Of a stretch of 64,000 nucleotides of DNA, positions 1 through 64,000 are shown piece after piece. The stretch lies in contig NZ_JXYP01000023.1 in NCBI RefSeq assembly GCF_000964005.1, forward strand, positions 1 through 64,000. Direction: 5' to 3'. A model generated the notes under the pieces. The model ran no database searches. It saw only the letters and a list, made by a program, of their open reading frames with translations, and had not been told where the DNA came from. The first letter of the stretch is position 1. Each line of letters starts with the position of its first letter. Made by a program: the position numbers and the translations under genes. Source of the DNA: Williamsia herbipolensis. Lineage in GTDB: Bacteria; Actinomycetota; Actinomycetes; Mycobacteriales; Mycobacteriaceae.

Positions 1-89
1 CGCCGGGGCGGGTCGGCGGTGCACGCCGCGGTCGAGAGCACCGCGACACAACCGAGCACCACCGCCCACCTGGGCGCGCGTCTGCGCAT
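1..89 (-). CDS. lpqW: Lipoprotein, LpqW-like, N-terminal fragment
   Basis: Only the first 29 codons are in the window. They encode an Arg-rich start, a hydrophobic stretch and a lipobox ending LSTAAC, so this is a lipoprotein signal peptide cut by the window edge. In mycobacteria typA is followed by lpqW, a substrate-binding-like lipoprotein that influences lipomannan/lipoarabinomannan synthesis, and the position 32 bases after typA on the same strand fits. Start chosen at the ATG at 89; in-frame GTG codons at 104 and 110 are alternatives. The signal peptide is seen; the name rests on synteny. Confidence 0.6.
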   Translation of the reverse strand, partial: MRRRAPRWAVVLGCVAVLSTAACTADPPR

Positions 90-121
90 CGCTGCGACGT
101 CCACCGCCACCGGCCTCGAGA

Positions 122-2032
<1,911 letters not shown>

Positions 2033-2169
2033 TGAGATTTCTTTCGGGTGGTGGACTCGAGGGTCACGACATGGCAAAGAAGGCCGGACTGGTGCGCGAC
2101 CGCATACCAGGGTATCGGTACCGCGGGTGAGATGACGCTCACGCCCACATCGCGAAGGTAAGGCTCTGC

Positions 2170-2175
2170 TAACAT
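2170..2175 (+). promoter_or_regulatory. -10 element TAACAT, leaderless-type
   Basis: TAACAT stands seven bases before the GTG at 2183. The ATG at 2174 lies inside this element, which argues that 2183 is the true start. No Shine-Dalgarno sequence is present. Confidence 0.5.
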
Positions 2176-2182
2176 GACGCTC

Positions 2183-2362
2183 GTGTCGAAGAAGATCACG
2201 CCGACGACGCTGCACACGGCGAAGTCCAAGAAGAAGTGCTGCCGCAAGTCCATGCGGTGCACCAGCTGCCCCGTCGTCCTGCACCGTCTGCGCAAGATCG
2301 ACGCCGACGAGTTCACGAACAAACAGTTCTCGAAAGCCCTGAAGAAGGCACGCGCGGCCTGA
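2183..2362 (+). CDS. Small basic Cys-rich protein, conserved-hypothetical type
   Basis: A 59-residue, strongly basic protein divergent from typA. Its centre holds four cysteines in the order KKKCCRKSMRCTSCPV (residues about 19-34), a CC-x5-C-x2-C pattern that could ligate a metal, and it ends in a Lys/Arg/Ala helix. It has no signal peptide or membrane segment, so a nucleic-acid-binding or ribosome-associated role is possible but unproven. The GTG start at 2183 is preferred to the ATG at 2174 because the latter is buried in a TAACAT -10 box. I do not recognise a characterised family. Confidence 0.7.
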   Translation: MSKKITPTTLHTAKSKKKCCRKSMRCTSCPVVLHRLRKIDADEFTNKQFSKALKKARAA

Positions 2363-2437
2363 CCTCGGGCCGAAGTCCCCCGAGAAGCCCGTTCGCATGG
2401 GTGACATCGCCCGGACGTTCATGGGGAGGGTCCAATC

Positions 2438-3694
2438 GTGCGATCGCGTTCGCTTCTGGCTGTCATCACCACCGCCTGCCTGACCGCATCATTGGCGGCG
2501 GCGGTCGGCGTCACCGCGCCGGCCTCGGCGGCGCCGTGTGGCAACAAGGGAATCTTCGGCTCCAGCCTGGCCTTCGGGAGCAGTTTCGGCGGGCTGCTGG
2601 GCAGCCGGAGCGACCAGAAACCGTTGCCGCGCATCAGCACCGGGACCAGCCGCACCATCGGATGGGTCACCGGCGCGCTGTCGAACAATCGCACCGACAC
2701 CCGCTTCGGGATCTCCGGGACCGATCTCGGCATCTCGTGGGACAACGGCTCGGGTCAGACCCTCATGGCCTTCGGCGACACCTACGGCGATTGCAACGCG
2801 CCGGGTCAGCAGTGGCGCCACAACACGATCATGCGGACCACCGACACCGATCCCGACAACGGGCTCGTCATCGGCCCCGGTATCCCCGGTGACATCCGCT
2901 CGGGCGTATCGGTGTCGGCGGCCGCGCCGCGTACGGCGTCGGAGGCCGTCGGCTCGCCCGGCGTACCGGGGGTGGCCATCACCTCCATCCCCACCGCGGG
3001 TATCGCCATCAACGGCATCCAGTTCATGAACTACATGTCGGTGCGGTCGTGGGGCGCGGCCGGGCGCTGGGTGACCAACTACTCGGCGATCGCGGTGTCG
3101 CGGGACAACGGGCAGACGTGGACCACGGCGCAGAGCACCGTGCGCCCCAACCTCCCCGCGCCGTCGCCGGGGGTGCGCGTCGTCGACGACAGCAACGGCA
3201 AGTTCCAGCAGAGCGCCTACGTCGACGGGCGCGACGGCTTCATCTATCAGTACGGCACACCCAACGGCCGCTTCGGCGCCGCCTTCCTGGCGCGCTTCCG
3301 TCCCGCGGACATCCTCGACCTCGGCAAGTACGAGTACTTCACCGGCGATCGCAAGACCCCGTGGTCGCCCGACAAGACGAAGTCGAACTCGGTGGTGCGC
3401 GAGCCGGTCGGCGAGCTGTCGGTGGCGTGGAACGCCCGGATCGGACGCTTCGTGATGCTGACTGGCGACGAGAACCGCGGATCGATCACCCTGCGCACCT
3501 CCCGGACGCCGCAGGGCCCGTGGAGCGGCCCGACCACGCTGCTCACCTCGGGGCAGCTCAGCGGCGTGTATGCCCCGTACATCTACGCCGGGACGTCGCC
3601 GGACAGCCCGTACCTCTACTTCACGGCGTCGCGGTGGCAGGACTACAACGTCATGATGATGCGCACCGATCTCTCGCTCATCCGGGTGCCCTGA
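2438..3694 (+). CDS. Secreted DUF4185 protein, first of a tandem pair
   Basis: A 418-residue exported protein. A Sec-type signal peptide ends at about TAPASAAP (cleavage near residue 30). The body resembles DUF4185: a region with GTDLGISWDNG and FGDTYG, a central NYMSVRSWG segment and a C-terminal region with PYIYAG and FTASRW, suggesting a beta-propeller fold of the sialidase/glycosidase type. Catalytic residues cannot be assigned and the substrate is unknown. The GTG start at 2438 has a GGGGAGGG ribosome site about eight bases upstream. It is followed by a close paralogue in the same orientation. Confidence 0.85.
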   Translation: MRSRSLLAVITTACLTASLAAAVGVTAPASAAPCGNKGIFGSSLAFGSSFGGLLGSRSDQKPLPRISTGTSRTIGWVTGALSNNRTDTRFGISGTDLGISWDNGSGQTLMAFGDTYGDCNAPGQQWRHNTIMRTTDTDPDNGLVIGPGIPGDIRSGVSVSAAAPRTASEAVGSPGVPGVAITSIPTAGIAINGIQFMNYMSVRSWGAAGRWVTNYSAIAVSRDNGQTWTTAQSTVRPNLPAPSPGVRVVDDSNGKFQQSAYVDGRDGFIYQYGTPNGRFGAAFLARFRPADILDLGKYEYFTGDRKTPWSPDKTKSNSVVREPVGELSVAWNARIGRFVMLTGDENRGSITLRTSRTPQGPWSGPTTLLTSGQLSGVYAPYIYAGTSPDSPYLYFTASRWQDYNVMMMRTDLSLIRVP

Positions 3695-3872
3695 CCGAAC
3701 CCTCACGGCCGTAACGATCCGATGACCGTTCGGCCGCAAACCGATCCTGGATTCCCGCTGCCGTACGGAAGTCGTGGATAGTCGGCGGGTAAACCCCACC
3801 GCCTCACCAGTCACACACGCACCATCATCGGTGTCGGCTCGTGGCCTGGGGTCCCGCCTCTCGAGGAGCGTC

Positions 3873-5171
3873 ATGCCCGTCCTGCGCCGCAGTGCCGTCC
3901 TGCTGACCACCGTGTGCACCGCAGCGGCGACCCTGGTCGGCCTCGGGGTGGCGGGCACCGCGTCGGCGGCGCCGTGCGGCAACGCCGGACTGCTCGGATC
4001 GAGCCCGCTGGGCAACGCCATCGGCAACGCGTTCGGCAGCTTCGGCAGCAGCGGCGGCCCGCTGTTGGGCAAGAGCAGCTCGCAGGGGCCGCTGCCGACG
4101 GTCAACGGCGGCAACACCACACCGGTCGCATGGGTGACCGGGGCGAAGTCCCCCAACAACACCGAGGCGCGCTTCGGCATCTCCGGCACCGACCTCGGGA
4201 TCGCCTGGGACAACGGCACGGGTCAGACCCTCATGGCCTTCGGCGACACGTTCGGCAACTGCAACGCCGCCGGCCAGCAGTGGCGCCACAACCTGATCCT
4301 GCGCACCACCGACACCAACCCGGCCGACGGCGTGACCATCGGCAACGGCGTCCCCGGTGACGTCCGCTCGGGCGCCGTGGTCGGTTCGGGCGCACCCACG
4401 TTCGCCACCGAGTCGATCCCCGCACTCGAGATCGCGGGGGTCGAGGTGACCACCATCCCGACCGCGGCCATCGCGATCGACGGCAAGCAGTACATGAACT
4501 ACATGTCGGTACGGCAGTGGGGCGGACCGGGGCGGTGGGTCACCAACTCCTCGGCCATCGCGGTCTCGAGCGACAACGGTCAGACGTGGGCGACACAACC
4601 GCAGACCGTGCGCCTGAACCTCCCGGTCACCGTTCCGGGGGTCGAGCAGGTCGACGACAGCAACGGCAAGTACCAGCAGAACGCGTACCTCCGCGGGCAC
4701 GACGACCCGTACATCTACCAGTACGGGACACCCAACGGACGCTTCGGCGCCGCGTTCCTCTGCCGATTCCTGCCCGGGAACATCCTCGACCTGAGCAAGT
4801 ACCAGTACTACACCGGCGACAGCGACCCCACCAAGACGTGGTCGCCCGACACCACGAAGTCGAAAGCCGTTGTCACCGAACCGGTCAGCGAACTGTCGGT
4901 GGCGTGGAACAACCGTCTCCAGCGTTACGTGATGCTCTACGGCAACGAGACCACCGGCAACCTCGTGATGCGCACCGCGACGGCACCGCAGGGACCGTTC
5001 AGCGCACCGACCACCCTGCTCACCAGCCAACAGCTCGGCGGGGTCTACGCGCCGTACATCTATCCCTCCAACGGCGGCAACGACCAGTACCTCTACTTCA
5101 CGGCCTCGCGGTGGCTCGACTACAACGTCATGATGATGCGCACCGACCTGTCGCGGATCCCCGTCGGCTGA
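3873..5171 (+). CDS. Secreted DUF4185 protein, second of a tandem pair
   Basis: A 432-residue paralogue of the preceding gene. It shares GTDLGIAWDNG, TLMAFGDTFG, NYMSVRQWGG, KYQQNAYL, TPNGRFGAAFL and FTASRWLDYNVMMMRTDLS, and differs mainly in the region after the signal peptide. The signal peptide ends GTASAAP. The start at ATG 3873 has a GAGGAG ribosome site six bases upstream; the frame is open 33 codons further up, but that stretch would bury the signal peptide. The 178 bases between the two genes could hold a separate promoter, but none is clear. Confidence 0.88.
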   Translation: MPVLRRSAVLLTTVCTAAATLVGLGVAGTASAAPCGNAGLLGSSPLGNAIGNAFGSFGSSGGPLLGKSSSQGPLPTVNGGNTTPVAWVTGAKSPNNTEARFGISGTDLGIAWDNGTGQTLMAFGDTFGNCNAAGQQWRHNLILRTTDTNPADGVTIGNGVPGDVRSGAVVGSGAPTFATESIPALEIAGVEVTTIPTAAIAIDGKQYMNYMSVRQWGGPGRWVTNSSAIAVSSDNGQTWATQPQTVRLNLPVTVPGVEQVDDSNGKYQQNAYLRGHDDPYIYQYGTPNGRFGAAFLCRFLPGNILDLSKYQYYTGDSDPTKTWSPDTTKSKAVVTEPVSELSVAWNNRLQRYVMLYGNETTGNLVMRTATAPQGPFSAPTTLLTSQQLGGVYAPYIYPSNGGNDQYLYFTASRWLDYNVMMMRTDLSRIPVG

Positions 5172-5203
5172 ACCGACGCCGACCCGTTCGGCGACAACCG
5201 TTC

Positions 5204-5734
5204 CTAGCAGGGGTTGGGCTCGTCGGTCTTGACCACCGACAGCACCGCGTCGCCCTCGCCGATGCGCGCACCGGCCGCCGGTGACTGCGCGACGACGATC
5301 CAGTTGCGGTCGAAGATCTGCGCGCGCCCGGCGCCGGTCGCGTCGCGGCTCCGGGAGTAGAAGACACCGGTGCGCTGGATGAGATCCTGGGCCGCCTGAA
5401 GGTTCATGCACACGACCTGCGGCATGATGCCCTCGCCGGACGCCGCGGTCGTCGACCGTGGCGCGTCGGTGGTCGAGGCCGGGGACGCCGATGAGGGGGT
5501 CGACGACGGGGCGCTGACCGTGGTACTCGGCGCGACGGTGACCGTGACCGGCGGCGCGGCGACCGGATCGTCGGATCCGCCCGTCCCCACCACCACGGCG
5601 ATCACGATGACGAGCAGGATCACCGCCGCTCCCAGGATGATCCAGGCACCGGTGTTCGGCGACCGACTGGGGGGTTTCGCGAACGGATCGGTGTCGTCGC
5701 CGGGATCGAATCCACGTGTCGGGGGCAGGGACAT
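5204..5734 (-). CDS. Membrane-anchored PASTA-domain protein
   Basis: A 176-residue protein with a short Pro-rich cytoplasmic N-terminus, one transmembrane helix (about residues 31-50), a Thr/Ser/Pro-rich extracytoplasmic linker and one C-terminal PASTA-like module (about 105-175, MPQVVCMNLQAAQDLI to GEGDAVLSVV). PASTA modules bind peptidoglycan precursors and beta-lactams in PknB kinases and PBPs; here there is no kinase or transpeptidase, so it may be a cell-wall sensor or adaptor. Two cysteines, in the module and at the C-terminus, could form a disulfide. It lies 12 bases downstream of mutT2 on the same strand and converges with the DUF4185 gene. Confidence 0.8.
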   Translation of the reverse strand: MSLPPTRGFDPGDDTDPFAKPPSRSPNTGAWIILGAAVILLVIVIAVVVGTGGSDDPVAAPPVTVTVAPSTTVSAPSSTPSSASPASTTDAPRSTTAASGEGIMPQVVCMNLQAAQDLIQRTGVFYSRSRDATGAGRAQIFDRNWIVVAQSPAAGARIGEGDAVLSVVKTDEPNPC

Positions 5735-5746
5735 GGTCGCTGATCC

Positions 5747-6157
5747 TTACTGGGCGTCGGGCGCGTCGAGGAGCGCGAGGAGGTCTGGGAGCCACGCGGT
5801 GTCGGCGGGGACCACCGCCCCGGCGTCGGCGAGGGCGCGCAGCCAGTCGGCGTCGACCCACCGGACGGCGAGATGTTCGGTCGCCGTGGGTGTCCCGTCG
5901 CGCAGCACGCAGCGCATCGCGATCAGGTCGACACCCGGCGCCACCTCGACGCGACCGCCCACCGTCTCGTGGACGGTCACCTCGATGCCGAGTTCCTCGC
6001 CCAACTCGCGGGCCAGTGCCTCCTGCGGCGACTCCCCCGGCTCCACCTTGCCGCCGGGCAGCTCCCACAACCCCGCGAGCTCCGGTGGTCGGGAGCGCTG
6101 CGCGACGAGCAGCCGCGGCCCGTCGATCACCGCGCCGGCCACGACCGTGCGGGTCAT
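5747..6157 (-). CDS. mutT2: NUDIX pyrophosphohydrolase MutT2
   Basis: A 136-residue hydrolase with a complete NUDIX box at residues 36-58: G36, E42, R50-E51, E54-E55 and G57 in the spacing Gx5Ex7REUxEExGU. MutT2 enzymes clean oxidised or excess nucleotides (8-oxo-dGTP, dCTP/5-methyl-dCTP) from the pool. Size and the typA neighbourhood match the mycobacterial mutT2. Its ATG overlaps the TGA of the ABC ATPase gene (ATGA), so it is probably translationally coupled to the transporter operon. The exact nucleotide preference cannot be read from sequence. Confidence 0.88.
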   Translation of the reverse strand: MTRTVVAGAVIDGPRLLVAQRSRPPELAGLWELPGGKVEPGESPQEALARELGEELGIEVTVHETVGGRVEVAPGVDLIAMRCVLRDGTPTATEHLAVRWVDADWLRALADAGAVVPADTAWLPDLLALLDAPDAQ

Positions 6158-7212
6158 CCGATCACCGCGACACGGTCGGGATCGATGCCGACCCCGACGG
6201 TCTCACCCACCGACAGAGCGGGTGTGGACACCGCCGACACGATTGTCCCGTCGTCGAGGGCGACCGACAGGAGGTGCTCCTCGGGCAATGCCGCGACACT
6301 GCGCACAATCGCGCGCACCCCGCGCTCCTCGCCGCACACCACCACCGATCGCGGTCGCAGACCCACGACGACCTCCCCACTCGCACCGTCGGATCCACCG
6401 TCGAACAGTCGCCCGGCGAGGGCGACGGTTCCGAGCACGGTCTGCACCGTCGTCGCACCGGTGTCGGCATCGCGCACGAGGTGCCCGCCGATCAGGGTGG
6501 TGCATCCGACGAACCGGGCCACCCACTCGTCGACCGGTCGACGCCAGATCGTCTCGGGCGCACCGGATTGCACGATGCGGCCCTCCGACATGACCGAGAT
6601 CCGGTCGGCGATGACGGCGGCCTCCTGGTGATCGTGTGTCACGAGGATCGCCGGGGTCCCGGCGACGCGCAGGATCTCGGCGATCTCGGCGGCGAGCCGC
6701 TCACGCAGCCGGCGGTCGAGCGAGGAGAGCGGTTCGTCGAGCAGCAGCAACCGTGGGCGCGGCGCCAGCGCGCGGGCCAGCGCCACACGTTGGGCCTGCC
6801 CGCCGGACAACTCGGTGACCGCGCGATCGGCGAGACCGGAGAGCCCGACGAGATCGAGCAACTCGGCGACCCGTTCCGCGCTCGCCGCGCGTGACCACCG
6901 GCGCGCGCGCAGGCCGTAGGCGATGTTCTGTCCGACCGTGCGTCCCGGCAGCAGCTGGCCGTCCTGGAAGACCACGCCGAAGTCGCGTCGGTGGGTCGGC
7001 ACGGCGGCCAGGTCGACACCGTCGAATCGCACGGTGCCGCCGGCGATCGGTTCGATCCCCGCGATCGCACGGATGAGCGTCGACTTCCCGCACCCCGACG
7101 GGCCGAGCAGAGCGGTCACCGGCGCATCGGCGGTGCCGATGTCGAGGTCGATGTCGTCGATGACCACCTCGTCGTCGTAGGTGACGCGCAGCGAACGCAC
7201 CTCGAGCGTCAC
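6154..7212 (-). CDS. ABC importer ATPase, thiamine/iron type
   Basis: A 352-residue nucleotide-binding subunit. Walker A GPSGCGKST is at residues 37-45, the Q-loop in VFQDGQLLPG, the signature LSGGQ at 135-139, Walker B LLLLDE at 155-160, and a D-loop SSLD follows. A C-terminal region of about 110 residues resembles a TOBE domain. It ends the transporter set in which permease and ATPase genes overlap by ATGA. The binding protein suggests thiamine or a phosphorylated thiamine as cargo; iron(III) or another oxyanion remains possible because these families are close. Confidence 0.88.
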   Translation of the reverse strand: MTLEVRSLRVTYDDEVVIDDIDLDIGTADAPVTALLGPSGCGKSTLIRAIAGIEPIAGGTVRFDGVDLAAVPTHRRDFGVVFQDGQLLPGRTVGQNIAYGLRARRWSRAASAERVAELLDLVGLSGLADRAVTELSGGQAQRVALARALAPRPRLLLLDEPLSSLDRRLRERLAAEIAEILRVAGTPAILVTHDHQEAAVIADRISVMSEGRIVQSGAPETIWRRPVDEWVARFVGCTTLIGGHLVRDADTGATTVQTVLGTVALAGRLFDGGSDGASGEVVVGLRPRSVVVCGEERGVRAIVRSVAALPEEHLLSVALDDGTIVSAVSTPALSVGETVGVGIDPDRVAVIG

Positions 7213-8921
7213 AGGTCACCGCCCGAGACGGTGCGGAACGACTCCATCACGACCACGGCGATCGCGGTGACGACGATCATGAGCACCGAGCACGCCATCG
7301 CGGTCGCCAGATTGTCGGCGCCGGGGCGGTTGAGTGCCGAGCCGATCAGCACCGGCAGCGTGGTGGTGCCCGGCCGGGCCAGGAATCCGGTCGCCCCGAA
7401 CTCGCCGACGGCGATGATGAAGGCGAACGCCCCCGACGCCGCCAGCGGACGCCAGATGAGCGGCAGGTCGACCGTGCGCCACACCCGCCACGGTCCGGCA
7501 CCCAGGGTCGCCGCCGCATGGCGCAGCCGAGGCGGGATCGCCGCGAGCGCGGGGGCGATCACACGGATCACCACCGGTACCGCGATGAGTGCCTGTACGG
7601 CCGGGATCAACCCCGGCCACGACGCGACACCGGCGGGCAGCGAGGCGAGCACGATGAGATAGCCGAAACCGACGGTCACCGCACTGACACCGAGCGGGAC
7701 CAGGGCGAGCGCCGAGCCCACCGTGGCCGCCGTCCCCCGGGCGCGTTGCAGCGCGATCGCCGCGAGCAGGCCGATCACCACCGACAGCACCATCGCCCAC
7801 AGTGCACTGACGACGCTGTACTGCAGTGTCTGCAGGGGTGTCTGACCGTTGACCGCGCGGGTCAGCGACCGATAACCCGACAGCGTCCACTCCCCTCCGG
7901 CGGTGGGACGCAGCGATCGGATCACCACCACCGACAGCGGTCCGACCAGGACGACCACCGCCCACACCGCGACGACCGCTTGCGACGCCCGGCCGCGGAC
8001 CCGCGCCGTGGCCTCGCGCGCGACGACCGCGACGGTCCGCGGCGTCACCCACCCGGAGATCGCGACGACGACGATCACCACGACGATCTGCAGCAGCGAC
8101 AGGGTCACCGCCGCGGGGAGGTCGAAGTAGCCGATCGCCTGGGTGTAGACGGCGGTCTCGATGGTCTGCCAGCGGCCGTTGCCGAGGATGAGGACCACGC
8201 CGAAACTGGTGGAGCAGAACAGGAACACCAGCGCCGACGCGGACAGGATTGGGACGATCAGACGCGGAAGCACCACGGTGGTGAAGGCGCGCCACGGGGT
8301 GGCCCCGAGGGTGCGGGCGGCCAGTTCGGCGCGAGGATCCTGCGTGCGCCACGCCGACCCGACCACGCGCACCACGACAGCGATGTTGAGGAAGGCGTGG
8401 GCGGCGAGGATCGAGGCGACGCTGCCGTCGAGGCCGAGACCCGACAGCGGCCCACCCGGGGACACGATGGCCCGAAACGCCATGCCCACCACCACCGTCG
8501 GCAGCACGAAGGGAATGGTCACCCCGACCATCAGCAAGGTCGAGGTGCGCGCGCTGCAGGTGGCGACCAACCAGATGATCGGCGCCGCGACCACGAGGGT
8601 CACCAGCGTCGAGCCCGCGGCCTGGGCGAGGGTGAACCCGAGCAGACCCCAGGCGTCGGTGCGACGGGCCAGGTCGAGCAGACCCTCACCGTCGGACACC
8701 CCGACCGCGCGGACGACCAACGCTCCGACCGGCCACACGAAGAAGACGCCGATGAAGGCCAGGGGGATCACGGTCAGGACCGCGACGACGCGGCGGTGGC
8801 CGGTGTCGCCGGTCTCGCCGCGGCGGTGGCCGGTGTCGCCGGTCTCGCCGCGGCGGTGGCCGGTGTCGCCGGTCTCGCCGCGGCGGCGCCGGACCGGTCG
8901 CAGCCGTCCCGCGCCGGTCAC
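7209..8921 (-). CDS. ABC importer permease, duplicated (ThiP/FbpB type)
   Basis: A 570-residue membrane protein made of two tandem permease halves, each with the EAA-type loop (LGATPWRAF near residue 215 and LGAGPWRVW near 490), and about twelve membrane helices. This fused architecture is typical of thiamine and ferric-iron importers. The cytoplasmic N-terminus contains three exact copies of GETGDTGHRR, from a perfect 30-bp DNA triplication. GTG at 8921 is used as start, 22 bases after the binding-protein stop; a weak ribosome site leaves the exact start uncertain. Transcribed with the binding-protein and ATPase genes. Confidence 0.88.
   Translation of the reverse strand: MTGAGRLRPVRRRRGETGDTGHRRGETGDTGHRRGETGDTGHRRVVAVLTVIPLAFIGVFFVWPVGALVVRAVGVSDGEGLLDLARRTDAWGLLGFTLAQAAGSTLVTLVVAAPIIWLVATCSARTSTLLMVGVTIPFVLPTVVVGMAFRAIVSPGGPLSGLGLDGSVASILAAHAFLNIAVVVRVVGSAWRTQDPRAELAARTLGATPWRAFTTVVLPRLIVPILSASALVFLFCSTSFGVVLILGNGRWQTIETAVYTQAIGYFDLPAAVTLSLLQIVVVIVVVAISGWVTPRTVAVVAREATARVRGRASQAVVAVWAVVVLVGPLSVVVIRSLRPTAGGEWTLSGYRSLTRAVNGQTPLQTLQYSVVSALWAMVLSVVIGLLAAIALQRARGTAATVGSALALVPLGVSAVTVGFGYLIVLASLPAGVASWPGLIPAVQALIAVPVVIRVIAPALAAIPPRLRHAAATLGAGPWRVWRTVDLPLIWRPLAASGAFAFIIAVGEFGATGFLARPGTTTLPVLIGSALNRPGADNLATAMACSVLMIVVTAIAVVVMESFRTVSGGDL
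8791..8880. repeat. Perfect 30-bp tandem triplication inside permease gene
   Basis: Three identical units (8791-8820, 8821-8850, 8851-8880), each a multiple of three bases, encode GETGDTGHRR three times in the permease N-terminus. Complete identity indicates recent slippage or active copy-number change. Confidence 0.97.
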
Positions 8922-8943
8922 CGCGTTCGCGGTGGCCGTGACC

Positions 8944-9969
8944 TCAACGCCCCAGGATCGTGCGCCACTGCTTCTGCCAGTCCTCGCGGTTCCGTGCGAT
9001 CGAGGCCGCCGACAGCTCCACCGTCGAGGTGGGCAACGGCGCGTACTTCTGCCACGTCTCCGGCAACGTCACGCCGTCGCGGACGGGATAGACGTACATC
9101 GAGTCCGGCAGCGCCTGCTGCACCTGCGGACTCAACATGAAGTCGACCAGCTTCTTCGCCCCGTCGGTGTTGGCCGCACCCTTGAGCACGCCCACGTACT
9201 CGACCTGTCGGAAGCATCCGTCGAGCAGCGCCTTCGTCGCGGGGTTCGCCGCGGGCGACGAGGCGTACGACACGACGATGGGCTTGGGGCCCTTGCCTTC
9301 TCCGCCGGAGAACTGCTGGTTGTACCCGATCTCCCAGCCCGACACGACGGTGACGTCGTTGGCGCGCATGGCGCGCCAGTAGTCCTGCCAGTTCGACGGG
9401 TCGGCGGCGATCGTGGCGAGCAGGAAGCCCAGACCCGGCGACGAGGTCGCCGGGTCCATGACCACGGTGTCACCGCGGTAGCGGGCGTCGGTGAGCTGGG
9501 CGATCGAGGTCGGGGCGGGGATGTTGCGCTGCGCGAACCATGCCGTGTCGACGTTGACGCAGACGTCGCCGCGGTCGACCGGCGTCAGCTCGTCCTTGTC
9601 GCCGTTGAGCGCGTACTGCGCCGCGCCGCCGACCAGCGCCGGTGAGCGATAGGACTCGAGCGCGCCGGCCTGGATGGCGCGCGAGGCGAAGGTGTTGTCG
9701 ATGCCGTAGACCGCGTCGGCCTTGGGCCGCCCCGGGGTCAGCGACACCTCCGAGGTCAGCTGTCCCGCGTCGCCCGACTGCGACACCTTCAGCTCCAGGC
9801 CGGTCTGCTTGCGGAAGTCCGCGATCACCGAGTCGGGTAGGGCGAAGGAATCGTGGGTGAGCAGCGTGACCGACGCCGTCGAGTCGGAGTCACCGCACGC
9901 TGTCGCCATCGACGCGGTCAGCGCCGCACCCATCACCACGATCATCGCCCTGCGACCCCACCGCTGCAC
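8944..9969 (-). CDS. ABC importer substrate-binding lipoprotein, ThiB-like
   Basis: A 341-residue lipoprotein: the signal peptide ends in the lipobox ATAC with Cys25 as the lipidated residue. The mature part is a class II-type periplasmic-binding fold. LLTHDSFALPDSV and KADAVYGIDNTFASRA match the thiamine-binding (TbpA/ThiB) family pattern. GTG start at 9969 with a strong GGAGGAGG ribosome site. First gene of a four-gene set (binding protein, permease, ATPase, mutT2). I looked for a TPP riboswitch in the 97-base leader and saw none. Confidence 0.85.
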   Translation of the reverse strand: MQRWGRRAMIVVMGAALTASMATACGDSDSTASVTLLTHDSFALPDSVIADFRKQTGLELKVSQSGDAGQLTSEVSLTPGRPKADAVYGIDNTFASRAIQAGALESYRSPALVGGAAQYALNGDKDELTPVDRGDVCVNVDTAWFAQRNIPAPTSIAQLTDARYRGDTVVMDPATSSPGLGFLLATIAADPSNWQDYWRAMRANDVTVVSGWEIGYNQQFSGGEGKGPKPIVVSYASSPAANPATKALLDGCFRQVEYVGVLKGAANTDGAKKLVDFMLSPQVQQALPDSMYVYPVRDGVTLPETWQKYAPLPTSTVELSAASIARNREDWQKQWRTILGR

Positions 9970-10081
9970 CCCGATCGACCTCCTCCACCACCAGCGCTCC
10001 GGACACGGCGTCCGGGCGCGGAGTTCTTCTTCCGCGATCTAACCAGCACGCTGCAGGCGGGGCGGGGTGCACCATGGATGC

Positions 10082-10402
10082 ATGGCATCCGACGACTCCG
10101 CCACCGGACCTCGACCGCTCGATCCCGACGAGATCGAGGCAGCGCGCCCGACCCTGCCCCTGTGGGAGTGGGGCGACGGCGTGATCCGACGGTCGGTCGA
10201 GGCACCGTCGTTCCCCGCGGCGATCGATTTCGTGCGGCGGGTGGCCGAGGTGGCCGAGCGCCGCGACCACCATCCCGACATCGACATCCGCTGGCGCACG
10301 GTCACGCTGGCCCTGAGCACACACTCAGCGGGAGGATTGACCGTTCTCGACCTGGAATCGGCGCGGGAATACGACTCCCTCGCGCCTGGGCCGAGTGTCT
10401 GA
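10082..10402 (+). CDS. Pterin-4a-carbinolamine dehydratase
   Basis: A 106-residue PhhB/DCoH-type enzyme that dehydrates 4a-hydroxytetrahydropterin. The signature ERRDHHPDIDIRW near residues 63-75 carries the paired active-site histidines, and a third His lies in THSAGGLT. The protein is family-sized and cytoplasmic. ATG at 10082 was taken; an in-frame GTG at 10067 is the alternative, and neither has a clear ribosome site. A related gene lies close to mutT2 in mycobacteria, so the neighbourhood is partly conserved. No aromatic amino-acid hydroxylase is visible nearby. Confidence 0.87.
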   Translation: MASDDSATGPRPLDPDEIEAARPTLPLWEWGDGVIRRSVEAPSFPAAIDFVRRVAEVAERRDHHPDIDIRWRTVTLALSTHSAGGLTVLDLESAREYDSLAPGPSV

Positions 10403-10613
10403 CTGCCGGTGTCGATCGTGTGTGCAGCGCGTAACAATCGCATCACCAGTCACATGGGTCACTCTGGTATCACGCTATGGTCCCTGGACGGTTGTCGACA
10501 CGCGGCGACCGCCTAGACTCACCCGCGGCGCCCCTCGAGGTCGCCGACGGGGACGACAAGATTCGACGGCGACCACGGTTGTGTCGCCACAGACGGGAAG
10601 TACCACGCTGTGA

Positions 10614-10619
10614 AGGGTG
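10614..10619 (+). promoter_or_regulatory. Ribosome-binding site deciding the start at 10625
   Basis: An AAGGGT-like site lies a few bases before GTG 10625. It overlaps codons that would belong to a longer product starting at GTG 10610, so 10625 is the better start. Confidence 0.55.
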
Positions 10620-10624
10620 TTCTA

Positions 10625-11461
10625 GTGCGAAACGCAGGCGCGCGTCCCGGGTCGTTGACCCGTCGGGCCGTCTCCATCACGGCGTTCGCCGTGATGACCG
10701 CCCTGGCCGCACCGGCGGTCGCCACCGCCGCTCCGTTCGCCGCAGCTCCGGCCGCCGGCGCGCCGAAGGTCGACCAGCAGACGCTCGATTCGGTCGGCGC
10801 CTTCTTCCCCGCGATCATCGGATCGGTCGCCACCCCCGGTCCCGACGGCAAGGCCAATCCGGCCCTGATCTCGCAGGCCACCGCGCTCGCGACCGCGAAG
10901 GGTGTGCCCCCGCAGGTCGGGGCCATCTGGGACCAGGTCGTCGGATTCCTGAACAACACCGCCAAGCCGTCGCAGGTCGCCAAGGTCGCCGCCGCGAACA
11001 ACAAGGCGGCGAACAACGATCCGATCATCCCGACGGGCCCCAACGCCCCGAAGATCCAGCAGTTCCTCTACCCCACCATCGGTTTCGGTTGCACCCCCGC
11101 CGGGAACTCGGTCGGCACCGCACTGGTGACCGCGGGTCCGCAGGCCGCCCCGGCTCCGGGCCCCGCCCGCGGACAGGCCGGCTACGTCTACACCAGCCTG
11201 GGCACCGGCCCCGCCGTCGACAACGCACGCAACCCGCTGATCGCGATCTGGATCAACATCGACACCGGCAGGACCGGGCAGATCAACCTCAAGCGCAACG
11301 CGAAGATCAACGCCGTCAACGGTCCCGGCACCTTCACCGCGATCGCCAACACCGGCCGGGGTCGCGTCCTCTCCGCCATCTACGGCGCGGTGACGACGAA
11401 GAACAACAACCGCGTGAACAGCTGCACCATCGTCCCGACCGTGGGCCTGTCCTACATCTGA
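10625..11461 (+). CDS. Secreted protein, first of a paralogous pair
   Basis: A 278-residue exported protein. The signal peptide (SITAFAVMTALAAPAVATAAP) is followed by an Ala/Pro-rich region and a C-terminal domain. The pattern FLYPTIGFGC, an AIWINIDTG strand and GRVLSAIYGAV with a terminal SCTIVP is shared with the next gene, so the two conserved cysteines probably form a disulfide. It looks like a family of mycolic-acid bacteria with no assigned function. GTG 10625 is chosen because GAAGGG precedes it. Confidence 0.82.
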   Translation: MRNAGARPGSLTRRAVSITAFAVMTALAAPAVATAAPFAAAPAAGAPKVDQQTLDSVGAFFPAIIGSVATPGPDGKANPALISQATALATAKGVPPQVGAIWDQVVGFLNNTAKPSQVAKVAAANNKAANNDPIIPTGPNAPKIQQFLYPTIGFGCTPAGNSVGTALVTAGPQAAPAPGPARGQAGYVYTSLGTGPAVDNARNPLIAIWINIDTGRTGQINLKRNAKINAVNGPGTFTAIANTGRGRVLSAIYGAVTTKNNNRVNSCTIVPTVGLSYI

Positions 11462-11482
11462 CCCAGCGCTCGACGAACTCCC

Positions 11483-11519
11483 ATTCACCCGCCACGGCAC
11501 ACGCCTTCGGCGGGTGAAT
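11483..11519 (+). terminator. Intrinsic terminator hairpin
   Basis: ATTCACCCGCC (11483-11493) pairs perfectly with GGCGGGTGAAT (11509-11519), an 11-bp stem with a 15-base loop 22 bases after the stop codon. The tail is TGTTG rather than a T run. Confidence 0.8.
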
Positions 11520-11707
11520 TGTTGTGCGCACCAGTACCAAACGCGATTCGGTCCCGGTCGCGTCTCATCTCGATCACGTGCATTGCGGCTCGCGGACACT
11601 CGTGCGAATGTTCACTCGTACCCCCCTGGCCACTTCTGTCACACTCCCTCGGCGCGTCGACCGACACCTCGCCGAGACCGGCCATGAGCTTCGAGGAGCC
11701 CGACCCC

Positions 11708-12511
11708 ATGCCGATCCACACCCGCGCGCGCCGCGCCGCTCTGCGCACCGGCGTCGCCGCCGCGATCAGTGCCGCGGCCATCGCCGTCGCAGCCGCACCG
11801 GCCGGCGCCGTGCCCACCACCACCACCGTGCCGGCCGGCCAGAGCACGCCCGTCGACTCGGTCGCCGCGGCTGCCCTCTCGGCGCTGACCAGCAACTCCA
11901 CCGCGACCCAACAGCAGACCCCCACCGCATCGGGTCAGGACATCGGCGCACTCCTCGCCCAGGCCAACGACACCCTGCGCAAACTCGGCATCCAGCCGTT
12001 CCTCAACCCGTCGGTGGCGTTCAACTGCGTCGCGCCGACCTCGACCAACCCGTTCGGCCTCGCCCCCGCTGTGGGCGGCGCGGTCGCCGGGCCCTACTCG
12101 GCACCGGGGCTCCCGGCGCTGCCGATGATCAACGGGATCGACCCGAACATCGTCAAGAGTGGTGAGACGCTCTACGGCTTCGTGCCCGCCGGCATCACAC
12201 CCGACGCGAACACCGCGGGCATGCAGGTCGCCTGGTTCAACATCAACTCCGGCAAGGGCGGCTTCGCCCAGATGGGTGACGCGTCGCAGACGATCATCGA
12301 CCGTTACCTCGCGGGGGTCCCGGCCGGGCCGATCCGCGACGTCGCCGTCGCCACGGTGAAGACCGTGCTCACCACCATCGCGCCCGCAGGAACCCGGCTG
12401 GCCCCGGTGGCCACCGGCAAGGGCACCGTTCTCTCCGCGGTGTTCGGAACGGTGAACAGCGGCGGTCGCAGCTGCTTCTTCCTCCCGATGGTGGGCATCA
12501 CCAACGCCTGA
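11708..12511 (+). CDS. Secreted protein, second of a paralogous pair
   Basis: A 267-residue exported protein with a signal peptide ending AAPAGAVP and a Thr/Pro-rich linker. It resembles the previous gene in the C-terminal half: FLNPSVAFNC, AWFNINSGKGG, TGKGTVLSAVFGTV and a final SCFFLPMVG. An insertion of about 60 residues before the last block distinguishes it. ATG 11708 has GAGGAG nine bases upstream; the frame is open for 63 codons further up but without a signal-compatible start. Function unknown; surface or envelope location is likely. Confidence 0.83.
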   Translation: MPIHTRARRAALRTGVAAAISAAAIAVAAAPAGAVPTTTTVPAGQSTPVDSVAAAALSALTSNSTATQQQTPTASGQDIGALLAQANDTLRKLGIQPFLNPSVAFNCVAPTSTNPFGLAPAVGGAVAGPYSAPGLPALPMINGIDPNIVKSGETLYGFVPAGITPDANTAGMQVAWFNINSGKGGFAQMGDASQTIIDRYLAGVPAGPIRDVAVATVKTVLTTIAPAGTRLAPVATGKGTVLSAVFGTVNSGGRSCFFLPMVGITNA

Positions 12512-12517
12512 CGCACG

Positions 12518-12562
12518 ACGACGACGGCCGGTCGAGGGAACCCCTCGGCCGGCCGTCGTCGT
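12518..12562. terminator. Bidirectional terminator between convergent genes
   Basis: A 14-bp perfect stem (ACGACGACGGCCGG with its complement at 12549-12562) continues inward through CGAGGG/CCCTCG. It lies between two convergent genes and can serve both strands. Confidence 0.82.
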
Positions 12563-12590
12563 GTCGGGAACGGGTCGCGATGAACCCGGG

Positions 12591-14039
12591 TCAGGAGACC
12601 TCGGTCGGAATCGTCTTCCCGCTGCGGAGGTCGCCCATGTCCTCGAGTTCCATACCGTTCGTCTCGGGCACCTTGAACTGCACGTAGAAGTACGAGATCG
12701 CCGCGCACAGCGCGAAGAACCCGTACACGTAGGCCAGGCCCAGGCTCTCGCTCAGCTGCGGGAACAGCAGGGAGATCGCGAAGTTGGCGATCCAGTTCAT
12801 CGCGGTGCAGACACCGAGGGCGACACCGCGGATGCGGTTGGGGAACATCTCGCCGAGCATCACCCACATGACCGGGCCCCACGTCGCGGCGAAGGCGACC
12901 ACGAAGAGGTTGGCGCCGATCAGGGCGAGGGTGCCGTAGGTGTCGGGCAGCGTGACCGAGTCACCCGAGCCCTGCTGCTGGGTGAACGCGATCGCCGCGA
13001 GCACCAGGCCGATGAACATGCCGACCGAGCCGATCTTCAGCAGACGGCGACGACCGATGCGGTCGACGAACAGGATGGCCCCGAAGGTCATCACGACGTT
13101 GATGACACCGGTGATCACCGATGTCTTGAACGACTCGCTCTCGGAGAACCCGACGGACTGCCACAGGGTGGTCGAGTAGTAGAAGATCGCGTTGATGCCG
13201 ACGAACTGCTGCAGCACGGCGATCCAGATGCCCACCCACACCAGGGGGTGCAGACCGAACGACGGGCCGCGGATGTCCTTGAGCGACACGTTGGACTCAC
13301 GCTTGAGCGTCAGGCGGATCTCCTTGACGCGGTTGAGCGGATCCTTCTCACCGGTCACCTCGCGCAGGATGCGGGCGGCCTCCTCGTCGAGGTTGTTGCC
13401 GACGAGGTAGCGCGGCGACTCGGGGATCATCAGGGCGAGGACGCCGTAGACGATCGCCGGGATGACGCCGACGAAGAACATCCAGCGCCAGGCCTCGATA
13501 CCGAACCACAGGTCGTTGGACGCGCCGCCGGCACTGTCCTGCAGCAGGGAGTCCGAGAGCAGGGCGATGAAGATGCCGATGGTGATGGCGAGCTGCTGCA
13601 TCGACCCCAGCGCGCCGCGGAACTTCGCGGGCGCGATCTCGGCGATGTAGGCCGGCGCGATCACCGAGGCGATACCGATGCCGAGGCCGCCGAGGATGCG
13701 CCAGACGATCAGATCCGGGACGCTCCAGGCGAATCCGGTCCCGATCGAGGAGATGAGGAACAGGAACGAGCCCACGAGCATCACCGGCTTGCGGCCCCAC
13801 TTGTCGGCGAGGCGACCGGCGAACCACGCGCCGAGTGCGCAACCGAGCAGGGCCACGGCGACGGCGAAGCCCTTGAAGAACTCGCTCAGCTCGAAGTGTG
13901 ACCCGATGGAGTCGACGGCACCGTTGACCACGGAACTGTCGAACCCGAAGAGGAAGCCGCCGACCGCCGCGGCGACGGTGACGCCGATGACCTTGGCGAG
14001 GTGTTGGTCTTGTTTGGTGTCCTGAGCCGATGTGCTCAC
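12591..14039 (-). CDS. MFS sugar:proton symporter
   Basis: A 482-residue, 12-helix transporter of the sugar-porter family (XylE/GlcP/GLUT type). Diagnostic motifs are GGFLFGFDSSVVNGA in helix 1, LADKWGRKP in loop 2-3, PESPRYLVG before the central loop, DRIGRRRLL in loop 8-9 and VPETNGMELE at the C-terminus. GTG 14039 was taken; the frame stays open upstream but lacks membrane-protein character there. Glucose or another hexose/pentose is the likely substrate; sequence alone does not decide. It is divergent from an HhH-GPD gene, with a palindrome at 14115-14135 between them. Confidence 0.9.
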   Translation of the reverse strand: MSTSAQDTKQDQHLAKVIGVTVAAAVGGFLFGFDSSVVNGAVDSIGSHFELSEFFKGFAVAVALLGCALGAWFAGRLADKWGRKPVMLVGSFLFLISSIGTGFAWSVPDLIVWRILGGLGIGIASVIAPAYIAEIAPAKFRGALGSMQQLAITIGIFIALLSDSLLQDSAGGASNDLWFGIEAWRWMFFVGVIPAIVYGVLALMIPESPRYLVGNNLDEEAARILREVTGEKDPLNRVKEIRLTLKRESNVSLKDIRGPSFGLHPLVWVGIWIAVLQQFVGINAIFYYSTTLWQSVGFSESESFKTSVITGVINVVMTFGAILFVDRIGRRRLLKIGSVGMFIGLVLAAIAFTQQQGSGDSVTLPDTYGTLALIGANLFVVAFAATWGPVMWVMLGEMFPNRIRGVALGVCTAMNWIANFAISLLFPQLSESLGLAYVYGFFALCAAISYFYVQFKVPETNGMELEDMGDLRSGKTIPTEVS

Positions 14040-14114
14040 CTGACCACCCCGATCTGCTTCGTGGAGAGTGGGATCGGCGCCGAGGGCCCCGCCGTTTCCG
14101 GACCACCCTGTGCC

Positions 14115-14135
14115 GTGGGGAACGCTACTCCCCAC
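14115..14135. promoter_or_regulatory. Interrupted palindrome, candidate operator
   Basis: GTGGGGA and TCCCCAC are perfect inverted 7-mers separated by seven bases, 76 bases upstream of the sugar-transporter start and 75 before the divergent gene. It has the form of a dimeric regulator site; the regulator is unknown. Confidence 0.5.
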
Positions 14136-14198
14136 CCACCCCGCCGAGTCGGCGATCGACGCAGGTGTCGCGAGGCGGACCGGTGCGGCGGCAAAAGT

Positions 14199-14204
14199 TA
14201 GACT
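14199..14204 (+). promoter_or_regulatory. -10 element TAGACT, leaderless-type
   Basis: Six bases separate TAGACT from ATG 14211, and no Shine-Dalgarno sequence is present, so the transcript probably begins at or next to the start codon. Confidence 0.6.
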
Positions 14205-14210
14205 CCCGAC

Positions 14211-14780
14211 ATGGTCACACTGCAGATCGCCCAGGACCCGGCCGCCGACGAGCTGTTGTCGAACGATCCGTTCGCCCTGTTGGCCGGCATGCTGCTCGAT
14301 CAGCAGTTCCCGATGGAACGCGCGTTCGCCGGGCCGGCGAAGGTCCTCGACCGGTTCGGCACGCTCGACCCGGAGAAGATCGCGACGGCCGATCCCGACG
14401 CGTTCGCCGAACTGTGTGCCACTCCCCCGGCGATCCACCGCTACGGGCGGTCGATGGCCAAGCGACTGCAGGACCTGGCGAACGTGATCGTCGCCGAGTA
14501 CGACGGCGACACCACGCGTATCTGGACCGAGGCCACCAGCGGCGCCGATCTGGTGAAGCGGATCAACGCACTACCCGGATTCGGTGAGCAGAAGGCCAAG
14601 ATCTTCACCGCCCTGCTGGCCAAGCAGCTCGACGTCAAGCCCAAGGGCTGGACGACCGCGGTCGGCGACTACGGCAAGAAGGGATTCCGCTCGGTCGCCG
14701 ACGTCGTCGACGAGGAGTCCCTGAACAAGGTCCGGGCGTTCAAGAAGGAACAGAAGGCCAAGGCGAAGTCGGAGGCCTGA
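14211..14780 (+). CDS. HhH-GPD-type base-excision repair family protein
   Basis: A 189-residue protein of the short actinobacterial HhH-GPD family. The N-terminal half (LLAGMLLDQQFPMERAF) resembles the glycosylase core and the helix-hairpin-helix is LPGFGEQKAKIFTALL near residues 121-136. There is no Fe-S cysteine cluster, so it is not an EndoIII or MutY orthologue. DNA binding and a glycosylase role are inferred from the family; the catalytic Asp could not be placed with confidence. The C-terminal tail is Lys-rich (FKKEQKAKAKS). Leaderless start. Confidence 0.82.
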   Translation: MVTLQIAQDPAADELLSNDPFALLAGMLLDQQFPMERAFAGPAKVLDRFGTLDPEKIATADPDAFAELCATPPAIHRYGRSMAKRLQDLANVIVAEYDGDTTRIWTEATSGADLVKRINALPGFGEQKAKIFTALLAKQLDVKPKGWTTAVGDYGKKGFRSVADVVDEESLNKVRAFKKEQKAKAKSEA

Positions 14781-14846
14781 CCGCCCGCTTCGGCGAGCCC
14801 GGACAGGGGAACCCGGTGATGAGTTCTCCGTCACACCGCGATGGCA

Positions 14847-14852
14847 TAACCT
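14847..14852 (+). promoter_or_regulatory. -10 element TAACCT, leaderless-type
   Basis: TAACCT ends seven bases before ATG 14860; no ribosome site intervenes. Confidence 0.58.
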
Positions 14853-14859
14853 GTCATCC

Positions 14860-15714
14860 ATGGATGTGAGAGTCGGTTACACGCTGCCGTTCAAGGTCGG
14901 CTTCGCCGTGACCGGTGTGGCACTGGCCGCGGTCGAGTCGAGCGTGACCATCGCGCGCCTGACCTTCGAGAACGTCGCCCACGAGGTCAACAACGTCTTC
15001 GGCGTCGAGGACACCACCAACTTCTCGGCGCGGACGCCGCTCGCCCTCATCGGGCAGATCGCCGAGATGCTCGGCCCCGACCGTCCCATCGGCAAGATGC
15101 TGGCGCAGGACGGCGCCCTCGACCGCCTGTTGTCGCCCGGCGGCGTCGTCGATCGGCTCACCGAGGCCGACGGCTCACTCGAACGCCTCACCGCCCGCGA
15201 CGGTCTCCTCGACCAGATGGCCGAGGAGGACGGAATCCTCATCCGCCTGGCCTCCAAGGGCGGACCGCTGGATCGTCTGTCCCGCAAGGGCGGCGTCATC
15301 GACCAGTTCACCGAGAACGAGGGCATACTCGAACGCCTCACCGGCGAGGGCGGGGTGGTCGACAAGCTGACCGCCGAGAACGGGCTGCTCAACAAGATGA
15401 CCGAGACCGGCGGCATCATCGACCGACTCGTCGACGACGGCGGACTCCTCGACCAGCTCGTCGGCGAGGGCGGTGCCGTCGAGCGCGCGATCGCCCCGGG
15501 CGGCACCATCGACCGCATCACCGAGCTGACCGAGGTCATCAGCCAGCTCGCCCCCAGCATCGTCGCGATCCAGGAGACGGTGCACGAACTGCGCGACGCC
15601 GTCGACGTGCTGAACAACGCTGTCACCCCGCTGTCCGACCTCGCCGGCCGCCTGCCCAAGCGCCTCGTCCGCGGCAACGGCAAGCAGGCCGAGCTCAACG
15701 GGCACCAGCACTGA
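14860..15714 (+). CDS. Decapeptide-repeat protein (14 tandem repeats)
   Basis: A 284-residue protein in three parts. Residues 1-60 form a mostly hydrophobic and helical head (VGFAVTGVALAAVESSV). Residues 84-223 are fourteen uninterrupted 10-residue repeats of consensus [DG]-G-x-[LVI]-[DE]-[RQK]-L-x-x-x, for example GGVVDRLTEA and GGIIDRLVDD. Residues 224-284 are a helical tail with a heptad-like pattern and a basic end. There is no signal peptide. The repeat predicts a regular solenoid or a long amphipathic surface; the head could associate with membrane or lipid bodies. I do not recognise a characterised family. It precedes the transketolase pair by 51 bases. Confidence 0.85.
   Translation: MDVRVGYTLPFKVGFAVTGVALAAVESSVTIARLTFENVAHEVNNVFGVEDTTNFSARTPLALIGQIAEMLGPDRPIGKMLAQDGALDRLLSPGGVVDRLTEADGSLERLTARDGLLDQMAEEDGILIRLASKGGPLDRLSRKGGVIDQFTENEGILERLTGEGGVVDKLTAENGLLNKMTETGGIIDRLVDDGGLLDQLVGEGGAVERAIAPGGTIDRITELTEVISQLAPSIVAIQETVHELRDAVDVLNNAVTPLSDLAGRLPKRLVRGNGKQAELNGHQH
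15109..15528 (+). repeat. Fourteen 30-bp coding repeats (decapeptides)
   Basis: The protein period is exactly ten residues throughout residues 84-223, with no indels. DNA units have diverged, so the array is old and kept by selection rather than by recent slippage, unlike the perfect repeat at 8791-8880. Confidence 0.93.
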
Positions 15715-15728
15715 ATCGACGCGAGCGC

Positions 15729-15756
15729 TTGACCTGAACAAAGGTCGAGGTTGCAT
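15729..15756 (+). promoter_or_regulatory. Promoter with overlapping dyad for transketolase pair
   Basis: TTGACC (15729-15734) is 16 bases from TTGCAT (15751-15756), which ends nine bases before ATG 15766. A dyad GACCT-N6-AGGTC (15731-15746) sits on the -35 and spacer, the usual position for a repressor or MerR-type regulator. Confidence 0.45.
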
Positions 15757-15765
15757 CGTGGTCCC

Positions 15766-16452
15766 ATGACCACCACGACACCCCTGGGTCGTCGCGACCT
15801 CACCGCGCTGATGGCGCGGATGACCGGCGACGAGAAACACGACGCAGCCGCACTGTCCACCCTCGACGTGGTGTGGACGCTCTACCACCACGTCCTCGAC
15901 ATCTCCCCCGACCGCCTCGACGATCCCGACCGCGACCGGTTCTATCTGTCCAAAGGTCATGGGCCCATGGCGTTCTACGCGACGCTGGCCGCACACGGCT
16001 ACTTCCCGGTCGAGTGGCTCGATCACTGGACGTCGGTCGACTCCCCGCTCGGCGCCCACCCCGACCGGGCGCTGATCCCCGGATGCGAGATCTCCTCGGG
16101 ATCGCTCGGCCACGGGCTGCCGCTCGCCGTCGGCACCGCACTCGCATTGGGTGCCCGCGGGAGCCGTGCCCGTGTGTTCGTCCTCGTCGGCGACGCCGAA
16201 CTCGACGAGGGGTCCAACGACGAGGCCATCGCCTTCGCCGGCGCCATCGGGCTCGACGGTCTGACCGTCATCGTCATCGACAACGCCTCGGCCACCCATC
16301 GCCGGCCGCACCGCCTCGCGGCGCGATTCGCGCTCGAATCGTGGTCGACCGCCGAGATCGACGGGCACGATCCGACCGCGATCCTCGGCGCGCTGCAGCC
16401 GTCCGAGCCGGGTCCGCGGGCGGTCGTCGCCAGGGTGGAGGCGAAGTCATGA
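15766..16452 (+). CDS. Transketolase N-terminal (TPP-binding) subunit
   Basis: A 228-residue protein equal to the pyrimidine-binding-partner half of transketolase. The catalytic-loop region FYLSKGHGPMAFYA, GHGLPLAVGTALA and the TPP/metal motif GDAELDEGSNDEA are present. In bacteria with split transketolases this half pairs with a separate C-terminal protein to move two-carbon ketol units. The metal-binding continuation reads IDNASATH, slightly unlike the usual xN(N) pattern. Stop and the next ATG overlap (ATGA), so both subunits should be made in equal amounts. It is shorter than the usual 270-280 residues of this half. Confidence 0.85.
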   Translation: MTTTTPLGRRDLTALMARMTGDEKHDAAALSTLDVVWTLYHHVLDISPDRLDDPDRDRFYLSKGHGPMAFYATLAAHGYFPVEWLDHWTSVDSPLGAHPDRALIPGCEISSGSLGHGLPLAVGTALALGARGSRARVFVLVGDAELDEGSNDEAIAFAGAIGLDGLTVIVIDNASATHRRPHRLAARFALESWSTAEIDGHDPTAILGALQPSEPGPRAVVARVEAKS

Positions 16453-17387
16453 CCGATCCACGAACCCGATTCGCGGACACCGCTGTCGACCTCGTCGACC
16501 GCGACCCCGACACCGCACTCGTCTACGCCGAGATCGGCGGACAGTTCTTCGGCGGCGCAGCCGCGCGCCACCCCGACCGCGTCGTCAATGTCGGCATCCG
16601 GGAACAGCTCCTGGTGAACGTCGGTGCCGGGATGTCGCTGGCCGGCATGTTCCCGATCGTGCACACCTTCGCGCCTTTCCTCGTCGAACGCGCCTACGAG
16701 CAGATCAAGCTGGGCTTCGGCCACCAGGACGTCGACGGGCTCCTGGTCTCGACCGGCGGATCGGTCGACATGTCGACCACCGGACGCACCCACCAGACCG
16801 ACGCCGACGTCGCGCTGATCGACGCGGTCCCCGGAATCGCGATCCACGTACCGGGCACCGCCGCCGAGGTCGAGGCGGTGATGCGTGCGGCCCACCGGCG
16901 CCGCGGACGCCACTACGTTCGCGTGACGGCACAGCAGAACTCGGCCACCTTCGACGCCGCCGACGGTCAGCTGCACATCGTGCGGCCCGGATCGTCGAAC
17001 CTCGTGATCCTCGCCGTCGGCCCTGTTCTCGACGCCGCACTGGCCGCCGCGGCGGAGATCGCCCACACCGAGGGCGTCGAGGCGACCGTCTGCTACACCG
17101 CGACCGTCCGACCACTCGACACCGTTGGGCTGTCGAGAGCGTTGGCGCACAACACGTCCGGCGAACACCCCGACGTGGTGTTGGTCGAGCCGTACCTGGC
17201 CGGAACGTCGGCGCACGTCGTGTCGGGTGCCCTCCTCGACCGGCCGCACCGACTCCTGTCGTTGGGTCACGGCCGCGCCGAACGCCGGCTCTACGGAACC
17301 CCCGAGCAGCACCTGCAGGTCTCCGGGCTCGACGCGGCAGGGGTGGCGCGATCCGTCCGGGCCCTGATGAGGGCACACGCGGCGTAG
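16449..17387 (+). CDS. Transketolase C-terminal subunit
   Basis: A 312-residue partner of the preceding subunit. It contains the pyrimidine-binding domain (VNVGIREQLLVNVGAGMSLAG with the conserved Glu that activates TPP, and a FLVERAYEQIK helix) and the C-terminal transketolase domain (LVILAVGPVLDAAL). The reaction class is thiamine-diphosphate ketol transfer; the donor and acceptor are unknown. It is coupled by a 4-base overlap. No other pentose-phosphate gene is adjacent, so this is more likely a special-purpose enzyme than the housekeeping transketolase. Confidence 0.85.
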   Translation: MTDPRTRFADTAVDLVDRDPDTALVYAEIGGQFFGGAAARHPDRVVNVGIREQLLVNVGAGMSLAGMFPIVHTFAPFLVERAYEQIKLGFGHQDVDGLLVSTGGSVDMSTTGRTHQTDADVALIDAVPGIAIHVPGTAAEVEAVMRAAHRRRGRHYVRVTAQQNSATFDAADGQLHIVRPGSSNLVILAVGPVLDAALAAAAEIAHTEGVEATVCYTATVRPLDTVGLSRALAHNTSGEHPDVVLVEPYLAGTSAHVVSGALLDRPHRLLSLGHGRAERRLYGTPEQHLQVSGLDAAGVARSVRALMRAHAA

Positions 17388-17421
17388 CGTGAACGGCACA
17401 CGCCTGCGACGGGAGATGCAC

Positions 17422-17610
17422 ATGGGACAACCGATACCTGCGCCTTCGCCACCGGAACCGCCGGATCCCGGCCCGCCGATACCGACGCCCGTGCCCGAGC
17501 CCGGTCCCCCGATGCCGGATCCTCCTGCGCCCACTCCTCCTGGGCCCACTCCCCCTGCTCCGCCGTCCCCGGGGCCGACGCCGGATCCGGCACGGCCGAC
17601 GGTGATCTGA
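17422..17610 (+). CDS. Small proline-rich protein
   Basis: A 62-residue product, about half proline, in PxP/PPxP runs (PDPGPPIPTPVPEPGPP) and nearly free of charged or aromatic residues. GGGAG six bases before ATG 17422 supports translation; GTG 17389 and ATG 17416 are in-frame alternatives. Such polyproline segments form extended helices and may cross or span the envelope, but no signal peptide is present. It lies 34 bases after the transketolase pair. Low complexity in a GC-rich genome makes a spurious frame possible. Confidence 0.5.
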   Translation: MGQPIPAPSPPEPPDPGPPIPTPVPEPGPPMPDPPAPTPPGPTPPAPPSPGPTPDPARPTVI

Positions 17611-17620
17611 CCGACGTGGT

Positions 17621-18946
17621 CTAGGTGTTCAGTCGCGCGGCCAGACGGTCTCGGTAGGCGTCGACGTCGGCGAGACCGGTCGGTGACGAACAGATCGAGA
17701 TGACCACGCGGTCACCGATGCCGTGGACGCCGTGCGTCAGCGTCTGCATCGGCGACAGCGCCGGGAAACCCGTCGTGAACGCCACGCGCCCACCGCCGAG
17801 AACGAGGTCGGCGGGTCCGCGGTTCACGCTGGACACCACGACATTGCCGGTCATCGTGTCGGGGACGACGTCGGCGTCGAAACCCGCCACACCCCAGCGG
17901 ATCAGTGCCGCCGGTACCGACGCCATGGCTCTCGACTCGGCCACGGTGGCGGGGTGGGCGGCGCGCAGGACCGCCGCGTCGATCTCGTCGCCGATGCGTC
18001 GCGCACGAACGGCACGGTCGGGCTCGGTGATCCACAGGTCGATTCCCGCATTGCGGAAGTGGTTGCGCGCCGACCGGACACCGGGTTTCGCGACGGTGAT
18101 CTCCGCGCGCAAGCCGACCGACGGGTCGACGTCGAGGTGCTCGGCCAGGGCTTCGGAGATCACCACCAGGGCACCGCGGGTCACCGATCCACCGATCGCC
18201 CGCAGCGCGTCGCGGTCGGTGTGGACCGTGCGCAGCTCACGGCGGTGGTCGGGTCGGGTGTTGACGGCGACCAGCGGCCCGCCGGCGGGGGCGGCCGACA
18301 CCCGCCCCTCGGCGATGTCGTGCTCGCGCCGTCGATGCGCGCGGTGGGCGCCGACGGCGGACACCGCCAGACGCCCGGCACGTACCGGCATCGAGGCCAC
18401 CGCGCGGGCGACCGCCCTCGTGGGCGAGAAGGTCCCGATGTCCGCGACGGAGCAGTGGGAGTCGGACACGAGGGGGTCGGGGCCGAACAGTCGCCGGGCG
18501 ATGTCGGAGGCGAGGAGGCCGTCGGCCAGGGCGTGCGCGATCTGCAGCACCGCGACGACCGTGGCGCCGTGCACCCCGGGGGCATCGGAGATCGGATCGA
18601 ACAGATGTACCCGCCAGCCGTGGTCGGTGAGGTCGATCTGGTCAGCCATCTCGGCGCCGAGGATGCGCAGACAGTCGTCCCATCCCTGGGCCCGATGCCG
18701 TCGCAGCTGCCGCGTCGACACCGGCGCGTGCACCCAGTACGGGAAGTCGAGACCGTGCGGGACCTCGACGATCCGCAGCATCAGATCGTCGATGCCGGCC
18801 GCCCGACCGAGGAGCGCCGACCCGATCTCGTCGATCGAGTCGCCGGGTCCCACACCGCGGTCGAAACAGTAGAGCAGGAACTGGTCGCTGGGGATCGTGG
18901 CCGACATCCAGTACGCCTGGGCGTCGGTCGCGGTCATCAACTCCAC
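17621..18946 (-). CDS. WS/DGAT-family O-acyltransferase
   Basis: A 441-residue wax-ester synthase/diacylglycerol acyltransferase-like protein. The catalytic motif reads AHALADG (residues 137-143): the second His and the Asp of HHxxxDG are kept, the first His is Ala. The C-terminal half has the family segment GNVVVSSVNRGPADLVLGGG. Family members join acyl-CoA to alcohols or diacylglycerol to make storage lipid; the substrate here is unknown. GTG 18946 is preferred because a TAGCGT box precedes it by seven bases; GTG 18955 and ATG 18937 are alternatives. Confidence 0.82.
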   Translation of the reverse strand: MELMTATDAQAYWMSATIPSDQFLLYCFDRGVGPGDSIDEIGSALLGRAAGIDDLMLRIVEVPHGLDFPYWVHAPVSTRQLRRHRAQGWDDCLRILGAEMADQIDLTDHGWRVHLFDPISDAPGVHGATVVAVLQIAHALADGLLASDIARRLFGPDPLVSDSHCSVADIGTFSPTRAVARAVASMPVRAGRLAVSAVGAHRAHRRREHDIAEGRVSAAPAGGPLVAVNTRPDHRRELRTVHTDRDALRAIGGSVTRGALVVISEALAEHLDVDPSVGLRAEITVAKPGVRSARNHFRNAGIDLWITEPDRAVRARRIGDEIDAAVLRAAHPATVAESRAMASVPAALIRWGVAGFDADVVPDTMTGNVVVSSVNRGPADLVLGGGRVAFTTGFPALSPMQTLTHGVHGIGDRVVISICSSPTGLADVDAYRDRLAARLNT

Positions 18947-18953
18947 GCGCCGC

Positions 18954-18959
18954 ACGCTA
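18954..18959 (-). promoter_or_regulatory. -10 element TAGCGT, leaderless-type
   Basis: On the minus strand TAGCGT is followed by seven bases and GTG 18946. The box overlaps the other candidate start at 18955, which favours 18946. Confidence 0.5.
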
Positions 18960-18976
18960 GCAGCGCGGTGAACCGA

Positions 18977-20206
18977 TCAGCTGGTGGGACGCTTGCCGGC
19001 ACTCCACGCGTACGGCAGGTCGTCGCCGTTGAGCTCGAACGCCCCGACCGCCTGCAGCTTGTAGATGAGCGGGTTGTGGGTGGCGATGGTCCGCGCGTTG
19101 CGCCAGTGTCGATCGAGACGCAGCCGCTCGGACACGATCGAGGCGCCGCCCACCTCGAACAGCTGCGTGGTGGCCTCGAGGACCTGTGGGATGACGGTGG
19201 CCTGCGCCTGCGACGACGCGAGTTCGGCCGCGTCGAGGAGGGCGTCGTCGAACTGCCCGCGGGCCTGCGCGTCGTCGAGCGCGGCGTCGAGGGTGTCGGC
19301 GACGGCGAGCACCGTGGCGCGCGCGGCGAAGGCGGCACTGGACAGGCGGCCGACCACCTGCTGGACCAACGGATCCTCGCGGGGCAGGTCGGCGGCGGCG
19401 TGGGTGTAGCTGCGGGTACGCGACCGCACCCAGTCGATCGCGTCGTCGGTGGCGCGGCGGGCGATGCCGGCGAGCACCGCGAGCTGCACCAACTGCAGGT
19501 ACGAGGTGCCGTAGGTGCGGCCCGCCTGGCCGTAGCCGGCGCCTAGGAGGCGATCCTCCCCGACGCGGACGTCGGTGAACTCGGTTGTGCCGCTGGCGGT
19601 CAGGCGCTGGCCGAAGCCGTCCCAGTCGTCGTGCTGGCTCACGCCGTCGGCGTCACCGTCGACGAGCACCGACACCCGCTCGCCGTCGAGGTCGGCGGCG
19701 ACGAGGATGTGGTCGGCGTAGAGGCTGCCGGTGCTGTAGTACTTCGTCCCGTTGACCACCAGCCCGTCACCATCACGGCGCACGGTGGTGCGGTACCGGT
19801 CGACGGCCCCGACACCGGGCTCGGTGATGGCGTTGCCGACGAGTCGACCGTCGGCCACCGCCCGCAGCCAGCGTTCGCGCGCCTCGGAGTCGGTCGAGAG
19901 CCGCTGGTCCTCTACGAAGCTCCAGTGCACCCGAAGGGCCTGCGGCAGGTTCGATTCCGCGGCCGCGAGATCGATGAGCAACCGGAACAGCTGACGAACC
20001 GTCGCGCCCGAGCCGCCGAACTCGACCGGCACACGCAGCGCCCCGAATCCCGCCTCCTTCAGCCATCCCGCCTCGTCGAAGGCGAGGCGGCGATCCACCT
20101 CGCGCTCGAGTGCACCCTCCGCGATGCGGGCGAAGACGGGTGCGAAGCGTGCGTCGAGATCGGCGTCGGACGTGGTGGTCGCGCTGGAGGCGAGAGAGCT
20201 GGTCAC
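18977..20206 (-). CDS. DszC/SfnC-type flavin-dependent monooxygenase, acyl-CoA dehydrogenase fold
   Basis: A 409-residue protein of the acyl-CoA dehydrogenase superfamily. Features typical of the FMNH2-dependent DszC/SfnC branch are NAITEPGVG and VVNGTKYYSTGS in the flavin-binding middle domain and RLDRHWRNARTIATHNP in the C-terminal helical domain. The usual catalytic Glu of true acyl-CoA dehydrogenases is not obvious. Substrates in this branch include dibenzothiophenes, sulfones and sulfonates; which applies is unknown, and no flavin reductase is adjacent. GTG 20206 gives a DszC-like length; the frame is open upstream into the divergent gene. Confidence 0.82.
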   Translation of the reverse strand: MTSSLASSATTTSDADLDARFAPVFARIAEGALEREVDRRLAFDEAGWLKEAGFGALRVPVEFGGSGATVRQLFRLLIDLAAAESNLPQALRVHWSFVEDQRLSTDSEARERWLRAVADGRLVGNAITEPGVGAVDRYRTTVRRDGDGLVVNGTKYYSTGSLYADHILVAADLDGERVSVLVDGDADGVSQHDDWDGFGQRLTASGTTEFTDVRVGEDRLLGAGYGQAGRTYGTSYLQLVQLAVLAGIARRATDDAIDWVRSRTRSYTHAAADLPREDPLVQQVVGRLSSAAFAARATVLAVADTLDAALDDAQARGQFDDALLDAAELASSQAQATVIPQVLEATTQLFEVGGASIVSERLRLDRHWRNARTIATHNPLIYKLQAVGAFELNGDDLPYAWSAGKRPTS

Positions 20207-20295
20207 GCGGCCACTCAACTCCGGGCGCGCGGGCGCGGGAAGAGCTGGACTCACGATGGGCCTAATCATCCGCACACCCCGTGCCGGCCGGGCGG

Positions 20296-20301
20296 TAGCG
20301 T
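20296..20301 (+). promoter_or_regulatory. -10 element TAGCGT, leaderless-type
   Basis: TAGCGT is eight bases before ATG 20310, with no ribosome site between. Confidence 0.45.
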
Positions 20302-20309
20302 CGGGACCC

Positions 20310-21173
20310 ATGCGCCACGGAATCGCCATCCTGCCCGAACACCCCTGGCGCGAGGCCCGTCCACTGTGGGTCGAGGCCGAGGAACTCGGGTTCGATCACG
20401 CGTGGACCTACGACCACGTCGTGTGGGGCGGTCTCCCCGAATCGCGGTGGTTCGGGGCGATCCCCACCCTCACCGCCGCCGCGACGGCGACCTCGCGCAT
20501 CGGGCTCGGGGTGTTCGTCGCGTCGCCCAACTACCGGCACCCCGCGCCGTTCGCGCGCGACCTGCAGGCGCTGGCCGACATCTCCGACGATCGACTCCTG
20601 CTCGGACTCGGTGCCGGTGGCGACCCCGACTCCACCCTCCTCGGCGGCCCGGCCCCCAGTCCGCGCGATCGCGTCGACCGCCTCCAGGAGTTCACCGATC
20701 TCCTCGACCGGGTGCTGTCGACCGACCACGTCACCACGAACGGACGGTGGTTCTCGACCACCGACATGCGACTGCGCGACGAGCCGATCCGACCTCGCAA
20801 CCCGTTCCTGTTGGCGGGCAACGGCCCCCGATCGATCGACTACGCGGCACGCACGGGCGACGGCTGGATCACCACCGGACCGAAGGCCGACGACATCGAG
20901 GCGTGGTTCGCCGGCGTCGCGACCTCGGTGGGGCATCTCGAGGCGTCCCTGGAGCGGGCCGGTCGCGACCGAGCGTCGTTCCCGACCTACCTGAGCATCG
21001 ACACGTCACCCGCCGTCTCCCTGTCGAGCACCGAGCTCTACATCGAGATGGCCGGGCGGGCAGGGGAACTGGGCTTCAGCGACGTGATCTGCCACTGGCC
21101 GCGGGACACCGCGCCCTACGACGGCTCGCTCGAGGTGCTCCATGACATCGCCGACCGGGTCATCGGGAGGTGA
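20310..21173 (+). CDS. LLM-class (F420-type) oxidoreductase
   Basis: A 287-residue luciferase-like monooxygenase-fold protein. Typical strings are FDHAWTYDHVVW, TSRIGLGVFVASPNYRHPAPFARDLQALADIS, LLGLGAGG and GDGWITTG. In actinobacteria this group mostly uses coenzyme F420 for hydride transfer; FMN use cannot be excluded. Divergent from the DszC-like gene, whose products also act on small organics, so a shared pathway is possible. Substrate unknown. Confidence 0.85.
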   Translation: MRHGIAILPEHPWREARPLWVEAEELGFDHAWTYDHVVWGGLPESRWFGAIPTLTAAATATSRIGLGVFVASPNYRHPAPFARDLQALADISDDRLLLGLGAGGDPDSTLLGGPAPSPRDRVDRLQEFTDLLDRVLSTDHVTTNGRWFSTTDMRLRDEPIRPRNPFLLAGNGPRSIDYAARTGDGWITTGPKADDIEAWFAGVATSVGHLEASLERAGRDRASFPTYLSIDTSPAVSLSSTELYIEMAGRAGELGFSDVICHWPRDTAPYDGSLEVLHDIADRVIGR

Positions 21174-21404
21174 CACCGATCGGGTGTCGATGATTCCGCG
21201 ACGCGCGGGCACATCGGGTTGACACGACCCCGCGTTACCTGTTGACTTGTCGTCGGTACAAGTTTTTGTGTTCGATAGTCGCTCGCAAGAATTTACACGC
21301 GAGGGCGTCGGGACATTCGCAAGATTTCCTTCCGCACCCGTAGTTGTAACCCGAGATGGCGTGAGCTGCGCCTTCTCGCACACTGGAAACAAAGGAAATC
21401 TCCC

Positions 21405-21608
21405 ATGACTCAGGGAACTGTCAAGTGGTTCAACGCTGACAAGGGCTTCGGCTTCATCACCCCCGACGACGGCGGCAAGGATGTCTTCGTCCACTACAGC
21501 GAGATCCAGGGCGGCGGATTCCGCAGCCTCAACGAGAACGATCGCGTGAGCTTCGAGACCGAGCAGGGCAACAAGGGCCCGCAGGCCGTCGGCGTCACCG
21601 CGCTCTGA
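21405..21608 (+). CDS. cspA: Cold-shock protein
   Basis: A 67-residue single OB-fold protein. RNP1 GFGFITP and RNP2 VFVHYSEI carry the aromatic nucleic-acid-binding surface, and KWFNADKG opens the fold. It binds single-stranded RNA/DNA as an RNA chaperone. AAAGGA lies seven bases before the ATG. The 231-base gap upstream is unusually A+T-rich near 21240-21300 and leaves room for a long 5' leader, a common feature of cold-shock genes. Transcription ends at the hairpin at 21630-21672. Confidence 0.95.
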
Positions 21609-21629
21609 TCTCCACCTGATCTCTCCCAG

Positions 21630-21672
21630 TCAGCCCCGTCCCGAACCGATCTCGATCGGTGGACGGGGCTGA
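21630..21672 (+). terminator. Intrinsic terminator of the cold-shock gene
   Basis: TCAGCCCCGTCC (21630-21641) pairs perfectly with GGACGGGGCTGA (21661-21672); the intervening ACCGAT/ATCGGT can form an inner hairpin. It is followed by TTGCTGTT. Confidence 0.9.
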
Positions 21673-21688
21673 TTGCTGTTCGGGGTGC

Positions 21689-22642
21689 TCACCGCGCCGC
21701 GGGCAGCCGATCGGCCAGGTGGACGAAGGCCGCGGCGCCGGCGAGCGGCGCCTCGTCCCCCAGGCCGGCCTCGATCACCCGGACCCGTGACACGTAGTCC
21801 AACGGGTGTCGCGCGACGTGCGCCCCGATCCGGTCGATGAGATCCGGCGCCACCCGCGAGAACCCGCCCCCGATCGCGACGACCTCGATGTCGAGCAGCG
21901 CCGCGGCACTGCAGACGCCCTGGCCCACCAGCGCCGCCAACCGTTCCACGGCGCGCACCGCGACGTCGTCGCCCGCGGCGAACGCGGCTGCCAACTCCTC
22001 ACCGGTGGTCCCCGGCCACCCCTGGCCGCGAGCCCACGCCACGGTGTGCGGCCCCGAGGCGACCGATTCCAACGTCGTCCGACTCCCCAGGCTCAACTCC
22101 CCTGTCGCACCGGACACCTCGATCTGACCGATGTGCCCGGCGTTGCCCGTGACGACCCGGCCGTCGAGGATGATGCCGCCGCCGATACCGGTCGAGATGA
22201 CCATCCCGATCATGTTGGCCACACCGTGCGCCGCACCGGTCCAGTGCGCGGCGAGCGCGATCGCCACGCCGTCGCGGTGGAACTCCAGCGGAACACCGGG
22301 TAGACGTTCGGCCACGCGTGCGGCGATCACCGCGCATAGCGGATGCTCGTGCCAGGCAGGGAGATTGATCGGGCTCACCGTTCCCGCCCGCTCGTCGATC
22401 GGCCCGGCGACACCGACCCCGACCCCGACGATCGAGCCGTCGGCGACGCCTGCGGCCGCCGCGCGATCGAGGGCACCGTCGACGACCTGGAGCACCGACG
22501 TATCGAGCTCGGCCGCCGAGCGTTCTCCGCCGGTACCCGCCCGGCATCGCGTCGCACCGAGCACGGCGCCACGATCGTCGACCAGCGCACCCTCCACCTT
22601 GGTCCCGCCGATGTCGATCGCCAGCGCCCACCGATCCGTCAT
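21689..22642 (-). CDS. ROK-family sugar kinase, zinc site degenerate
   Basis: A 317-residue ROK protein (glucokinase/N-acetyl-sugar kinase type). The ATP motif DIGGTK is at residues 9-14, a phosphate-2 region TGIGGGIILDG follows, and the adenosine motif is VVAIGGGFSR. In most ROK kinases a CxCGxxGCxE zinc motif follows the GHxxV loop. Here the loop reads GHIGQIEV and the zinc segment is replaced by GATGELSLGSRTTLES, keeping only the final Glu. There is no N-terminal HTH, so it is an enzyme, not a repressor. It converges with the cold-shock gene. Confidence 0.87.
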   Translation of the reverse strand: MTDRWALAIDIGGTKVEGALVDDRGAVLGATRCRAGTGGERSAAELDTSVLQVVDGALDRAAAAGVADGSIVGVGVGVAGPIDERAGTVSPINLPAWHEHPLCAVIAARVAERLPGVPLEFHRDGVAIALAAHWTGAAHGVANMIGMVISTGIGGGIILDGRVVTGNAGHIGQIEVSGATGELSLGSRTTLESVASGPHTVAWARGQGWPGTTGEELAAAFAAGDDVAVRAVERLAALVGQGVCSAAALLDIEVVAIGGGFSRVAPDLIDRIGAHVARHPLDYVSRVRVIEAGLGDEAPLAGAAAFVHLADRLPAAR

Positions 22643-22744
22643 GCGCCCAGTCTCGCATCGCGACGTCCACCTGTGGACAGAGAACATGGTGACCCCGGCG
22701 CCGGCACCGTCGGTGTCGTGCGTCGCCGGTAGCGTCGGAAGACG

Positions 22745-24847
22745 ATGGACACCGAAGCGAACACCTGGACCACGGCACGCGCCGCCACCGCCACCACCGT
22801 CATCGAGGCCCTGGCCGGGCCGGGCGCCACCCTGCGCGAGGACCAGTTGACCGCGGTCTCGGCGCTCACGACACCGGGGTCGCGGGTGCTTGTGGTGCAG
22901 GCCACGGGCTGGGGCAAGTCGGCGGTGTACTGGGCGGCGACGGCCATCCTGCGCTCCGAGGGTGCCGGTCCGACCCTCATCGTCTCGCCCCTGCTGTCCC
23001 TGATGCGCGACCAGGTCGCCGCGGCCCACCGGGCGGGCCTGCGGGCGGCAACGGTCAACTCCGCCAACATCGGTGACTGGTCGGCCATCGAGGACGATCT
23101 CCGCAGCGGTGCGCTCGACGTGTTGTTGGTGTCGCCCGAACGCCTCGCCAACCCCGGCTTCGGTCGTCGGGTCCTCGACGCCGTCGCCGACACCCTCGGC
23201 CTGCTGGTGATCGACGAGGCGCACGCCATCTCCGACTGGGGCCATGATTTCCGTCCCGACTACCGCCGCGTCGCCGATGTCCTCAAGACGGTGAATCCCG
23301 CGATGCCGGTCCTGGCGACCACGGCCACCGCCAACGCCCGCGTCACCGACGACGTCGCCGGTCAGCTCGGTTCGGCCACCCTGGTGCTGCGCGGCCCCCT
23401 GGCGCGACGCTCGTTGCAGCTCAACGTTCTCGACGCGATGACGCCGATCGAGCGTTACGGCTGGGTGGTCGACCACATCGACCGGCTGCCCGGATCGGGC
23501 ATCGTCTACGTGCTCACCGTCGCCGACGCGCAGCGGCTCGTCGACGCGATCGTCGCGGTGCACGGTGAGGGGATCGGTGTCGCCGCCTACACCGGGCAGC
23601 TCGATGCCGATCGTCGGCACGTCCTCGAGGACGGTCTGCGGGACAACGACCTCAAGGCGTTGGTCGCGACGTCGGCCCTCGGGATGGGCTACGACAAGCC
23701 CGATCTCGGGTTCGTGGTGCACGTCGGTTCACCTCCGTCGCCGGTGTCGTACTACCAGCAGGTCGGTCGTGCCGGGCGCGCCATCGACGACGCCGTGGTG
23801 GCGCTGCTGCCGTCCGGGGCCGACGCCGGAATCTGGGACCACTTCGCGACCGCGACGATCCCCGACCCGAAGCAGATGGCGGCGGTGCTCGACGAACTCG
23901 ACCGCTCCGACGAGGCGCCGTCGGCGATCGCGATCGAGGCCTCGACCGGGATCCGGCGTACGCGTGTGGAGTTGATGCTCAAGCAGCTCGCGGTCGACGG
24001 CGCCGTCGACCGCGTCGACGGCGGGTGGCGATCGACGGGCACGCCGTGGTCCTACGACGCCGAGCACTACGACGGGATCATCGACACACGCCGTCGCGAG
24101 GCCGACATCATGCGCGCCTACACCCGCGGCGAACGCTGCCTGATGGCGCTGCTCGTGGAATCCCTCGACGATCCGGATGTCGCCGCCTGCGGCCGGTGCT
24201 CGGTGTGTCGCGGAGCCCTGTCCGAGGGCCTCACGGCGGCCGCCGATCCCGAGACGGTGCGCGCGGTGTCGGCCACCCTGCGCTCGGGTGCCCACGATCT
24301 CGACCCGCGGAAGATGTGGCCGGGCGGTGCTTTCGGCGCCAAGGGACGCATTCCCGGCCATCTCGCGACCGAACCGGGGAAGGTCCTGGTCCACGCGGAT
24401 GCACCGGAGTGGACCGACACCCTGACCGCGGCGCGCCGCGGTGACGCCGATGCCCTCGGGGAGATCTCCGCGGCGGCCGTGGCGGCTCTGTCGGCGTGGC
24501 GCACCACCTGGGTGCAGCGGCCCGAGATCGCGGTGTCCCTCACCACCGGCGGATCGGGACGGTCGATCGCCGACCACGTGGCCGACCACCTCGCGTCGGT
24601 CGGTTCGTTGGACCGCGCGACGCAACCGATCGACACCTCGGGCGATCCGGGTCGTGACGCGTCCGGCGCCGACGAGGCCGCCCACTGGCGGGCGGCGATG
24701 CAACCGGCCCCCGACGTGGCGGGCAGAACTGTTCTGCTCGTGGTCGATTCTTCACGGTCGGGGTGGCCCATCACCGTGGCGGGCGCGCACCTGCGTGACG
24801 CCGGCGCCGCGGCGGTCCTCCCGCTGCTCATCCACCGACCGGCCTGA
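22745..24847 (+). CDS. recQ: RecQ-family ATP-dependent DNA helicase with C-terminal PRTase-like segment
   Basis: A 700-residue superfamily 2 helicase. Walker A ATGWGKS is at residues 53-59, DEAH at 157-160, the motif III-like LATTATANARV follows, and the arginine-finger region is QQVGRAGRAIDD. A RecQ-type zinc cluster follows, with cysteines near residues 465-490 (CLMALL and CGRCSVC). Instead of a clear HRDC domain, the end (about residues 655-695) reads TVLLVVDSSRSGWPITVAG with LRDAGAAAVLPLLI, resembling the PRPP loop of type I phosphoribosyltransferases (ComF-like). The enzyme unwinds DNA in recombinational repair; the tail role is unknown. Confidence 0.9.
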   Translation: MDTEANTWTTARAATATTVIEALAGPGATLREDQLTAVSALTTPGSRVLVVQATGWGKSAVYWAATAILRSEGAGPTLIVSPLLSLMRDQVAAAHRAGLRAATVNSANIGDWSAIEDDLRSGALDVLLVSPERLANPGFGRRVLDAVADTLGLLVIDEAHAISDWGHDFRPDYRRVADVLKTVNPAMPVLATTATANARVTDDVAGQLGSATLVLRGPLARRSLQLNVLDAMTPIERYGWVVDHIDRLPGSGIVYVLTVADAQRLVDAIVAVHGEGIGVAAYTGQLDADRRHVLEDGLRDNDLKALVATSALGMGYDKPDLGFVVHVGSPPSPVSYYQQVGRAGRAIDDAVVALLPSGADAGIWDHFATATIPDPKQMAAVLDELDRSDEAPSAIAIEASTGIRRTRVELMLKQLAVDGAVDRVDGGWRSTGTPWSYDAEHYDGIIDTRRREADIMRAYTRGERCLMALLVESLDDPDVAACGRCSVCRGALSEGLTAAADPETVRAVSATLRSGAHDLDPRKMWPGGAFGAKGRIPGHLATEPGKVLVHADAPEWTDTLTAARRGDADALGEISAAAVAALSAWRTTWVQRPEIAVSLTTGGSGRSIADHVADHLASVGSLDRATQPIDTSGDPGRDASGADEAAHWRAAMQPAPDVAGRTVLLVVDSSRSGWPITVAGAHLRDAGAAAVLPLLIHRPA

Positions 24848-24873
24848 CCGGGCCCCGGCCCGACACGACACGG

Positions 24874-25962
24874 TCAGTCGCGCCAGGCGCCCCGCTGGTA
24901 CTGCGGCCGGTACGGCGCGTCGTGGTGTCCGATGCCGAGTTCGTGGGCGGCGCGCAGCGGCCAGGCCGGGTCACGGAGTGCACCACGGGCGAGGAACACC
25001 GCGTCGGCCTGTCCGGTGGCCAGGATCGTCTCGGCCTGCTGCGGGTCGGTGATCATCCCGACGGCGGCGGTCGCGATCTGGGCCCCACTGCGGATCCGGG
25101 CGGCGAACTCGACCTGGTAGCCCGGCCCGACCGGGATGTCGGCGATCACGTTGCCGCCGGTCGAGGCGTCGACGAGGTCGACGCCGTGCTCACGCAGCAT
25201 CCGGGCGAGCGTCACCGAATCCTCGGCGCTCCAGCCACCATCGGTCCAGTCGGTCGCGGAGATGCGGAACAGCACGGGCACCGCGTCACCGACCGCGGCG
25301 CGCACGGCGTCGGCGATCTCGATCGCGAGTCGGGTGCGGCCGGCGACGTCGCCGCCGTAGGCGTCGTCACGATGATTCGACTGCGGCGAGAGGAACTCGT
25401 GGATCAGGTAGCCGTGGGCGGCGTGGATCTCGACGGTGTCGAAGCCGGCCGACGACGCCCTCCGGGCCGCGTCACCGAATGCCGTCACCACCTCCCCGAT
25501 CTCGTCGTCGGTGAGCGCCCTCGGGGTGGCGTACCCGTCGAAGGCGACGGCCGACGGTGCCACCGCCTCCCAACCACCCTCGGACTCCGGAACCGAACCC
25601 TCGCCATCGGCGAACGGCGAGTAGGTCGAGGCCTTGCGGCCCGCGTGCGCGAGCTGGACACCGATGAGCGAGTCCTGGGCGTGCACGAAATCGGTGACTC
25701 GACGCCACGCGGTGGCCTGCTCGTCGTTCCACAGACCCGCGTCCTCGGGGCTGATACGCCCGTCGGCGGTCACCGCGGCCGCCTCGGTCATGATCAGTCC
25801 GAAGCCACCGATGGCGTGCGATCCGAGATGCACGAGATGCCAGTCGGTGGGCACGCCGTCGCGAGCGAAGCAGCTGTACTGGCACATCGGCGACAGCCAG
25901 ACACGGTTGGGGACGGTCAGCGATCGCAGGGTGAGGGGCTCGAACAGCGCGGGGGTGGTCAC
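24874..25962 (-). CDS. Old Yellow Enzyme, YqjM-like NADH:flavin oxidoreductase
   Basis: A 362-residue FMN ene-reductase. SPMCQYS places Cys27 and Tyr29 where YqjM has its redox-tuning Cys26 and Tyr28. HAAHGYLIHEFLSPQSNHRDDAYGG carries the substrate-binding His pair and the FMN contacts, and VFLARGALRDP is the phosphate site. The enzyme reduces activated C=C bonds with NAD(P)H. GTG 25962 was chosen for family length; TTG 25974 is in frame. Converges with recQ. Confidence 0.9.
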   Translation of the reverse strand: MTTPALFEPLTLRSLTVPNRVWLSPMCQYSCFARDGVPTDWHLVHLGSHAIGGFGLIMTEAAAVTADGRISPEDAGLWNDEQATAWRRVTDFVHAQDSLIGVQLAHAGRKASTYSPFADGEGSVPESEGGWEAVAPSAVAFDGYATPRALTDDEIGEVVTAFGDAARRASSAGFDTVEIHAAHGYLIHEFLSPQSNHRDDAYGGDVAGRTRLAIEIADAVRAAVGDAVPVLFRISATDWTDGGWSAEDSVTLARMLREHGVDLVDASTGGNVIADIPVGPGYQVEFAARIRSGAQIATAAVGMITDPQQAETILATGQADAVFLARGALRDPAWPLRAAHELGIGHHDAPYRPQYQRGAWRD

Positions 25963-26049
25963 GGGAGAGATCAACGACGGCCGGAGCGACGATCATTCCG
26001 CCTGTGAGGGATCTCCCCTCGGACGTCCCCGCCGGGTGCGCCTGCGATC

Positions 26050-26427
26050 TCAGGCGTCGGCCCGGAACCCCACATCGGTGTCGTCGGCGAGCACGACGTA
26101 GGCGCGGCGCCACGCGGTGTCGGGGTCGAGATGCCACACGTGACCCGTGCCGGTGGTGTCCTCGGCCAGCAGCACCACCCCCGGGCGGAGCGTGAAGCCC
26201 TCGTCGTCGCGGGTCCGGAAGTGCAGCACGCCGCTGAGCGTGATGACGAGCTGGCGTCGCGGCGCCGGGTGCCACCCGAGGTCGGCCCCGGGAGCGGTCT
26301 CGGCGAAGTGCACACTCGTCGCCGACGCCGTGCTGCTGGTGAGGTGCTCCGGGTGGAGGTCGATGACCCCGCGTTCGGTGTGCGAGTCACCGTCTTCGCC
26401 GGTCCACAGACGCCAGGTCTCGATCAC
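26050..26427 (-). CDS. Cupin-domain protein
   Basis: A 125-residue single-domain cupin. The two motifs are recognisable: GWHPAPRRQLVITLSGVLHF, and LRPGVVLLAEDTTGTGHVWH with a His near the end. Metal ligands are fewer than in germin-type cupins, so metal binding is uncertain. GTG start with GGGGAG close upstream. It lies 37 bases downstream of the FAD monooxygenase on the same strand and may be co-transcribed with it under the TetR repressor; a role in the same small-molecule degradation is inferred. Confidence 0.8.
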   Translation of the reverse strand: MIETWRLWTGEDGDSHTERGVIDLHPEHLTSSTASATSVHFAETAPGADLGWHPAPRRQLVITLSGVLHFRTRDDEGFTLRPGVVLLAEDTTGTGHVWHLDPDTAWRRAYVVLADDTDVGFRADA

Positions 26428-26464
26428 GACTCTCCCCTTCGGACGACACTCGGGTGCGACGCGG

Positions 26465-27592
26465 TCAACGATAGGCGAGCTCCGAGATCTCCATCGCGAT
26501 GCGGTGTCGGATGGGTGGGACGCTCAGGCCGGCGCGGATGACGGTGTTGCGGACGGCCCGGGCACCGGTCACGTCGACGGTCGCCGCGCGGGTCATCCGG
26601 TCGGTGAGTCGCAACACGCGGCGGGCGACCGGGCGACGACGGTGTTCGTAGGAGTCCGGATCGACTCCCGTGGTGAGGATCTCGGCGAGCACCAGCGCGT
26701 CCTGGATCCCGGTGTTCATCCCCTGCCCGCCTGCCGGCGAGTGGACGTGTGCGGCGTCGCCGGCCAGGAAGACCACGCCACGACGGTAGCTCTCGGCCAG
26801 ACGGTGGTGGACCCGGAACCGCCCGCTCCAGGCGACGTCCCCGACCTCCGCGGCGCCCGCGCGAGCGCGCAGCAACGATTCGATGTCGGCGCCGGTGGGG
26901 TGCTCGGACGGATCATCGGCCGTCGCGACGACGCGAAAGCGGTTGTCGGGCAGTGGCGCGACGACCGCGAGACCCTCGGGTGCGAAGGTCAACGACACGG
27001 TGTCGCGGGGAACCGGCCACGCCATCGACACGTCGGCGAGGACGAACGACTGCTCGTACCCCGATCCGGGGAAGCCGATCGCGACGGCGTCGCGCACCGC
27101 GCTGCGCATTCCGTCGGCACCGATCACCGCGTCGAACCGCGTCGTCCGCGACACACCCGCGGGATCGCGCAGGCGGGCGTGCCCGTCGGCGTCGAGATCG
27201 TCGAGTCGGGTGTTCCACTCGACCGCGACACCGCTCTCGGCGAGCCGGTCGCGCAGGATCGCCTCGGTGTCGGCCTGAGAGATCATCGCGGTGAACGGGT
27301 AGTCGGTGCGCAGCGTCGAGAAATCGAGCTGCGCAATCGAGTTCGACCCGTCACGGATGTCGAAGCGGGGCACGCGTACGGCGCGTGCGAGGATCCGACG
27401 CGTCACGTCCACCGCCTCGAGCACCTCGAGGGTCCGAGGGTGCACCACCGCGGCGCGGGAGGTGTTGGCCCCCTCGCTCGCGGCGTCGACGATCCGGACG
27501 GTCACACCGCGTGCCGCCAGAGCCGTTGCCGCGGTCAGGCCGGTCGGGCCCGCTCCGACCACCAGAACCGACGACCGCATAGAAGTCAACAT
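26465..27592 (-). CDS. FAD-dependent aromatic-type monooxygenase
   Basis: A 375-residue class A flavoprotein hydroxylase. The dinucleotide fold VVGAGPTGLTAA is at residues 11-22, the DG motif is AVIGADGMRS near 155, and the GD motif is FLAGDAAHVHSPAGGQGMNTG near 275-297. It lacks the thioredoxin-like C-terminal domain of PheA-type phenol hydroxylases, being near minimal length. ATG 27592 overlaps the first TetR operator and is preceded by a leaderless -10 box, so it is probably repressed directly. The substrate is probably an aromatic or polyketide-like compound, not identifiable here. Confidence 0.88.
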   Translation of the reverse strand: MLTSMRSSVLVVGAGPTGLTAATALAARGVTVRIVDAASEGANTSRAAVVHPRTLEVLEAVDVTRRILARAVRVPRFDIRDGSNSIAQLDFSTLRTDYPFTAMISQADTEAILRDRLAESGVAVEWNTRLDDLDADGHARLRDPAGVSRTTRFDAVIGADGMRSAVRDAVAIGFPGSGYEQSFVLADVSMAWPVPRDTVSLTFAPEGLAVVAPLPDNRFRVVATADDPSEHPTGADIESLLRARAGAAEVGDVAWSGRFRVHHRLAESYRRGVVFLAGDAAHVHSPAGGQGMNTGIQDALVLAEILTTGVDPDSYEHRRRPVARRVLRLTDRMTRAATVDVTGARAVRNTVIRAGLSVPPIRHRIAMEISELAYR

Positions 27593-27600
27593 GCGTTGAC
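27585..27600. promoter_or_regulatory. TetR operator 1 (GTCAAC-N4-GTTGAC)
   Basis: A 16-base interrupted palindrome, extendable to 20 bases by flanking AA/TT, covering the start codon and -10 region of the monooxygenase. Its twin is 39 bases away with the same half-sites. Confidence 0.85.
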
Positions 27601-27628
27601 TTTACCTCCGGCCCACCGCCGGAGTCAA
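27599..27628 (-). promoter_or_regulatory. Monooxygenase promoter TTGACT-N18-TAAAGT
   Basis: -35 TTGACT (27628-27623) and -10 TAAAGT (27604-27599) are 18 bases apart; six bases later comes ATG 27592, so the mRNA is probably leaderless. Both hexamers lie in the two operators. Confidence 0.7.
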
Positions 27629-27639
27629 CGGTCGTTGAC
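27624..27639. promoter_or_regulatory. TetR operator 2 (GTCAAC-N4-GTTGAC)
   Basis: Same half-sites and 4-base spacer as operator 1. It contains the TTGACT -35 hexamer of the monooxygenase and lies just upstream of the tetR -10 box, so one protein can shut both divergent promoters. Confidence 0.85.
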
Positions 27640-27640
27640 A

Positions 27641-27646
27641 TACACT
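27641..27646 (+). promoter_or_regulatory. -10 element TACACT of tetR, leaderless-type
   Basis: TACACT ends seven bases before ATG 27654, immediately after operator 2, which predicts autorepression. Confidence 0.6.
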
Positions 27647-27653
27647 TCTTCCC

Positions 27654-28226
27654 ATGCCCGATCCGACCACTCGCGGCGACACCGCCCGCAACGCCGAGCG
27701 CACACGCGCCGCACTCATGTCGGCGGCTCGGCGTCGATTCGCCTCCGAGGGATTCGCCGCGACGACCGTGCGGGCGGTCGCGGGCGACGCCGGCGTGGAT
27801 CCCGCGCTTGTGATGCGCTACTTCGGCAGCAAGCGCGGTCTCTACGAGGCGGCGACGTCGGTCGACCTCCACCTGCCCGACTTCACCGAGGTCCACCGGC
27901 GCCGCCTCGGCGCGGTGATCGTCGAGACGTTCCTGGACCGCTGGGAGGGCCCGCACGGCGAGTCCCTGCAACTCCTGCTGGCGTCAGCGGCCACGGAACC
28001 GGCTGCGGCCGAACAGATGCAGACCATCTTCGCCGCGCAGGTGCGGCCGGCTGTCGACGCGGCGGGCGCCGACAGCGACGTATCGGTCGAGGTGATCGCC
28101 TCGACCCTCATCGGTATGGCGATGATGCGCTATGTGCTGCGCGTCCCCAGCATCGTCGACCTCACTCCGGCACAGGTGGTGTCGATGTACGGTCCGGCAC
28201 TGCAACGCCTGCTGGCCCGGCGCTGA
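27654..28226 (+). CDS. TetR-family transcriptional repressor
   Basis: A 190-residue regulator. The N-terminal helix-turn-helix (about residues 15-62) reads ALMSAARRRFASEGFAATTVRAVAGDAGVDPALVMRYFGSK in segments typical of TetR, and the rest is an all-helical ligand/dimer domain of the TetR_C_17-like kind. It is divergent from the FAD monooxygenase. The two GTCAAC-N4-GTTGAC palindromes between them are the obvious targets. The inducer is presumably the monooxygenase substrate or a relative (inference). Confidence 0.9.
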   Translation: MPDPTTRGDTARNAERTRAALMSAARRRFASEGFAATTVRAVAGDAGVDPALVMRYFGSKRGLYEAATSVDLHLPDFTEVHRRRLGAVIVETFLDRWEGPHGESLQLLLASAATEPAAAEQMQTIFAAQVRPAVDAAGADSDVSVEVIASTLIGMAMMRYVLRVPSIVDLTPAQVVSMYGPALQRLLARR

Positions 28227-28227
28227 T

Positions 28228-28773
28228 TCAGAGCTGGGGACCCTTGGCGCGAAGGGTGTCCACGGAGTCCATCGCCTCCCGCAGTTCGGCGAGCCAGGCC
28301 TCGGTGTGCTCACCGACGAGCTTCACCGACCACACCACCGCGTCGGCACGCGACCGCGCCACGCCGGCATCGACGAGGGTGTCGAGGACCTGCCGCTCGG
28401 ACTGACGCAACCGCGTCATCACCGGAACGGCCAGATGGGTGAACAGGATTCGCTGCTCGCCGACCCGCACGCCCCACGACACCTTCCGGGCATACCGGGC
28501 CTGAGCTTCGTCGGCGATGGTCATCCGCTGCTCACGGGTGTCCTCGCGGAACCGGGAGGCACGCCCTTCTGCGACCGCGCTGCCCCCGTCACCGCTCGGC
28601 GCCGTCAGCGTGCCGACGACGGTGATCTCGTCACGATCGACGACGACCTCGGGCGCGCCGTCGAACCATTCGTCGGGCAGACGCCCGACGAACCATGCCG
28701 ATGCGTCGCTCGCATCGGGCAGTTCGGCCTGTTGCCATCCGCCACGACGACCGCTGCGATTGTGTTCCTTCAT
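28228..28773 (-). CDS. Conserved actinobacterial hypothetical protein
   Basis: A 181-residue soluble protein. The middle (EVVVDRDEITVVGTL and AEGRASRFREDTREQRM) looks like a beta-rich module. The C-terminal part (ERQVLDTLVDAGVARSRADAVVWSVKLVG) resembles a short DNA-binding helix pair of the ribbon-helix-helix kind, which is suggestive only. ATG 28773 has GGAG seven bases upstream; the frame is open to 28812 without support. Its stop is one base from the tetR stop (convergent). Upstream are two tandem TGATTACA octamers, then the repeat arrays. Confidence 0.7.
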   Translation of the reverse strand: MKEHNRSGRRGGWQQAELPDASDASAWFVGRLPDEWFDGAPEVVVDRDEITVVGTLTAPSGDGGSAVAEGRASRFREDTREQRMTIADEAQARYARKVSWGVRVGEQRILFTHLAVPVMTRLRQSERQVLDTLVDAGVARSRADAVVWSVKLVGEHTEAWLAELREAMDSVDTLRAKGPQL

Positions 28774-28793
28774 GTCTCCACTCCTTCGTTGAG

Positions 28794-28809
28794 TGATTAC
28801 ATGATTACA
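28794..28809. promoter_or_regulatory. Tandem TGATTACA octamers upstream of hypothetical gene
   Basis: Two adjacent identical octamers, A+T-rich in a GC-rich genome, 21 bases upstream of ATG 28773. They may be an operator or part of the promoter. Confidence 0.45.
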
Positions 28810-28852
28810 CACTTACATGTCACCTCGTCGCGGTTTCGCTCACAGCAGACCC

Positions 28853-28932
28853 CAGTTGGGCACGTAACGACCGCAGTTGGGCACGTAACGACCACAGCTG
28901 GGCACGTAACGACCACAGCTGGGCACGAGATC
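28853..28932 (+). repeat. 21-bp repeat array, left arm (4 units)
   Basis: Units begin at 28853, 28874, 28895 and 28916. The core is CAGTTGGGCACGTAA, then a six-base linker (CGACCG or CGACCA). Units 1 and 2 carry the core intact; unit 3 has one change (CAGCTGGG); unit 4, nearest the centre, decays after CACG. 21 bp is two helical turns, so all cores face the same side of DNA. Confidence 0.92.
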
Positions 28933-28967
28933 ACCGAGGCAGCCGATCCACCGGGACCGACGTGCCG

Positions 28968-29070
28968 TCGGGTGTCCAACCGGGGCATTGACGTGCCCAA
29001 CCGGCGGGTTCAGGTGCCCAAGTGGCGGGGTTACGTGCCCAACTGGCGGGTTTACGTGCCCAATCGAGGG
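28968..29070 (-). repeat. 21-bp repeat array, right arm (5 units, inverted)
   Basis: The same core in reverse orientation: units start near 28968 (degenerate), 28989, 29010, 29031 and 29052. GTTACGTGCCCAAC at 29030-29043 is the exact complement of GTTGGGCACGTAAC at 28856-28869. As in the left arm, the inner units are the most degenerate. About 35 bases separate the arms. Confidence 0.9.
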
Positions 29071-29110
29071 CCGGGACCGCACGTGAACGGTCATGTCGGG
29101 CGCGGCCGAA

Positions 29111-29116
29111 TACAGT
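29111..29116 (+). promoter_or_regulatory. -10 element TACAGT, leaderless-type
   Basis: TACAGT is seven bases before ATG 29124; its upstream region borders the right repeat arm. Confidence 0.6.
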
Positions 29117-29123
29117 CGGCGCC

Positions 29124-29600
29124 ATGCCCACTCCCGATTTCATCCTCGATCTCCGTGAACGGATCGGTCATGCACCCCTGTGGTTGTCCGGGGTGACCGC
29201 GGTCGTCCTCCGAGACGGGCACGTCCTGCTGGTCAAGCGCAGCGACAACGGGGCCTGGACCCCGGTCACCGGCATCATCGACCCCGGCGAGGAACCGGCC
29301 GTCGCGGCGGTGCGCGAGGTGCTCGAGGAGGCCGGGTGCGTGGTGGAACCCGAGCGGTTGGCCTCGACGCACGTGACGAAGCCGGTGACCTATCCCAACG
29401 GCGACGTGTCGCAGTACCTCGATCTGACGTTCCGGATGCGGTGGGTGTCGGGCGAACCGACGGTCAGCGACGACGAGAACACCGACTGCGGGTGGTTCCC
29501 GCTCGACGATCTACCGACCATGTCCGACGAGATGACCTACCGGCTCGATGCCGCCGTCGCCGACCGTCCCGACGCGGTGTTCCGCACCGGGCCGGCCTGA
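29124..29600 (+). CDS. NUDIX hydrolase
   Basis: A 158-residue NUDIX enzyme with the full box at residues 50-72 (G50, E56, R64-E65, E68-E69, G71). N-terminal LWLSGVTAVVLRDGHVLLVKRSDNGAW and the later VTYPNGDVSQYLDLTFRM resemble the ADP-ribose/nucleotide-sugar type common in actinobacteria. The substrate is not determinable. It converges with the mycolyltransferase-like gene, leaving only ten bases between stops. Confidence 0.88.
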   Translation: MPTPDFILDLRERIGHAPLWLSGVTAVVLRDGHVLLVKRSDNGAWTPVTGIIDPGEEPAVAAVREVLEEAGCVVEPERLASTHVTKPVTYPNGDVSQYLDLTFRMRWVSGEPTVSDDENTDCGWFPLDDLPTMSDEMTYRLDAAVADRPDAVFRTGPA

Positions 29601-29610
29601 CCTCGACGCG

Positions 29611-31047
29611 TCAGTTGACCGGCGCGCAGGTCGGCGCCGCGGACGTGCTCGCAGCGGGGTTCGCCGACGGGTCGACCGAGGTGCACACCGGCGTGCTCGC
29701 CGCGGCCGAGGCCGGGGTCGAGGCGTTCGTCGATGCCGGGGCCGCCGACGGGGTGGTGCTGACCGAGGCCTCTGACGACGGTGCCGACGACGACGTGGCC
29801 GACGATGACGCAGACGACGAGGCGGGCGAGGATGACGAACTCGCCGACGGGGCGGCCGACGCACTGCTCGACGGCGCGGACGACGCCGCCGAGGAGGAGG
29901 ACGCCGACGACGGCGCCGAGGCGATACGCGCGGCGGCGAGCACCGTGGTCTTGTTCGTGACCGGCGGCGCGGCCTTCATCCCCTCGATGACGCTGGTCTT
30001 GCCTGCCTGCAGGGCACGGTTCCAGTTGTCCCAGTCGTGTCCGCCGTAGTTCGGGATGGTGATGACGGAGACGCCGGCCTGCGCGGCCTGCAGTTGGAAC
30101 AGGATCGTCGAAACCGCCGAGAGCGCCTCGAGCAGGATGGCGCTGATCTGATCCTGCGGCTTCATCTTGGCCATCTCCTGCGGCGACAGGAACGCGTTCC
30201 CCGAGGAGACGATGAGGACCTGACCGTTCTCCTTGAGCTTGGCGAGGTTCTGCGAGGCGTCGTTCTGCTGCCACTGCGCGCTGCCCGGCGCACCCCACAT
30301 GTTGATGATGCCGTTGGTGTAGTTCGACACCATCGTCTGTGTCGCGAAGACACCGAGCGCGCCCAGCGGGTTGTTGGTCTGGTAGTACCCCGACATGGCC
30401 TGCACGACCTTGAACTGCTCGGGATGCTTCTCGGCCAACGTCACCGCGGGACCGGCCGACATCGACAGACCGACGATCGCGTTCCCGCTCTTGGCGACAC
30501 CGAACTCACGGTTGAGGTAATCGGGCAGCTCCGAGGTCAGGAAGGTCTCCTGCTTGATCGGGGTGTTCGCGGCGCCGGCGCCACCGTTCCAGTCGGTGTA
30601 GAACGATGACGCGCCACCGACCGGCATCACCAGCGTGGTGTCGGACTTGCCGTCGTAGACCTTGGCAGCCTGCACGTCGGTGGTCCAGGCCGAACGGTCG
30701 TCGCGGGCGCGCATACCGTCGAGCAGGTAGACGCCCTGGGTGCTGGTGTTCGAGGCGCGGATCTGCACGATGACCCACCGGTTGTTCGACGGCGACCACA
30801 CCTTGCAGTTCTGGACGTAGTTGCCCGACGAATCCCACGTGCAGCCGGGGCGCAGCTTCTCCGGGTGTCCGATGAGCGCGCCCGCCTTGTTGTTGCTGAC
30901 CAGCAGTGTGGCGAGCGCGAACAGGACGACACACACCGCGAGGACGATGGCCACCGGGCGAAGCACCGCTGGTCGCAGCCATGCCGGTCGCGTCGCGGCG
31001 CCCGAGGAGTCGGGCGTCGGGAAGTGGTCGGTGGGGATCCAAGCCAT
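29611..31047 (-). CDS. Mycolyltransferase-type (antigen 85-like) esterase with Ser/Ala-rich tail
   Basis: A 478-residue envelope protein. A membrane/signal anchor spans residues about 31-50 and the alpha/beta-hydrolase domain about 65-360. GLSMSAG puts the nucleophile at Ser197, MWGAPGS near 250 and YGGHDW gives the catalytic His337; a Cys70/Cys81 pair may be a disulfide. Members transfer mycolate onto trehalose or arabinogalactan outside the membrane. Residues about 376-478 are a low-complexity Ser/Ala/Pro/Thr tail with two terminal cysteines, possibly wall-spanning. ATG 31047 has GGAC/AAGGA upstream. Confidence 0.85.
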   Translation of the reverse strand: MAWIPTDHFPTPDSSGAATRPAWLRPAVLRPVAIVLAVCVVLFALATLLVSNNKAGALIGHPEKLRPGCTWDSSGNYVQNCKVWSPSNNRWVIVQIRASNTSTQGVYLLDGMRARDDRSAWTTDVQAAKVYDGKSDTTLVMPVGGASSFYTDWNGGAGAANTPIKQETFLTSELPDYLNREFGVAKSGNAIVGLSMSAGPAVTLAEKHPEQFKVVQAMSGYYQTNNPLGALGVFATQTMVSNYTNGIINMWGAPGSAQWQQNDASQNLAKLKENGQVLIVSSGNAFLSPQEMAKMKPQDQISAILLEALSAVSTILFQLQAAQAGVSVITIPNYGGHDWDNWNRALQAGKTSVIEGMKAAPPVTNKTTVLAAARIASAPSSASSSSAASSAPSSSASAAPSASSSSSPASSSASSSATSSSAPSSEASVSTTPSAAPASTNASTPASAAASTPVCTSVDPSANPAASTSAAPTCAPVN

Positions 31048-31207
31048 GCGTGGTGTCCTTCGAGATAGAGAACGCGTCGCACCTATCTCGTCGCGAGCCC
31101 GCAGAACGTTACCGACGAGATCGAACCCTTGCGGTCATCGCGAGCCGGAGTGCACCGGACGGGCGATGTTTTTGTCCCCATCCGGCCGGAAGGGTGATGA
31201 TGAAGCC

Positions 31208-32116
31208 ATGACGACAGCGACGGGTGCCGGCACGCATGTGGTGGAAGTGGGTCCCCGTGACGGACTCCAGAACGAACGCAAGGCGCTGTCGGTGGACACG
31301 CGCGTCGAGTTCATCCGTCGGGCGGTCTCAGCGGGGCTGAAGCGCATCGAGACCGTCAGCTTCGTCAACCCTGCGCGTGTACCGCAGATGGCAGGGGCCG
31401 AGGAGGTCATGGCCGCGCTCCCCCGGCTCGACGACGTGAACTACATCGGGCTGGTCCTCAACGAACGCGGGCTCGACCGCGCGCTGGCCGCCGGCGTCGA
31501 CGAGGTCAACGTCGTGGTCGTCTGCTCCGACGAGTTCAGCCTCCGCAACCAGGGCTGCGACGTCGCCGAGGGCCTCGCCCGCTGGGAGCGGATCGCCGAG
31601 AGGTCCCGCGCTGCAGGCGTGTTCACCACCGCCACCCTGGCCGTGTCGTTCGGCTGCCCGTTCAGCGGCGAGGTACCCGCCTCACGCGTCATCGAGATCA
31701 TGGACCGCGTGGCGCAATCATGCCCCGACGAGATCGCGATCGCCGACACCATCGGGGTGGGTGTGCCCGCACAGGTGCGTGAACTCGGGGCCGGGCTCGC
31801 CCGTGTCGCGCCGGGTGTCGCCCACCGCTGGCACTTCCACAACACCCGCAACACCGGATACGCGAACGCCCTCACCGCACTCGACCTCGGTGACTGTGCC
31901 CTCGATTCGAGCATCGGCGGGTTCGGTGGATGTCCGTTCGCCCCCGCCGCCACCGGCAACATCGCGACCGAGGATCTCCGCTACCAACTGGAGCGGTCGG
32001 GGGTGACCACGGGGATCGACGGCACCAAGGTGGTCGACACCGCGACGTGGATCAGCGCCGAGCTGGAGTCACCGGTGACCGCGCTGCTCGGCCGCGCCGG
32101 GCCGTTCCCCGGCTGA
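31208..32116 (+). CDS. Hydroxymethylglutaryl-CoA lyase
   Basis: A 302-residue TIM-barrel lyase of the HMGL/isopropylmalate-synthase superfamily that splits HMG-CoA into acetoacetate and acetyl-CoA (leucine breakdown). VEVGPRDGLQNE holds the first metal ligand Asp and catalytic Arg, HFHNTRNTGYAN the metal histidines, and GGFGGCPFAPAATGN the catalytic Cys loop of HMG-CoA lyases. ATG 31208 is the first in-frame ATG. The next gene follows after three bases, so they form an operon. Confidence 0.92.
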   Translation: MTTATGAGTHVVEVGPRDGLQNERKALSVDTRVEFIRRAVSAGLKRIETVSFVNPARVPQMAGAEEVMAALPRLDDVNYIGLVLNERGLDRALAAGVDEVNVVVVCSDEFSLRNQGCDVAEGLARWERIAERSRAAGVFTTATLAVSFGCPFSGEVPASRVIEIMDRVAQSCPDEIAIADTIGVGVPAQVRELGAGLARVAPGVAHRWHFHNTRNTGYANALTALDLGDCALDSSIGGFGGCPFAPAATGNIATEDLRYQLERSGVTTGIDGTKVVDTATWISAELESPVTALLGRAGPFPG

Positions 32117-32119
32117 GCG

Positions 32120-32665
32120 ATGTCGCCGACATCGGCCGCGGGGCCCATCGCTCTGGTGCTCACCGCCGACACCCATCTACCCAAGCGCGCCAAGCGGTTA
32201 CCGTCTGCACTCCTCGAGGCGATGGACGCGGCCGACGTGGTGTTCCACGCCGGCGACTGGGTCGACGGGGCCACCCTCGACCTGTTCGAGTCACGCTCTG
32301 CGCGCCTCGTCGCGTGCTGGGGTAACAACGACGGCCCCGAACTGCGTGCCCGGATCCCCGAACGTGCCGACGTGACGCTCGGTGGTCTGCGGTTCACCGT
32401 GACGCACGAGACGGGTGCTGCGACCGGTCGCGAAAGGCGCATGGCGGCGGCCTATCCCGACACCGACGTACTCGTCTTCGGGCACAGCCACATCCCCTGG
32501 GACACCCTCGCCGACAACGGACTCCGCCTGCTGAACCCCGGTTCGCCCACCGACCGGCGACGGCAGCCGTTCTGCACCTTCATGACCGCGACCATCGCCG
32601 CGGGTGGGCTCTCCGACGTGGCGCTACACCGGGTGACCCACACCGCGACGACGGCACGGAGCTAG
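32120..32665 (+). CDS. Metallophosphoesterase, YfcE/MJ0936 family
   Basis: A 181-residue calcineurin-like phosphodiesterase. The metal motifs appear in order: TADTHLP, HAGDWVD, WGNND, THE and GHSHIP. Small enzymes of this family hydrolyse phosphodiesters or cyclic nucleotides; the physiological substrate is unknown. It is co-transcribed with the HMG-CoA lyase gene, without obvious metabolic link. Its TAG overlaps the TAG of the convergent secreted-protein gene by three bases. Confidence 0.88.
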   Translation: MSPTSAAGPIALVLTADTHLPKRAKRLPSALLEAMDAADVVFHAGDWVDGATLDLFESRSARLVACWGNNDGPELRARIPERADVTLGGLRFTVTHETGAATGRERRMAAAYPDTDVLVFGHSHIPWDTLADNGLRLLNPGSPTDRRRQPFCTFMTATIAAGGLSDVALHRVTHTATTARS

Positions 32666-33393
32666 TCGGCGAGCACCTTCTGCACGGCGGCGGCACGCGA
32701 CGTCGAGCCGAAGTCGAACACCGGGTTGGTCAGGTGCACGTCGAGCGTGTTGTTCGGTCCGGCGATCAGCGCGTTGATGATCGGCGCGAACAGACCACAA
32801 TCGCCCTGGAACTCCGGGATCGTGTAGCTGCCCTTGACGTGGGTGTCAGCGGTGTTGTCCTGGAACAGCTTCGCGGCGTCGATCGACCCGGTCAGGTTCG
32901 CTGTCGTGGTCTGCGTCGCGCAGTTGCCGCCGGCCGGGACCAACGTCAGATCCGACGAACCCAGTGAACCGATGCCCAGCGGGGCAACCTTGTCGAGACG
33001 GATCTTGAACGACTGCGCGACTTTCAGATCGAGTGTGGTCCGGCCGTCGACCTCGCCCTGGGCGATGGTGCCGGTGACCTTGGTCGGCTCCACGATGGAG
33101 ATGGTGAACGTCGCGAGGGTCAACGGACCGAGCTTCAAGGCAGCGGTGGTCTGTGGCAGGTTCAGCGTCCCCACCAGGTTGGTGAGATCGGTGCGGCTCG
33201 ACAGCGTCGTCTTCCCGAACGTGATCGGCTGGCCGGTCTTGGAGATGACCGACACCGTCTCGGCGTCGAACGCGAGGCCGACCGGGTAGTCGTCGCCGAC
33301 GTCGGCCTGCGCCGCCGTCACGCCGACACTCGACAGCACCGATGCTGCCACCGCCGCGACCATTGCGCTGGTGAGGTACCTGCGAATCTTCAT
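32662..33393 (-). CDS. Secreted protein of unknown function
   Basis: A 243-residue exported protein with a signal peptide ending VTAAQADV. The mature region is beta-rich with many Thr/Leu alternations (TLNLPQTTAALKLGPLTLATFTISIVEPTKVTGTI) and two cysteines (NCATQ and DCGLF), resembling envelope-associated beta-sandwich proteins. ATG 33393 has GGAAA about seven bases upstream. A TATAGT box on the minus strand at 33505-33510 could be its -10, giving a long leader. Family not recognised. Confidence 0.78.
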   Translation of the reverse strand: MKIRRYLTSAMVAAVAASVLSSVGVTAAQADVGDDYPVGLAFDAETVSVISKTGQPITFGKTTLSSRTDLTNLVGTLNLPQTTAALKLGPLTLATFTISIVEPTKVTGTIAQGEVDGRTTLDLKVAQSFKIRLDKVAPLGIGSLGSSDLTLVPAGGNCATQTTTANLTGSIDAAKLFQDNTADTHVKGSYTIPEFQGDCGLFAPIINALIAGPNNTLDVHLTNPVFDFGSTSRAAAVQKVLAD

Positions 33394-33562
33394 GCTGTGT
33401 TTCCGATCTCGAGTGTCGACGTCCCCGTTGGCGCCGATGCGCGAGCAGAAAAATAACAATGGCGTGCATCAATAGTTCTCGATTCGACACCTTTGCTTTG
33501 ACTCACTATAAAGAATCGGGTCGGTGGTTGTTCCGTGTCCCAATTGCCGGATCGTCGCCGAC

Positions 33563-33568
33563 TAACCT
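33563..33568 (+). promoter_or_regulatory. -10 element TAACCT, leaderless-type
   Basis: TAACCT ends seven bases before ATG 33576; no ribosome site is present. Confidence 0.58.
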
Positions 33569-33575
33569 CGTGGTC

Positions 33576-34529
33576 ATGAGCCTGTTGACCCGCGCGATCG
33601 ACACCGCGCTCGATGTCACTGTCATCCCCGGCTACTCGGTAATCGGGTCGGCTGTGCGGAGACGTTTCTGGGCATCCGACCCCGAGCCGTTCAGCTCCCC
33701 CACCGAGATCGTCGTCACCGGTGGCTCGTCCGGACTCGGCGCGGCGACCGCGGCGGGGCTCACGAGACTCGGAGCGCGGGTGCATCTGGTGGGACGGTCC
33801 GCGGAGCGCCTCGAGTCGTCCGCCGACACCATCCGGGGCGAGGTCCGCGACGCCGACCTCGTGATCCGCGAGTGCGACATCAGTGACCTCGACGCCGTCG
33901 CCCGGCTCGTCACCGACCTGCGCGCCGATCTGACCGGTATCCACGCGGTGGTCCACTGCGCCGGTGTGATGCCACCGGAACGCACCGAGTCGAAGCAGGG
34001 CCACGAAGCCGCGTTCGCCACCCATGTGCTCGGGCCGGTCGCGATGACGATCGGCCTGCGCGAACTCTTCGACGCGGACTCCCGCGTGGTGTTCGTGTCG
34101 AGTGGCGGGATGTACCCGGTGCCGTTGACGACGACCGATCTCGAGTTCACCGAGGGTGACTACTCCGGACTCACCGCCTACGCACGGACCAAGCGGATGC
34201 AGGTGGTGATCACCGAGCAACTCGCACGGCATCTCTCACTCCCCGACGACCCGAAGGTGCACAGCATGCATCCGGGCTGGGCCGACACCCCCGGTGTCAC
34301 CGACTCGATCCCGGGCTTCGGCAAGGTGATGAAGCCGATCCTGCGCACCGCGCACGACGGCGCCGACACCATCGTCTGGCTCGCCGCCTCTCCCGAGGCG
34401 ACGAGCACGAACGGGAAGTTCTGGCACGACCGCGCACCCCGACCCACGCACTACCCGTCGTGGCGCAGGGATTCACCGCAGTCGCGAGAGGCACTGTGGC
34501 AGGCGGTTGTCGCCGCCACCGACATGTGA
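33576..34529 (+). CDS. Short-chain dehydrogenase/reductase (DHRS-like)
   Basis: A 317-residue SDR. The cofactor motif TGGSSGLG lies near residues 49-56, VHCAGV marks the NAG-like site, the catalytic Ser is in FVSSGGMY and the catalytic pair is YARTK. HPGWADTPGV follows. An extra N-terminal stretch of about 40 residues (ALDVTVIPGYSVIGSAVRRRFW) may be a membrane-interacting helix, as in lipid-acting SDRs. Substrate unknown. Confidence 0.87.
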   Translation: MSLLTRAIDTALDVTVIPGYSVIGSAVRRRFWASDPEPFSSPTEIVVTGGSSGLGAATAAGLTRLGARVHLVGRSAERLESSADTIRGEVRDADLVIRECDISDLDAVARLVTDLRADLTGIHAVVHCAGVMPPERTESKQGHEAAFATHVLGPVAMTIGLRELFDADSRVVFVSSGGMYPVPLTTTDLEFTEGDYSGLTAYARTKRMQVVITEQLARHLSLPDDPKVHSMHPGWADTPGVTDSIPGFGKVMKPILRTAHDGADTIVWLAASPEATSTNGKFWHDRAPRPTHYPSWRRDSPQSREALWQAVVAATDM

Positions 34530-34542
34530 CCCTGATCGTCGG

Positions 34543-34953
34543 TCACCACAGGGCGCGGGCGTGGGTGAGGTCGAGGACGAACAGCGCCGCACCCTGCACC
34601 ATCACCGCCGCACCGTGCCCCCGTGCCTGATCGGCGGTGATCCGGCCACCGAAACTCGGCGTCCGGGCGGCGAGATGCGCACCGCCCGCGACATAGCCGA
34701 CGTCGAGTCCGGTGTTGACGAGCAGCAACCGGCGCAGCTTCGCCGATGTCGGCGGGGTCGACTGACGGGTCGAGATCGCGGCGATGGCCACGTCGATCGC
34801 GCCCCACATCGCGTTCTGGAGTCCGAAGGCCCGCGACCGCGGGGTGGGGCCGGCCACCGCGAGCGCACCACCCGCCACCGTCGAGATCCCGCCCCACACG
34901 GCGAGTCGACGGGCGAGACGTCGGGAGACCTCGGGGGCGCGATCGATGCTCAT
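34543..34953 (-). CDS. Small membrane protein (DUF6992-like)
   Basis: A 136-residue protein with three or four hydrophobic helices (WGGISTVAGGALAVAG, FGLQNAMWGAIDVAIAAI, LLVNTGLDVGYVAGG, AAVMVQGAALFVLDLTHA). The QNxxWGAID motif recurs in a family of bacterial membrane proteins of unknown role. It is the last gene of an operon with the AmpG-like transporter, seven bases downstream. GGAG precedes the ATG closely. Confidence 0.72.
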   Translation of the reverse strand: MSIDRAPEVSRRLARRLAVWGGISTVAGGALAVAGPTPRSRAFGLQNAMWGAIDVAIAAISTRQSTPPTSAKLRRLLLVNTGLDVGYVAGGAHLAARTPSFGGRITADQARGHGAAVMVQGAALFVLDLTHARALW

Positions 34954-34960
34954 CGCTCCA

Positions 34961-36241
34961 TCATGCCGCGCGGTCCGGCGAGTGGACCCCGAGCGACCTA
35001 CGCAGTTCGACGGGTCCGACCCCGCGCGCGAGGGCGATCATGAGCACCGCGCAGCCGATGCCGGACAGGACGAACGCGGAACCGAACATCGCCGTGTACC
35101 CGAACACATCGCCCACCACGCCGGCGGCGAAACCGGCTGCGCCCTGGGAGAACACGACCGCACACGCCATGAGGGTGTAGTCGCTACCTGCGTACTCACG
35201 CTGACAGGCGTCCATCATGAGCGCGAACACGACCACCGTGGCGGCGCCGCCGAGGACGTGTTCGGCGACACTCGCCGACACGAGCAGGGGCAGTCCGCCG
35301 ACGTCGAACGACGCGACGACATAGAGCACCAGCGCGGCGGTCTGCGCAATCCCCGCGACGGCGAGGGCGTGCCTGCGGCCGTGCAGGAAGGCGTACCACC
35401 CGCCGAGCGCCGCACCGAGCAGTGCCGACACCGACGACAGCGCCCCCTCGATGAGCGCGATCTGCGACAACGTGAGGCCGGCGTCGGACAGGAACGGGCC
35501 CACCAGAGCCGATCCCATGGAGTTGCCGAACTTGTAGGCGGCGACCAGGAGGATGAACGCGATCATCCCGGGACGGCGAAGGCGCGCGATCCACGCCACC
35601 GACATCGCCGGGGCCGACGGCCTCGTCGACTCCTTCGCGGCATCGTCGGCGGTTTCGGTCTGCGCGCGCAGGAACCACACCGGGATCGTCGACAGCACCA
35701 ACAGTGCGGCCATCGCGACGAACAGCACGCGCCACCCGCCCAGGGAGAACAGCCACAGCAGTGCTCCTCCCCCGACGATCATGCCGACGCGGTAGGCACC
35801 GACCTGGATCGCGTTGCCGAGACCGCGTTCTCGCTCGCCGAGCAGCCGCACCGCGAGGCCGTCGGTGACGATGTCCTGCGTCGCGGAGAAGACATTGACC
35901 ACCGCGATGCCGATGAACAGCCACGTCAGCGTCGTGGAGAGATCCAGGCACGCGAGGATCAGAGCGACTGCGGCCGAGGCGGATTGGAGGGTGAGCAACC
36001 ATCGACGACGGGATCCGTAGCGGTCGACGTAGGGCGCCCACAGGAACTTCAACGCCCAGGGCGCGAACAGGATGCCCGTCGCGCTGATGGTGACGAGTGA
36101 GTAGCCGGACCTGCGCAGCACCACCGGTAGCGCCTGGGTGAAGAACCCGAACGGCAGACCCTGCGCGAAGTACAGGGCGGTCAACAGCACCAGGGCGCCG
36201 GCGGTGAGCGATCGCGCCCCGGCGGCGGGCGTGACGGTCAC
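34961..36241 (-). CDS. AmpG-like MFS transporter
   Basis: A 426-residue, 12-helix permease. The start ALYFAQGLPFGFFTQALPVVLR and APWALKFLWAPYVDRYGSRRRW match the AmpG/PAT family, which imports muropeptides in Gram-negatives and other solutes elsewhere. GTG 36241 overlaps the preceding stop (GTGA) and is preferred; ATG 36253 is four codons upstream. In a mycolic actinobacterium the cargo may be a peptidoglycan fragment or small drug-like molecule (inference). Confidence 0.83.
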   Translation of the reverse strand: MTVTPAAGARSLTAGALVLLTALYFAQGLPFGFFTQALPVVLRRSGYSLVTISATGILFAPWALKFLWAPYVDRYGSRRRWLLTLQSASAAVALILACLDLSTTLTWLFIGIAVVNVFSATQDIVTDGLAVRLLGERERGLGNAIQVGAYRVGMIVGGGALLWLFSLGGWRVLFVAMAALLVLSTIPVWFLRAQTETADDAAKESTRPSAPAMSVAWIARLRRPGMIAFILLVAAYKFGNSMGSALVGPFLSDAGLTLSQIALIEGALSSVSALLGAALGGWYAFLHGRRHALAVAGIAQTAALVLYVVASFDVGGLPLLVSASVAEHVLGGAATVVVFALMMDACQREYAGSDYTLMACAVVFSQGAAGFAAGVVGDVFGYTAMFGSAFVLSGIGCAVLMIALARGVGPVELRRSLGVHSPDRAA

Positions 36242-36537
36242 TCCGGCCACCATCGCGCGGCCTCGATGTCGACGATCCCGCGCCGCAACGGTGTCCCCTC
36301 GGTGTGCCAGTGCTCCTGCGCGTCGATCATCAGGTGCGCCGGGAGCGTCCCGTTCGCGCGGACCACCCGCCACCACGTCACCGCCTCGCCGTCGCGGGCC
36401 ATCACGCCGCCGACGCCCCGTGGACCGCCGCGCTGCAGGTGTTCGGCAATGGCGCCGTACGTCATCACCCGCCCGGGTGGGATCTGGTCGACGACATCGA
36501 GCACCGCCATGGTGAAGTCGTCGCGGTCGGCGCTCAT
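36238..36537 (-). CDS. Alkyltransferase-like (ATL) DNA-repair protein
   Basis: A 99-residue MGMT-like protein. The DNA-binding segment is PPGRVMTYGAIAEHL; the active-site position has Trp-Trp (AVTWWRVVRANGTL) in place of the PCHRV cysteine, as in ATL proteins that bind O6-alkylguanine without removing it and pass the lesion to nucleotide-excision repair. It is linked to its neighbours by ATGA and GTGA overlaps in a TmrB-like, ATL, AmpG-like operon. Confidence 0.88.
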   Translation of the reverse strand: MSADRDDFTMAVLDVVDQIPPGRVMTYGAIAEHLQRGGPRGVGGVMARDGEAVTWWRVVRANGTLPAHLMIDAQEHWHTEGTPLRRGIVDIEAARWWPE

Positions 36538-37058
36538 GTCGCGATGACCGCTCTGGCAATGAGTTCGGCGACGACGACGGGGGCGAGCGCAGTGGTGTCG
36601 ACCACCTCCGCTTCGTGGTGCAACCACGTCCCCGCAGCTTCCTCGTAGTCCGTCAGGTATCCGAGACGGAAAGCCGACGGCCCCAGCGTGGTGTCGTTCA
36701 TGATCCTGCTGCGCAGGGTTTCACGATCGGCGTGGAGCACGAAGTGCCGCAACGGAATCGAGTATGCAGCCAGTCCGGCGCTGATCTCGCGCCAGTACTC
36801 CTCGACAAGGACCGTCATCGGCATGACCAGGACGCCGCCGGTGTAGTCGACCACGCGCCGAGCGGTCTCGACCACGAGCGGCCGCCACGGCGCCCAGTGT
36901 TGGAAGTTGTCCGTCTCGGGCAATCCCGGGGTGATGCTCATCAGTGTGGCACCGACCTTCTCGGCGTCGAGCACGCGCGACCCCGGCAACTTCTGCTGCA
37001 CCAGCGCAGCTGTGGTGGTCTTGCCCACCCCGTGGGTGCCGTTGATCCATACGATCAC
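36534..37058 (-). CDS. AAA/P-loop ATPase, TmrB-like
   Basis: A 174-residue P-loop protein. Walker A GTHGVGKTT is at residues 7-15 and MIVWINGTHGVGKTTTA resembles the tunicamycin-resistance ATPase TmrB and related small nucleoside-kinase-like proteins; LHADRETLRSRI is the lid region with Arg. Phosphorylation or binding of a toxic nucleoside is one inferred role. GTG start, leaderless-type, six bases after TAGTCT. First gene of a four-gene operon. Confidence 0.8.
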   Translation of the reverse strand: MIVWINGTHGVGKTTTAALVQQKLPGSRVLDAEKVGATLMSITPGLPETDNFQHWAPWRPLVVETARRVVDYTGGVLVMPMTVLVEEYWREISAGLAAYSIPLRHFVLHADRETLRSRIMNDTTLGPSAFRLGYLTDYEEAAGTWLHHEAEVVDTTALAPVVVAELIARAVIAT

Positions 37059-37064
37059 GGCCCG

Positions 37065-37070
37065 AGACTA
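37065..37070 (-). promoter_or_regulatory. -10 element TAGTCT, leaderless-type
   Basis: On the minus strand TAGTCT is followed by six bases and GTG 37058; it lies in the 55-base gap after the Imm-5-like gene. Confidence 0.58.
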
Positions 37071-37113
37071 GCCTCCGATCCGGCCGCTGAGCACGGCCGC
37101 AGTGGGTGATCGA

Positions 37114-37656
37114 TCACGTCGATGCCGAACCGACGCGCTCCTGGATCTCGCGGATCGTGTCGCCGAGGATGCCGCGCGTCATCAGCCCTGGCCCGAGCGG
37201 GCCACCGGATTCGGCGCCCACCGGCGGCAGCATTCGCAGGATCGCGCGCTCACTCTCGGTGCACTCCGCCACCTGCCAGTCGATCTCGTCGGCGACCGTG
37301 CCGTCGTCACCGGGGTGCGCCAGCGACACCGCTCTCACCGCGTAGGCCGCGGCGCCGAGCGCATGGGCACCCATATGGGCGACCCCCGACGCCTGGGCCA
37401 CCGACCGGGCTGCTGCGGCACCGGCGGAGGTCGTCGCGGCCCCGGCTGCCTTCACCGCGATCATCCGCTTCCCTATCTCGACGGCCGCGCTGCTCTCCCC
37501 CGCGCTGAACGCACGCGTTCGGGCCAGGGCGTCGTGAATCGCGTGCGCCGCCTCGGGGTCGGCGTCGAACAGTGGGAGCACACGCTCCGCGCAGGCGGCC
37601 GCCCACCGTGCGATCGCTCGCCTGTCGGCGTCGTCGAGGGTCTGCGTCGAGGTCAC
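37114..37656 (-). CDS. Imm-5-like putative immunity protein
   Basis: A 180-residue all-helical, Ala-rich protein. RWAAACAERVLPLFDADPEA, AARSVAQASGVAHMGAHALGAAAYAVRAV and the C-terminal CTESERAILRMLPP match the Imm-5 family pattern proposed as immunity proteins of polymorphic toxins. No toxin gene is visible here, so it may be an orphan or have a housekeeping role. GTG 37656 starts ten bases inside a strong hairpin's downstream side (37666-37704). Confidence 0.72.
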   Translation of the reverse strand: MTSTQTLDDADRRAIARWAAACAERVLPLFDADPEAAHAIHDALARTRAFSAGESSAAVEIGKRMIAVKAAGAATTSAGAAAARSVAQASGVAHMGAHALGAAAYAVRAVSLAHPGDDGTVADEIDWQVAECTESERAILRMLPPVGAESGGPLGPGLMTRGILGDTIREIQERVGSAST

Positions 37657-37665
37657 GTCTGTATG

Positions 37666-37704
37666 CGTAGCAGTTCCTCCCGCACAGCGGGAAGAACTGC
37701 TACG
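37666..37704. promoter_or_regulatory. Near-perfect 18-bp hairpin between divergent genes
   Basis: CGTAGCAGTTC pairs with GAACTGCTACG and the interior CCCGC/GCGGG continues the stem; one C/A mismatch, loop ACA. It sits ten bases before the Imm-5-like start and 23 bases before the ATG of the membrane-protein gene. Either an operator palindrome or a leader hairpin. Confidence 0.75.
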
Positions 37705-37726
37705 GATCTGTGTCAGGGTGGGGCAC

Positions 37727-38224
37727 ATGGACGCCGAGCGAATCCTGACCGGTGCACGTCGCCTCCGACGGGCGGCGTGGTGGGTGTATGTGGTCGTCGC
37801 TCTGGCCGCGGGGCAGGTGTCGTGGTTAAACCTCGGCAACGGACGGACGGTCACCTACAACGGTTCGTACGAACCGCTCGAGGGTGTCGAGCTGTCGAAG
37901 GCCTATTCCACCTCGCTCGAGATCGACTACGCGGTGCGCGGCGGGCTCGAGTGGACGGGGATCGTGACCGCCTGTGCGGCAGCGCTTGTGGTCGTCGCGG
38001 CGCTCGTGCAGGCCGCCTACGCGAGACAGCGACCGATGGTGGCCGTCCTCACGGTGCTCGCGTCACCCGTCGCGATCCTCGCCGTGGCCGTCGCCGTGAA
38101 CGGCATCGGCGGCATCACGTTCCGCCTGTCCCTGGCCGTGCTCATCGTCCTCGCCGCGGTCGTCGTGCACGAGGCGGCGGCGATGGGATCACCCACCTCG
38201 AGCAGCGCTCGCATCGGCAGATGA
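37727..38224 (+). CDS. Integral membrane protein of unknown function
   Basis: A 165-residue protein with four predicted helices (WWVYVVVALAAGQVSWL, WTGIVTACAAALVVVAALVQA, VAVLTVLASPVAILAVAVAV, LSLAVLIVLAAVVVHEAA) and a roughly 50-residue extracytoplasmic loop with YNGSYEPLEG. ATG 37727 is taken with a GGTGGGG site close upstream; GTG 37718 is alternative. Divergent from the Imm-5-like gene and overlapping the convergent methyltransferase gene by 36 bases. Family not recognised. Confidence 0.68.
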   Translation: MDAERILTGARRLRRAAWWVYVVVALAAGQVSWLNLGNGRTVTYNGSYEPLEGVELSKAYSTSLEIDYAVRGGLEWTGIVTACAAALVVVAALVQAAYARQRPMVAVLTVLASPVAILAVAVAVNGIGGITFRLSLAVLIVLAAVVVHEAAAMGSPTSSSARIGR

Positions 38225-38848
38225 TCCGGGGTGTCGTGCGAGGACGAAGCCCTGCGGGTGGGCGTCAACCGAGCGTGGCGCGCGCTCGACGACGGTGACC
38301 GGAAGGAGCCCGACATGGCGCATTCGTTCGGCGACGTCGTGTGCGCGATGCAGGTGTGCGGGCATCGTGACGTCGCATCCGTATGCGCCGGCGATGACAC
38401 GAGGTCCGTCTCCGGCCTGAAAGCCCGTCAACAGAACACCTCCGGGTCGAAGGACTCGCGCGAACTCACGGAGAGTTCGGTCGAGCGCATCCGGCAGCGT
38501 GTGGATGATCGAATACCAGCCGAGAACCCCGTCGACGCTGCTGTCGGGGTACGGCAATTCGGTGAGGTTGCCCCGACGGATTCGACGGGTCGGATGAGCG
38601 CGTCGCGCGTGGTCGACCATTCGGGGGGATAGATCGACACCGTCGATCACGAGTCGATCGTTCAGAGACTCCAGGTGGGTGATCATGCGCCCGCCGCCAC
38701 ACCCGGCGTCGAGAACCTCTCGGCCCGGCAACATCTCGACGAATTCGCTGATCAGCCGGAGATCACTGTCGGCCTCGAACGATGCGTCGGGGACGATCTC
38801 GACATACGAATCCGCCACCGCGTCGTACGCGTTCTCGAGGTCGGTCAT
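38189..38848 (-). CDS. Class I SAM-dependent methyltransferase
   Basis: A 219-residue methyltransferase of the UbiE/Methyltransf_11 type. Motif I is VLDAGCGGGRM (near residues 45-55), the acidic ribose ligand follows in IDGVDLS, motif II is SSVDGVLGWYSIIHTLP, and post-motif RVLRPGGVLLTGF. The target (small molecule or lipid) is unknown. It lies 74 bases downstream of the small KOW-like gene on the same strand. Confidence 0.87.
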   Translation of the reverse strand: MTDLENAYDAVADSYVEIVPDASFEADSDLRLISEFVEMLPGREVLDAGCGGGRMITHLESLNDRLVIDGVDLSPRMVDHARRAHPTRRIRRGNLTELPYPDSSVDGVLGWYSIIHTLPDALDRTLREFARVLRPGGVLLTGFQAGDGPRVIAGAYGCDVTMPAHLHRAHDVAERMRHVGLLPVTVVERAPRSVDAHPQGFVLARHPGSSADASAARGG

Positions 38849-38922
38849 AGCACGAACGGCATCAGTAGCAGTATGTGTCGGTAGACGACACGAACGGCCA
38901 CGGGAGCGATCACCTCGGTCGC

Positions 38923-39093
38923 TCAGGACGAGAACAATTTGAGGTCGTCGCCGGAGAAATAGTTCTGGGTGACGGCACCGACGCGGACGAGATAGCGACC
39001 CCGGCCCTCGTCGACGTGGACCACGGTGCCGACGTTTCCGGTCATCACACTGCCCGTGATCTGCACCGTGTCGCCGATCGCGAATGCTGCCAT
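38923..39093 (-). CDS. Small KOW/SH3-like barrel protein
   Basis: A 56-residue protein (AFAIGDTVQITGSVMTGNVGTVVHVDE to YFSGDDLKLF) that reads as a single small beta-barrel of the KOW/SH3 kind, with the Gly at the conserved KOW turn. It lies 16 bases after ychF on the same strand, so co-transcription is likely; a ribosome- or RNA-linked role is inferred from neighbour and fold only. Often missed because of its size. Confidence 0.72.
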   Translation of the reverse strand: MAAFAIGDTVQITGSVMTGNVGTVVHVDEGRGRYLVRVGAVTQNYFSGDDLKLFSS

Positions 39094-39109
39094 GGGGTTG
39101 TCCGATCGA

Positions 39110-40189
<1,080 letters not shown>

Positions 40190-40245
40190 GAGGGACCAGT
40201 CTAGTTTTCGCCGGTCCCCCAGCTCACACCCGTGGGCGTCGGCGG

Positions 40246-41490
40246 CTACTCCGCGGGACCGTCGGCAGGCTTTTCTGCACGATCGACGCCGTTTTCTGCC
40301 CGATTGGTGGCGTTATCTGCCCGATCGGCGGGGTCGGGGGTCGCGGCGTCGACGATGGCGGTGTCGTCGGCGAGAACCTTCACCTCGTCGGGGTCGGTCT
40401 CGCCGGTACGCAACGACACCTGCTCGCCGTAGTACCGGATGATCACCGCGGCCGAGGCGGCGACGGGAACCGCGAGGAAGGCACCGATGACTCCGAACAG
40501 GGTGCTGCCCAACGTCACCGACAGCAGCACGATGACGGCGTGGAGGTTCATCGACTTCGACTGCAGCCATGGCGAGAGCACGTTGCCCTCGAGTTGCTGC
40601 ACCGCGAGGATGATCGCCAACACGATCAGCGCGGTGACGACCCCGTTGGAGACGAGCGCGATCAGCACCGCCAGGCCGCCGGCGACGAACGCGCCCACGA
40701 TCGGGACGAAGCCGGCGATGAAGGTGATGACGGCCAGCGCATAGGCCAGCGGCACCCCGAGGATGACCAGCCCCAGCCCGATGAAGAACGCGTCGACCAG
40801 GCTCACCAGGGCCTGCGTGCGGATGAACCCGCCGAGGGTCTTCCAGACGCGGGTCAGCATCTCTGCGAGATGCGGCGCGGCCGGGTTGCCCACCGATCGC
40901 CGCAGCCACGGGAGGAAACGCGGGCCGTCCTTGAGCAGGAAGAAGATCACCACGAGCATCGTGAAGACGGTGACCAGGGCGGAGGTGACCGCTCCGACGC
41001 CGGTGAACAGTCCGGCGGCGATCTGCTCGCTGCTCGACTGCAACCGATCGGTGAGTGCGCTGACCGCGGTGTCGAGTTGGTCGTCGCTGATCCGCAGTGG
41101 CGGGCCCTGCAGCCAGTCCTGCACCTGCACCACACCGGCGGTGGCGCGGTCACCCAGTTCGGTCGTCTGCTCGACGATGGAGGGGGCGATCGCGGCGACC
41201 ACTCCGGCGATCACGAGCGCGGCCACCAGCAGCACGAGCAGCACCGCGCCCGCGGGTGGGATGCCCTCGGAACGCAACCACCGCACCGGCGGCCACAAAA
41301 CGGTGCAGGCGATGATCGCCAGCACCACCGGGAGGAGGATCACCCACAGCTCGCCGATCGACCATCCGACCAGCCACAGCGCCGCGGCGACGGCCACGAT
41401 CTGCACGCCCACGACGGCGGCGAAGCGGAGATGCCGCGCGTACACCGAACCCCGAGTCGGACGGTCCCCTACCTCTGCGCCATGCGGCAT
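40246..41490 (-). CDS. AI-2E family (PerM/YdbI-type) permease
   Basis: A 414-residue membrane protein with about seven or eight helices. The family region FFLLKDGPRFLPWL, LVSLVDAFFIGLGLVILGVPLAYALAV and GNVLSPWLQSKSMNLHAVIVLL is clear. Members export small molecules or act as Na+/H+ antiporters; AI-2 itself is unlikely in this organism. The charged C-terminal tail contains three heptapeptides encoded by a 21-bp DNA repeat (40271-40333). Confidence 0.88.
   Translation of the reverse strand: MPHGAEVGDRPTRGSVYARHLRFAAVVGVQIVAVAAALWLVGWSIGELWVILLPVVLAIIACTVLWPPVRWLRSEGIPPAGAVLLVLLVAALVIAGVVAAIAPSIVEQTTELGDRATAGVVQVQDWLQGPPLRISDDQLDTAVSALTDRLQSSSEQIAAGLFTGVGAVTSALVTVFTMLVVIFFLLKDGPRFLPWLRRSVGNPAAPHLAEMLTRVWKTLGGFIRTQALVSLVDAFFIGLGLVILGVPLAYALAVITFIAGFVPIVGAFVAGGLAVLIALVSNGVVTALIVLAIILAVQQLEGNVLSPWLQSKSMNLHAVIVLLSVTLGSTLFGVIGAFLAVPVAASAAVIIRYYGEQVSLRTGETDPDEVKVLADDTAIVDAATPDPADRADNATNRAENGVDRAEKPADGPAE
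40271..40333 (-). repeat. 21-bp repeat (3 units) at 3' end of permease gene
   Basis: Units start at 40271, 40292 and 40313 with the shared core CTGCCCGATyGGyGG. They encode tail heptapeptides such as ATNRAEN and GVDRAEK. One unit aligns at about 14 of 21 positions with the right-arm unit of the intergenic array at 29031, with the same period. Confidence 0.75.
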
Positions 41491-41531
41491 GGGTCAATCG
41501 TCACATATCGCCCCACGCGCCACCGACTCGC

Positions 41532-42500
41532 TCAGCCCGCCACCGACCGGATCTTTCCGATGAGGTCGGACTCGCAGACGGCGAGGAACGCGTCGACATC
41601 GGGCCCGGCGTTGAGCAGGGTCAGATGATCGAACCCGGCGTCGGCGAACTCCTTCGCCGACGCGACGTGGGCGTCGATGTCGGGCCCACACGACATGGCA
41701 TCGGCGACGTCGGAGGGGCGCACCAACGAGGTGGCCGCCTCGAAGTTGATCGGATTCGGCAACTCGGACTGCACCTTCCACCCCGTGAGACCGAACCGGA
41801 ACTTCTCGTGGGCCGAGGCCACGGCGGTGTCGACGTCGTCGGCCCACGCCATCGGGACCTCGGTGTAGCGGGCTCCGGTGCCCCCGGCGTCGCGGTAGGC
41901 GGCGATCAGGTCGGCATCGGGCTCGGTGGTGAACAGCCCGTCACCGGAACGACCGGCGATCTCGGCGGCGTTGGTCCCACCGGCGGCCACGACGATCTCG
42001 GGCAACTCGTCGGGGAGGTCGAAGACGCGGGCGTCGTCGAGGGTGATGTGCTTGCCCTGGTAGGTGTGATAGCCGCCCGACCACAACAGGCGGATCACCT
42101 CGATCGCCTCGCGCAGCATCTCGTGACGGATGTGCGCCGAGGGCCAGGTGGCCCCGGTGACGTGTTCGTTGAGACGCTCACCCGATCCGAGACCGAGGGT
42201 GAAGCGGCCGTCGGACAACAGGGCCGTGGTCGCCGCGGCCTGCGCGATGATCGCCGGGTGGTACCGGATGAACGGACACGTCACACCGGTTGCGAGACCG
42301 AGGGTCTCGGTCTGCACGGCGATCGCCGCGAGCATCGACCAGGCGAACCCGGAATGCTTGTGGCTGTAGAGCCAGGGGTGGTAGTGGTCGCTGATCTCGA
42401 CGAAGTCGAAACCCGCACGCTCGGCGGCCACGGCCTGACGGACGATCTCCTTCGGATCGAACGTCTCGGCCATGAGCTTGAACCCGATCCGGGTGGCCAT
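41532..42500 (-). CDS. F420-dependent LLM oxidoreductase, FGD-like
   Basis: A 322-residue LLM protein of the group close to F420-dependent glucose-6-phosphate dehydrogenase. FVEISDHYHPWLYSHKHSGFAWSMLAAIA, TGVTCPFIRYHPAIIAQAAAT and LGLGSGERLNEHVTG are characteristic, including the conserved Trp and Glu region of the active site. It should reduce F420 or use F420H2; the substrate is uncertain. It ends an operon with the PfpI-like gene, six bases downstream. Confidence 0.88.
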   Translation of the reverse strand: MATRIGFKLMAETFDPKEIVRQAVAAERAGFDFVEISDHYHPWLYSHKHSGFAWSMLAAIAVQTETLGLATGVTCPFIRYHPAIIAQAAATTALLSDGRFTLGLGSGERLNEHVTGATWPSAHIRHEMLREAIEVIRLLWSGGYHTYQGKHITLDDARVFDLPDELPEIVVAAGGTNAAEIAGRSGDGLFTTEPDADLIAAYRDAGGTGARYTEVPMAWADDVDTAVASAHEKFRFGLTGWKVQSELPNPINFEAATSLVRPSDVADAMSCGPDIDAHVASAKEFADAGFDHLTLLNAGPDVDAFLAVCESDLIGKIRSVAG

Positions 42501-42505
42501 CGGTG

Positions 42506-43063
42506 TCAGCCCGCCGCGACGACCGCGGTGAGACGCTCACAGAACGCCGGCAGGTCGTCGGGGTTGCGGCTGGTGACCAGGGTGTTGGGGCCCGCGGTGC
42601 ACTCCACGACCTCCTGATCGACCCAGGTCGCGCCGGAGTTGCGGATGTCGGTCTGCAGGCTCGGCCACGAGGTCAACGTCCGGCCGGCCAGGACCCCGGC
42701 CTCGATGAGAGTCCACGGCGCATGGCAGATGGCCGCGACGGGCTTGCCGAGATCGAAGAACTTCGCGGTGAACGCGACGGCGGACTCCACGGTGCGCAGG
42801 TAGTCGGGGTTGGCGACGCCGCCCGGCAGCACCAGGGCGTCGAAATCGGCGGCGCCGACCTCGCCGACGGTGGCGTCGACGTCGAAGTTGTCGGCCTTGT
42901 CGAGATGGTTGAACCCCTGCACAGTGCCCGGGTCGGTCGACACCAGCTTCGGGGTGCCCCCGGCCTGCTTCACCGCCTCCCAGGGCTGCGTGAGCTCCAC
43001 CTGCTCGATGCCCTCGGGAGCCACCAGGAACGCGATCGTCTTGCCGGTCAGGTCATTCGACAT
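42506..43063 (-). CDS. DJ-1/PfpI family protein
   Basis: A 185-residue PfpI/YhbO-type protein. The nucleophile elbow AAICHAPW gives Cys113-His114, and an acidic residue early in the chain (GIEQVEL, Glu20) completes the usual triad. Family members act as glyoxalase III/deglycases or stress proteins. A strong GAGGAG ribosome site overlaps the end of the upstream small gene. Part of a three-gene minus-strand operon. Confidence 0.9.
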   Translation of the reverse strand: MSNDLTGKTIAFLVAPEGIEQVELTQPWEAVKQAGGTPKLVSTDPGTVQGFNHLDKADNFDVDATVGEVGAADFDALVLPGGVANPDYLRTVESAVAFTAKFFDLGKPVAAICHAPWTLIEAGVLAGRTLTSWPSLQTDIRNSGATWVDQEVVECTAGPNTLVTSRNPDDLPAFCERLTAVVAAG

Positions 43064-43075
43064 GTGTTGTCTCCT

Positions 43076-43354
43076 CTAGTGCGAACGGAGCAGATCGATG
43101 AGATCGCTCTTGTTCTTGTCCGAATAGTTGTGCAGGCCCAGCTCTTTGGCCCGGTCGCGCAGTTCCGCCACGGTCCACTCGTCGTAGGCCGGTGATGTTC
43201 CGCCGGAATGCCCGACGGCCGAGCGTCCGCGCTTCGCCGCCGCATTGGAGATGCGCGCGGCCTTCTCCTTGGAATTGCCCTCGTCGCGCAATTCCTCGTA
43301 CAGGTCAGGGTCTTTCAGCGACGGGTTGTCCTTCTCGGATTTCTTGTCGGCCAT
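43076..43354 (-). CDS. DUF7218/Rho N-terminal-domain small protein
   Basis: A 92-residue basic protein with two parts: DPDLYEELRDEGNSKEKAARISNAAAKRG and a C-terminal SAP/Rho_N-like helix set DEWTVAELRDRAKELGLHNYSDKNKSDLIDLLRSH. The second module binds nucleic acid in Rho and related proteins. GGAGG precedes the ATG. It heads the operon with PfpI-like and F420-dependent genes, suggesting a stress regulon (inference). Confidence 0.85.
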   Translation of the reverse strand: MADKKSEKDNPSLKDPDLYEELRDEGNSKEKAARISNAAAKRGRSAVGHSGGTSPAYDEWTVAELRDRAKELGLHNYSDKNKSDLIDLLRSH

Positions 43355-43526
43355 GGGGGGCCACCTCCACGACGGATGCGGTTCGACTTCGAGACATCGC
43401 TGCGCCGGGCGAGCCGGTCCGCGGACAGTCCTCAGCGCGGGTTCTCGGCTGCGTAGCCGACGCTACACGACGGGGCTCGACGCCCGGGCGCGGTTCGCGG
43501 CCACCCGGTCGACGGCCGCGCGCGTG

Positions 43527-43532
43527 TACCTT
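43527..43532 (+). promoter_or_regulatory. -10 element TACCTT, leaderless-type
   Basis: TACCTT is seven bases before GTG 43540, the only usable start near the signal peptide. A GAGGAG directly abutting the GTG is too close to act as a ribosome site. Confidence 0.55.
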
Positions 43533-43539
43533 CGAGGAG

Positions 43540-44733
43540 GTGATCGCGTATCGGACAAAGCCGACCACCCAGTCCCGCCGGGCTCTGCCCGTCGCCGTCG
43601 CGGCCCTGTCCGCCGGCCTGCTCCTCGCCTCGTGCTCCGACGCGAACCCCACCTCGTCGTCGACCTCGAACGGCACCCCCGCCGCCGGGTCGTCGACCGC
43701 CGTGGTCGACGGCCAGGTGCGGGTCACCGAGCTCATGACCGGGCTCGACCATCCCTGGGATGTCGCGATCGACCGCGCCGGCAACATCGTCACCGGCGAA
43801 CGCGGTGGCCGTATCGTCGTGCGACACAATGACGGTCGTGTCGCCGAGGTCTCCGCCGACACCTCCGATGTCCGTGCACGCGGCGAGGGCGGGTTGATGG
43901 CGCTGACGCTCGCCACCGACTTCGACACCTCACGCACCGTCTACACCTGCGCGGCGAGCAACGCCGGCGACGTCCGCGTGGTCCGCTGGAACGCCGCGGC
44001 CGACTGGTCGTCGATGCGACAGACCGGCACCGTCCTCCCCGGGATCCCGCTGGGCGCGTCCGGGCGACACAGCGGATGTCGCATCCTGCCCGCGCCCGAC
44101 GGCACGCTCTGGGTGTCCACCGGTGACACCGCCGATCCCACCGCCCCGCAGGATCTCCGGAGCCTCGGCGGCAAGGTCCTCCACATCAACGCCGACGGGA
44201 CACCGGCATCGGGGACCTTCCCCGGCACACCCGTCCACAGCCTCGGGCACCGCAACCCGCAGGGCCTCGCGTTCGCGCCCGGTACCGATCGGCTCTACAC
44301 GACCGAACACGGGCCGACCATCGACGACGAGCTGAATCTGGAACGCCCGCAGGCGAACTACGGGTGGGACCCGAACACCGGCAGCGGTTCCTATGACGAG
44401 AACGTCCCCATGACCGACGAGACGCGCCACCCGGGATCGGTTCCGGCGGTGTGGTCCTCGGGAGATCCGACGCTCGCCGTCGCCGACCTCGAGTTCCTCG
44501 GCCCGTCGTGGCGGCAGTACAACGGGATGATCGCGGTGGCCACCCTCAAGGCACAGCGCCTGATGCTCCTGCGTCTCGATGCCGCCGGTACCTCGACCAC
44601 CGAGCGCGTCGACCTCCTGCAGGGTTCGCAGGGGCGACTGCGGTCGATCACCACCGCGCCCGATGGATCACTGCTCATCACCACCGACAACGGTGACGAC
44701 CAGGACAAGGTGCTGCGCGTGCGCCTCGGCTGA
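43540..44733 (+). CDS. Lipoprotein sugar dehydrogenase, PQQ GDH-B-like beta-propeller
   Basis: A 397-residue lipoprotein. The lipobox LLLASC lipidates Cys32. The body is a six-blade glucose/sorbosone dehydrogenase-like propeller: GLDHPWDVAID, GLMALTLATDF, SGRHSGCRI, GHRNPQGLAFAPGTDRLYTTEHGP and LNLERPQANYGW. The HGP..DDE metal/PQQ region is present; soluble quinoprotein aldose dehydrogenase activity outside the membrane is inferred. PQQ synthesis genes are not in the window. Confidence 0.88.
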   Translation: MIAYRTKPTTQSRRALPVAVAALSAGLLLASCSDANPTSSSTSNGTPAAGSSTAVVDGQVRVTELMTGLDHPWDVAIDRAGNIVTGERGGRIVVRHNDGRVAEVSADTSDVRARGEGGLMALTLATDFDTSRTVYTCAASNAGDVRVVRWNAAADWSSMRQTGTVLPGIPLGASGRHSGCRILPAPDGTLWVSTGDTADPTAPQDLRSLGGKVLHINADGTPASGTFPGTPVHSLGHRNPQGLAFAPGTDRLYTTEHGPTIDDELNLERPQANYGWDPNTGSGSYDENVPMTDETRHPGSVPAVWSSGDPTLAVADLEFLGPSWRQYNGMIAVATLKAQRLMLLRLDAAGTSTTERVDLLQGSQGRLRSITTAPDGSLLITTDNGDDQDKVLRVRLG

Positions 44734-44738
44734 CGCCG

Positions 44739-45002
44739 TCAGCGACGACGCAGTCGGCGCACCCGAGCGAGCATCGAGGTGACCGCCTCGAACTCGGTCG
44801 CCTCCGTCGAGCCGGCCGGCGTCGCGTGTTCGGCCGCGGGAGCCGCATCGGAGACAGGCTGTCGCGGTGCCTCGTCGGCACATTCGGCCGCGAGGGCGTC
44901 GCGCACCTGCTGTTCGCCGTAGAGACCCATCATGATCTCCAGGCCCCACCCCGGGAACTCCGCGAGAGGTCGCTCGTCCCTCTTCTTCCGTGTTACGCGC
45001 AT
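44739..45002 (-). CDS. Small hypothetical protein
   Basis: An 87-residue protein: basic start MRVTRKKRDERP, a conserved-looking LAEFPGWGLEIMMGLYGEQQVRDALAAE, a variable acidic/Ala linker and a basic amphipathic end EAVTSMLARVRRLRRR. There is no signal or membrane segment. It is convergent with the sugar dehydrogenase (five bases between stops). Family not recognised. Confidence 0.6.
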   Translation of the reverse strand: MRVTRKKRDERPLAEFPGWGLEIMMGLYGEQQVRDALAAECADEAPRQPVSDAAPAAEHATPAGSTEATEFEAVTSMLARVRRLRRR

Positions 45003-45096
45003 GTTACGAGGATGACATGCCCAGCCGGTGGGTGTCCGCGATTTCGCGCCCCCTGGCCGAAATGCCCGCCCTCGTCGGCGCCCGCCGGGCCGTCGG

Positions 45097-45115
45097 TATA
45101 GTGACGCGCGCCACA
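45097..45115 (+). promoter_or_regulatory. Candidate cstA promoter with CRP/GlxR-like site
   Basis: TATAGT (45097-45102) overlaps AGTGA-N6-CCACA (45100-45115), one mismatch in each half from the TGTGA-N6-TCACA consensus of CRP-family regulators. It lies about 55 bases before the cstA start. Carbon-starvation genes are commonly cAMP-controlled. Confidence 0.4.
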
Positions 45116-45170
45116 CAATGGCCCGCGTCGATGCCCACGGCATCGGTTGCGACATCGGAGAGGACCCACG

Positions 45171-47453
45171 GTGACAACCACCCGAGAACGCCCGCACCAC
45201 CCCGACATAGAGCTCATCACCAACGACCCCGCACTCCCGCCGGTCGCCATCGTCGACCGCTCCCCGATGACCGTCGGCAAGCGGATCCTCTTCGCGATCA
45301 TCGGCCTCGTCGGCGCCGTCTCGTGGGCGGTGATCGCCATCGTGCGCGGCGAGAGTGTCAACGCCGTCTGGTTCGTCCTCGCCGCGGTGTGCACCTACGT
45401 CATCGCCTACCGCTTCTACGCGCGACTGATCGAGACCAAGGTCATCAAACCCCGCGATGACCACGCGACACCGGCGGAGATCCTCGACAACGCCAAGGAC
45501 TACATGCCGACCGATCGGCGGGTCCTCTTCGGCCACCACTTCGCCGCCATCGCCGGCGCCGGCCCCCTCGTGGGACCCGTGCTCGCCGCGCAGATGGGGT
45601 ATCTGCCGGGGACGATCTGGATCATCGTGGGCGTCGTCTTCGCCGGCGCCGTGCAGGACTACCTGGTGCTGTCGATCTCCACACGGCGTCGCGGCCGCAG
45701 CCTGGGCCAGATGGCCCGCGACGAGTTGGGCAACGTCGGCGGCATCGCAGCGATCGTCGCGGTCTTCGTCATCATGATCATCCTGATCGCCGTCCTCGGA
45801 CTCGTCGTCGTCAACGCACTGGCCGAGAGCCCGTGGGGCGTCTTCTCGCTCGCGATGACGCTGCCGATCGCGGTGTTCATGGGCGTGTACCTGCGCTACC
45901 TGCGACCGGGCCGGATCTCCGAGGTCTCCGCGATCGGGTTCGTCCTGTTGATGCTCGCCATCGTCTCCGGCGGCTGGGTCGCCGAGACCAGTTGGGGCGA
46001 GGACTGGTTCACGCTCTCACCGGTCTTCCTGAGCTGGGCGATCATCATCTACGGATTCGCCGCGGCCGTGCTGCCGGTGTGGCTCGTGCTGGCACCGCGC
46101 GACTACCTGTCGACGTTCATGAAGGTCGGCACCATCGCGCTGCTCGCGGTCGGGATCCTCATCGCCCGACCGGTGATGAACGCACCCGCGGTCAGTGAGT
46201 TCGCCTCCAACGGTCAGGGTCCCGCGTTCGCGGGCTCACTGTTCCCGTTCCTGTTCATCACCATCGCGTGCGGCGCGCTGTCGGGATTCCACGCGCTGAT
46301 CGCCTCCGGTACCACCCCGAAGCTGCTGGAGAAGGAGAGCCAGGCGCGCATCATCGGCTACGGCGGCATGCTCGTCGAGTCGTTCGTGGCCATCATGGCG
46401 CTGATCACCGCCTGCATCCTCGACCAGCACCTCTACTTCGCGATGAACGCCCCCAAGGGTGTGACCGGTGGAACCGCCGAGACCGCAGCGCAGTACACGA
46501 ACACCAAGCTCGGGCTGTCCGGGCCGCCGACCTCGGCCGAACAACTGCAGGCGTTCGCCGACGGCGTCGAGGAACCGTCGCTGATCTCCCGGACCGGTGG
46601 CGCGCCGACGCTGGCGATGGGTATGTCGGAGACGCTGCAGCAGGCGTTCGGCGGGTCGTCGCTGAAGGCGTTCTGGTATCACTTCGCGATCATGTTCGAG
46701 GCACTGTTCATCCTCACCACGGTCGACGCCGGTACCCGCGTCGCACGGTTCATGCTCTCCGACGGTCTGTCGAACGTGAAGGGCGGCAAGCGGTTCGCCG
46801 AGCCGTCGTGGCGGGTCGGGGCGTGGGTGTGCACGTTCATCGTGGTCGCCGGCTGGGGTTCGATCCTGCTGATGGGTGTGACCGATCCACTCGGTGGCAT
46901 CAACACCCTGTTCCCGCTGTTCGGCATCGCCAACCAGCTGCTCGCCGCCGTCGCCCTCACCGTGGTGCTGGTGGTCGTGGTGAAGAAGGGCCTGTTCAAG
47001 TGGGCCTGGATCCCGGGCCTGCCCCTGGTCTGGGACCTTGCGGTGACCATGACCGCGTCGTACCAGAAGATCTTCTCCTCGAACCCGGCGATCGGGTACT
47101 GGGCGAACCACGACGCATTCCAGAACGCGAAAGACTCCGGCGCGACGTCGTTCAAGACGGCCACGACGCCGGAGCAGATGGATGCCGTCATCCGCAACAC
47201 CTTCATCCAGGGCACCCTGTCGATCGTGTTCGCGGTGCTGGTCATCGTCGTGGCGCTCGCCGGAGCGTGGGTGTGCATCAAGGCGTTCCGCGCCGGCGGA
47301 CTGCCGACCACAGAGGACGAACCGGTCCCCTCGAAGCTGTTCGCGCCCAGCGGCATGATCGCGACCCCCACCGAGAAGGCGATCGAGAAGGAGTGGGCCG
47401 AACACCGCGCGTCACCGACACACGACGACCACCCCACGGAGTCGTTGCGGTGA
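45171..47453 (+). CDS. cstA: Carbon starvation protein CstA, pyruvate/peptide transporter
   Basis: A 760-residue inner-membrane protein with about 16-18 helices. The family core [54 protein letters not shown] and FEALFILTTVDAGTRVARFMLSD is intact. It is longer than E. coli CstA (701) through the N-terminal leader and an inserted loop. It takes up pyruvate or peptides under carbon limitation. GTG 45171 has GAGAGGA upstream. Overlaps the YbdD-type gene by GTGA. Confidence 0.94.
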   Translation: MTTTRERPHHPDIELITNDPALPPVAIVDRSPMTVGKRILFAIIGLVGAVSWAVIAIVRGESVNAVWFVLAAVCTYVIAYRFYARLIETKVIKPRDDHATPAEILDNAKDYMPTDRRVLFGHHFAAIAGAGPLVGPVLAAQMGYLPGTIWIIVGVVFAGAVQDYLVLSISTRRRGRSLGQMARDELGNVGGIAAIVAVFVIMIILIAVLGLVVVNALAESPWGVFSLAMTLPIAVFMGVYLRYLRPGRISEVSAIGFVLLMLAIVSGGWVAETSWGEDWFTLSPVFLSWAIIIYGFAAAVLPVWLVLAPRDYLSTFMKVGTIALLAVGILIARPVMNAPAVSEFASNGQGPAFAGSLFPFLFITIACGALSGFHALIASGTTPKLLEKESQARIIGYGGMLVESFVAIMALITACILDQHLYFAMNAPKGVTGGTAETAAQYTNTKLGLSGPPTSAEQLQAFADGVEEPSLISRTGGAPTLAMGMSETLQQAFGGSSLKAFWYHFAIMFEALFILTTVDAGTRVARFMLSDGLSNVKGGKRFAEPSWRVGAWVCTFIVVAGWGSILLMGVTDPLGGINTLFPLFGIANQLLAAVALTVVLVVVVKKGLFKWAWIPGLPLVWDLAVTMTASYQKIFSSNPAIGYWANHDAFQNAKDSGATSFKTATTPEQMDAVIRNTFIQGTLSIVFAVLVIVVALAGAWVCIKAFRAGGLPTTEDEPVPSKLFAPSGMIATPTEKAIEKEWAEHRASPTHDDHPTESLR

Positions 47454-47677
47454 CGACACGGGGAGACCGAGCCGCGGGCAACGGACAGGCGACGTTCGCC
47501 GCGGCGGTCCGCACGGCGTGGTCGTACATCGGCGCGGTGATGGGCGATCACGACTACCGCCGCTACGTCGCCCACCACACCGCCCGGCACCCGGAGACGC
47601 CCGCGCTGTCCGAACGCGCCTACTGGCGCATGCGGCACGACGAGCAGGAGGCGGACCCCCAGGGGCGGTGCTGCTGA
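47450..47677 (+). CDS. YbdD/YjiX family (DUF466) CstA partner
   Basis: A 75-residue protein whose GTG overlaps the cstA stop. The pattern AWSYIGAVMGDHDYRRYVAHHTARHPETPALSERAYWRMRHD and the terminal RCC are those of the YbdD/YjiX proteins that are obligate companions of CstA/BtsT pyruvate transporters. Translational coupling ensures stoichiometric production. Confidence 0.9.
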   Translation: MTTRGDRAAGNGQATFAAAVRTAWSYIGAVMGDHDYRRYVAHHTARHPETPALSERAYWRMRHDEQEADPQGRCC

Positions 47678-47756
47678 CAGACCCGCCCCACCGGGCCGCG
47701 ACCCACGTGTCCGAAACCCGCCAGTGGGCGATCGGGCGGGCTGACACAGTGGAGTC

Positions 47757-49310
47757 ATGACACCCGCGGTGGCCACCTCGCCCGATCTGGACTTCGAACG
47801 CTGCTATCGCGCGGTGTCGGCCCGCGACAGCAGGTTCGACGGTCAGTTCTTCGTCGCCGTCCGCACCACCGGTATCTACTGCCGTCCGTCGTGTCCGGCC
47901 GTCACGCCGCGCGCCGAGAACGTCGACTTCGTGGTCACCGCCGCCGCGGCCCAGCAGGGCGGGTTCCGCGCCTGCCGTCGATGTCTCCCCGACGCGGTAC
48001 CGGGATCGCCGCGCTGGAACCTCTCCGGCGACCTCGCCGCGCGGGCCATGCGGCTCATCGGCGACGGGCTGGTCGACCGCGACGGCGTCGACGGGTTGTC
48101 GGCGGCCCTGGGCTACTCGCCGCGCCAGCTCAACCGGGTGCTCACCGAGGAACTCGGGGCCGGACCGCTGGCCCTGGCCCGCGCCAACCGGGCGACGAAC
48201 GCGCGGATCCTCATCGAATGCACCGCGATGCCGATGGCCGACATCGCCTTCGCGTCGGGGTTCGCGAGCGTGCGGCAGTTCAACGACACCGTGCGCGAGG
48301 TCTTCGCGAGCACACCGAGCGAGATGCGCCGCCGCCGTGCGGGCACCGCCACCGCCACGCGTGACACGACAGTCGACACCGACCGCCCCGCCTTGAACGT
48401 GCGGCTCAAACTGTCGGTGCGGCAGCCGTTCTCACCGGAATGGCTCACCTGGTTCCTCGCCGGCCACGTGATCGAGGGCCTCGAACACTTCGACGGCACC
48501 ACCTACCACCGGTCGCTGTCGCTGCCCGCGGGGGCCGCGACCGCCTCGCTGACCATGCACCCCGATCACGTGAGCGCCGACATCAGCGGAGTCGACGTCC
48601 GCGATCTCGGCACCGCGGTCCACCGGTTGCGACGGTTGCTCGACCTCGACGCCGACATCGTCGCGGTCGACGAGAGCCTGGGCGGCGACGCCGATCTCGC
48701 CCCGCTGGTGGCACGCCGCCCCGGCATCCGGGTACCCGGCGCGGTCGACGGATTCGAGACCCTGATGCGCACCATGCTCGGCCAACAGATCAGTCTCGCC
48801 GCCGCGCGCACCCACGGTCGGCGACTCGTGGCCGCCCTCGGTGAACCCCTCGGCCCGGACATCGGGACCGCGCCCGTGACACACCTGTTCCCCACGCCCG
48901 CCGCCGTCGCCGAACACGGCCACACCGTGCTCACCGGACCGAAACGACGCGTCGCGTCGATCATCGCCGTCGCCCAGGCGGTCGCGGAGGACGCGATCCC
49001 CCTGCACACCGGGGTCGCGGCCGACGAGATGCGCGAACACCTCATAGCCCTACCCGGCATCGGACGATGGACCGCCGACTACGTGGCGATGCGCGTGCTC
49101 GGTGATCCCGACGTCCTGCTCGACACCGACCTCATCCTGCGACGCCGGGCCGACCATCTCGGTCTCGATCTCACCGACGCGCGGCGATGGTCGCCGTGGC
49201 GGTCATACGTGTCGATGCACCTGTGGCACGACGCGCTCCGGGAGACGGAACCGTCGCTGCACGGCGAACGTCCGAGTACGACAACCACGACACACGAGGA
49301 GACATCATGA
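47757..49310 (+). CDS. alkA: Ada-AlkA fusion, 3-methyladenine DNA glycosylase II with Ada sensor
   Basis: A 517-residue three-module protein. The Ada N-terminal zinc module has Cys42, Cys46, Cys73 and Cys76 with the same spacing as E. coli Ada Cys38/42/69/72, so Cys42 should accept methyl from phosphotriesters. An AraC-type DNA-binding domain spans about residues 85-195. The AlkA glycosylase follows (about 210-500) with the HhH LPGIGRWTADYVAM and catalytic Asp region DVLLDTDL. It couples sensing of DNA methylation with base excision and heads an operon with ogt. Confidence 0.93.
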   Translation: MTPAVATSPDLDFERCYRAVSARDSRFDGQFFVAVRTTGIYCRPSCPAVTPRAENVDFVVTAAAAQQGGFRACRRCLPDAVPGSPRWNLSGDLAARAMRLIGDGLVDRDGVDGLSAALGYSPRQLNRVLTEELGAGPLALARANRATNARILIECTAMPMADIAFASGFASVRQFNDTVREVFASTPSEMRRRRAGTATATRDTTVDTDRPALNVRLKLSVRQPFSPEWLTWFLAGHVIEGLEHFDGTTYHRSLSLPAGAATASLTMHPDHVSADISGVDVRDLGTAVHRLRRLLDLDADIVAVDESLGGDADLAPLVARRPGIRVPGAVDGFETLMRTMLGQQISLAAARTHGRRLVAALGEPLGPDIGTAPVTHLFPTPAAVAEHGHTVLTGPKRRVASIIAVAQAVAEDAIPLHTGVAADEMREHLIALPGIGRWTADYVAMRVLGDPDVLLDTDLILRRRADHLGLDLTDARRWSPWRSYVSMHLWHDALRETEPSLHGERPSTTTTTHEETS

Positions 49311-49825
49311 CCACCGCCCACTGGTCGACCACCACCCTGAACACGGGCGCGTTCACCACCATCGTCCGCGCGGGCACCGTCCTCGCCTCGGGCTGGACCG
49401 AGGACCCTGAGTACCTGCTCGCGCTCATCAACACCGAGCTACGTCCCGACGAACTCCTGCGCGTCGACGACCTGGGCGTCGTCACGACCGCCCTCCTCCG
49501 GTACGACGAGGGCGACCTCGCCGCGATCGACGAGATCCCGGTCCGCCAGGTGTCGGGCCCGTTCGTGACCCACGCGTGGGACGTACTACGCAAGGTCGCG
49601 CCCGGCGGCCAGGTGACCTACGCCGAGCTCGCCGAACGCGCCGGCAAGGGCTCCGCCCACCGGGCCGCGGCCGCCACCTGCGCGCGCAACGCCGCCGCGC
49701 TCTTCGTGCCGTGTCATCGCGTCCAACGCCGCGACGGCACCCTCGGCGGATTCCGCTACGGGCTCGACCGCAAGGCGGCACTCATCGCCCACGAGGCGAA
49801 GTACGCGAGCGTCGACGCGGCCTGA
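49307..49825 (+). CDS. ogt: O6-methylguanine-DNA methyltransferase
   Basis: A 172-residue suicide alkyltransferase. VPCHRV contains the acceptor Cys136; the helix-turn-helix is GGQVTYAELAERAGKGSAHRAAA. It removes O6-alkyl groups from guanine. ATG overlaps the alkA stop (ATGA), so it is co-induced with the Ada-AlkA protein, as for alkA and ogt in mycobacteria. Confidence 0.95.
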   Translation: MTTAHWSTTTLNTGAFTTIVRAGTVLASGWTEDPEYLLALINTELRPDELLRVDDLGVVTTALLRYDEGDLAAIDEIPVRQVSGPFVTHAWDVLRKVAPGGQVTYAELAERAGKGSAHRAAAATCARNAAALFVPCHRVQRRDGTLGGFRYGLDRKAALIAHEAKYASVDAA

Positions 49826-49866
49826 GTCGATCGGCCCTGTCGGACCCCTTGTGCACCATGTGACAC

Positions 49867-50982
49867 ATGAGTGTCAGCACAGTCGCCGCCGCCGTCGTCG
49901 GCATCGTCATCGGGTTCGCCGCCGGATGGTGGGTGTACGCGGCGCGCTCGGCGGCGATCCGCGAGAGTCACGCACTCCTCTCGCAGGCGCTGGCCGCCGC
50001 GAGCGAGGACGCCGCCCGCCGGCAGTCCGGCGCGATCGGGACGCAGGTCGCGTCCATCGTCGGACCCCTGCACGACACCCTCGGCCGTCTCGCCGAGGAG
50101 CTCGCACGCACCGAGCGTTCCCGCATCAGCTCGTTCGCCGGGCTGAGCGAGCAGGTGAGCGGGGTGCGGGCCGCGTCGACACAGTTGGGGTCGTACACGC
50201 AGCGACTGGCCAATGCCCTGCACACGCCACAGCTGCGCGGGCGGTGGGGCGAGATGCACCTGCAGAAGGTCGTCGAGGCGTCGGGCATGTCGCGCTACTG
50301 CGATTTCTCGCCCCAGTTCACCACCGAGTCGGGACTGCGCCCTGATCTCGTGGTGCACCTGCCGTCGGACCGCGACATCGTCGTCGACGCGAAAGTGCCC
50401 CTGCAGGCGTATCTCGACGCCGTCGCCACCGACGACGTGAGCCGCGAGCGACGCCTGCTCACCGATCACGCCGCGGCCCTGCGCGCCCATGTCACCGCCC
50501 TGGCGGGCAAGCAGTACTGGCGGGCGGTGGCCCGCACCCCCGAGATGGTGGTGCTGTTCGTCCCGGGTGACCCCATCCTGGAGGCCGCCTGTCGGATGGA
50601 CCCGGACCTCGTCGAATACGCCTTCGGTCGCAATGTGGTGATCGCGACGCCGTCGAGCCTCATCGCACTGCTCAAGACCGTCGCGCTGACCTGGCGCGAC
50701 GACGCCATGGCCCGCGACGCCGAGCAGATCCACGCCCTCGGCCGTGAGCTGTACCACCGACTGGGCACCCTCACCGGCCACCTCGACCGCCTCGGCGGCT
50801 CGATCGGGAAGGCGGTCGAGTCGTTCAACGCGACCGTCGGTGCGATGGAATCTCGCGTGCTGGTCACCGCACGCAAACTGGGCGAACTCGACGCCTTCTA
50901 CGGCGCGGGCGACGACGCACCGCACACCACCCCGGCCGTCGACGCGACCATCCGGGCGGTGCGCAGCAGCGACGCCAGCTGA
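49867..50982 (+). CDS. rmuC: DNA recombination protein RmuC
   Basis: A 371-residue RmuC protein: an N-terminal membrane anchor (VAAAVVGIVIGFAAGWWVY), a helical/coiled region and the nuclease-like core LRGRWGEMHLQKVVEASGM, GLRPDLVVHLPSDRDIVVDAKVPLQAYLDAV with the acidic D-x-K type residues of the PD-(D/E)XK fold. It limits inversions at repeats. 41 bases downstream of ogt; a separate promoter is possible. Confidence 0.93.
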   Translation: MSVSTVAAAVVGIVIGFAAGWWVYAARSAAIRESHALLSQALAAASEDAARRQSGAIGTQVASIVGPLHDTLGRLAEELARTERSRISSFAGLSEQVSGVRAASTQLGSYTQRLANALHTPQLRGRWGEMHLQKVVEASGMSRYCDFSPQFTTESGLRPDLVVHLPSDRDIVVDAKVPLQAYLDAVATDDVSRERRLLTDHAAALRAHVTALAGKQYWRAVARTPEMVVLFVPGDPILEAACRMDPDLVEYAFGRNVVIATPSSLIALLKTVALTWRDDAMARDAEQIHALGRELYHRLGTLTGHLDRLGGSIGKAVESFNATVGAMESRVLVTARKLGELDAFYGAGDDAPHTTPAVDATIRAVRSSDAS

Positions 50983-51057
50983 CCGCGCACCGCGCCCCAT
51001 GTCGCGAACGGCCACGCCACGCGGGTCGGCCGGAACCGTCATCGACGATCCACCCGG

Positions 51058-51063
51058 TACCGT
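51058..51063 (+). promoter_or_regulatory. -10 element TACCGT, leaderless-type
   Basis: TACCGT is six bases before GTG 51070, without a ribosome site. Confidence 0.55.
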
Positions 51064-51069
51064 CTACCT

Positions 51070-52125
51070 GTGTTCTCTGCCCAACAGACGCGTTCGGGGA
51101 TACCCACCGAACAGCAATCGGTACTGCCGACGGTCCGCGGTGTGCCCTGGTGGGGCGCGGTCCTGATCGCCCTGGTGCCGACCGTCGCGGGCGCGATCAT
51201 CGACGCATCGAACACCGACGGACTCTCCACCACCTACCGGATCCTGTACTTCATCGGCTGCGTCGTCGCCGTGCTCGCGGTGCGTCGTCGTTCGCTGTTC
51301 ACCGCGATCTCGCAGCCCCCGCTGATCGCCTTCGGCGTCGCGCTCATCACCCTCTACCTCCTCAAGGCCGACTCCGGTTCCGGCCTGCGGCAGCTGATCC
51401 TCAACGTCATGCTGCCCATCGCGAAGACCTTCCCGCTGATGGCCTGGACCTTCATCGCGGTCGCCGTGCTGGGAGTAGGCCGGGCTCTGTTGACCCGTGG
51501 CCGCACGGAATCGACCCCCAAGCGTTCGGCCCGCCACCACGCGGCGAAGGCGACCACGCGCACCCGGACCCGAACCGCCGCCACCGCGAAGAGCGATGGC
51601 GCGACGACCGAAGCCGGCGCCCGCGCGAGCCGTCGGCCCGGCGCCCGCGGCGCTGCACCCCGCCCGGACGAACCGGACCGGACGCGCGCACGGCGGATCG
51701 CCGACGAACCCACGCGCGTCACCAACCGCAGGCCGGGCGCCGAGCGCACCCCGCGCCCCGACCGCACCCCGCCCGAACGTGGACGGTCGACACCCGCACC
51801 CCTGGCCGGTCACCGCCGCACCGATGTCGCCCCGACACCGGCCTCGCGGTGGGACGCACCTGCACCACGACGACCCGCGACCGACGACGCCTCCGCCCGC
51901 CGCCGTGACGAGGAGGCGGCCCGCCGCCGTGACGACGAGGCGGCCCGCCGTCGGCCGCCGCCGCGGGGAGAACGCGACCTGGCCGTCCCCCGGAGCGAAC
52001 GCGAGGTCCCGCCGCGCAGCGACGGCACCGGTCGTCGTCGCCCCCCGCCGAGCCGCGACGAGTCACCACGGCCCGGCGATCTGCCTCCGATCCCCCGCGC
52101 CCGCTACCGCGGGGTCAATCCCTGA
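51070..52125 (+). CDS. DUF6542-type membrane protein with disordered Arg/Pro-rich tail
   Basis: A 351-residue protein. Four helices occupy residues about 25-145 (VPWWGAVLIALVPTVAGAIID, YRILYFIGCVVAVLAV, LIAFGVALITLYLL, FPLMAWTFIAVAVLGVGRAL). The remaining 200 residues are charged and Pro/Arg-rich, with two RRRDEEAARRRD-type blocks (DNA period 21 to 24 bases). The tail is likely cytoplasmic and disordered, perhaps a scaffold. The family is found near ychF in mycobacteria. Ends at a bidirectional hairpin. Confidence 0.8.
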   Translation: MFSAQQTRSGIPTEQQSVLPTVRGVPWWGAVLIALVPTVAGAIIDASNTDGLSTTYRILYFIGCVVAVLAVRRRSLFTAISQPPLIAFGVALITLYLLKADSGSGLRQLILNVMLPIAKTFPLMAWTFIAVAVLGVGRALLTRGRTESTPKRSARHHAAKATTRTRTRTAATAKSDGATTEAGARASRRPGARGAAPRPDEPDRTRARRIADEPTRVTNRRPGAERTPRPDRTPPERGRSTPAPLAGHRRTDVAPTPASRWDAPAPRRPATDDASARRRDEEAARRRDDEAARRRPPPRGERDLAVPRSEREVPPRSDGTGRRRPPPSRDESPRPGDLPPIPRARYRGVNP

Positions 52126-52127
52126 TC

Positions 52128-52146
52128 GTGCTCACGACGTGAGCAC
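52128..52146. terminator. Short bidirectional hairpin between convergent genes
   Basis: GTGCTCAC-GAC-GTGAGCAC is a perfect 8-bp stem with a 3-base loop, just after the stop of the DUF6542-type gene and containing the stop of the convergent kinase gene. No T tract. Confidence 0.6.
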
Positions 52147-52929
52147 CGCACGCGCCGCCTCGCCCAGCGCACGCCCGTAACCCGGCCCGTGCCCGGCGGC
52201 ATGGACCGCGAGCGGGTGCATCTGGTGCAACGCGACCCGGTCGCGCCACCCCGCCCGCAGCGGATGCACCTGCTGATAGCCCTCGAGGATCGTCTCGAGC
52301 AGCGGGCACCCGAACAGCGACAGCATCGCCAGATCGGTCTCGCGATGACCCCCGTGCGCGGCCGGATCGATCATGACGACACCGTCGGGCGTCCACATGA
52401 CGTTGCCGTTCCACAGGTCGCCGTGCAGACGCGCCGGGGTCTCGTCGTCGTCGAGGTCTCCCGAGGCGATGAGCTCGCAGGCCGCCCGCGTGTCCCGCTC
52501 GTCGGCGGCGGTGAGGTTGCCCGCCTCGACGGCGATGTCGAGGAAATCGGCCACCCGTTGGGTCGCGTAGAACTCACCCCACGATCGGGCGGGACGGCAC
52601 GCCATCGGGCGGCTGCCGATGAACACCTGCCCCTCGAAACCGTCCGGCTTCGCTCCGAACGACACCGCTCCCGCATCGTGGACCGCCGCCAGTGCACGGC
52701 CGAACCGCTGCGCCGCGTCGCGGTCGGGTCGCGCCTGCGACAGGCGCAACAGCACGATCCGATCCCGCGCCACCTCCATCACCTCGACCACGGGCGCTCC
52801 GGCAGACCCGAGCCAGCGCAGTCCCGCGGCCTCGGCGGCGAAGAAGTCCGGGTGGGCGTCGGGGCGGGTCTTGGTGTGCACCGACGCCGGGTGATCTGCG
52901 TTCACGACCTCAGCGTGCCACGCCGACAC
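52132..52929 (-). CDS. Fructosamine kinase family protein
   Basis: A 265-residue aminoglycoside/FN3K-fold kinase. The catalytic loop LHGDLWNGN supplies the base Asp, and [18 protein letters not shown] the metal-binding segment. FN3K enzymes phosphorylate ketoamines to repair glycated proteins. GTG 52929 was used; GTG 52905 is an in-frame alternative that would leave more room for the divergent nadE promoter. Confidence 0.87.
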
Positions 52930-52933
52930 TGGT

Positions 52934-52939
52934 TACCAT
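52934..52939 (+). promoter_or_regulatory. -10 element TACCAT, leaderless-type
   Basis: TACCAT is six bases before ATG 52946. It lies within 16 bases of the divergent kinase start. Confidence 0.6.
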
Positions 52940-52945
52940 GAAGTG

Positions 52946-53776
52946 ATGCGGCCTCTCCAGAAGTCCATCATCGCCGAACTCGAGGTACTCCCCGAGATCG
53001 ACCCCGACGCCGAGATCAGGCGCCGCGTCGATTTCCTCACGGGATACCTCGCAGCGAGCGGCGCAGCCGGTTTCGTGCTGGGAATCAGTGGCGGACAGGA
53101 CAGTTCACTGGCCGGAAAACTGTGCCAACAGGCCGTCGAGGAGATCCGCGCCGGCGGTGGCGAGGCCACCTTCGTGGCGGTCCGCCTGCCCTACGGCGAG
53201 CAGGCCGACGAATCCGACGCACAGATAGCCCTGCGTTTCATCGAGCCCGACCGCACGGTCGTCACCAACATCAAACCCGGCTCCGACGCGATCGGTTCGG
53301 TCGCGGGCGACGCCCTCGGCGAACCGTTGCGAGACTTCGTGCGCGGCAACATCAAGGCGCGCGTGCGCATGGTGACCCAGTACGCCCTCGCCGGGCAGGA
53401 CTCGCTGCTGGTGGTGGGCACCGACCACGCCGCCGAGGCGGTCAGCGGGTTCTTCACCAAGTTCGGCGACGGTGGTGTCGACCTCACCCCCCTGACGGGA
53501 CTGAGCAAGCGGCAGGGCGCGCAGATCCTGCGCCACCTCGGAGCGCCGGACTCGGTGACCGCGAAGGTCCCGACCGCCGACCTCGAGGACGACCGCCCGG
53601 CCCTGCCTGACGAGGAGGCGCTGGGCGTGACCTACGCCCAGATCGACGACTACCTCGAGGGCCACGACGTGCCCGACGACGTCGCCGAGACCATCGAAGG
53701 ACTGTTCGTCCGCACGCGCCACAAGCGGACCGTCCCGGTCACACCGTTCGACACGTGGTGGTCAGCGCCGCACTGA
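52946..53776 (+). CDS. nadE: NH3-dependent NAD+ synthetase
   Basis: A 276-residue adenine-nucleotide alpha-hydrolase fold enzyme. The PP-loop is [28 protein letters not shown] and [20 protein letters not shown] bind deamido-NAD, and the C-terminus [14 protein letters not shown] is typical of the E. coli type. There is no nitrilase domain, so ammonia (or an external glutaminase) is the donor, unlike the long glutamine-dependent mycobacterial NadE. Overlaps the convergent SDR gene by 15 bases. Confidence 0.93.
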
Positions 53777-54679
53777 CCGGTCGCCCCGCGGCGCCGATGT
53801 CGCGGTGACGCGGGCGAGTCGATCGAACTGGTCGTTGGCGATCCGCATGCCGATCTCGTAGGGCCACGCGAACTTTCGCGACAACCAGTATCCGAGGCGG
53901 ATGTCGGTCGAGGTGTAGACCATCCATCGGTTTCCGGTGACGCCGGCGATGATCGCCTCGGCCGCACGCTCGGGTGTCACCGCGCGCTTCTCGAAACGAC
54001 GCACGGCGGCCACGATCCGGGGATCGCTGGTGTCGACGCCGGCGATGTCGACGGTGCCGACCAGCGGTGTGGCCACCGCTCCGGGACACACCAGCGAGAC
54101 GCCGATCCCGTGGCGGCGAAGGTCGAAGCGCAGGACCTCCGAGACGCCCCGGATGCCGAACTTGCTGGCGCTGTAGGCGGCGTGCCACGGCAGTGCCATG
54201 AGGCCCGCAGCCGACGACACGTTGACGAGATGACCACCCGATCCGCGTCGGACCATCTGCGGCACAAAGCATTCGATGATGTGGATGGGACCCATCAGGT
54301 TGATGTCCACCATCTTGCGCCACGTCTCGTGGCGGAGATTCTCCACCGTCCCCCACGCCGAGACCCCGGCGATGTTCATCACCACGTCCATCGTGCCGTG
54401 GTCGGCCTCGACCGCCGAGGCGAACGCGCTCACCCACTCGTGATCGCTGACGTCACCGGGCTGCGAGAACAGGACACGTCCGCCGCGTCCGGTGATCTCG
54501 GAGACCGTATCGGCCAGGCGGGGTCCGTCGATGTCGGTGAGGACCATCCGCGCACCGGCATCGGCCGCGGCGATCGCAGTGGCCTTACCGATCCCGCTCG
54601 CCGCACCGGTGACGAGAACCGCACGTCCGGCGAGGGTCGGAACGGGCGTGCGCATGACAAGCAGATCCCGGACGCTCAT
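53762..54679 (-). CDS. Short-chain dehydrogenase/reductase
   Basis: A 305-residue classical [15 protein letters not shown] binds NAD(P), [10 protein letters not shown] is the NAG motif, Ser in [11 protein letters not shown] and the pair YSASK are catalytic. The C-terminal extension ([20 protein letters not shown]) has the hydrophobic-basic character of membrane-associated lipid SDRs. Leaderless start. Confidence 0.88.
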
Positions 54680-54685
54680 GGGCCC

Positions 54686-54691
54686 AGCCTA
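54686..54691 (-). promoter_or_regulatory. -10 element TAGGCT, leaderless-type
   Basis: On the minus strand TAGGCT is followed by GGGCCC and ATG 54679. The whole signal lies in the 28-base gap after the amidase gene. Confidence 0.55.
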
Positions 54692-54707
54692 TCGGCACCG
54701 ATGGGCG

Positions 54708-55838
54708 TCAGAAGGGGAGCTTGCCGCCGAAGATCGAGTAGATCACCGACAGCAGCGACTTCAGGATCTGCGACGACGCGTCCTGTCCCTGGCCCTGCAA
54801 CAGGGTGAGGATCGCGGTCGGGTCCTTGCTGTCGATGAGCTGACCGATGAGCGGGACGATCGCCTGCAGGCCGCTGAGATCGATGCCGTTGGCATTCGGA
54901 GCGGCCGGCGTCTCGCCGGTGGAGGGCGAATTCTGGCTTCCTTGAGGGAGACTCGGGCTCAACCGGTTGGCCGACGGGGTGGACAGCAGGTACTTGACGA
55001 TGCCGTCGATGATGGCCACCGCGTATTTGACCTGACCCGACTTCGCGGCCAGGGCGTCGGCCTCCTGCGGGTTCGAGAGGTTGCCCATCTCGATGAACAC
55101 CGCCGGGACCTTCGTGAGGTTGACCGCGGCGATGTCGGCGCGGGTCTGGATGCCGTTGACGACACCGGCGTAGTTGGCGCCGGGGAAGCCGGCCTTCAGG
55201 AACGCGTCGCGCATCAGGTTCGCCGCGGTGCGACCGGTGGTCGCCTGCACGGCGCTGACCGTGGCGTCGGGCACCGGGAGCTGCGGCACGATGATGTGGA
55301 AGCCCTTCTTGGCCGGGTCGGCGGCCGCGGAGGTCGAATCGGCGTGCACGCTCACCGCGACGTCGGCCTTCGACGCGTTCGCCGCGGCGGCGCGCTCGTC
55401 GACGCAGCCGCCCCACCCGGTGTCATCGGGACGACTGAGCACGACCTTCGCGCCCTGGCTCTCGAGGCCCGCCTTCACCAGTGACACCACGTCCCAGTTC
55501 ACGGTGTGCTCGGCGGCCTTGTTCACGCCGGTCGCACCGGTGGTCTGGCAGTCCTTCTTACCGCCGCGTCCGTCGGAGACCTGCTTGCGCAGGTCGTGAC
55601 CGGCCGCCGAACCCTGATGTCCGGGGTCGAGGAAGACGGTCTTGCCGGCGAGTGCATCCTTCTTCTCGGGCGCGGGTGCTGCCGGGGCCGGCGCCGGGCT
55701 CGAGGGCACCGGGGCGGGTGTGGCCGGGGCCGCCGACGCGATGGACGGTACGCAGATCATGCTCGCGGTGATCATCACGGCGGCCGCACCGATCGCCGAA
55801 CGTCGGGTGCGGGTGAGCTGGCGGGGGGAAGAGATCAT
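54708..55838 (-). CDS. N-acetylmuramoyl-L-alanine amidase, Amidase_3 (Rv3717/CwlM-type)
   Basis: A 376-residue secreted zinc amidase. The signal peptide ends PSIASAAP, followed by a Pro/Ala linker. The catalytic domain has FLDPGHQG (His), HADSTS and VFIEMGNLSN with the catalytic Glu. It cleaves the stem peptide from peptidoglycan. The C-terminal 80 residues form a helical region of unknown role. The start at ATG 55838 lacks a ribosome site; GTG 55910 is in frame upstream. The roughly 200-base upstream region contains inverted repeats. Confidence 0.87.
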   Translation of the reverse strand: MISSPRQLTRTRRSAIGAAAVMITASMICVPSIASAAPATPAPVPSSPAPAPAAPAPEKKDALAGKTVFLDPGHQGSAAGHDLRKQVSDGRGGKKDCQTTGATGVNKAAEHTVNWDVVSLVKAGLESQGAKVVLSRPDDTGWGGCVDERAAAANASKADVAVSVHADSTSAAADPAKKGFHIIVPQLPVPDATVSAVQATTGRTAANLMRDAFLKAGFPGANYAGVVNGIQTRADIAAVNLTKVPAVFIEMGNLSNPQEADALAAKSGQVKYAVAIIDGIVKYLLSTPSANRLSPSLPQGSQNSPSTGETPAAPNANGIDLSGLQAIVPLIGQLIDSKDPTAILTLLQGQGQDASSQILKSLLSVIYSIFGGKLPF

Positions 55839-55984
55839 GGGCGGGTGCGCAGCGACTCGAACACGGTCGACTGCGGCGCTCCTCTCGTCGATCACGGTTG
55901 CCGACGGCACGTATGAGTCACACGTGCCACATCAGTAACAGTGAACCAGTAGTCGAGAGTTACTCCCCCACCCGTTCGGCGACA

Positions 55985-56003
55985 CCGGGTTTTCGTTGCC
56001 CGG
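55985..56003 (-). other. Hairpin in amidase upstream region
   Basis: CCGGG and CCCGG flank a loop; on the minus strand it is followed by a G-rich segment and by a GTTACT/AGTAAC inverted pair further down (55936-55972 region). A structured leader is possible. Confidence 0.35.
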
Positions 56004-56052
56004 ACGTGACCGAGACGATGCACGATCGTTGGCCGGAGGCGAGGGATCGGCG

Positions 56053-56313
56053 TCAGTCGCGCGGTCGGCGGATGCGGATCGGACCGCGCGCGGTCGTCGG
56101 GTCGACGACCTCACCGCGCTGGGTGATCTGGACCTCGCCGGCCTCCATCAGCCGCGTCGCGGCCTGCCGAACCGGCTCCATCAGCGGTCGCCAGTCGTCC
56201 GGTCGCACCGCGCGGGCGACGTCGGACGGACAGATCGACGACGTGACGGCGCGACGGTCGAGCAGGTCGCGGATCGCCTGCTCGAGGTCCGGTTCCCCAT
56301 CCGCCGAACTCAC
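56053..56313 (-). CDS. DUF3253 protein
   Basis: An 86-residue protein with a winged-helix-like pattern: EQAIRDLLDRRAVTSSICPSDVARAV, DWRPLMEPVRQAATRLMEAGEVQITQRGEVVDP. DUF3253 proteins are small and of unknown biochemical function; the pattern suggests DNA or protein binding. GTG 56313 overlaps the CobW-type stop (GTGA), so the two are translationally coupled. Confidence 0.85.
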   Translation of the reverse strand: MSSADGEPDLEQAIRDLLDRRAVTSSICPSDVARAVRPDDWRPLMEPVRQAATRLMEAGEVQITQRGEVVDPTTARGPIRIRRPRD

Positions 56314-57350
56314 GACGCCCGCCTGCGTGGTGCGCGGTAGCGGGTGACGGCGAGCATCGACTGCCGGTCGACCGGATCGTCGCCGCGGACCACCGCCGCG
56401 AGGTCGCGGCGGACCGCGTCGACGTCGAGCCCGGACCCGATGACGATCAGGTCGGTCGACCGCGGGTGGTCGGCGGGCATGTCGGCCACGGTGACGTGGC
56501 CGCCGACGGCGTGGACCGAGAAGGCGCCGCGGTGGCCCGCGACATCGAAGTGCGTCACGCCCTTCACCCGGTAGGTCCCGGCCGGCGGGCGCTCGAGGAA
56601 GACCGCGAGTCGACGGGGATCGAGCGGGTCGTCGACGGTCAGCGCGACGGACTGGTAGCCGTCGTGGAGGTGCCCGTGGTCGTGGGCGGTGTCGTCGAGG
56701 AGGTCGGCGAGCTCGAGCTGTCGCGGGCCTGTGTCGGCGGCGCGTTCGACCGGGTCGAACAGCATGGCCGCGTCGACGGCGGCGTGATCGGTCACGTGGA
56801 ATGCCGCCGTGGGGTTCAGTTGCCGGAGTGAGGTCCTCACGCCGGCGAGCACCTCGGCCGCGACGCGGTCGGACTTGTTGACCAGGACGAGGTCGGCGAT
56901 CGCGATGTGACGGTCGATCTCGGGGTGGCGGGCCCGCGTCTGCTCGATGTGTTCGGCATCGACCAGATAGATCAGACCGCCGTAGGCGATCCGGGGGCCG
57001 GCGGCGGCGGTCACCATCCGCACGAGCGTCGTCGGTTCGGCGAGTCCACTGGCCTCGATGACGACGGCGTCGAGTCCGGCCGTCGGCGCCACCAGGCCGG
57101 CCAGCACGGTCTCGAGGGAATCGGCGTCGACGGTGCAGCAGATGCACCCGTTGCCCAGAGTGACCGCGCCGTCGACGGCACCGGCGACCAACAGGGCGTC
57201 GATCGACACCGCCCCGAAGTCGTTGACCACCACACCGATTCGGCGACCGTCAGCGGTCCGCAGCACATGGTTGAGCAGTGTGGTCTTGCCGGCGCCGAGG
57301 AATCCCGCGACCACGATCACCGGGACGGCCCGGTTCCTCTGCGCGCTCAC
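56310..57350 (-). CDS. CobW/COG0523 G3E GTPase, metallochaperone type
   Basis: A 346-residue P-loop GTPase. Walker A GFLGAGKTT is at residues 16-24, the metal motif GNGCICC at 67-72 (CxCC), G3 EASGLAEP and G4 VLVNKSD. The linker HDHGHLHDG is His-rich and the CobW_C domain follows (TYRVKGVTHFDVAG). COG0523 proteins deliver zinc or other metals. No Zur box was recognised upstream. Leaderless GTG start, then an overlapping DUF3253 gene. Confidence 0.9.
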   Translation of the reverse strand: MSAQRNRAVPVIVVAGFLGAGKTTLLNHVLRTADGRRIGVVVNDFGAVSIDALLVAGAVDGAVTLGNGCICCTVDADSLETVLAGLVAPTAGLDAVVIEASGLAEPTTLVRMVTAAAGPRIAYGGLIYLVDAEHIEQTRARHPEIDRHIAIADLVLVNKSDRVAAEVLAGVRTSLRQLNPTAAFHVTDHAAVDAAMLFDPVERAADTGPRQLELADLLDDTAHDHGHLHDGYQSVALTVDDPLDPRRLAVFLERPPAGTYRVKGVTHFDVAGHRGAFSVHAVGGHVTVADMPADHPRSTDLIVIGSGLDVDAVRRDLAAVVRGDDPVDRQSMLAVTRYRAPRRRAS

Positions 57351-57357
57351 AGGGTCG

Positions 57358-57363
57358 AGGATA
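57358..57363 (-). promoter_or_regulatory. -10 element TATCCT, leaderless-type
   Basis: On the minus strand TATCCT is followed by seven bases and GTG 57350. Confidence 0.6.
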
Positions 57364-57430
57364 CAAACGACATCGGCCGTATGCTCGCAGGCACCAAACC
57401 AGGTCATCCACGACGTCCGAGGAGGACGAC

Positions 57431-57973
57431 ATGACATATCCGCCCTCCGACCCCGGGTCCGACGACGCGACGTATCGCCCGTCGCTGGACAAGCAGCCCG
57501 ACGCCGGTCGCGACGAGCAGACGACCGAGCAACCCGGATACGGATATCCGCCACCTCCGCCGACCGGATACGGCTATCCGCAGAACCCCGGTGCCGGCCA
57601 ACCGAACCCCGCCTACGGGCAGTCCCCCTACGGCCGGCCGTACGCGGGAACGCCGTATCCGCAGGCCGGTGGCGGCGCCCCGGCGTACCTGAACCCCTAT
57701 GGGGCACCGATGGGGACGACGACCAACGGCAAGGCGATCGCCGCGCTCGTCTGCGGCATCGCGTCGTTTCTCACGTGCCTGCTGTTCGTCGGCATCCCGG
57801 CGGTCATCCTCGGCAACATCGCGATCGCGGAGATCGACGCCTCGCAGGGGTCGCAGGAGGGCCGCGGCATGGCGGTGGCCGGTCGTGTGCTCGGGTGGGT
57901 CGCGATCGCGTTGACGATCATCGTGCTCGTCATCGTGTTGATCGCACTGATCGCGGCGTCGTCGAGCGCCTGA
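57431..57973 (+). CDS. DUF4190 membrane protein with Tyr/Pro/Gly-rich N-terminus
   Basis: A 180-residue protein. Residues 1-95 are low complexity (PGYGYPPPPPTGYGYPQNP); residues about 98-175 hold two hydrophobic helices (AIAALVCGIASFLTCLLFVGIPAVILGNIAI and VLGWVAIALTIIVLVIVLIALIA), the DUF4190 pattern. Often linked to division/growth proteins in actinobacteria, role unknown. GGAGG is close before the ATG. The stop codon lies within a 23-bp duplication. Confidence 0.85.
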   Translation: MTYPPSDPGSDDATYRPSLDKQPDAGRDEQTTEQPGYGYPPPPPTGYGYPQNPGAGQPNPAYGQSPYGRPYAGTPYPQAGGGAPAYLNPYGAPMGTTTNGKAIAALVCGIASFLTCLLFVGIPAVILGNIAIAEIDASQGSQEGRGMAVAGRVLGWVAIALTIIVLVIVLIALIAASSSA

Positions 57974-58001
57974 GCGCAGCGTCGTCGAGCGCCTGAGCGC
58001 G
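57956..58001 (+). repeat. 23-bp tandem duplication spanning a stop codon
   Basis: The unit starting GCGTCGTCGAGCGCCTGAGC at 57956 recurs at 57979, differing only in the final base. It includes the last codons and TGA of the DUF4190 gene; 23 is not a multiple of three. Confidence 0.9.
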
Positions 58002-58020
58002 ACGACCCGCTGACGCAGAC

Positions 58021-58058
58021 GACGAACGCCCGGACCCTTGCGGGGCCGGGCGTTCGTC
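58021..58058. terminator. Bidirectional intrinsic terminator
   Basis: GACGAACGCCCGG (58021-58033) pairs perfectly with CCGGGCGTTCGTC (58046-58058), 12-base loop, between the DUF4190 gene and the convergent helicase gene. Confidence 0.88.
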
Positions 58059-58083
58059 ATGCGATCTGTTCGCGGACGATCGA

Positions 58084-59475
58084 TCAGGCGGTACGGGCGT
58101 GATCGGGGCGACGCGAGCCCGATCCGCCGCCGTGCGACGACGCCGACCGACGGCCACGGCCACCGGCCGAGGAACCGCCGCCGCCGCCACCGCGACGACC
58201 GGAGCCACCGCGGGCGCCGTTGCGCGCCGCGCCGCCCTGACGGGGACCGCGACCGGCCGCGACCTGGGTCCGGATCGGCTCGGGGGTCGGTGCGATGCGC
58301 TCGGCGATGTCGCCCACGAGGTCGGTGACCGCGGCCGACGACGCGGTGACGCGACTCGGGGCGACGTCGATCGCGGCCCGCTTGAGCAGGCGACGCAGGT
58401 CGGCGCGCTGCTCGGGCAGGGCGATGGTGACCACGTCACCGGCGTTGCCGGCGCGCGCGGTACGACCCGAGCGGTGCAGGTAGGCCTTGTGCTCGGCCGG
58501 CGGGTCGACGTGGATGACGAGCTCGACGTCGTCGACGTGGACACCGCGGGCGGCGACGTCGGTCGCGACGAGCACCTTCACCGAACCCTCACCGAACGCG
58601 GCGAGGTTCCGGTCGCGCTGTGGCTGCGAGAGGTTCCCGTGCAGGTCGACGGCCGGGATGCCTGCGCTGGTGAGCTTCTTCGCGAGCTTCTTGGCCTGGT
58701 GCTTGGTGCGCATGAAGAGGATCCGGCGACCGGTTCCCGACGCGAGCACCTCCACGAGGTCGTTCTTGGCGCCGGTGTCGGCGACCTCGAACACGTGGTG
58801 GGTCATCGCCGCGACGGGCGAGTTCGCCTCGTCGACCGAGTGCATCACCTGGTTGTGCATGAAGCGCTTGACGAGCTTGTCGACCCCGTTGTCGAGGGTG
58901 GCCGAGAACAGCAGACGCTGTCCGTTCGACGGCGTCTTCGACAGGATGCGGGTGACCGCGGGCAGGAAGCCCAGGTCGGCCATGTGGTCGGCCTCGTCGA
59001 TGACGGTCAGCTCGACCTCGTCGAGGGTGAGGTGCCGCTGCTCGAGGAGATCCTCGAGGCGCCCCGGGCAGGCGACGACGATGTCGACGCCGCCGTTGAG
59101 GGCATCGACCTGGCGCTTCTGGTTGATGCCGCCGAAGATCGTGGTGGCGCGCATCCCGTAGACGGCGGCGAGGGGCTCGACGACCGCCGAGATCTGGGTG
59201 GCGAGTTCACGGGTCGGCGCGAGCACCAGGGCGCGCGGGCGGCCACGACGACGGGTGCCACCGGTGCCGTCGGCCGCGATGCGGGCGACGAGCGGGATCG
59301 AGAACGCGAGGGTCTTGCCGGACCCGGTCTTGCCGCGGCCGAGGACGTCGCGGCCGGCGAGGGTGTCCGGGAGGGTGTCGACCTGGATCGGGAACGCGGT
59401 GGTCTTCCCGTCGGCCGCGAGAGCGGCGACGATCGGGGCGGGCACGCCGAGCGTGCTGAATTCGGTGTTGCTCAC
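58084..59475 (-). CDS. DEAD-box RNA helicase (RhlE/DeaD-like)
   Basis: A 463-residue helicase. Walker A is TGSGKT (about residues 47-55), PTRELA, DEAD at 160-163, SAT at 191-193 and HRSGRTARAG. The C-terminal tail from about residue 405 is Gly/Arg/Ser-rich (RGGSGRRGGGGGG-type), an RNA-binding feature of cold-adaptation helicases. It uses GTG 59475 with GAAAGG upstream. A long untranslated leader is likely from the 475-base gap to lsr2. Confidence 0.93.
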   Translation of the reverse strand: MSNTEFSTLGVPAPIVAALAADGKTTAFPIQVDTLPDTLAGRDVLGRGKTGSGKTLAFSIPLVARIAADGTGGTRRRGRPRALVLAPTRELATQISAVVEPLAAVYGMRATTIFGGINQKRQVDALNGGVDIVVACPGRLEDLLEQRHLTLDEVELTVIDEADHMADLGFLPAVTRILSKTPSNGQRLLFSATLDNGVDKLVKRFMHNQVMHSVDEANSPVAAMTHHVFEVADTGAKNDLVEVLASGTGRRILFMRTKHQAKKLAKKLTSAGIPAVDLHGNLSQPQRDRNLAAFGEGSVKVLVATDVAARGVHVDDVELVIHVDPPAEHKAYLHRSGRTARAGNAGDVVTIALPEQRADLRRLLKRAAIDVAPSRVTASSAAVTDLVGDIAERIAPTPEPIRTQVAAGRGPRQGGAARNGARGGSGRRGGGGGGSSAGGRGRRSASSHGGGSGSRRPDHARTA

Positions 59476-59773
59476 AAAATGCCTTTCGGGCAGTGGACTC
59501 CACGGCGGCACAACGGTGCGCTGGTGCGCACATGAAGTCAGTGGCGAACACGCAGGTGTGCGCGTCCGTTCGCCGTACGAAGGAATCGACTCACCGAAGA
59601 ATCGGCGGTGAAGAAGCGTTCTACGACGCAAGTCGCCCGGTGACGGGCGAAGCTTTCCTCACCACGATAGCCGACGATCGGCGCGCTCCGCGATCATCGG
59701 AGAGTCGCGTGCGACACACCGCGGCGATCTGCACTATTTGCAAGAACTGATCATTGGTCCAGCTTTTCCCCAC

Positions 59774-59791
59774 CGATTCGTACGATTCGTA
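59774..59791. repeat. Tandem 9-mer CGATTCGTA x2
   Basis: Two adjacent exact copies followed by CG, generating two CGTACG palindromes 3 bases apart (59779-59793). Candidate operator in the helicase/lsr2 intergenic region. Confidence 0.6.
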
Positions 59792-59878
59792 CGCGCAAAG
59801 ATCAATTGTTCCCGATCGTTGTCGCACACTTCTCCAGCAACATCTCGAACATCAGCGACGCGCGATAAAAGCAATTGA

Positions 59879-59907
59879 TTGCCGAAATGATTGTTGTCAT
59901 CTAATCT
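59879..59907 (+). promoter_or_regulatory. lsr2 promoter TTGCCG-N17-TAATCT
   Basis: -35 TTGCCG (59879-59884) and -10 TAATCT (59902-59907) have the ideal 17-base spacer, giving a leader of about 37 bases to ATG 59951 with GAAGGG in it. Confidence 0.7.
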
Positions 59908-59950
59908 TTTCCATGACAGACCGAAGAACTTCGAAGGGATTCATCCGAGC

Positions 59951-60292
59951 ATGGCCAAGAAGCAGATAGTTCAGTTCATTGACGACATCGACGGCAAGGT
60001 TCTGGACGAATTCGAAACGGTGCGGTGGTCACTCGACGGTCGCCAGTACGAATTCGACACATCGCCCAAACACGCACAGCAGTTCCGTGATTCCCTCGAG
60101 AAGTATGCAGAGGTGTCGCGTTCGGTCGCGGGTCGGCGAGCACTGAAGCGTCCGACCGCCACCGGGGGCGCCGCACGTTCCAAGGAGCAGACGCAGGCTA
60201 TTCGCGACTGGGCCAACAGCAATGGCTACGAGGTCAGCAATCGGGGCCGTATCCCCATCGAGGTCGTCGAGGCCTTCGAAGCCGCCCACTGA
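59951..60292 (+). CDS. lsr2: Lsr2 nucleoid-associated protein
   Basis: A 113-residue H-NS-like protein. The N-terminal oligomerisation domain starts MAKKQIVQFIDDIDGK; the C-terminal domain has the AT-hook-like R98-G99-R100 followed by IPIEVVEAF that reads the minor groove. Lsr2 bridges and silences A+T-rich DNA. Its own upstream region is A+T-rich, so autorepression is likely. The neighbours are not lysS/clpC as in mycobacteria, so this may be an additional copy. Confidence 0.95.
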   Translation: MAKKQIVQFIDDIDGKVLDEFETVRWSLDGRQYEFDTSPKHAQQFRDSLEKYAEVSRSVAGRRALKRPTATGGAARSKEQTQAIRDWANSNGYEVSNRGRIPIEVVEAFEAAH

Positions 60293-60342
60293 GCAACACC
60301 GCAGACCGCGACCCGACGGCGATTGCCGTCGGCGCGCACATC

Positions 60343-60381
60343 GGCCATCCGGCATCGTCTCCCGATACGGATGGCCTTTTT
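60343..60381 (+). terminator. Rho-independent terminator of lsr2
   Basis: GGCCATCC (60343-60350) pairs with GGATGGCC (60369-60376) and is followed by TTTTTG. The classic form, the clearest terminator in the window. Confidence 0.93.
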
Positions 60382-60548
60382 GTTGCGTGGTTGTTCTCTG
60401 CGTGGACGTCGGTGATCGCCGACCGGCCGACAATGCGCATGAGTACTGCGCCCGCAATCTCAACAGACGATGAGACCGACCGAGCAGAGGAAAAAAAGAA
60501 ACCCATCGACGGGCCACGCGGATGAACCGCGGCGTACGAGTGGTTGAA

Positions 60549-60568
60549 TCCGACGACAAAGAGTCGGA
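60549..60568 (-). terminator. Hairpin downstream of tRNA-Ala
   Basis: TCCGAC and GTCGGA pair around an 8-base loop, five bases beyond the tRNA 3' end on the minus strand; weak TTC tail. Confidence 0.55.
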
Positions 60569-60572
60569 GAAG

Positions 60573-60645
60573 TGGAGCTAAGGGGACTCGAACCCCTGAC
60601 CCCCACACTGCCAGTGTGGTGCGCTACCAGCTGCGCCATAGCCCC
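60573..60645 (-). tRNA. tRNA-Ala (anticodon GGC)
   Basis: A 73-nt cloverleaf. The acceptor GGGGCTA/TAGCTCC includes the G3:U70 wobble that identifies tRNA-Ala. The anticodon stem CCACA/TGTGG encloses loop CTGGCAG, anticodon GGC at 60610-60612 (reads GCC, GCT). The T-arm GGGG-TTCGAGT-CCCC is normal and the discriminator is A. CCA is not encoded. Confidence 0.97.
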
Positions 60646-60755
60646 GTGTTCAGTTGTGTACACGCACCGTTTCCGTCGCCGTTGCGTCCGTGAAGAAATT
60701 ACACCACCGCGAGTCGGGCGACCAAATCCCCGCCCCGGCGCGACCGCCGGTCTGC

Positions 60756-61502
60756 TCAGCTCTGGGATTTGCCGTCGACGAGCTGCGCCACCCACTGCGG
60801 ACCGTCGAGGATGCCGGAGACGGCCTGGCCACCGGAGAGCACCGTCGGAGTACCAGCCTGCCCGCCCAGGGCCTTGCTGAGCTGTGTGAGCGACTGTTGG
60901 GCCGAGGTGTCGGCCTCGGCGACGGCAGACCCGTTCGCGATGCACTGCTGGGTCTGTGTCGAGGCACCGACCGCGGCCGCCTTCTGTGCGAGTGCGGCGT
61001 TGTCGGGGTCGTCACCGCCCTCGGCGGGCTGCTCGTCGTAGAGCTTGGTGTGGTACTTCAGGAACGTGTCCTGGTCGCCTGCGCGCGCCACACACAGCGC
61101 CGCTCCCGCAGCCCTCGACGAGTAGTCACCCGAGCCGGAGTTGCGGTTGAGGAAGGTGAGCAGGTGGTAGCGGATCCGCAGGGTTCCCGCGTTCGCGGCG
61201 TCGACCATGGCCTGGCCCGACGACGCCTCGAACTGCTTGCAATACGGGCACTGGAAGTCCTCGAACACATCGATCGTGTGTGGCGCATCGGCCCGTCCGA
61301 TGATGAGGCTCGCGTTCTGAGCGAGCACGTTCTGATCGGCACTGCCCTTGTCGCGCTGGCTGTTCCAGATGACACCGCCGATCACGACCACGGCGATGAC
61401 GACCACCGCGACCGCGACCAGGAGGTACGTGCTGCGGCTGGATGTCGCGCTGGGCTTGTAGCTGGGACCCCGCTTGACCGGCGGCCGGTTGGGCTTGCTC
61501 AT
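60756..61502 (-). CDS. Membrane-anchored DsbA/thioredoxin-fold oxidoreductase
   Basis: A 248-residue protein with a cytoplasmic basic N-terminus, one helix (about residues 26-46) and an extracytoplasmic thioredoxin-fold domain. The redox motif CPYC is at 85-88 in EDFQCPYCKQFEASSG; the cis-Pro is in GTPTVLSGG. It probably introduces or isomerises disulfides in exported proteins; the secreted proteins here have suitable Cys pairs. Leaderless ATG. Follows pgm on the same strand. Confidence 0.9.
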   Translation of the reverse strand: MSKPNRPPVKRGPSYKPSATSSRSTYLLVAVAVVVIAVVVIGGVIWNSQRDKGSADQNVLAQNASLIIGRADAPHTIDVFEDFQCPYCKQFEASSGQAMVDAANAGTLRIRYHLLTFLNRNSGSGDYSSRAAGAALCVARAGDQDTFLKYHTKLYDEQPAEGGDDPDNAALAQKAAAVGASTQTQQCIANGSAVAEADTSAQQSLTQLSKALGGQAGTPTVLSGGQAVSGILDGPQWVAQLVDGKSQS

Positions 61503-61508
61503 GCCCAC

Positions 61509-61514
61509 ACGATA
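61509..61514 (-). promoter_or_regulatory. -10 element TATCGT, leaderless-type
   Basis: On the minus strand TATCGT is followed by six bases and ATG 61502, in the 91-base gap after pgm. Confidence 0.6.
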
Positions 61515-61593
61515 GACAACGCCGACTGAGAAGAATCTGAGTCCTCGTCGACGACCGATCGGCACGAGTCGGCGGGGTCCCTCGGCGGACCGC

Positions 61594-63234
61594 TCAGGCC
61601 TGCAGCACCGAATCCACGAGCGCCTGGGCCTCGGACTGCACGGTGGCGAGATGGTCGGGACCGGTGAAGGATTCGGCGTAGATCTTGTACAGGTCCTCGG
61701 TGCCCGACGGTCGCGCGGCGAACCATGCGTTCTCGGTGACGACCTTGAGCCCACCGATCGCGGCGCCGTTGCCGGGCGCCTCGGTGAGTATCGCGGTGAT
61801 CGGTTCACCGGCCAGCGACGTCGCCGACACCTGTGAGGCCGACAGTCCGGCGAGCACCGCCTTCTGCGCGCGGCTCGCCGGCGCGTCGATCCGCGCGTAG
61901 GACGGGCTGCCGAACTCTTCGACCATCTCCGCGTACCGCTGTGAAGGCGACTTCCCCGTCACGGCCAGGATCTCCGACGCCAGGAGCGCCATGATGATGC
62001 CGTCTTTGTCGGTCGACCACACACCGCCGTCGCGCTGCAGGAACGACGCGCCTGCGCTCTCCTCGCCGCCGAACGCGATGTCGCCGGAGATGAGTCCGGG
62101 GACGAACCACTTGAACCCGACGGGAACCTCCACGAGACGGCGGCCGATCGACGCGACGACGCGGTCGATCATCGACGAGCTCACGAGGGTCTTGCCGACC
62201 GCGGCCGAGGAACTCCAGTCGGGTCGGTGGGTGAACAGGTAGTCGATGGCCACGGCCAGGAAGTGGTTCGGGTTCATCAACCCGCCGTCGGGGGTGACGA
62301 TGCCGTGCCGGTCGGCGTCGGCGTCGTTGCCGGTGGCGATGTCGTAGGTGTCGCGGACGGCGATGAGCGAGGCCATCGCGTTCGGCGACGAGCAGTCCAT
62401 CCGGATCTTGCCGTCGGTGTCGAGGGTCATGAACCCGAACTGCGGGTCGACGGTCGGGTTGACGACGGTCAGCTCGGCCAGGCTGTACATGAAGCCGATC
62501 TCGGCCCAGTAGCCCACCGAGGCACCGCCGAGCGGGTCGGCGCCGATCCGCACCCCCGCCGAGCGGATCGCGTCCATGTCGACGACCTTCTTCAGGTTGT
62601 CGACATAGGTGGTGCTGTACGGGTACTTCACCACCAGGTCGCCGGCGACCGCGCGCTCGAACGGGGTACGCGGCACCGCGTCGACGCCCGAGCGCAGCAA
62701 CTCGTTGGCCCGAGCAGCGATCCGGGAGGTGATGGTGGAGTCGGCCGGCCCCCCGTCGGGCGGGTTGTACTTGAACCCACCGTCGCGGGGCGGGTTGTGC
62801 GACGGCGTCACCACGATGCCGTCGGCCCGCGGACCGGTGCCCGCGTTGTGCACGATGATGGCGTGGCTCAACGCCGGTGTGGGGGTGTAGCGGTCGAGGT
62901 CGTCGACCATCACCGTCACCCCGGCCGCGACGAGGACCTCGATGGCCGTACGCCAGGCCGGCCGCGACAGGGCATGGGTGTCGAGCCCGATGAACAGCGG
63001 CCCGTCGATGCCCGCACCGCGCCGGTAGTCGACGATCGCCGCGGTGGTCGCGATGATGTGCGATTCGGTGAAGGCGGCGTCGAAGCTCGACCCGCGGTGG
63101 CCGGAGGTCCCGAACACGACCTGCTGCAGCGGATCGTCCGGGTCGGGAACCGTCGAGTAGTAGGCATCCTCGAGCGCGCTGACGTCGACGAGATCTTCGG
63201 GGAGTGCCGGTGTGCCGGCCCGCTCGTGCGCCAT
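61594..63234 (-). CDS. pgm: Phosphoglucomutase, alpha-D-glucose specific
   Basis: A 546-residue phosphohexomutase, the same length as E. coli Pgm. The phosphoserine is Ser145 in TPSHNPP, the metal loop is DADADR, the sugar-specificity loop is GGEESAG and the phosphate loop [15 protein letters not shown]. It converts glucose-1-P and glucose-6-P, feeding glycogen, trehalose and envelope polysaccharide synthesis. ATG 63234 has AAGGAA about ten bases upstream. Confidence 0.95.
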
Positions 63235-63403
63235 GGGGAGTCTGGTTCCTTCGCTCGTCGTCCGCGCGCGAACACAGCTGCGCTGGCGAGGATTCTGCCA
63301 AAGATCGCCACTCGGTAGTGTCGGCACACGGATACTGTCCGGCCAACGACAACCGGGGATGGTTGTGATCGTTCACGGTCGGGCGCACACGAGGGGGGCG
63401 GCG

Positions 63404-63982
63404 ATGGCGCCGGAGGCGATCGTTCTGGTGCTGCCGGGAGGCACCGATGTCAGCTACGCGCCGTCGTCGTGGCGGTCGCCGTCGGCGCTGCGGATGTACC
63501 CGTTCACCGGCTCGATCGCCGCGCGGTTCGGCCGGCGGGTCGCGGTCCATCAGGTCCGCTATCGGGTCTACGGCTGGAACGGTCGACAGGACAGTCCGAT
63601 GCCCTACGCACGTGCCGCGCTCGACCGCATGACGCAGCGTCACCCCGGTGTCCCCGTGCACCTCGTCGGGCACTCGATGGGTGGCCGGGTGGGCGCGCAG
63701 CTCGCCGCCGACGAGCGCGTCCACGGGCTCCTCGCACTGGCGCCGTGGTGGCAGTTCGCCGACTGGCGCCACATCCACGCCGGCGTCCGGGTGGTCGCGA
63801 TGCACGGCACCGCCGACACCCGCACCTATCCCCACCGCACCGAACGCGGCGTCACCGAGCTGCGCGAACGAGGGATCGACGCGACGTACATCCCGGTCCC
63901 CGACGGCGGCCACGCGATGCTCGACCACCTGCTCTGGTGGCAGCGGACCGCGCTCGACTTCGTCACCGAGGCACTCGACTGA
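63404..63982 (+). CDS. Alpha/beta hydrolase family protein
   Basis: A 192-residue hydrolase. The nucleophile elbow is GHSMGGR with Ser91, the Asp probably in HGTADTRTYP and the His in DGGHAMLDH near residue 173. It lacks a lid domain and a signal peptide. GAGGGGGG precedes ATG 63404; ATG 63359 is in frame upstream. Substrate unknown. Divergent from pgm. Confidence 0.82.
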   Translation: MAPEAIVLVLPGGTDVSYAPSSWRSPSALRMYPFTGSIAARFGRRVAVHQVRYRVYGWNGRQDSPMPYARAALDRMTQRHPGVPVHLVGHSMGGRVGAQLAADERVHGLLALAPWWQFADWRHIHAGVRVVAMHGTADTRTYPHRTERGVTELRERGIDATYIPVPDGGHAMLDHLLWWQRTALDFVTEALD

Positions 63983-64000
63983 CGCTTCTGCGGCACTCGA

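Follow-up and report, generated by a model that had tools for sequence, protein, structure and literature searches.

What could two arrays of one 21-bp repeat, facing each other in a single intergenic region, be doing in the genome of Williamsia herbipolensis? The stretch of DNA in which they were noticed, called the window from here on, covers positions 1 to 64,000 of contig NZ_JXYP01000023.1 (64,000 nucleotides). The preliminary description of this stretch had recognised four forward and five reverse units with a period of 21, and this layout is confirmed here (Table 1). The pair is one gene-less member of a dispersed repeat family, and to understand it one has to look at the other members, and at the nuclease gene that some of them enclose.

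Table 1. The opposed arrays of the W. herbipolensis window and their surroundings.
Feature	Coordinates	Strand	Description
Flanking hypothetical gene	28228..28773	-	no Pfam match
Forward arm	28848..28927	+	four 21-bp units, cores TTGGGCACGT at 28856, 28877, 28898, 28919
Centre between arms	28928..28969	.	without recognisable unit
Reverse arm	28970..29066	-	five 21-bp units, cores at 28970, 28991, 29012, 29033, 29054
Probable remnant of older repeat type	29090..29107	+	assigned by position and by eye to the type that occupies this site in G001 and G004
Flanking NUDIX gene	29124..29600	+	flanks reverse arm

The spacing of the cores is exactly 21 throughout both arms. Counted from left to right, mismatches to TTGGGCACGT number 0, 0, 1 and 2 in the forward arm and 3, 0, 1, 0 and 0 in the reverse arm, the 3 belonging to its innermost core; the intact units are those on the left of the one and on the right of the other, which are the outer ones in both cases. 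TRF reports 3.8 copies with 94% matches at 28848-28927 and 4.4 copies with 80% at 28972-29063. The 10-base core, with at most one mismatch, has 11 matches in the window (4 of them outside the arrays) against 4.0 expected, a number that none of 100 shuffles reaches. The consensus unit in the W. herbipolensis genome is TTGGGCACGTAACGACCGCAG. Of the two sequences that had been given exact positions earlier, GTTACGTGCCCAAC does stand at 29030, while GTTGGGCACGTAAC begins at 28855 and not at 28856. The rejection of a CRISPR array is upheld: such an array has identical repeats and unique spacers, whereas here the entire 21-bp unit recurs, linker included. The claim that linkers are as conserved as cores fails genome-wide, as linker positions range from 0.1 to 2.0 bits in four close species, set against a core value that is inflated because the units were selected by core; the unit cores served to find the arrays, and core conservation is to that extent circular. 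Rfam, at its gathering threshold, detects only a tRNA as known RNA in the window. At 8789-8886 the window also contains a perfect 30-bp tandem repeat of 3.3 copies, different in kind from the 21-bp arrays.

Two exact cores placed 21 apart occur 33 times in the 4.7-Mb genome, against 0 for the backward pattern; when up to 3 mismatches are allowed there are at least 99, against 1 for the backward control. Arrays are found at the window site and at no fewer than 21 other places (12 as pairs, 9 as single arrays), and with so wide a distribution the unit is not specific to the pair of flanking hypothetical and NUDIX genes. The arrays considered here are a sample from the matches listed rather than a full enumeration. 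Exact two-unit matches are present in 4 of the 61 genomes examined, all belonging to Williamsia, and a three-unit pattern (TTGGGCR every 21 bases, with at most one mismatch) is present in all 8 Williamsia genomes, with 18 to 98 occurrences among the matches listed; the linkers behind TTGGGCA vary among species groups of the genus, as in CGTAACGACCGCAG versus CCCGGAACCGTTCG. Among 393 other genomes of the family, at least 16 match this pattern, mostly once each, and single matches in other genera were discarded as being at the level of the backward control, which about 20 non-Williamsia genomes match. Among 16 non-Williamsia loci inspected, intergenic arrays of similar appearance stand at those of G280, G423, G305, G144 and G017 (handles beginning with G denote genomes, those beginning with L loci). 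Of 52 matching stretches, 22 came from outside Williamsia (19 with cyanobacterial titles) and were judged coding or chance: the 19 cyanobacterial stretches and one from Chloroflexi sit in opposite-strand open frames of 170 to 329 codons, and those of Nocardioides and Amycolatopsis in longer open frames. L057 was likewise set aside as a chance match in coding sequence. The preliminary description would have been refuted by a repeat that is absent or randomly placed in close relatives; instead, relatives carry it at conserved sites.

Outside the window, on another contig of W. herbipolensis (contig 23), a gene stands between two such arms (253598-254488), and the corresponding site in G001, G004 and G007 holds the same kind of gene in the same arrangement. 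Its product of about 300 amino acids matches AbiEi in its N-terminal part and REase_MTES_1575/DUF559 (Vsr-like) in its C-terminal part. In G002, G005 and G006, an array-flanked relative occupies a different site. The AbiEi models of PADLOC match the N-terminus of three proteins with E-values of 2e-12, 4e-11 and 1e-14 and that of the G280 protein with 7e-4; the score for Pfam AbiEi_1 is below the cut-off in the proteins tested. For the nuclease part, PF18741 gives 26-37 bits in all six nucleases tested, against a cut-off of 38.2, and PF04480 is above its cut-off in L129 and L115 (26.2 vs 20.6), below it in L048, L148 and L219, and unlisted for L228. Residues E185, E189, D222 and D235 (L246 numbering) are found in 49 of 49 members of the array-bearing clade described below, and R252 in 48 of 49, all being kept outside the clade too; from the type of domain, these five presumably make up the catalytic nuclease core. 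The C-terminal domain is common to REase_MTES_1575/DUF559 proteins at large, but His240 and Tyr225, invariant in the 49 clade members, are replaced by Trp in 26 and 24, respectively, of 26 outside homologs, and the outside sequences shown have a His one residue earlier than His240. MTES_1575_REase has been described as a restriction-endonuclease fold of the Vsr type, found in a conflict-type protein (PMC3710099).

In ten nuclease pairs, dN/dS lies between 0.06 and 0.19. An AlphaFold prediction from a two-row alignment (mean pLDDT 36) was too poor to use, and the best E-value for a relative among solved structures was 0.097. In viral contigs, 389 stretches matched a pattern for relatives of the protein and none was confirmed; the array pattern was not found in them. 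Among plasmids, 6 records matched, at identities of 24-37%. The proteins tested contain no transposase domain, HUH family included. Other genes also lie between arms (DUF308, flavin reductase, YqeY-like, amine oxidase, alcohol dehydrogenase, TetR-like), and an element with general cargo was considered and rejected: the enclosed genes are mixed, and they are taken as ordinary neighbours because only the nuclease is met at several sites together with arrays of its own.

The 8 Williamsia genomes contain at least 19 close copies of the nuclease (E up to 1e-45), with 1 to 3 in each among the matches listed, and of the 19 listed, all but L253, L318 and L319 (16 of 19) are accompanied by a period-21 array on one side or both. 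For 90 homologs of many genera, the 350 bp to the left and the 350 bp to the right were scored, counting outward from where the profile match ends rather than from where the gene does, and with N bases excluded; 40 homolog loci were added by hand-picking from lists of matches. For the 46 best-scoring homologs, period-21 runs are found in 71 of 92 flanks, any other period from 10 to 40 giving 0 to 9, and 39 of the 46 are positive on at least one side and 32 on both. The 44 weaker homologs give 6 positives, all of genus g9 (L276 is entered as negative in the counts for the 90, though period-21 runs stand on both of its sides), and 46 of 2000 random pieces of this length from the window, which contains arrays itself, are positive. 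In a tree of 88 homologs, obtained by a quick method, with several long outer branches and leaving out L275 and L276, flanking period-21 arrays accompany 45 of the 49 members of one clade (SH-aLRT 98) and 0 of the 39 homologs outside it; the array label changes 4 times, against 29.8 when shuffled. This clade spans four genera (g1, g9 and g11 in the tree, plus g17), and array-less homologs are common in these genomes. The association of the arrays with one nuclease clade is strong.

Could the nuclease genes nevertheless be passengers that ended up in ordinary minisatellites, these having spread through slippage and recombination? Copy number changes readily in tandem repeats, and the mixed genes between arms would also agree with this view. 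A single exact period, an inverted layout and a restriction to one clade over several genera are unexpected of passengers, which makes this reading very improbable. Two clade members that stand without flanking arrays are L318 (G001 C1:1642854-1643672) and L319 (G007 C2:63974-64786), a pair with a dN/dS of 0.07; since they are under purifying selection without arrays, the protein seems to have some use apart from them. In G144, of another genus (L186, L240-L243), there are intergenic arrays and no clade nuclease was found (best 107 bits).

The placement of the arrays was established, with a home-made gene caller, for the 152 arrays of at least three units at the loci retrieved from the 8 Williamsia genomes. 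Convergent genes flank 100 of them and divergent genes 5, 39 have codirectional neighbours (33 sense, 6 antisense), and 8 are unplaced or inside a called gene; the window, with its 61 gene pairs (36 codirectional, 13 divergent and 12 convergent), serves as the comparison. Neighbouring arrays on opposite strands follow the order plus then minus in 46 of 47 cases and minus then plus in 1, and many arrays are single. Among the few loci between divergent genes are that of the window and its counterpart in G007. A period of 21 is divisible by 3, so that open frames run through the arrays (at the window, one of 84 amino acids at 28840-29094 on the minus strand), and a translated heptapeptide repeat had been named earlier as a possible outcome. 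That the arrays encode such a protein is hardly credible: 4 of the 152 lie inside called genes, and their distance behind stop codons varies, and hence the frame.

The abundance of convergent neighbours suggests another possibility, a host device for gene ends, in which the AbiEi/Vsr-like protein would be a resident DNA-binding factor with a secondary nuclease domain, and the arrays would be roadblocks or terminators. The sense orientation of most codirectional arrays agrees with it, and of 86 arrays that have an upstream sense gene in four close species, 72 start within 30 nt of its stop codon. Conserved array sites, purifying selection on the array-bearing proteins and the stability of the folded array strand (as RNA, -119.6 kcal/mol at the window, z -5.9) are also as expected. 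This folding bears on the interrupted RNA stem that had been proposed for the window: a paired stem can form, but linkers match at 0.676 between the arms of one locus (37 pairs) and at 0.685 across loci of the same species, and as arms are no better matched within a locus than between loci, selection for arm-arm pairing is not seen. The gene-end device suffers from the same lack of co-matched arms, and at L115, L129, L148, L137 and L150 a terminator-like hairpin, recognised by eye, already lies between the stop codon and the array; on both grounds a hairpin or terminator was rejected as the whole story. The device is also at odds with the divergent genes around the window site and its G007 counterpart, would serve some tens of gene ends only, and leaves unexplained why the nuclease gene sits between two arrays. 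It is an unlikely explanation, although one to be kept in mind.

How the arrays change is best seen along their length. The earlier statement that outer units are intact and inner ones degenerate, true at the window, is general across 138 arrays of 6 species: from the outermost unit inward, similarity to the species consensus is 0.862, 0.834, 0.736 and 0.689, and with the innermost unit left out, the outermost is the better one in 84 arrays and the worse in 28 (P 2e-7). At several loci, the inner units are of an older type and the outer ones of the resident type. The proposal of growth or repair from the outside agrees well with this gradient and with the position of newer unit types outside older ones. 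At L149 (G004, ~3560-3670), b-type inner units stand behind a-type units, so that one tract contains the units of two nuclease systems.

The history of the window site can be followed across species. It holds an a-type pair in G000 and G007, three units of an older type, GTCGAGTGGGCGGATGCGGAC, in G001 and G004, and neither arrays nor the hypothetical gene in G002, G005 and G006. The first TGGGC lies exactly 6 nt from the common left flank in G000, G001, G004 and G007, and from this identical offset it follows that the new type has kept the older one's register. No target-site duplication was seen at this site. As for the genes around it (27654-29600 in the window), the hypothetical gene stands between the TetR and NUDIX genes in the four genomes that have it, and in the three others TetR and NUDIX are adjacent. 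Elsewhere, next to the gene of a long protein (1151 aa aligned), G002, G005 and G006 have a c-nuclease element at an intergenic site where G000, G001 and G004 have arrays only; in G005 and G006, the nucleases found at the a-nuclease site go with other units. At the site of L246, L247, L250 and L251, with L261, L262 and L253, different nuclease subtypes are found by species between the same two flanking genes; in the four close species this site has two alleles about 60% identical, the flanking genes being 85-99% identical. Linkers agree among the loci of one genome at 0.733 in G000, 0.735 in G004 (35 comparisons), 0.658 in G001 and 0.630 in G007, and between species at 0.668 for orthologous and 0.634 for non-orthologous loci. 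Two genomes, G000 and G004, thus show clear internal likeness and G007 shows none, with some memory of descent remaining. As most array sites are common to several species, movement is slow at best.

The units are specific to nuclease subtypes. At 36 of 38 loci, the arrays to the left and right of a nuclease gene repeat one unit in opposite orientations, the other 2 being ties, with a mean identity of 0.82 when compared inverted and 0.50 when compared directly. Unit similarity rises with protein identity, from about 0.51 below 50% to 0.84 above 90% (shuffled units 0.47), and the Mantel rho of 0.27 is equalled in none of 2000 permutations; taken alone, this trend could be explained by common descent. 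The b-type units are arrayed in G001, G004 and G007 (29, 26 and 51 matches), G000 having 1 match and the other four genomes none, and the c-type units in G002, G005 and G006 (31, 32 and 12), with 0 in the other five. The genomes with dispersed b or c units are those that have an array-flanked b or c nuclease, a co-occurrence that follows species clades and therefore represents few independent events. The nucleases L318 and L319 of G001 and G007 are c-like, and these two genomes, where the gene has no flanking arrays, have no dispersed c arrays either. Among four genomes, it is only in G007 that the dispersed a-type units fit best the nuclease-linked unit of their own genome: those of G004 score 0.604 with their own against 0.607 with that of G001 and 0.619 with that of G007, those of G000 0.711 with their own against 0.741 with a neighbour's, and those of G001 0.634 against 0.643.

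Such pairing of protein and repeat recalls the AbiE type IV toxin-antitoxin system, whose antitoxin AbiEi is what the N-terminal part resembles. A defence-type nuclease might then repress itself via the adjoining arrays, as AbiEi does via its operator, with the dispersed arrays soaking up the protein and shielding the cell. The matching AbiEi models come from a defence library (PADLOC), conflict proteins are among those with this type of nuclease domain (PMC3710099), and AbiEi-type proteins bind repeats in their own promoters, 23-bp inverted repeats being bound by AbiEi and Rv2827c (PMC7319586). The differences are that the C-terminus here is nuclease-like and that 21-bp tandem arrays are found on both sides of the gene, behind it as well as in front, and also dispersed. 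An operator fails to explain tens of dispersed gene-end pairs, older units inside newer ones or replacement in register, and self-regulation of this kind appears rather unlikely.

Two kinds of mobile DNA also offer comparisons in layout. MITE-type elements are miniature gene-less copies, with inverted ends, of gene-bearing transposons; here too a gene-bearing element has gene-less copies with inverted ends, but the ends consist of tandem arrays whose copy number varies, and the window site, with its replacement in register, has no visible target-site duplication. Homing endonuclease genes encode a nuclease that cuts the empty site, into which the gene is then copied. The nuclease gene here likewise lies within what is probably its own recognition sequence, and sites exist with and without it, but the site is a repeat array at tens of loci and not one conserved gene.

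REP and REPIN sequences are short intergenic repeats, mostly inverted doublets, which form several sequence groups per genome, each group being tied to a specific enzyme gene and found near that gene too (PMC3116915, PMC8266576). The present family resembles REP/REPIN/BIME and RAYT (TnpA-REP) in its dispersed inverted intergenic repeats and in its several groups, each with a cognate enzyme gene. It differs in its unit, a 21-bp direct repeat in tandem in place of a GTAG-headed palindrome (the unit logos of 10 genomes have no GTAG head), in its arms, which are not co-matched and decay from outside in, and in its enzyme, AbiEi-like plus Vsr-like nuclease where RAYT is a Y1 HUH (IS200-like) transposase. 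The element belongs to neither REPIN/RAYT nor homing genes, the REP head and the Y1 enzyme being absent and homing being something that we infer here. By analogy, the system most likely acts like REPIN/RAYT or a homing gene while being built from unrelated parts.

The account that we consider probable, if narrowly so, is that of a repeat system driven by the nuclease through binding, cutting, copying by repair, conversion from outside in, and copying or loss of the gene. A complete element would consist of a forward array, the nuclease gene and a reverse array, and the window pair would be a gene-less copy of it. The AbiEi-like N-terminal part, probably DNA-binding, would bind the 21-bp unit; since relatives of AbiEi bind 23-bp inverted repeats (PMC7319586), such binding is plausible by analogy. 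A unit of 21 bp would be two helical turns long, so that tandem copies would lie on one face of the DNA; the preliminary description had seen in this a phased repeat for protein binding, of which the repeated, phased unit is confirmed and the bound protein suggested. The Vsr-like domain would nick or cut the outermost units, beside the unique flanking DNA, and repair would copy sequence from another array of the same genome, adding or replacing units from the outside and homogenising the arrays within a genome. Arrays of an old type would in this way be converted in register to the resident type. Now and then the nuclease gene would be copied into an array site, or lost from one, leaving gene-less pairs like that of the window, and copies between convergent genes would survive best. 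Mobility and a selfish benefit to the element are what these steps, read from sequence comparison, would add up to.

It is a serious possibility, though one that we hold just short of probable, that this constitutes a new class of selfish bacterial DNA, in which a nuclease makes, spreads and homogenises its own 21-bp arrays by cutting at the outermost units and repair, and in which several systems with private repeats share a chromosome, later ones overwriting earlier ones in register. In the open-access literature, no link between DUF559/MTES_1575 or AbiEi-like proteins and such arrays was found, nor any description of 21-bp intergenic arrays in Williamsia or Gordonia.

How short intergenic repeats that are all alike arise in bacteria, and how they are kept so, is an old question, to which RAYT/REPIN is the best-worked answer. 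The family described here would bring to it an unrelated enzyme family with the same logic and several coexisting pairs of enzyme and repeat. With a repeat sequence that has changed repeatedly while the 21-bp period was kept, it may provide a natural series for reading how protein recognises unit, as well as a direct test case for the spread of repeats via nuclease-triggered repair. DUF559-type proteins are common but have received little study, and one branch of them would also gain a candidate function.
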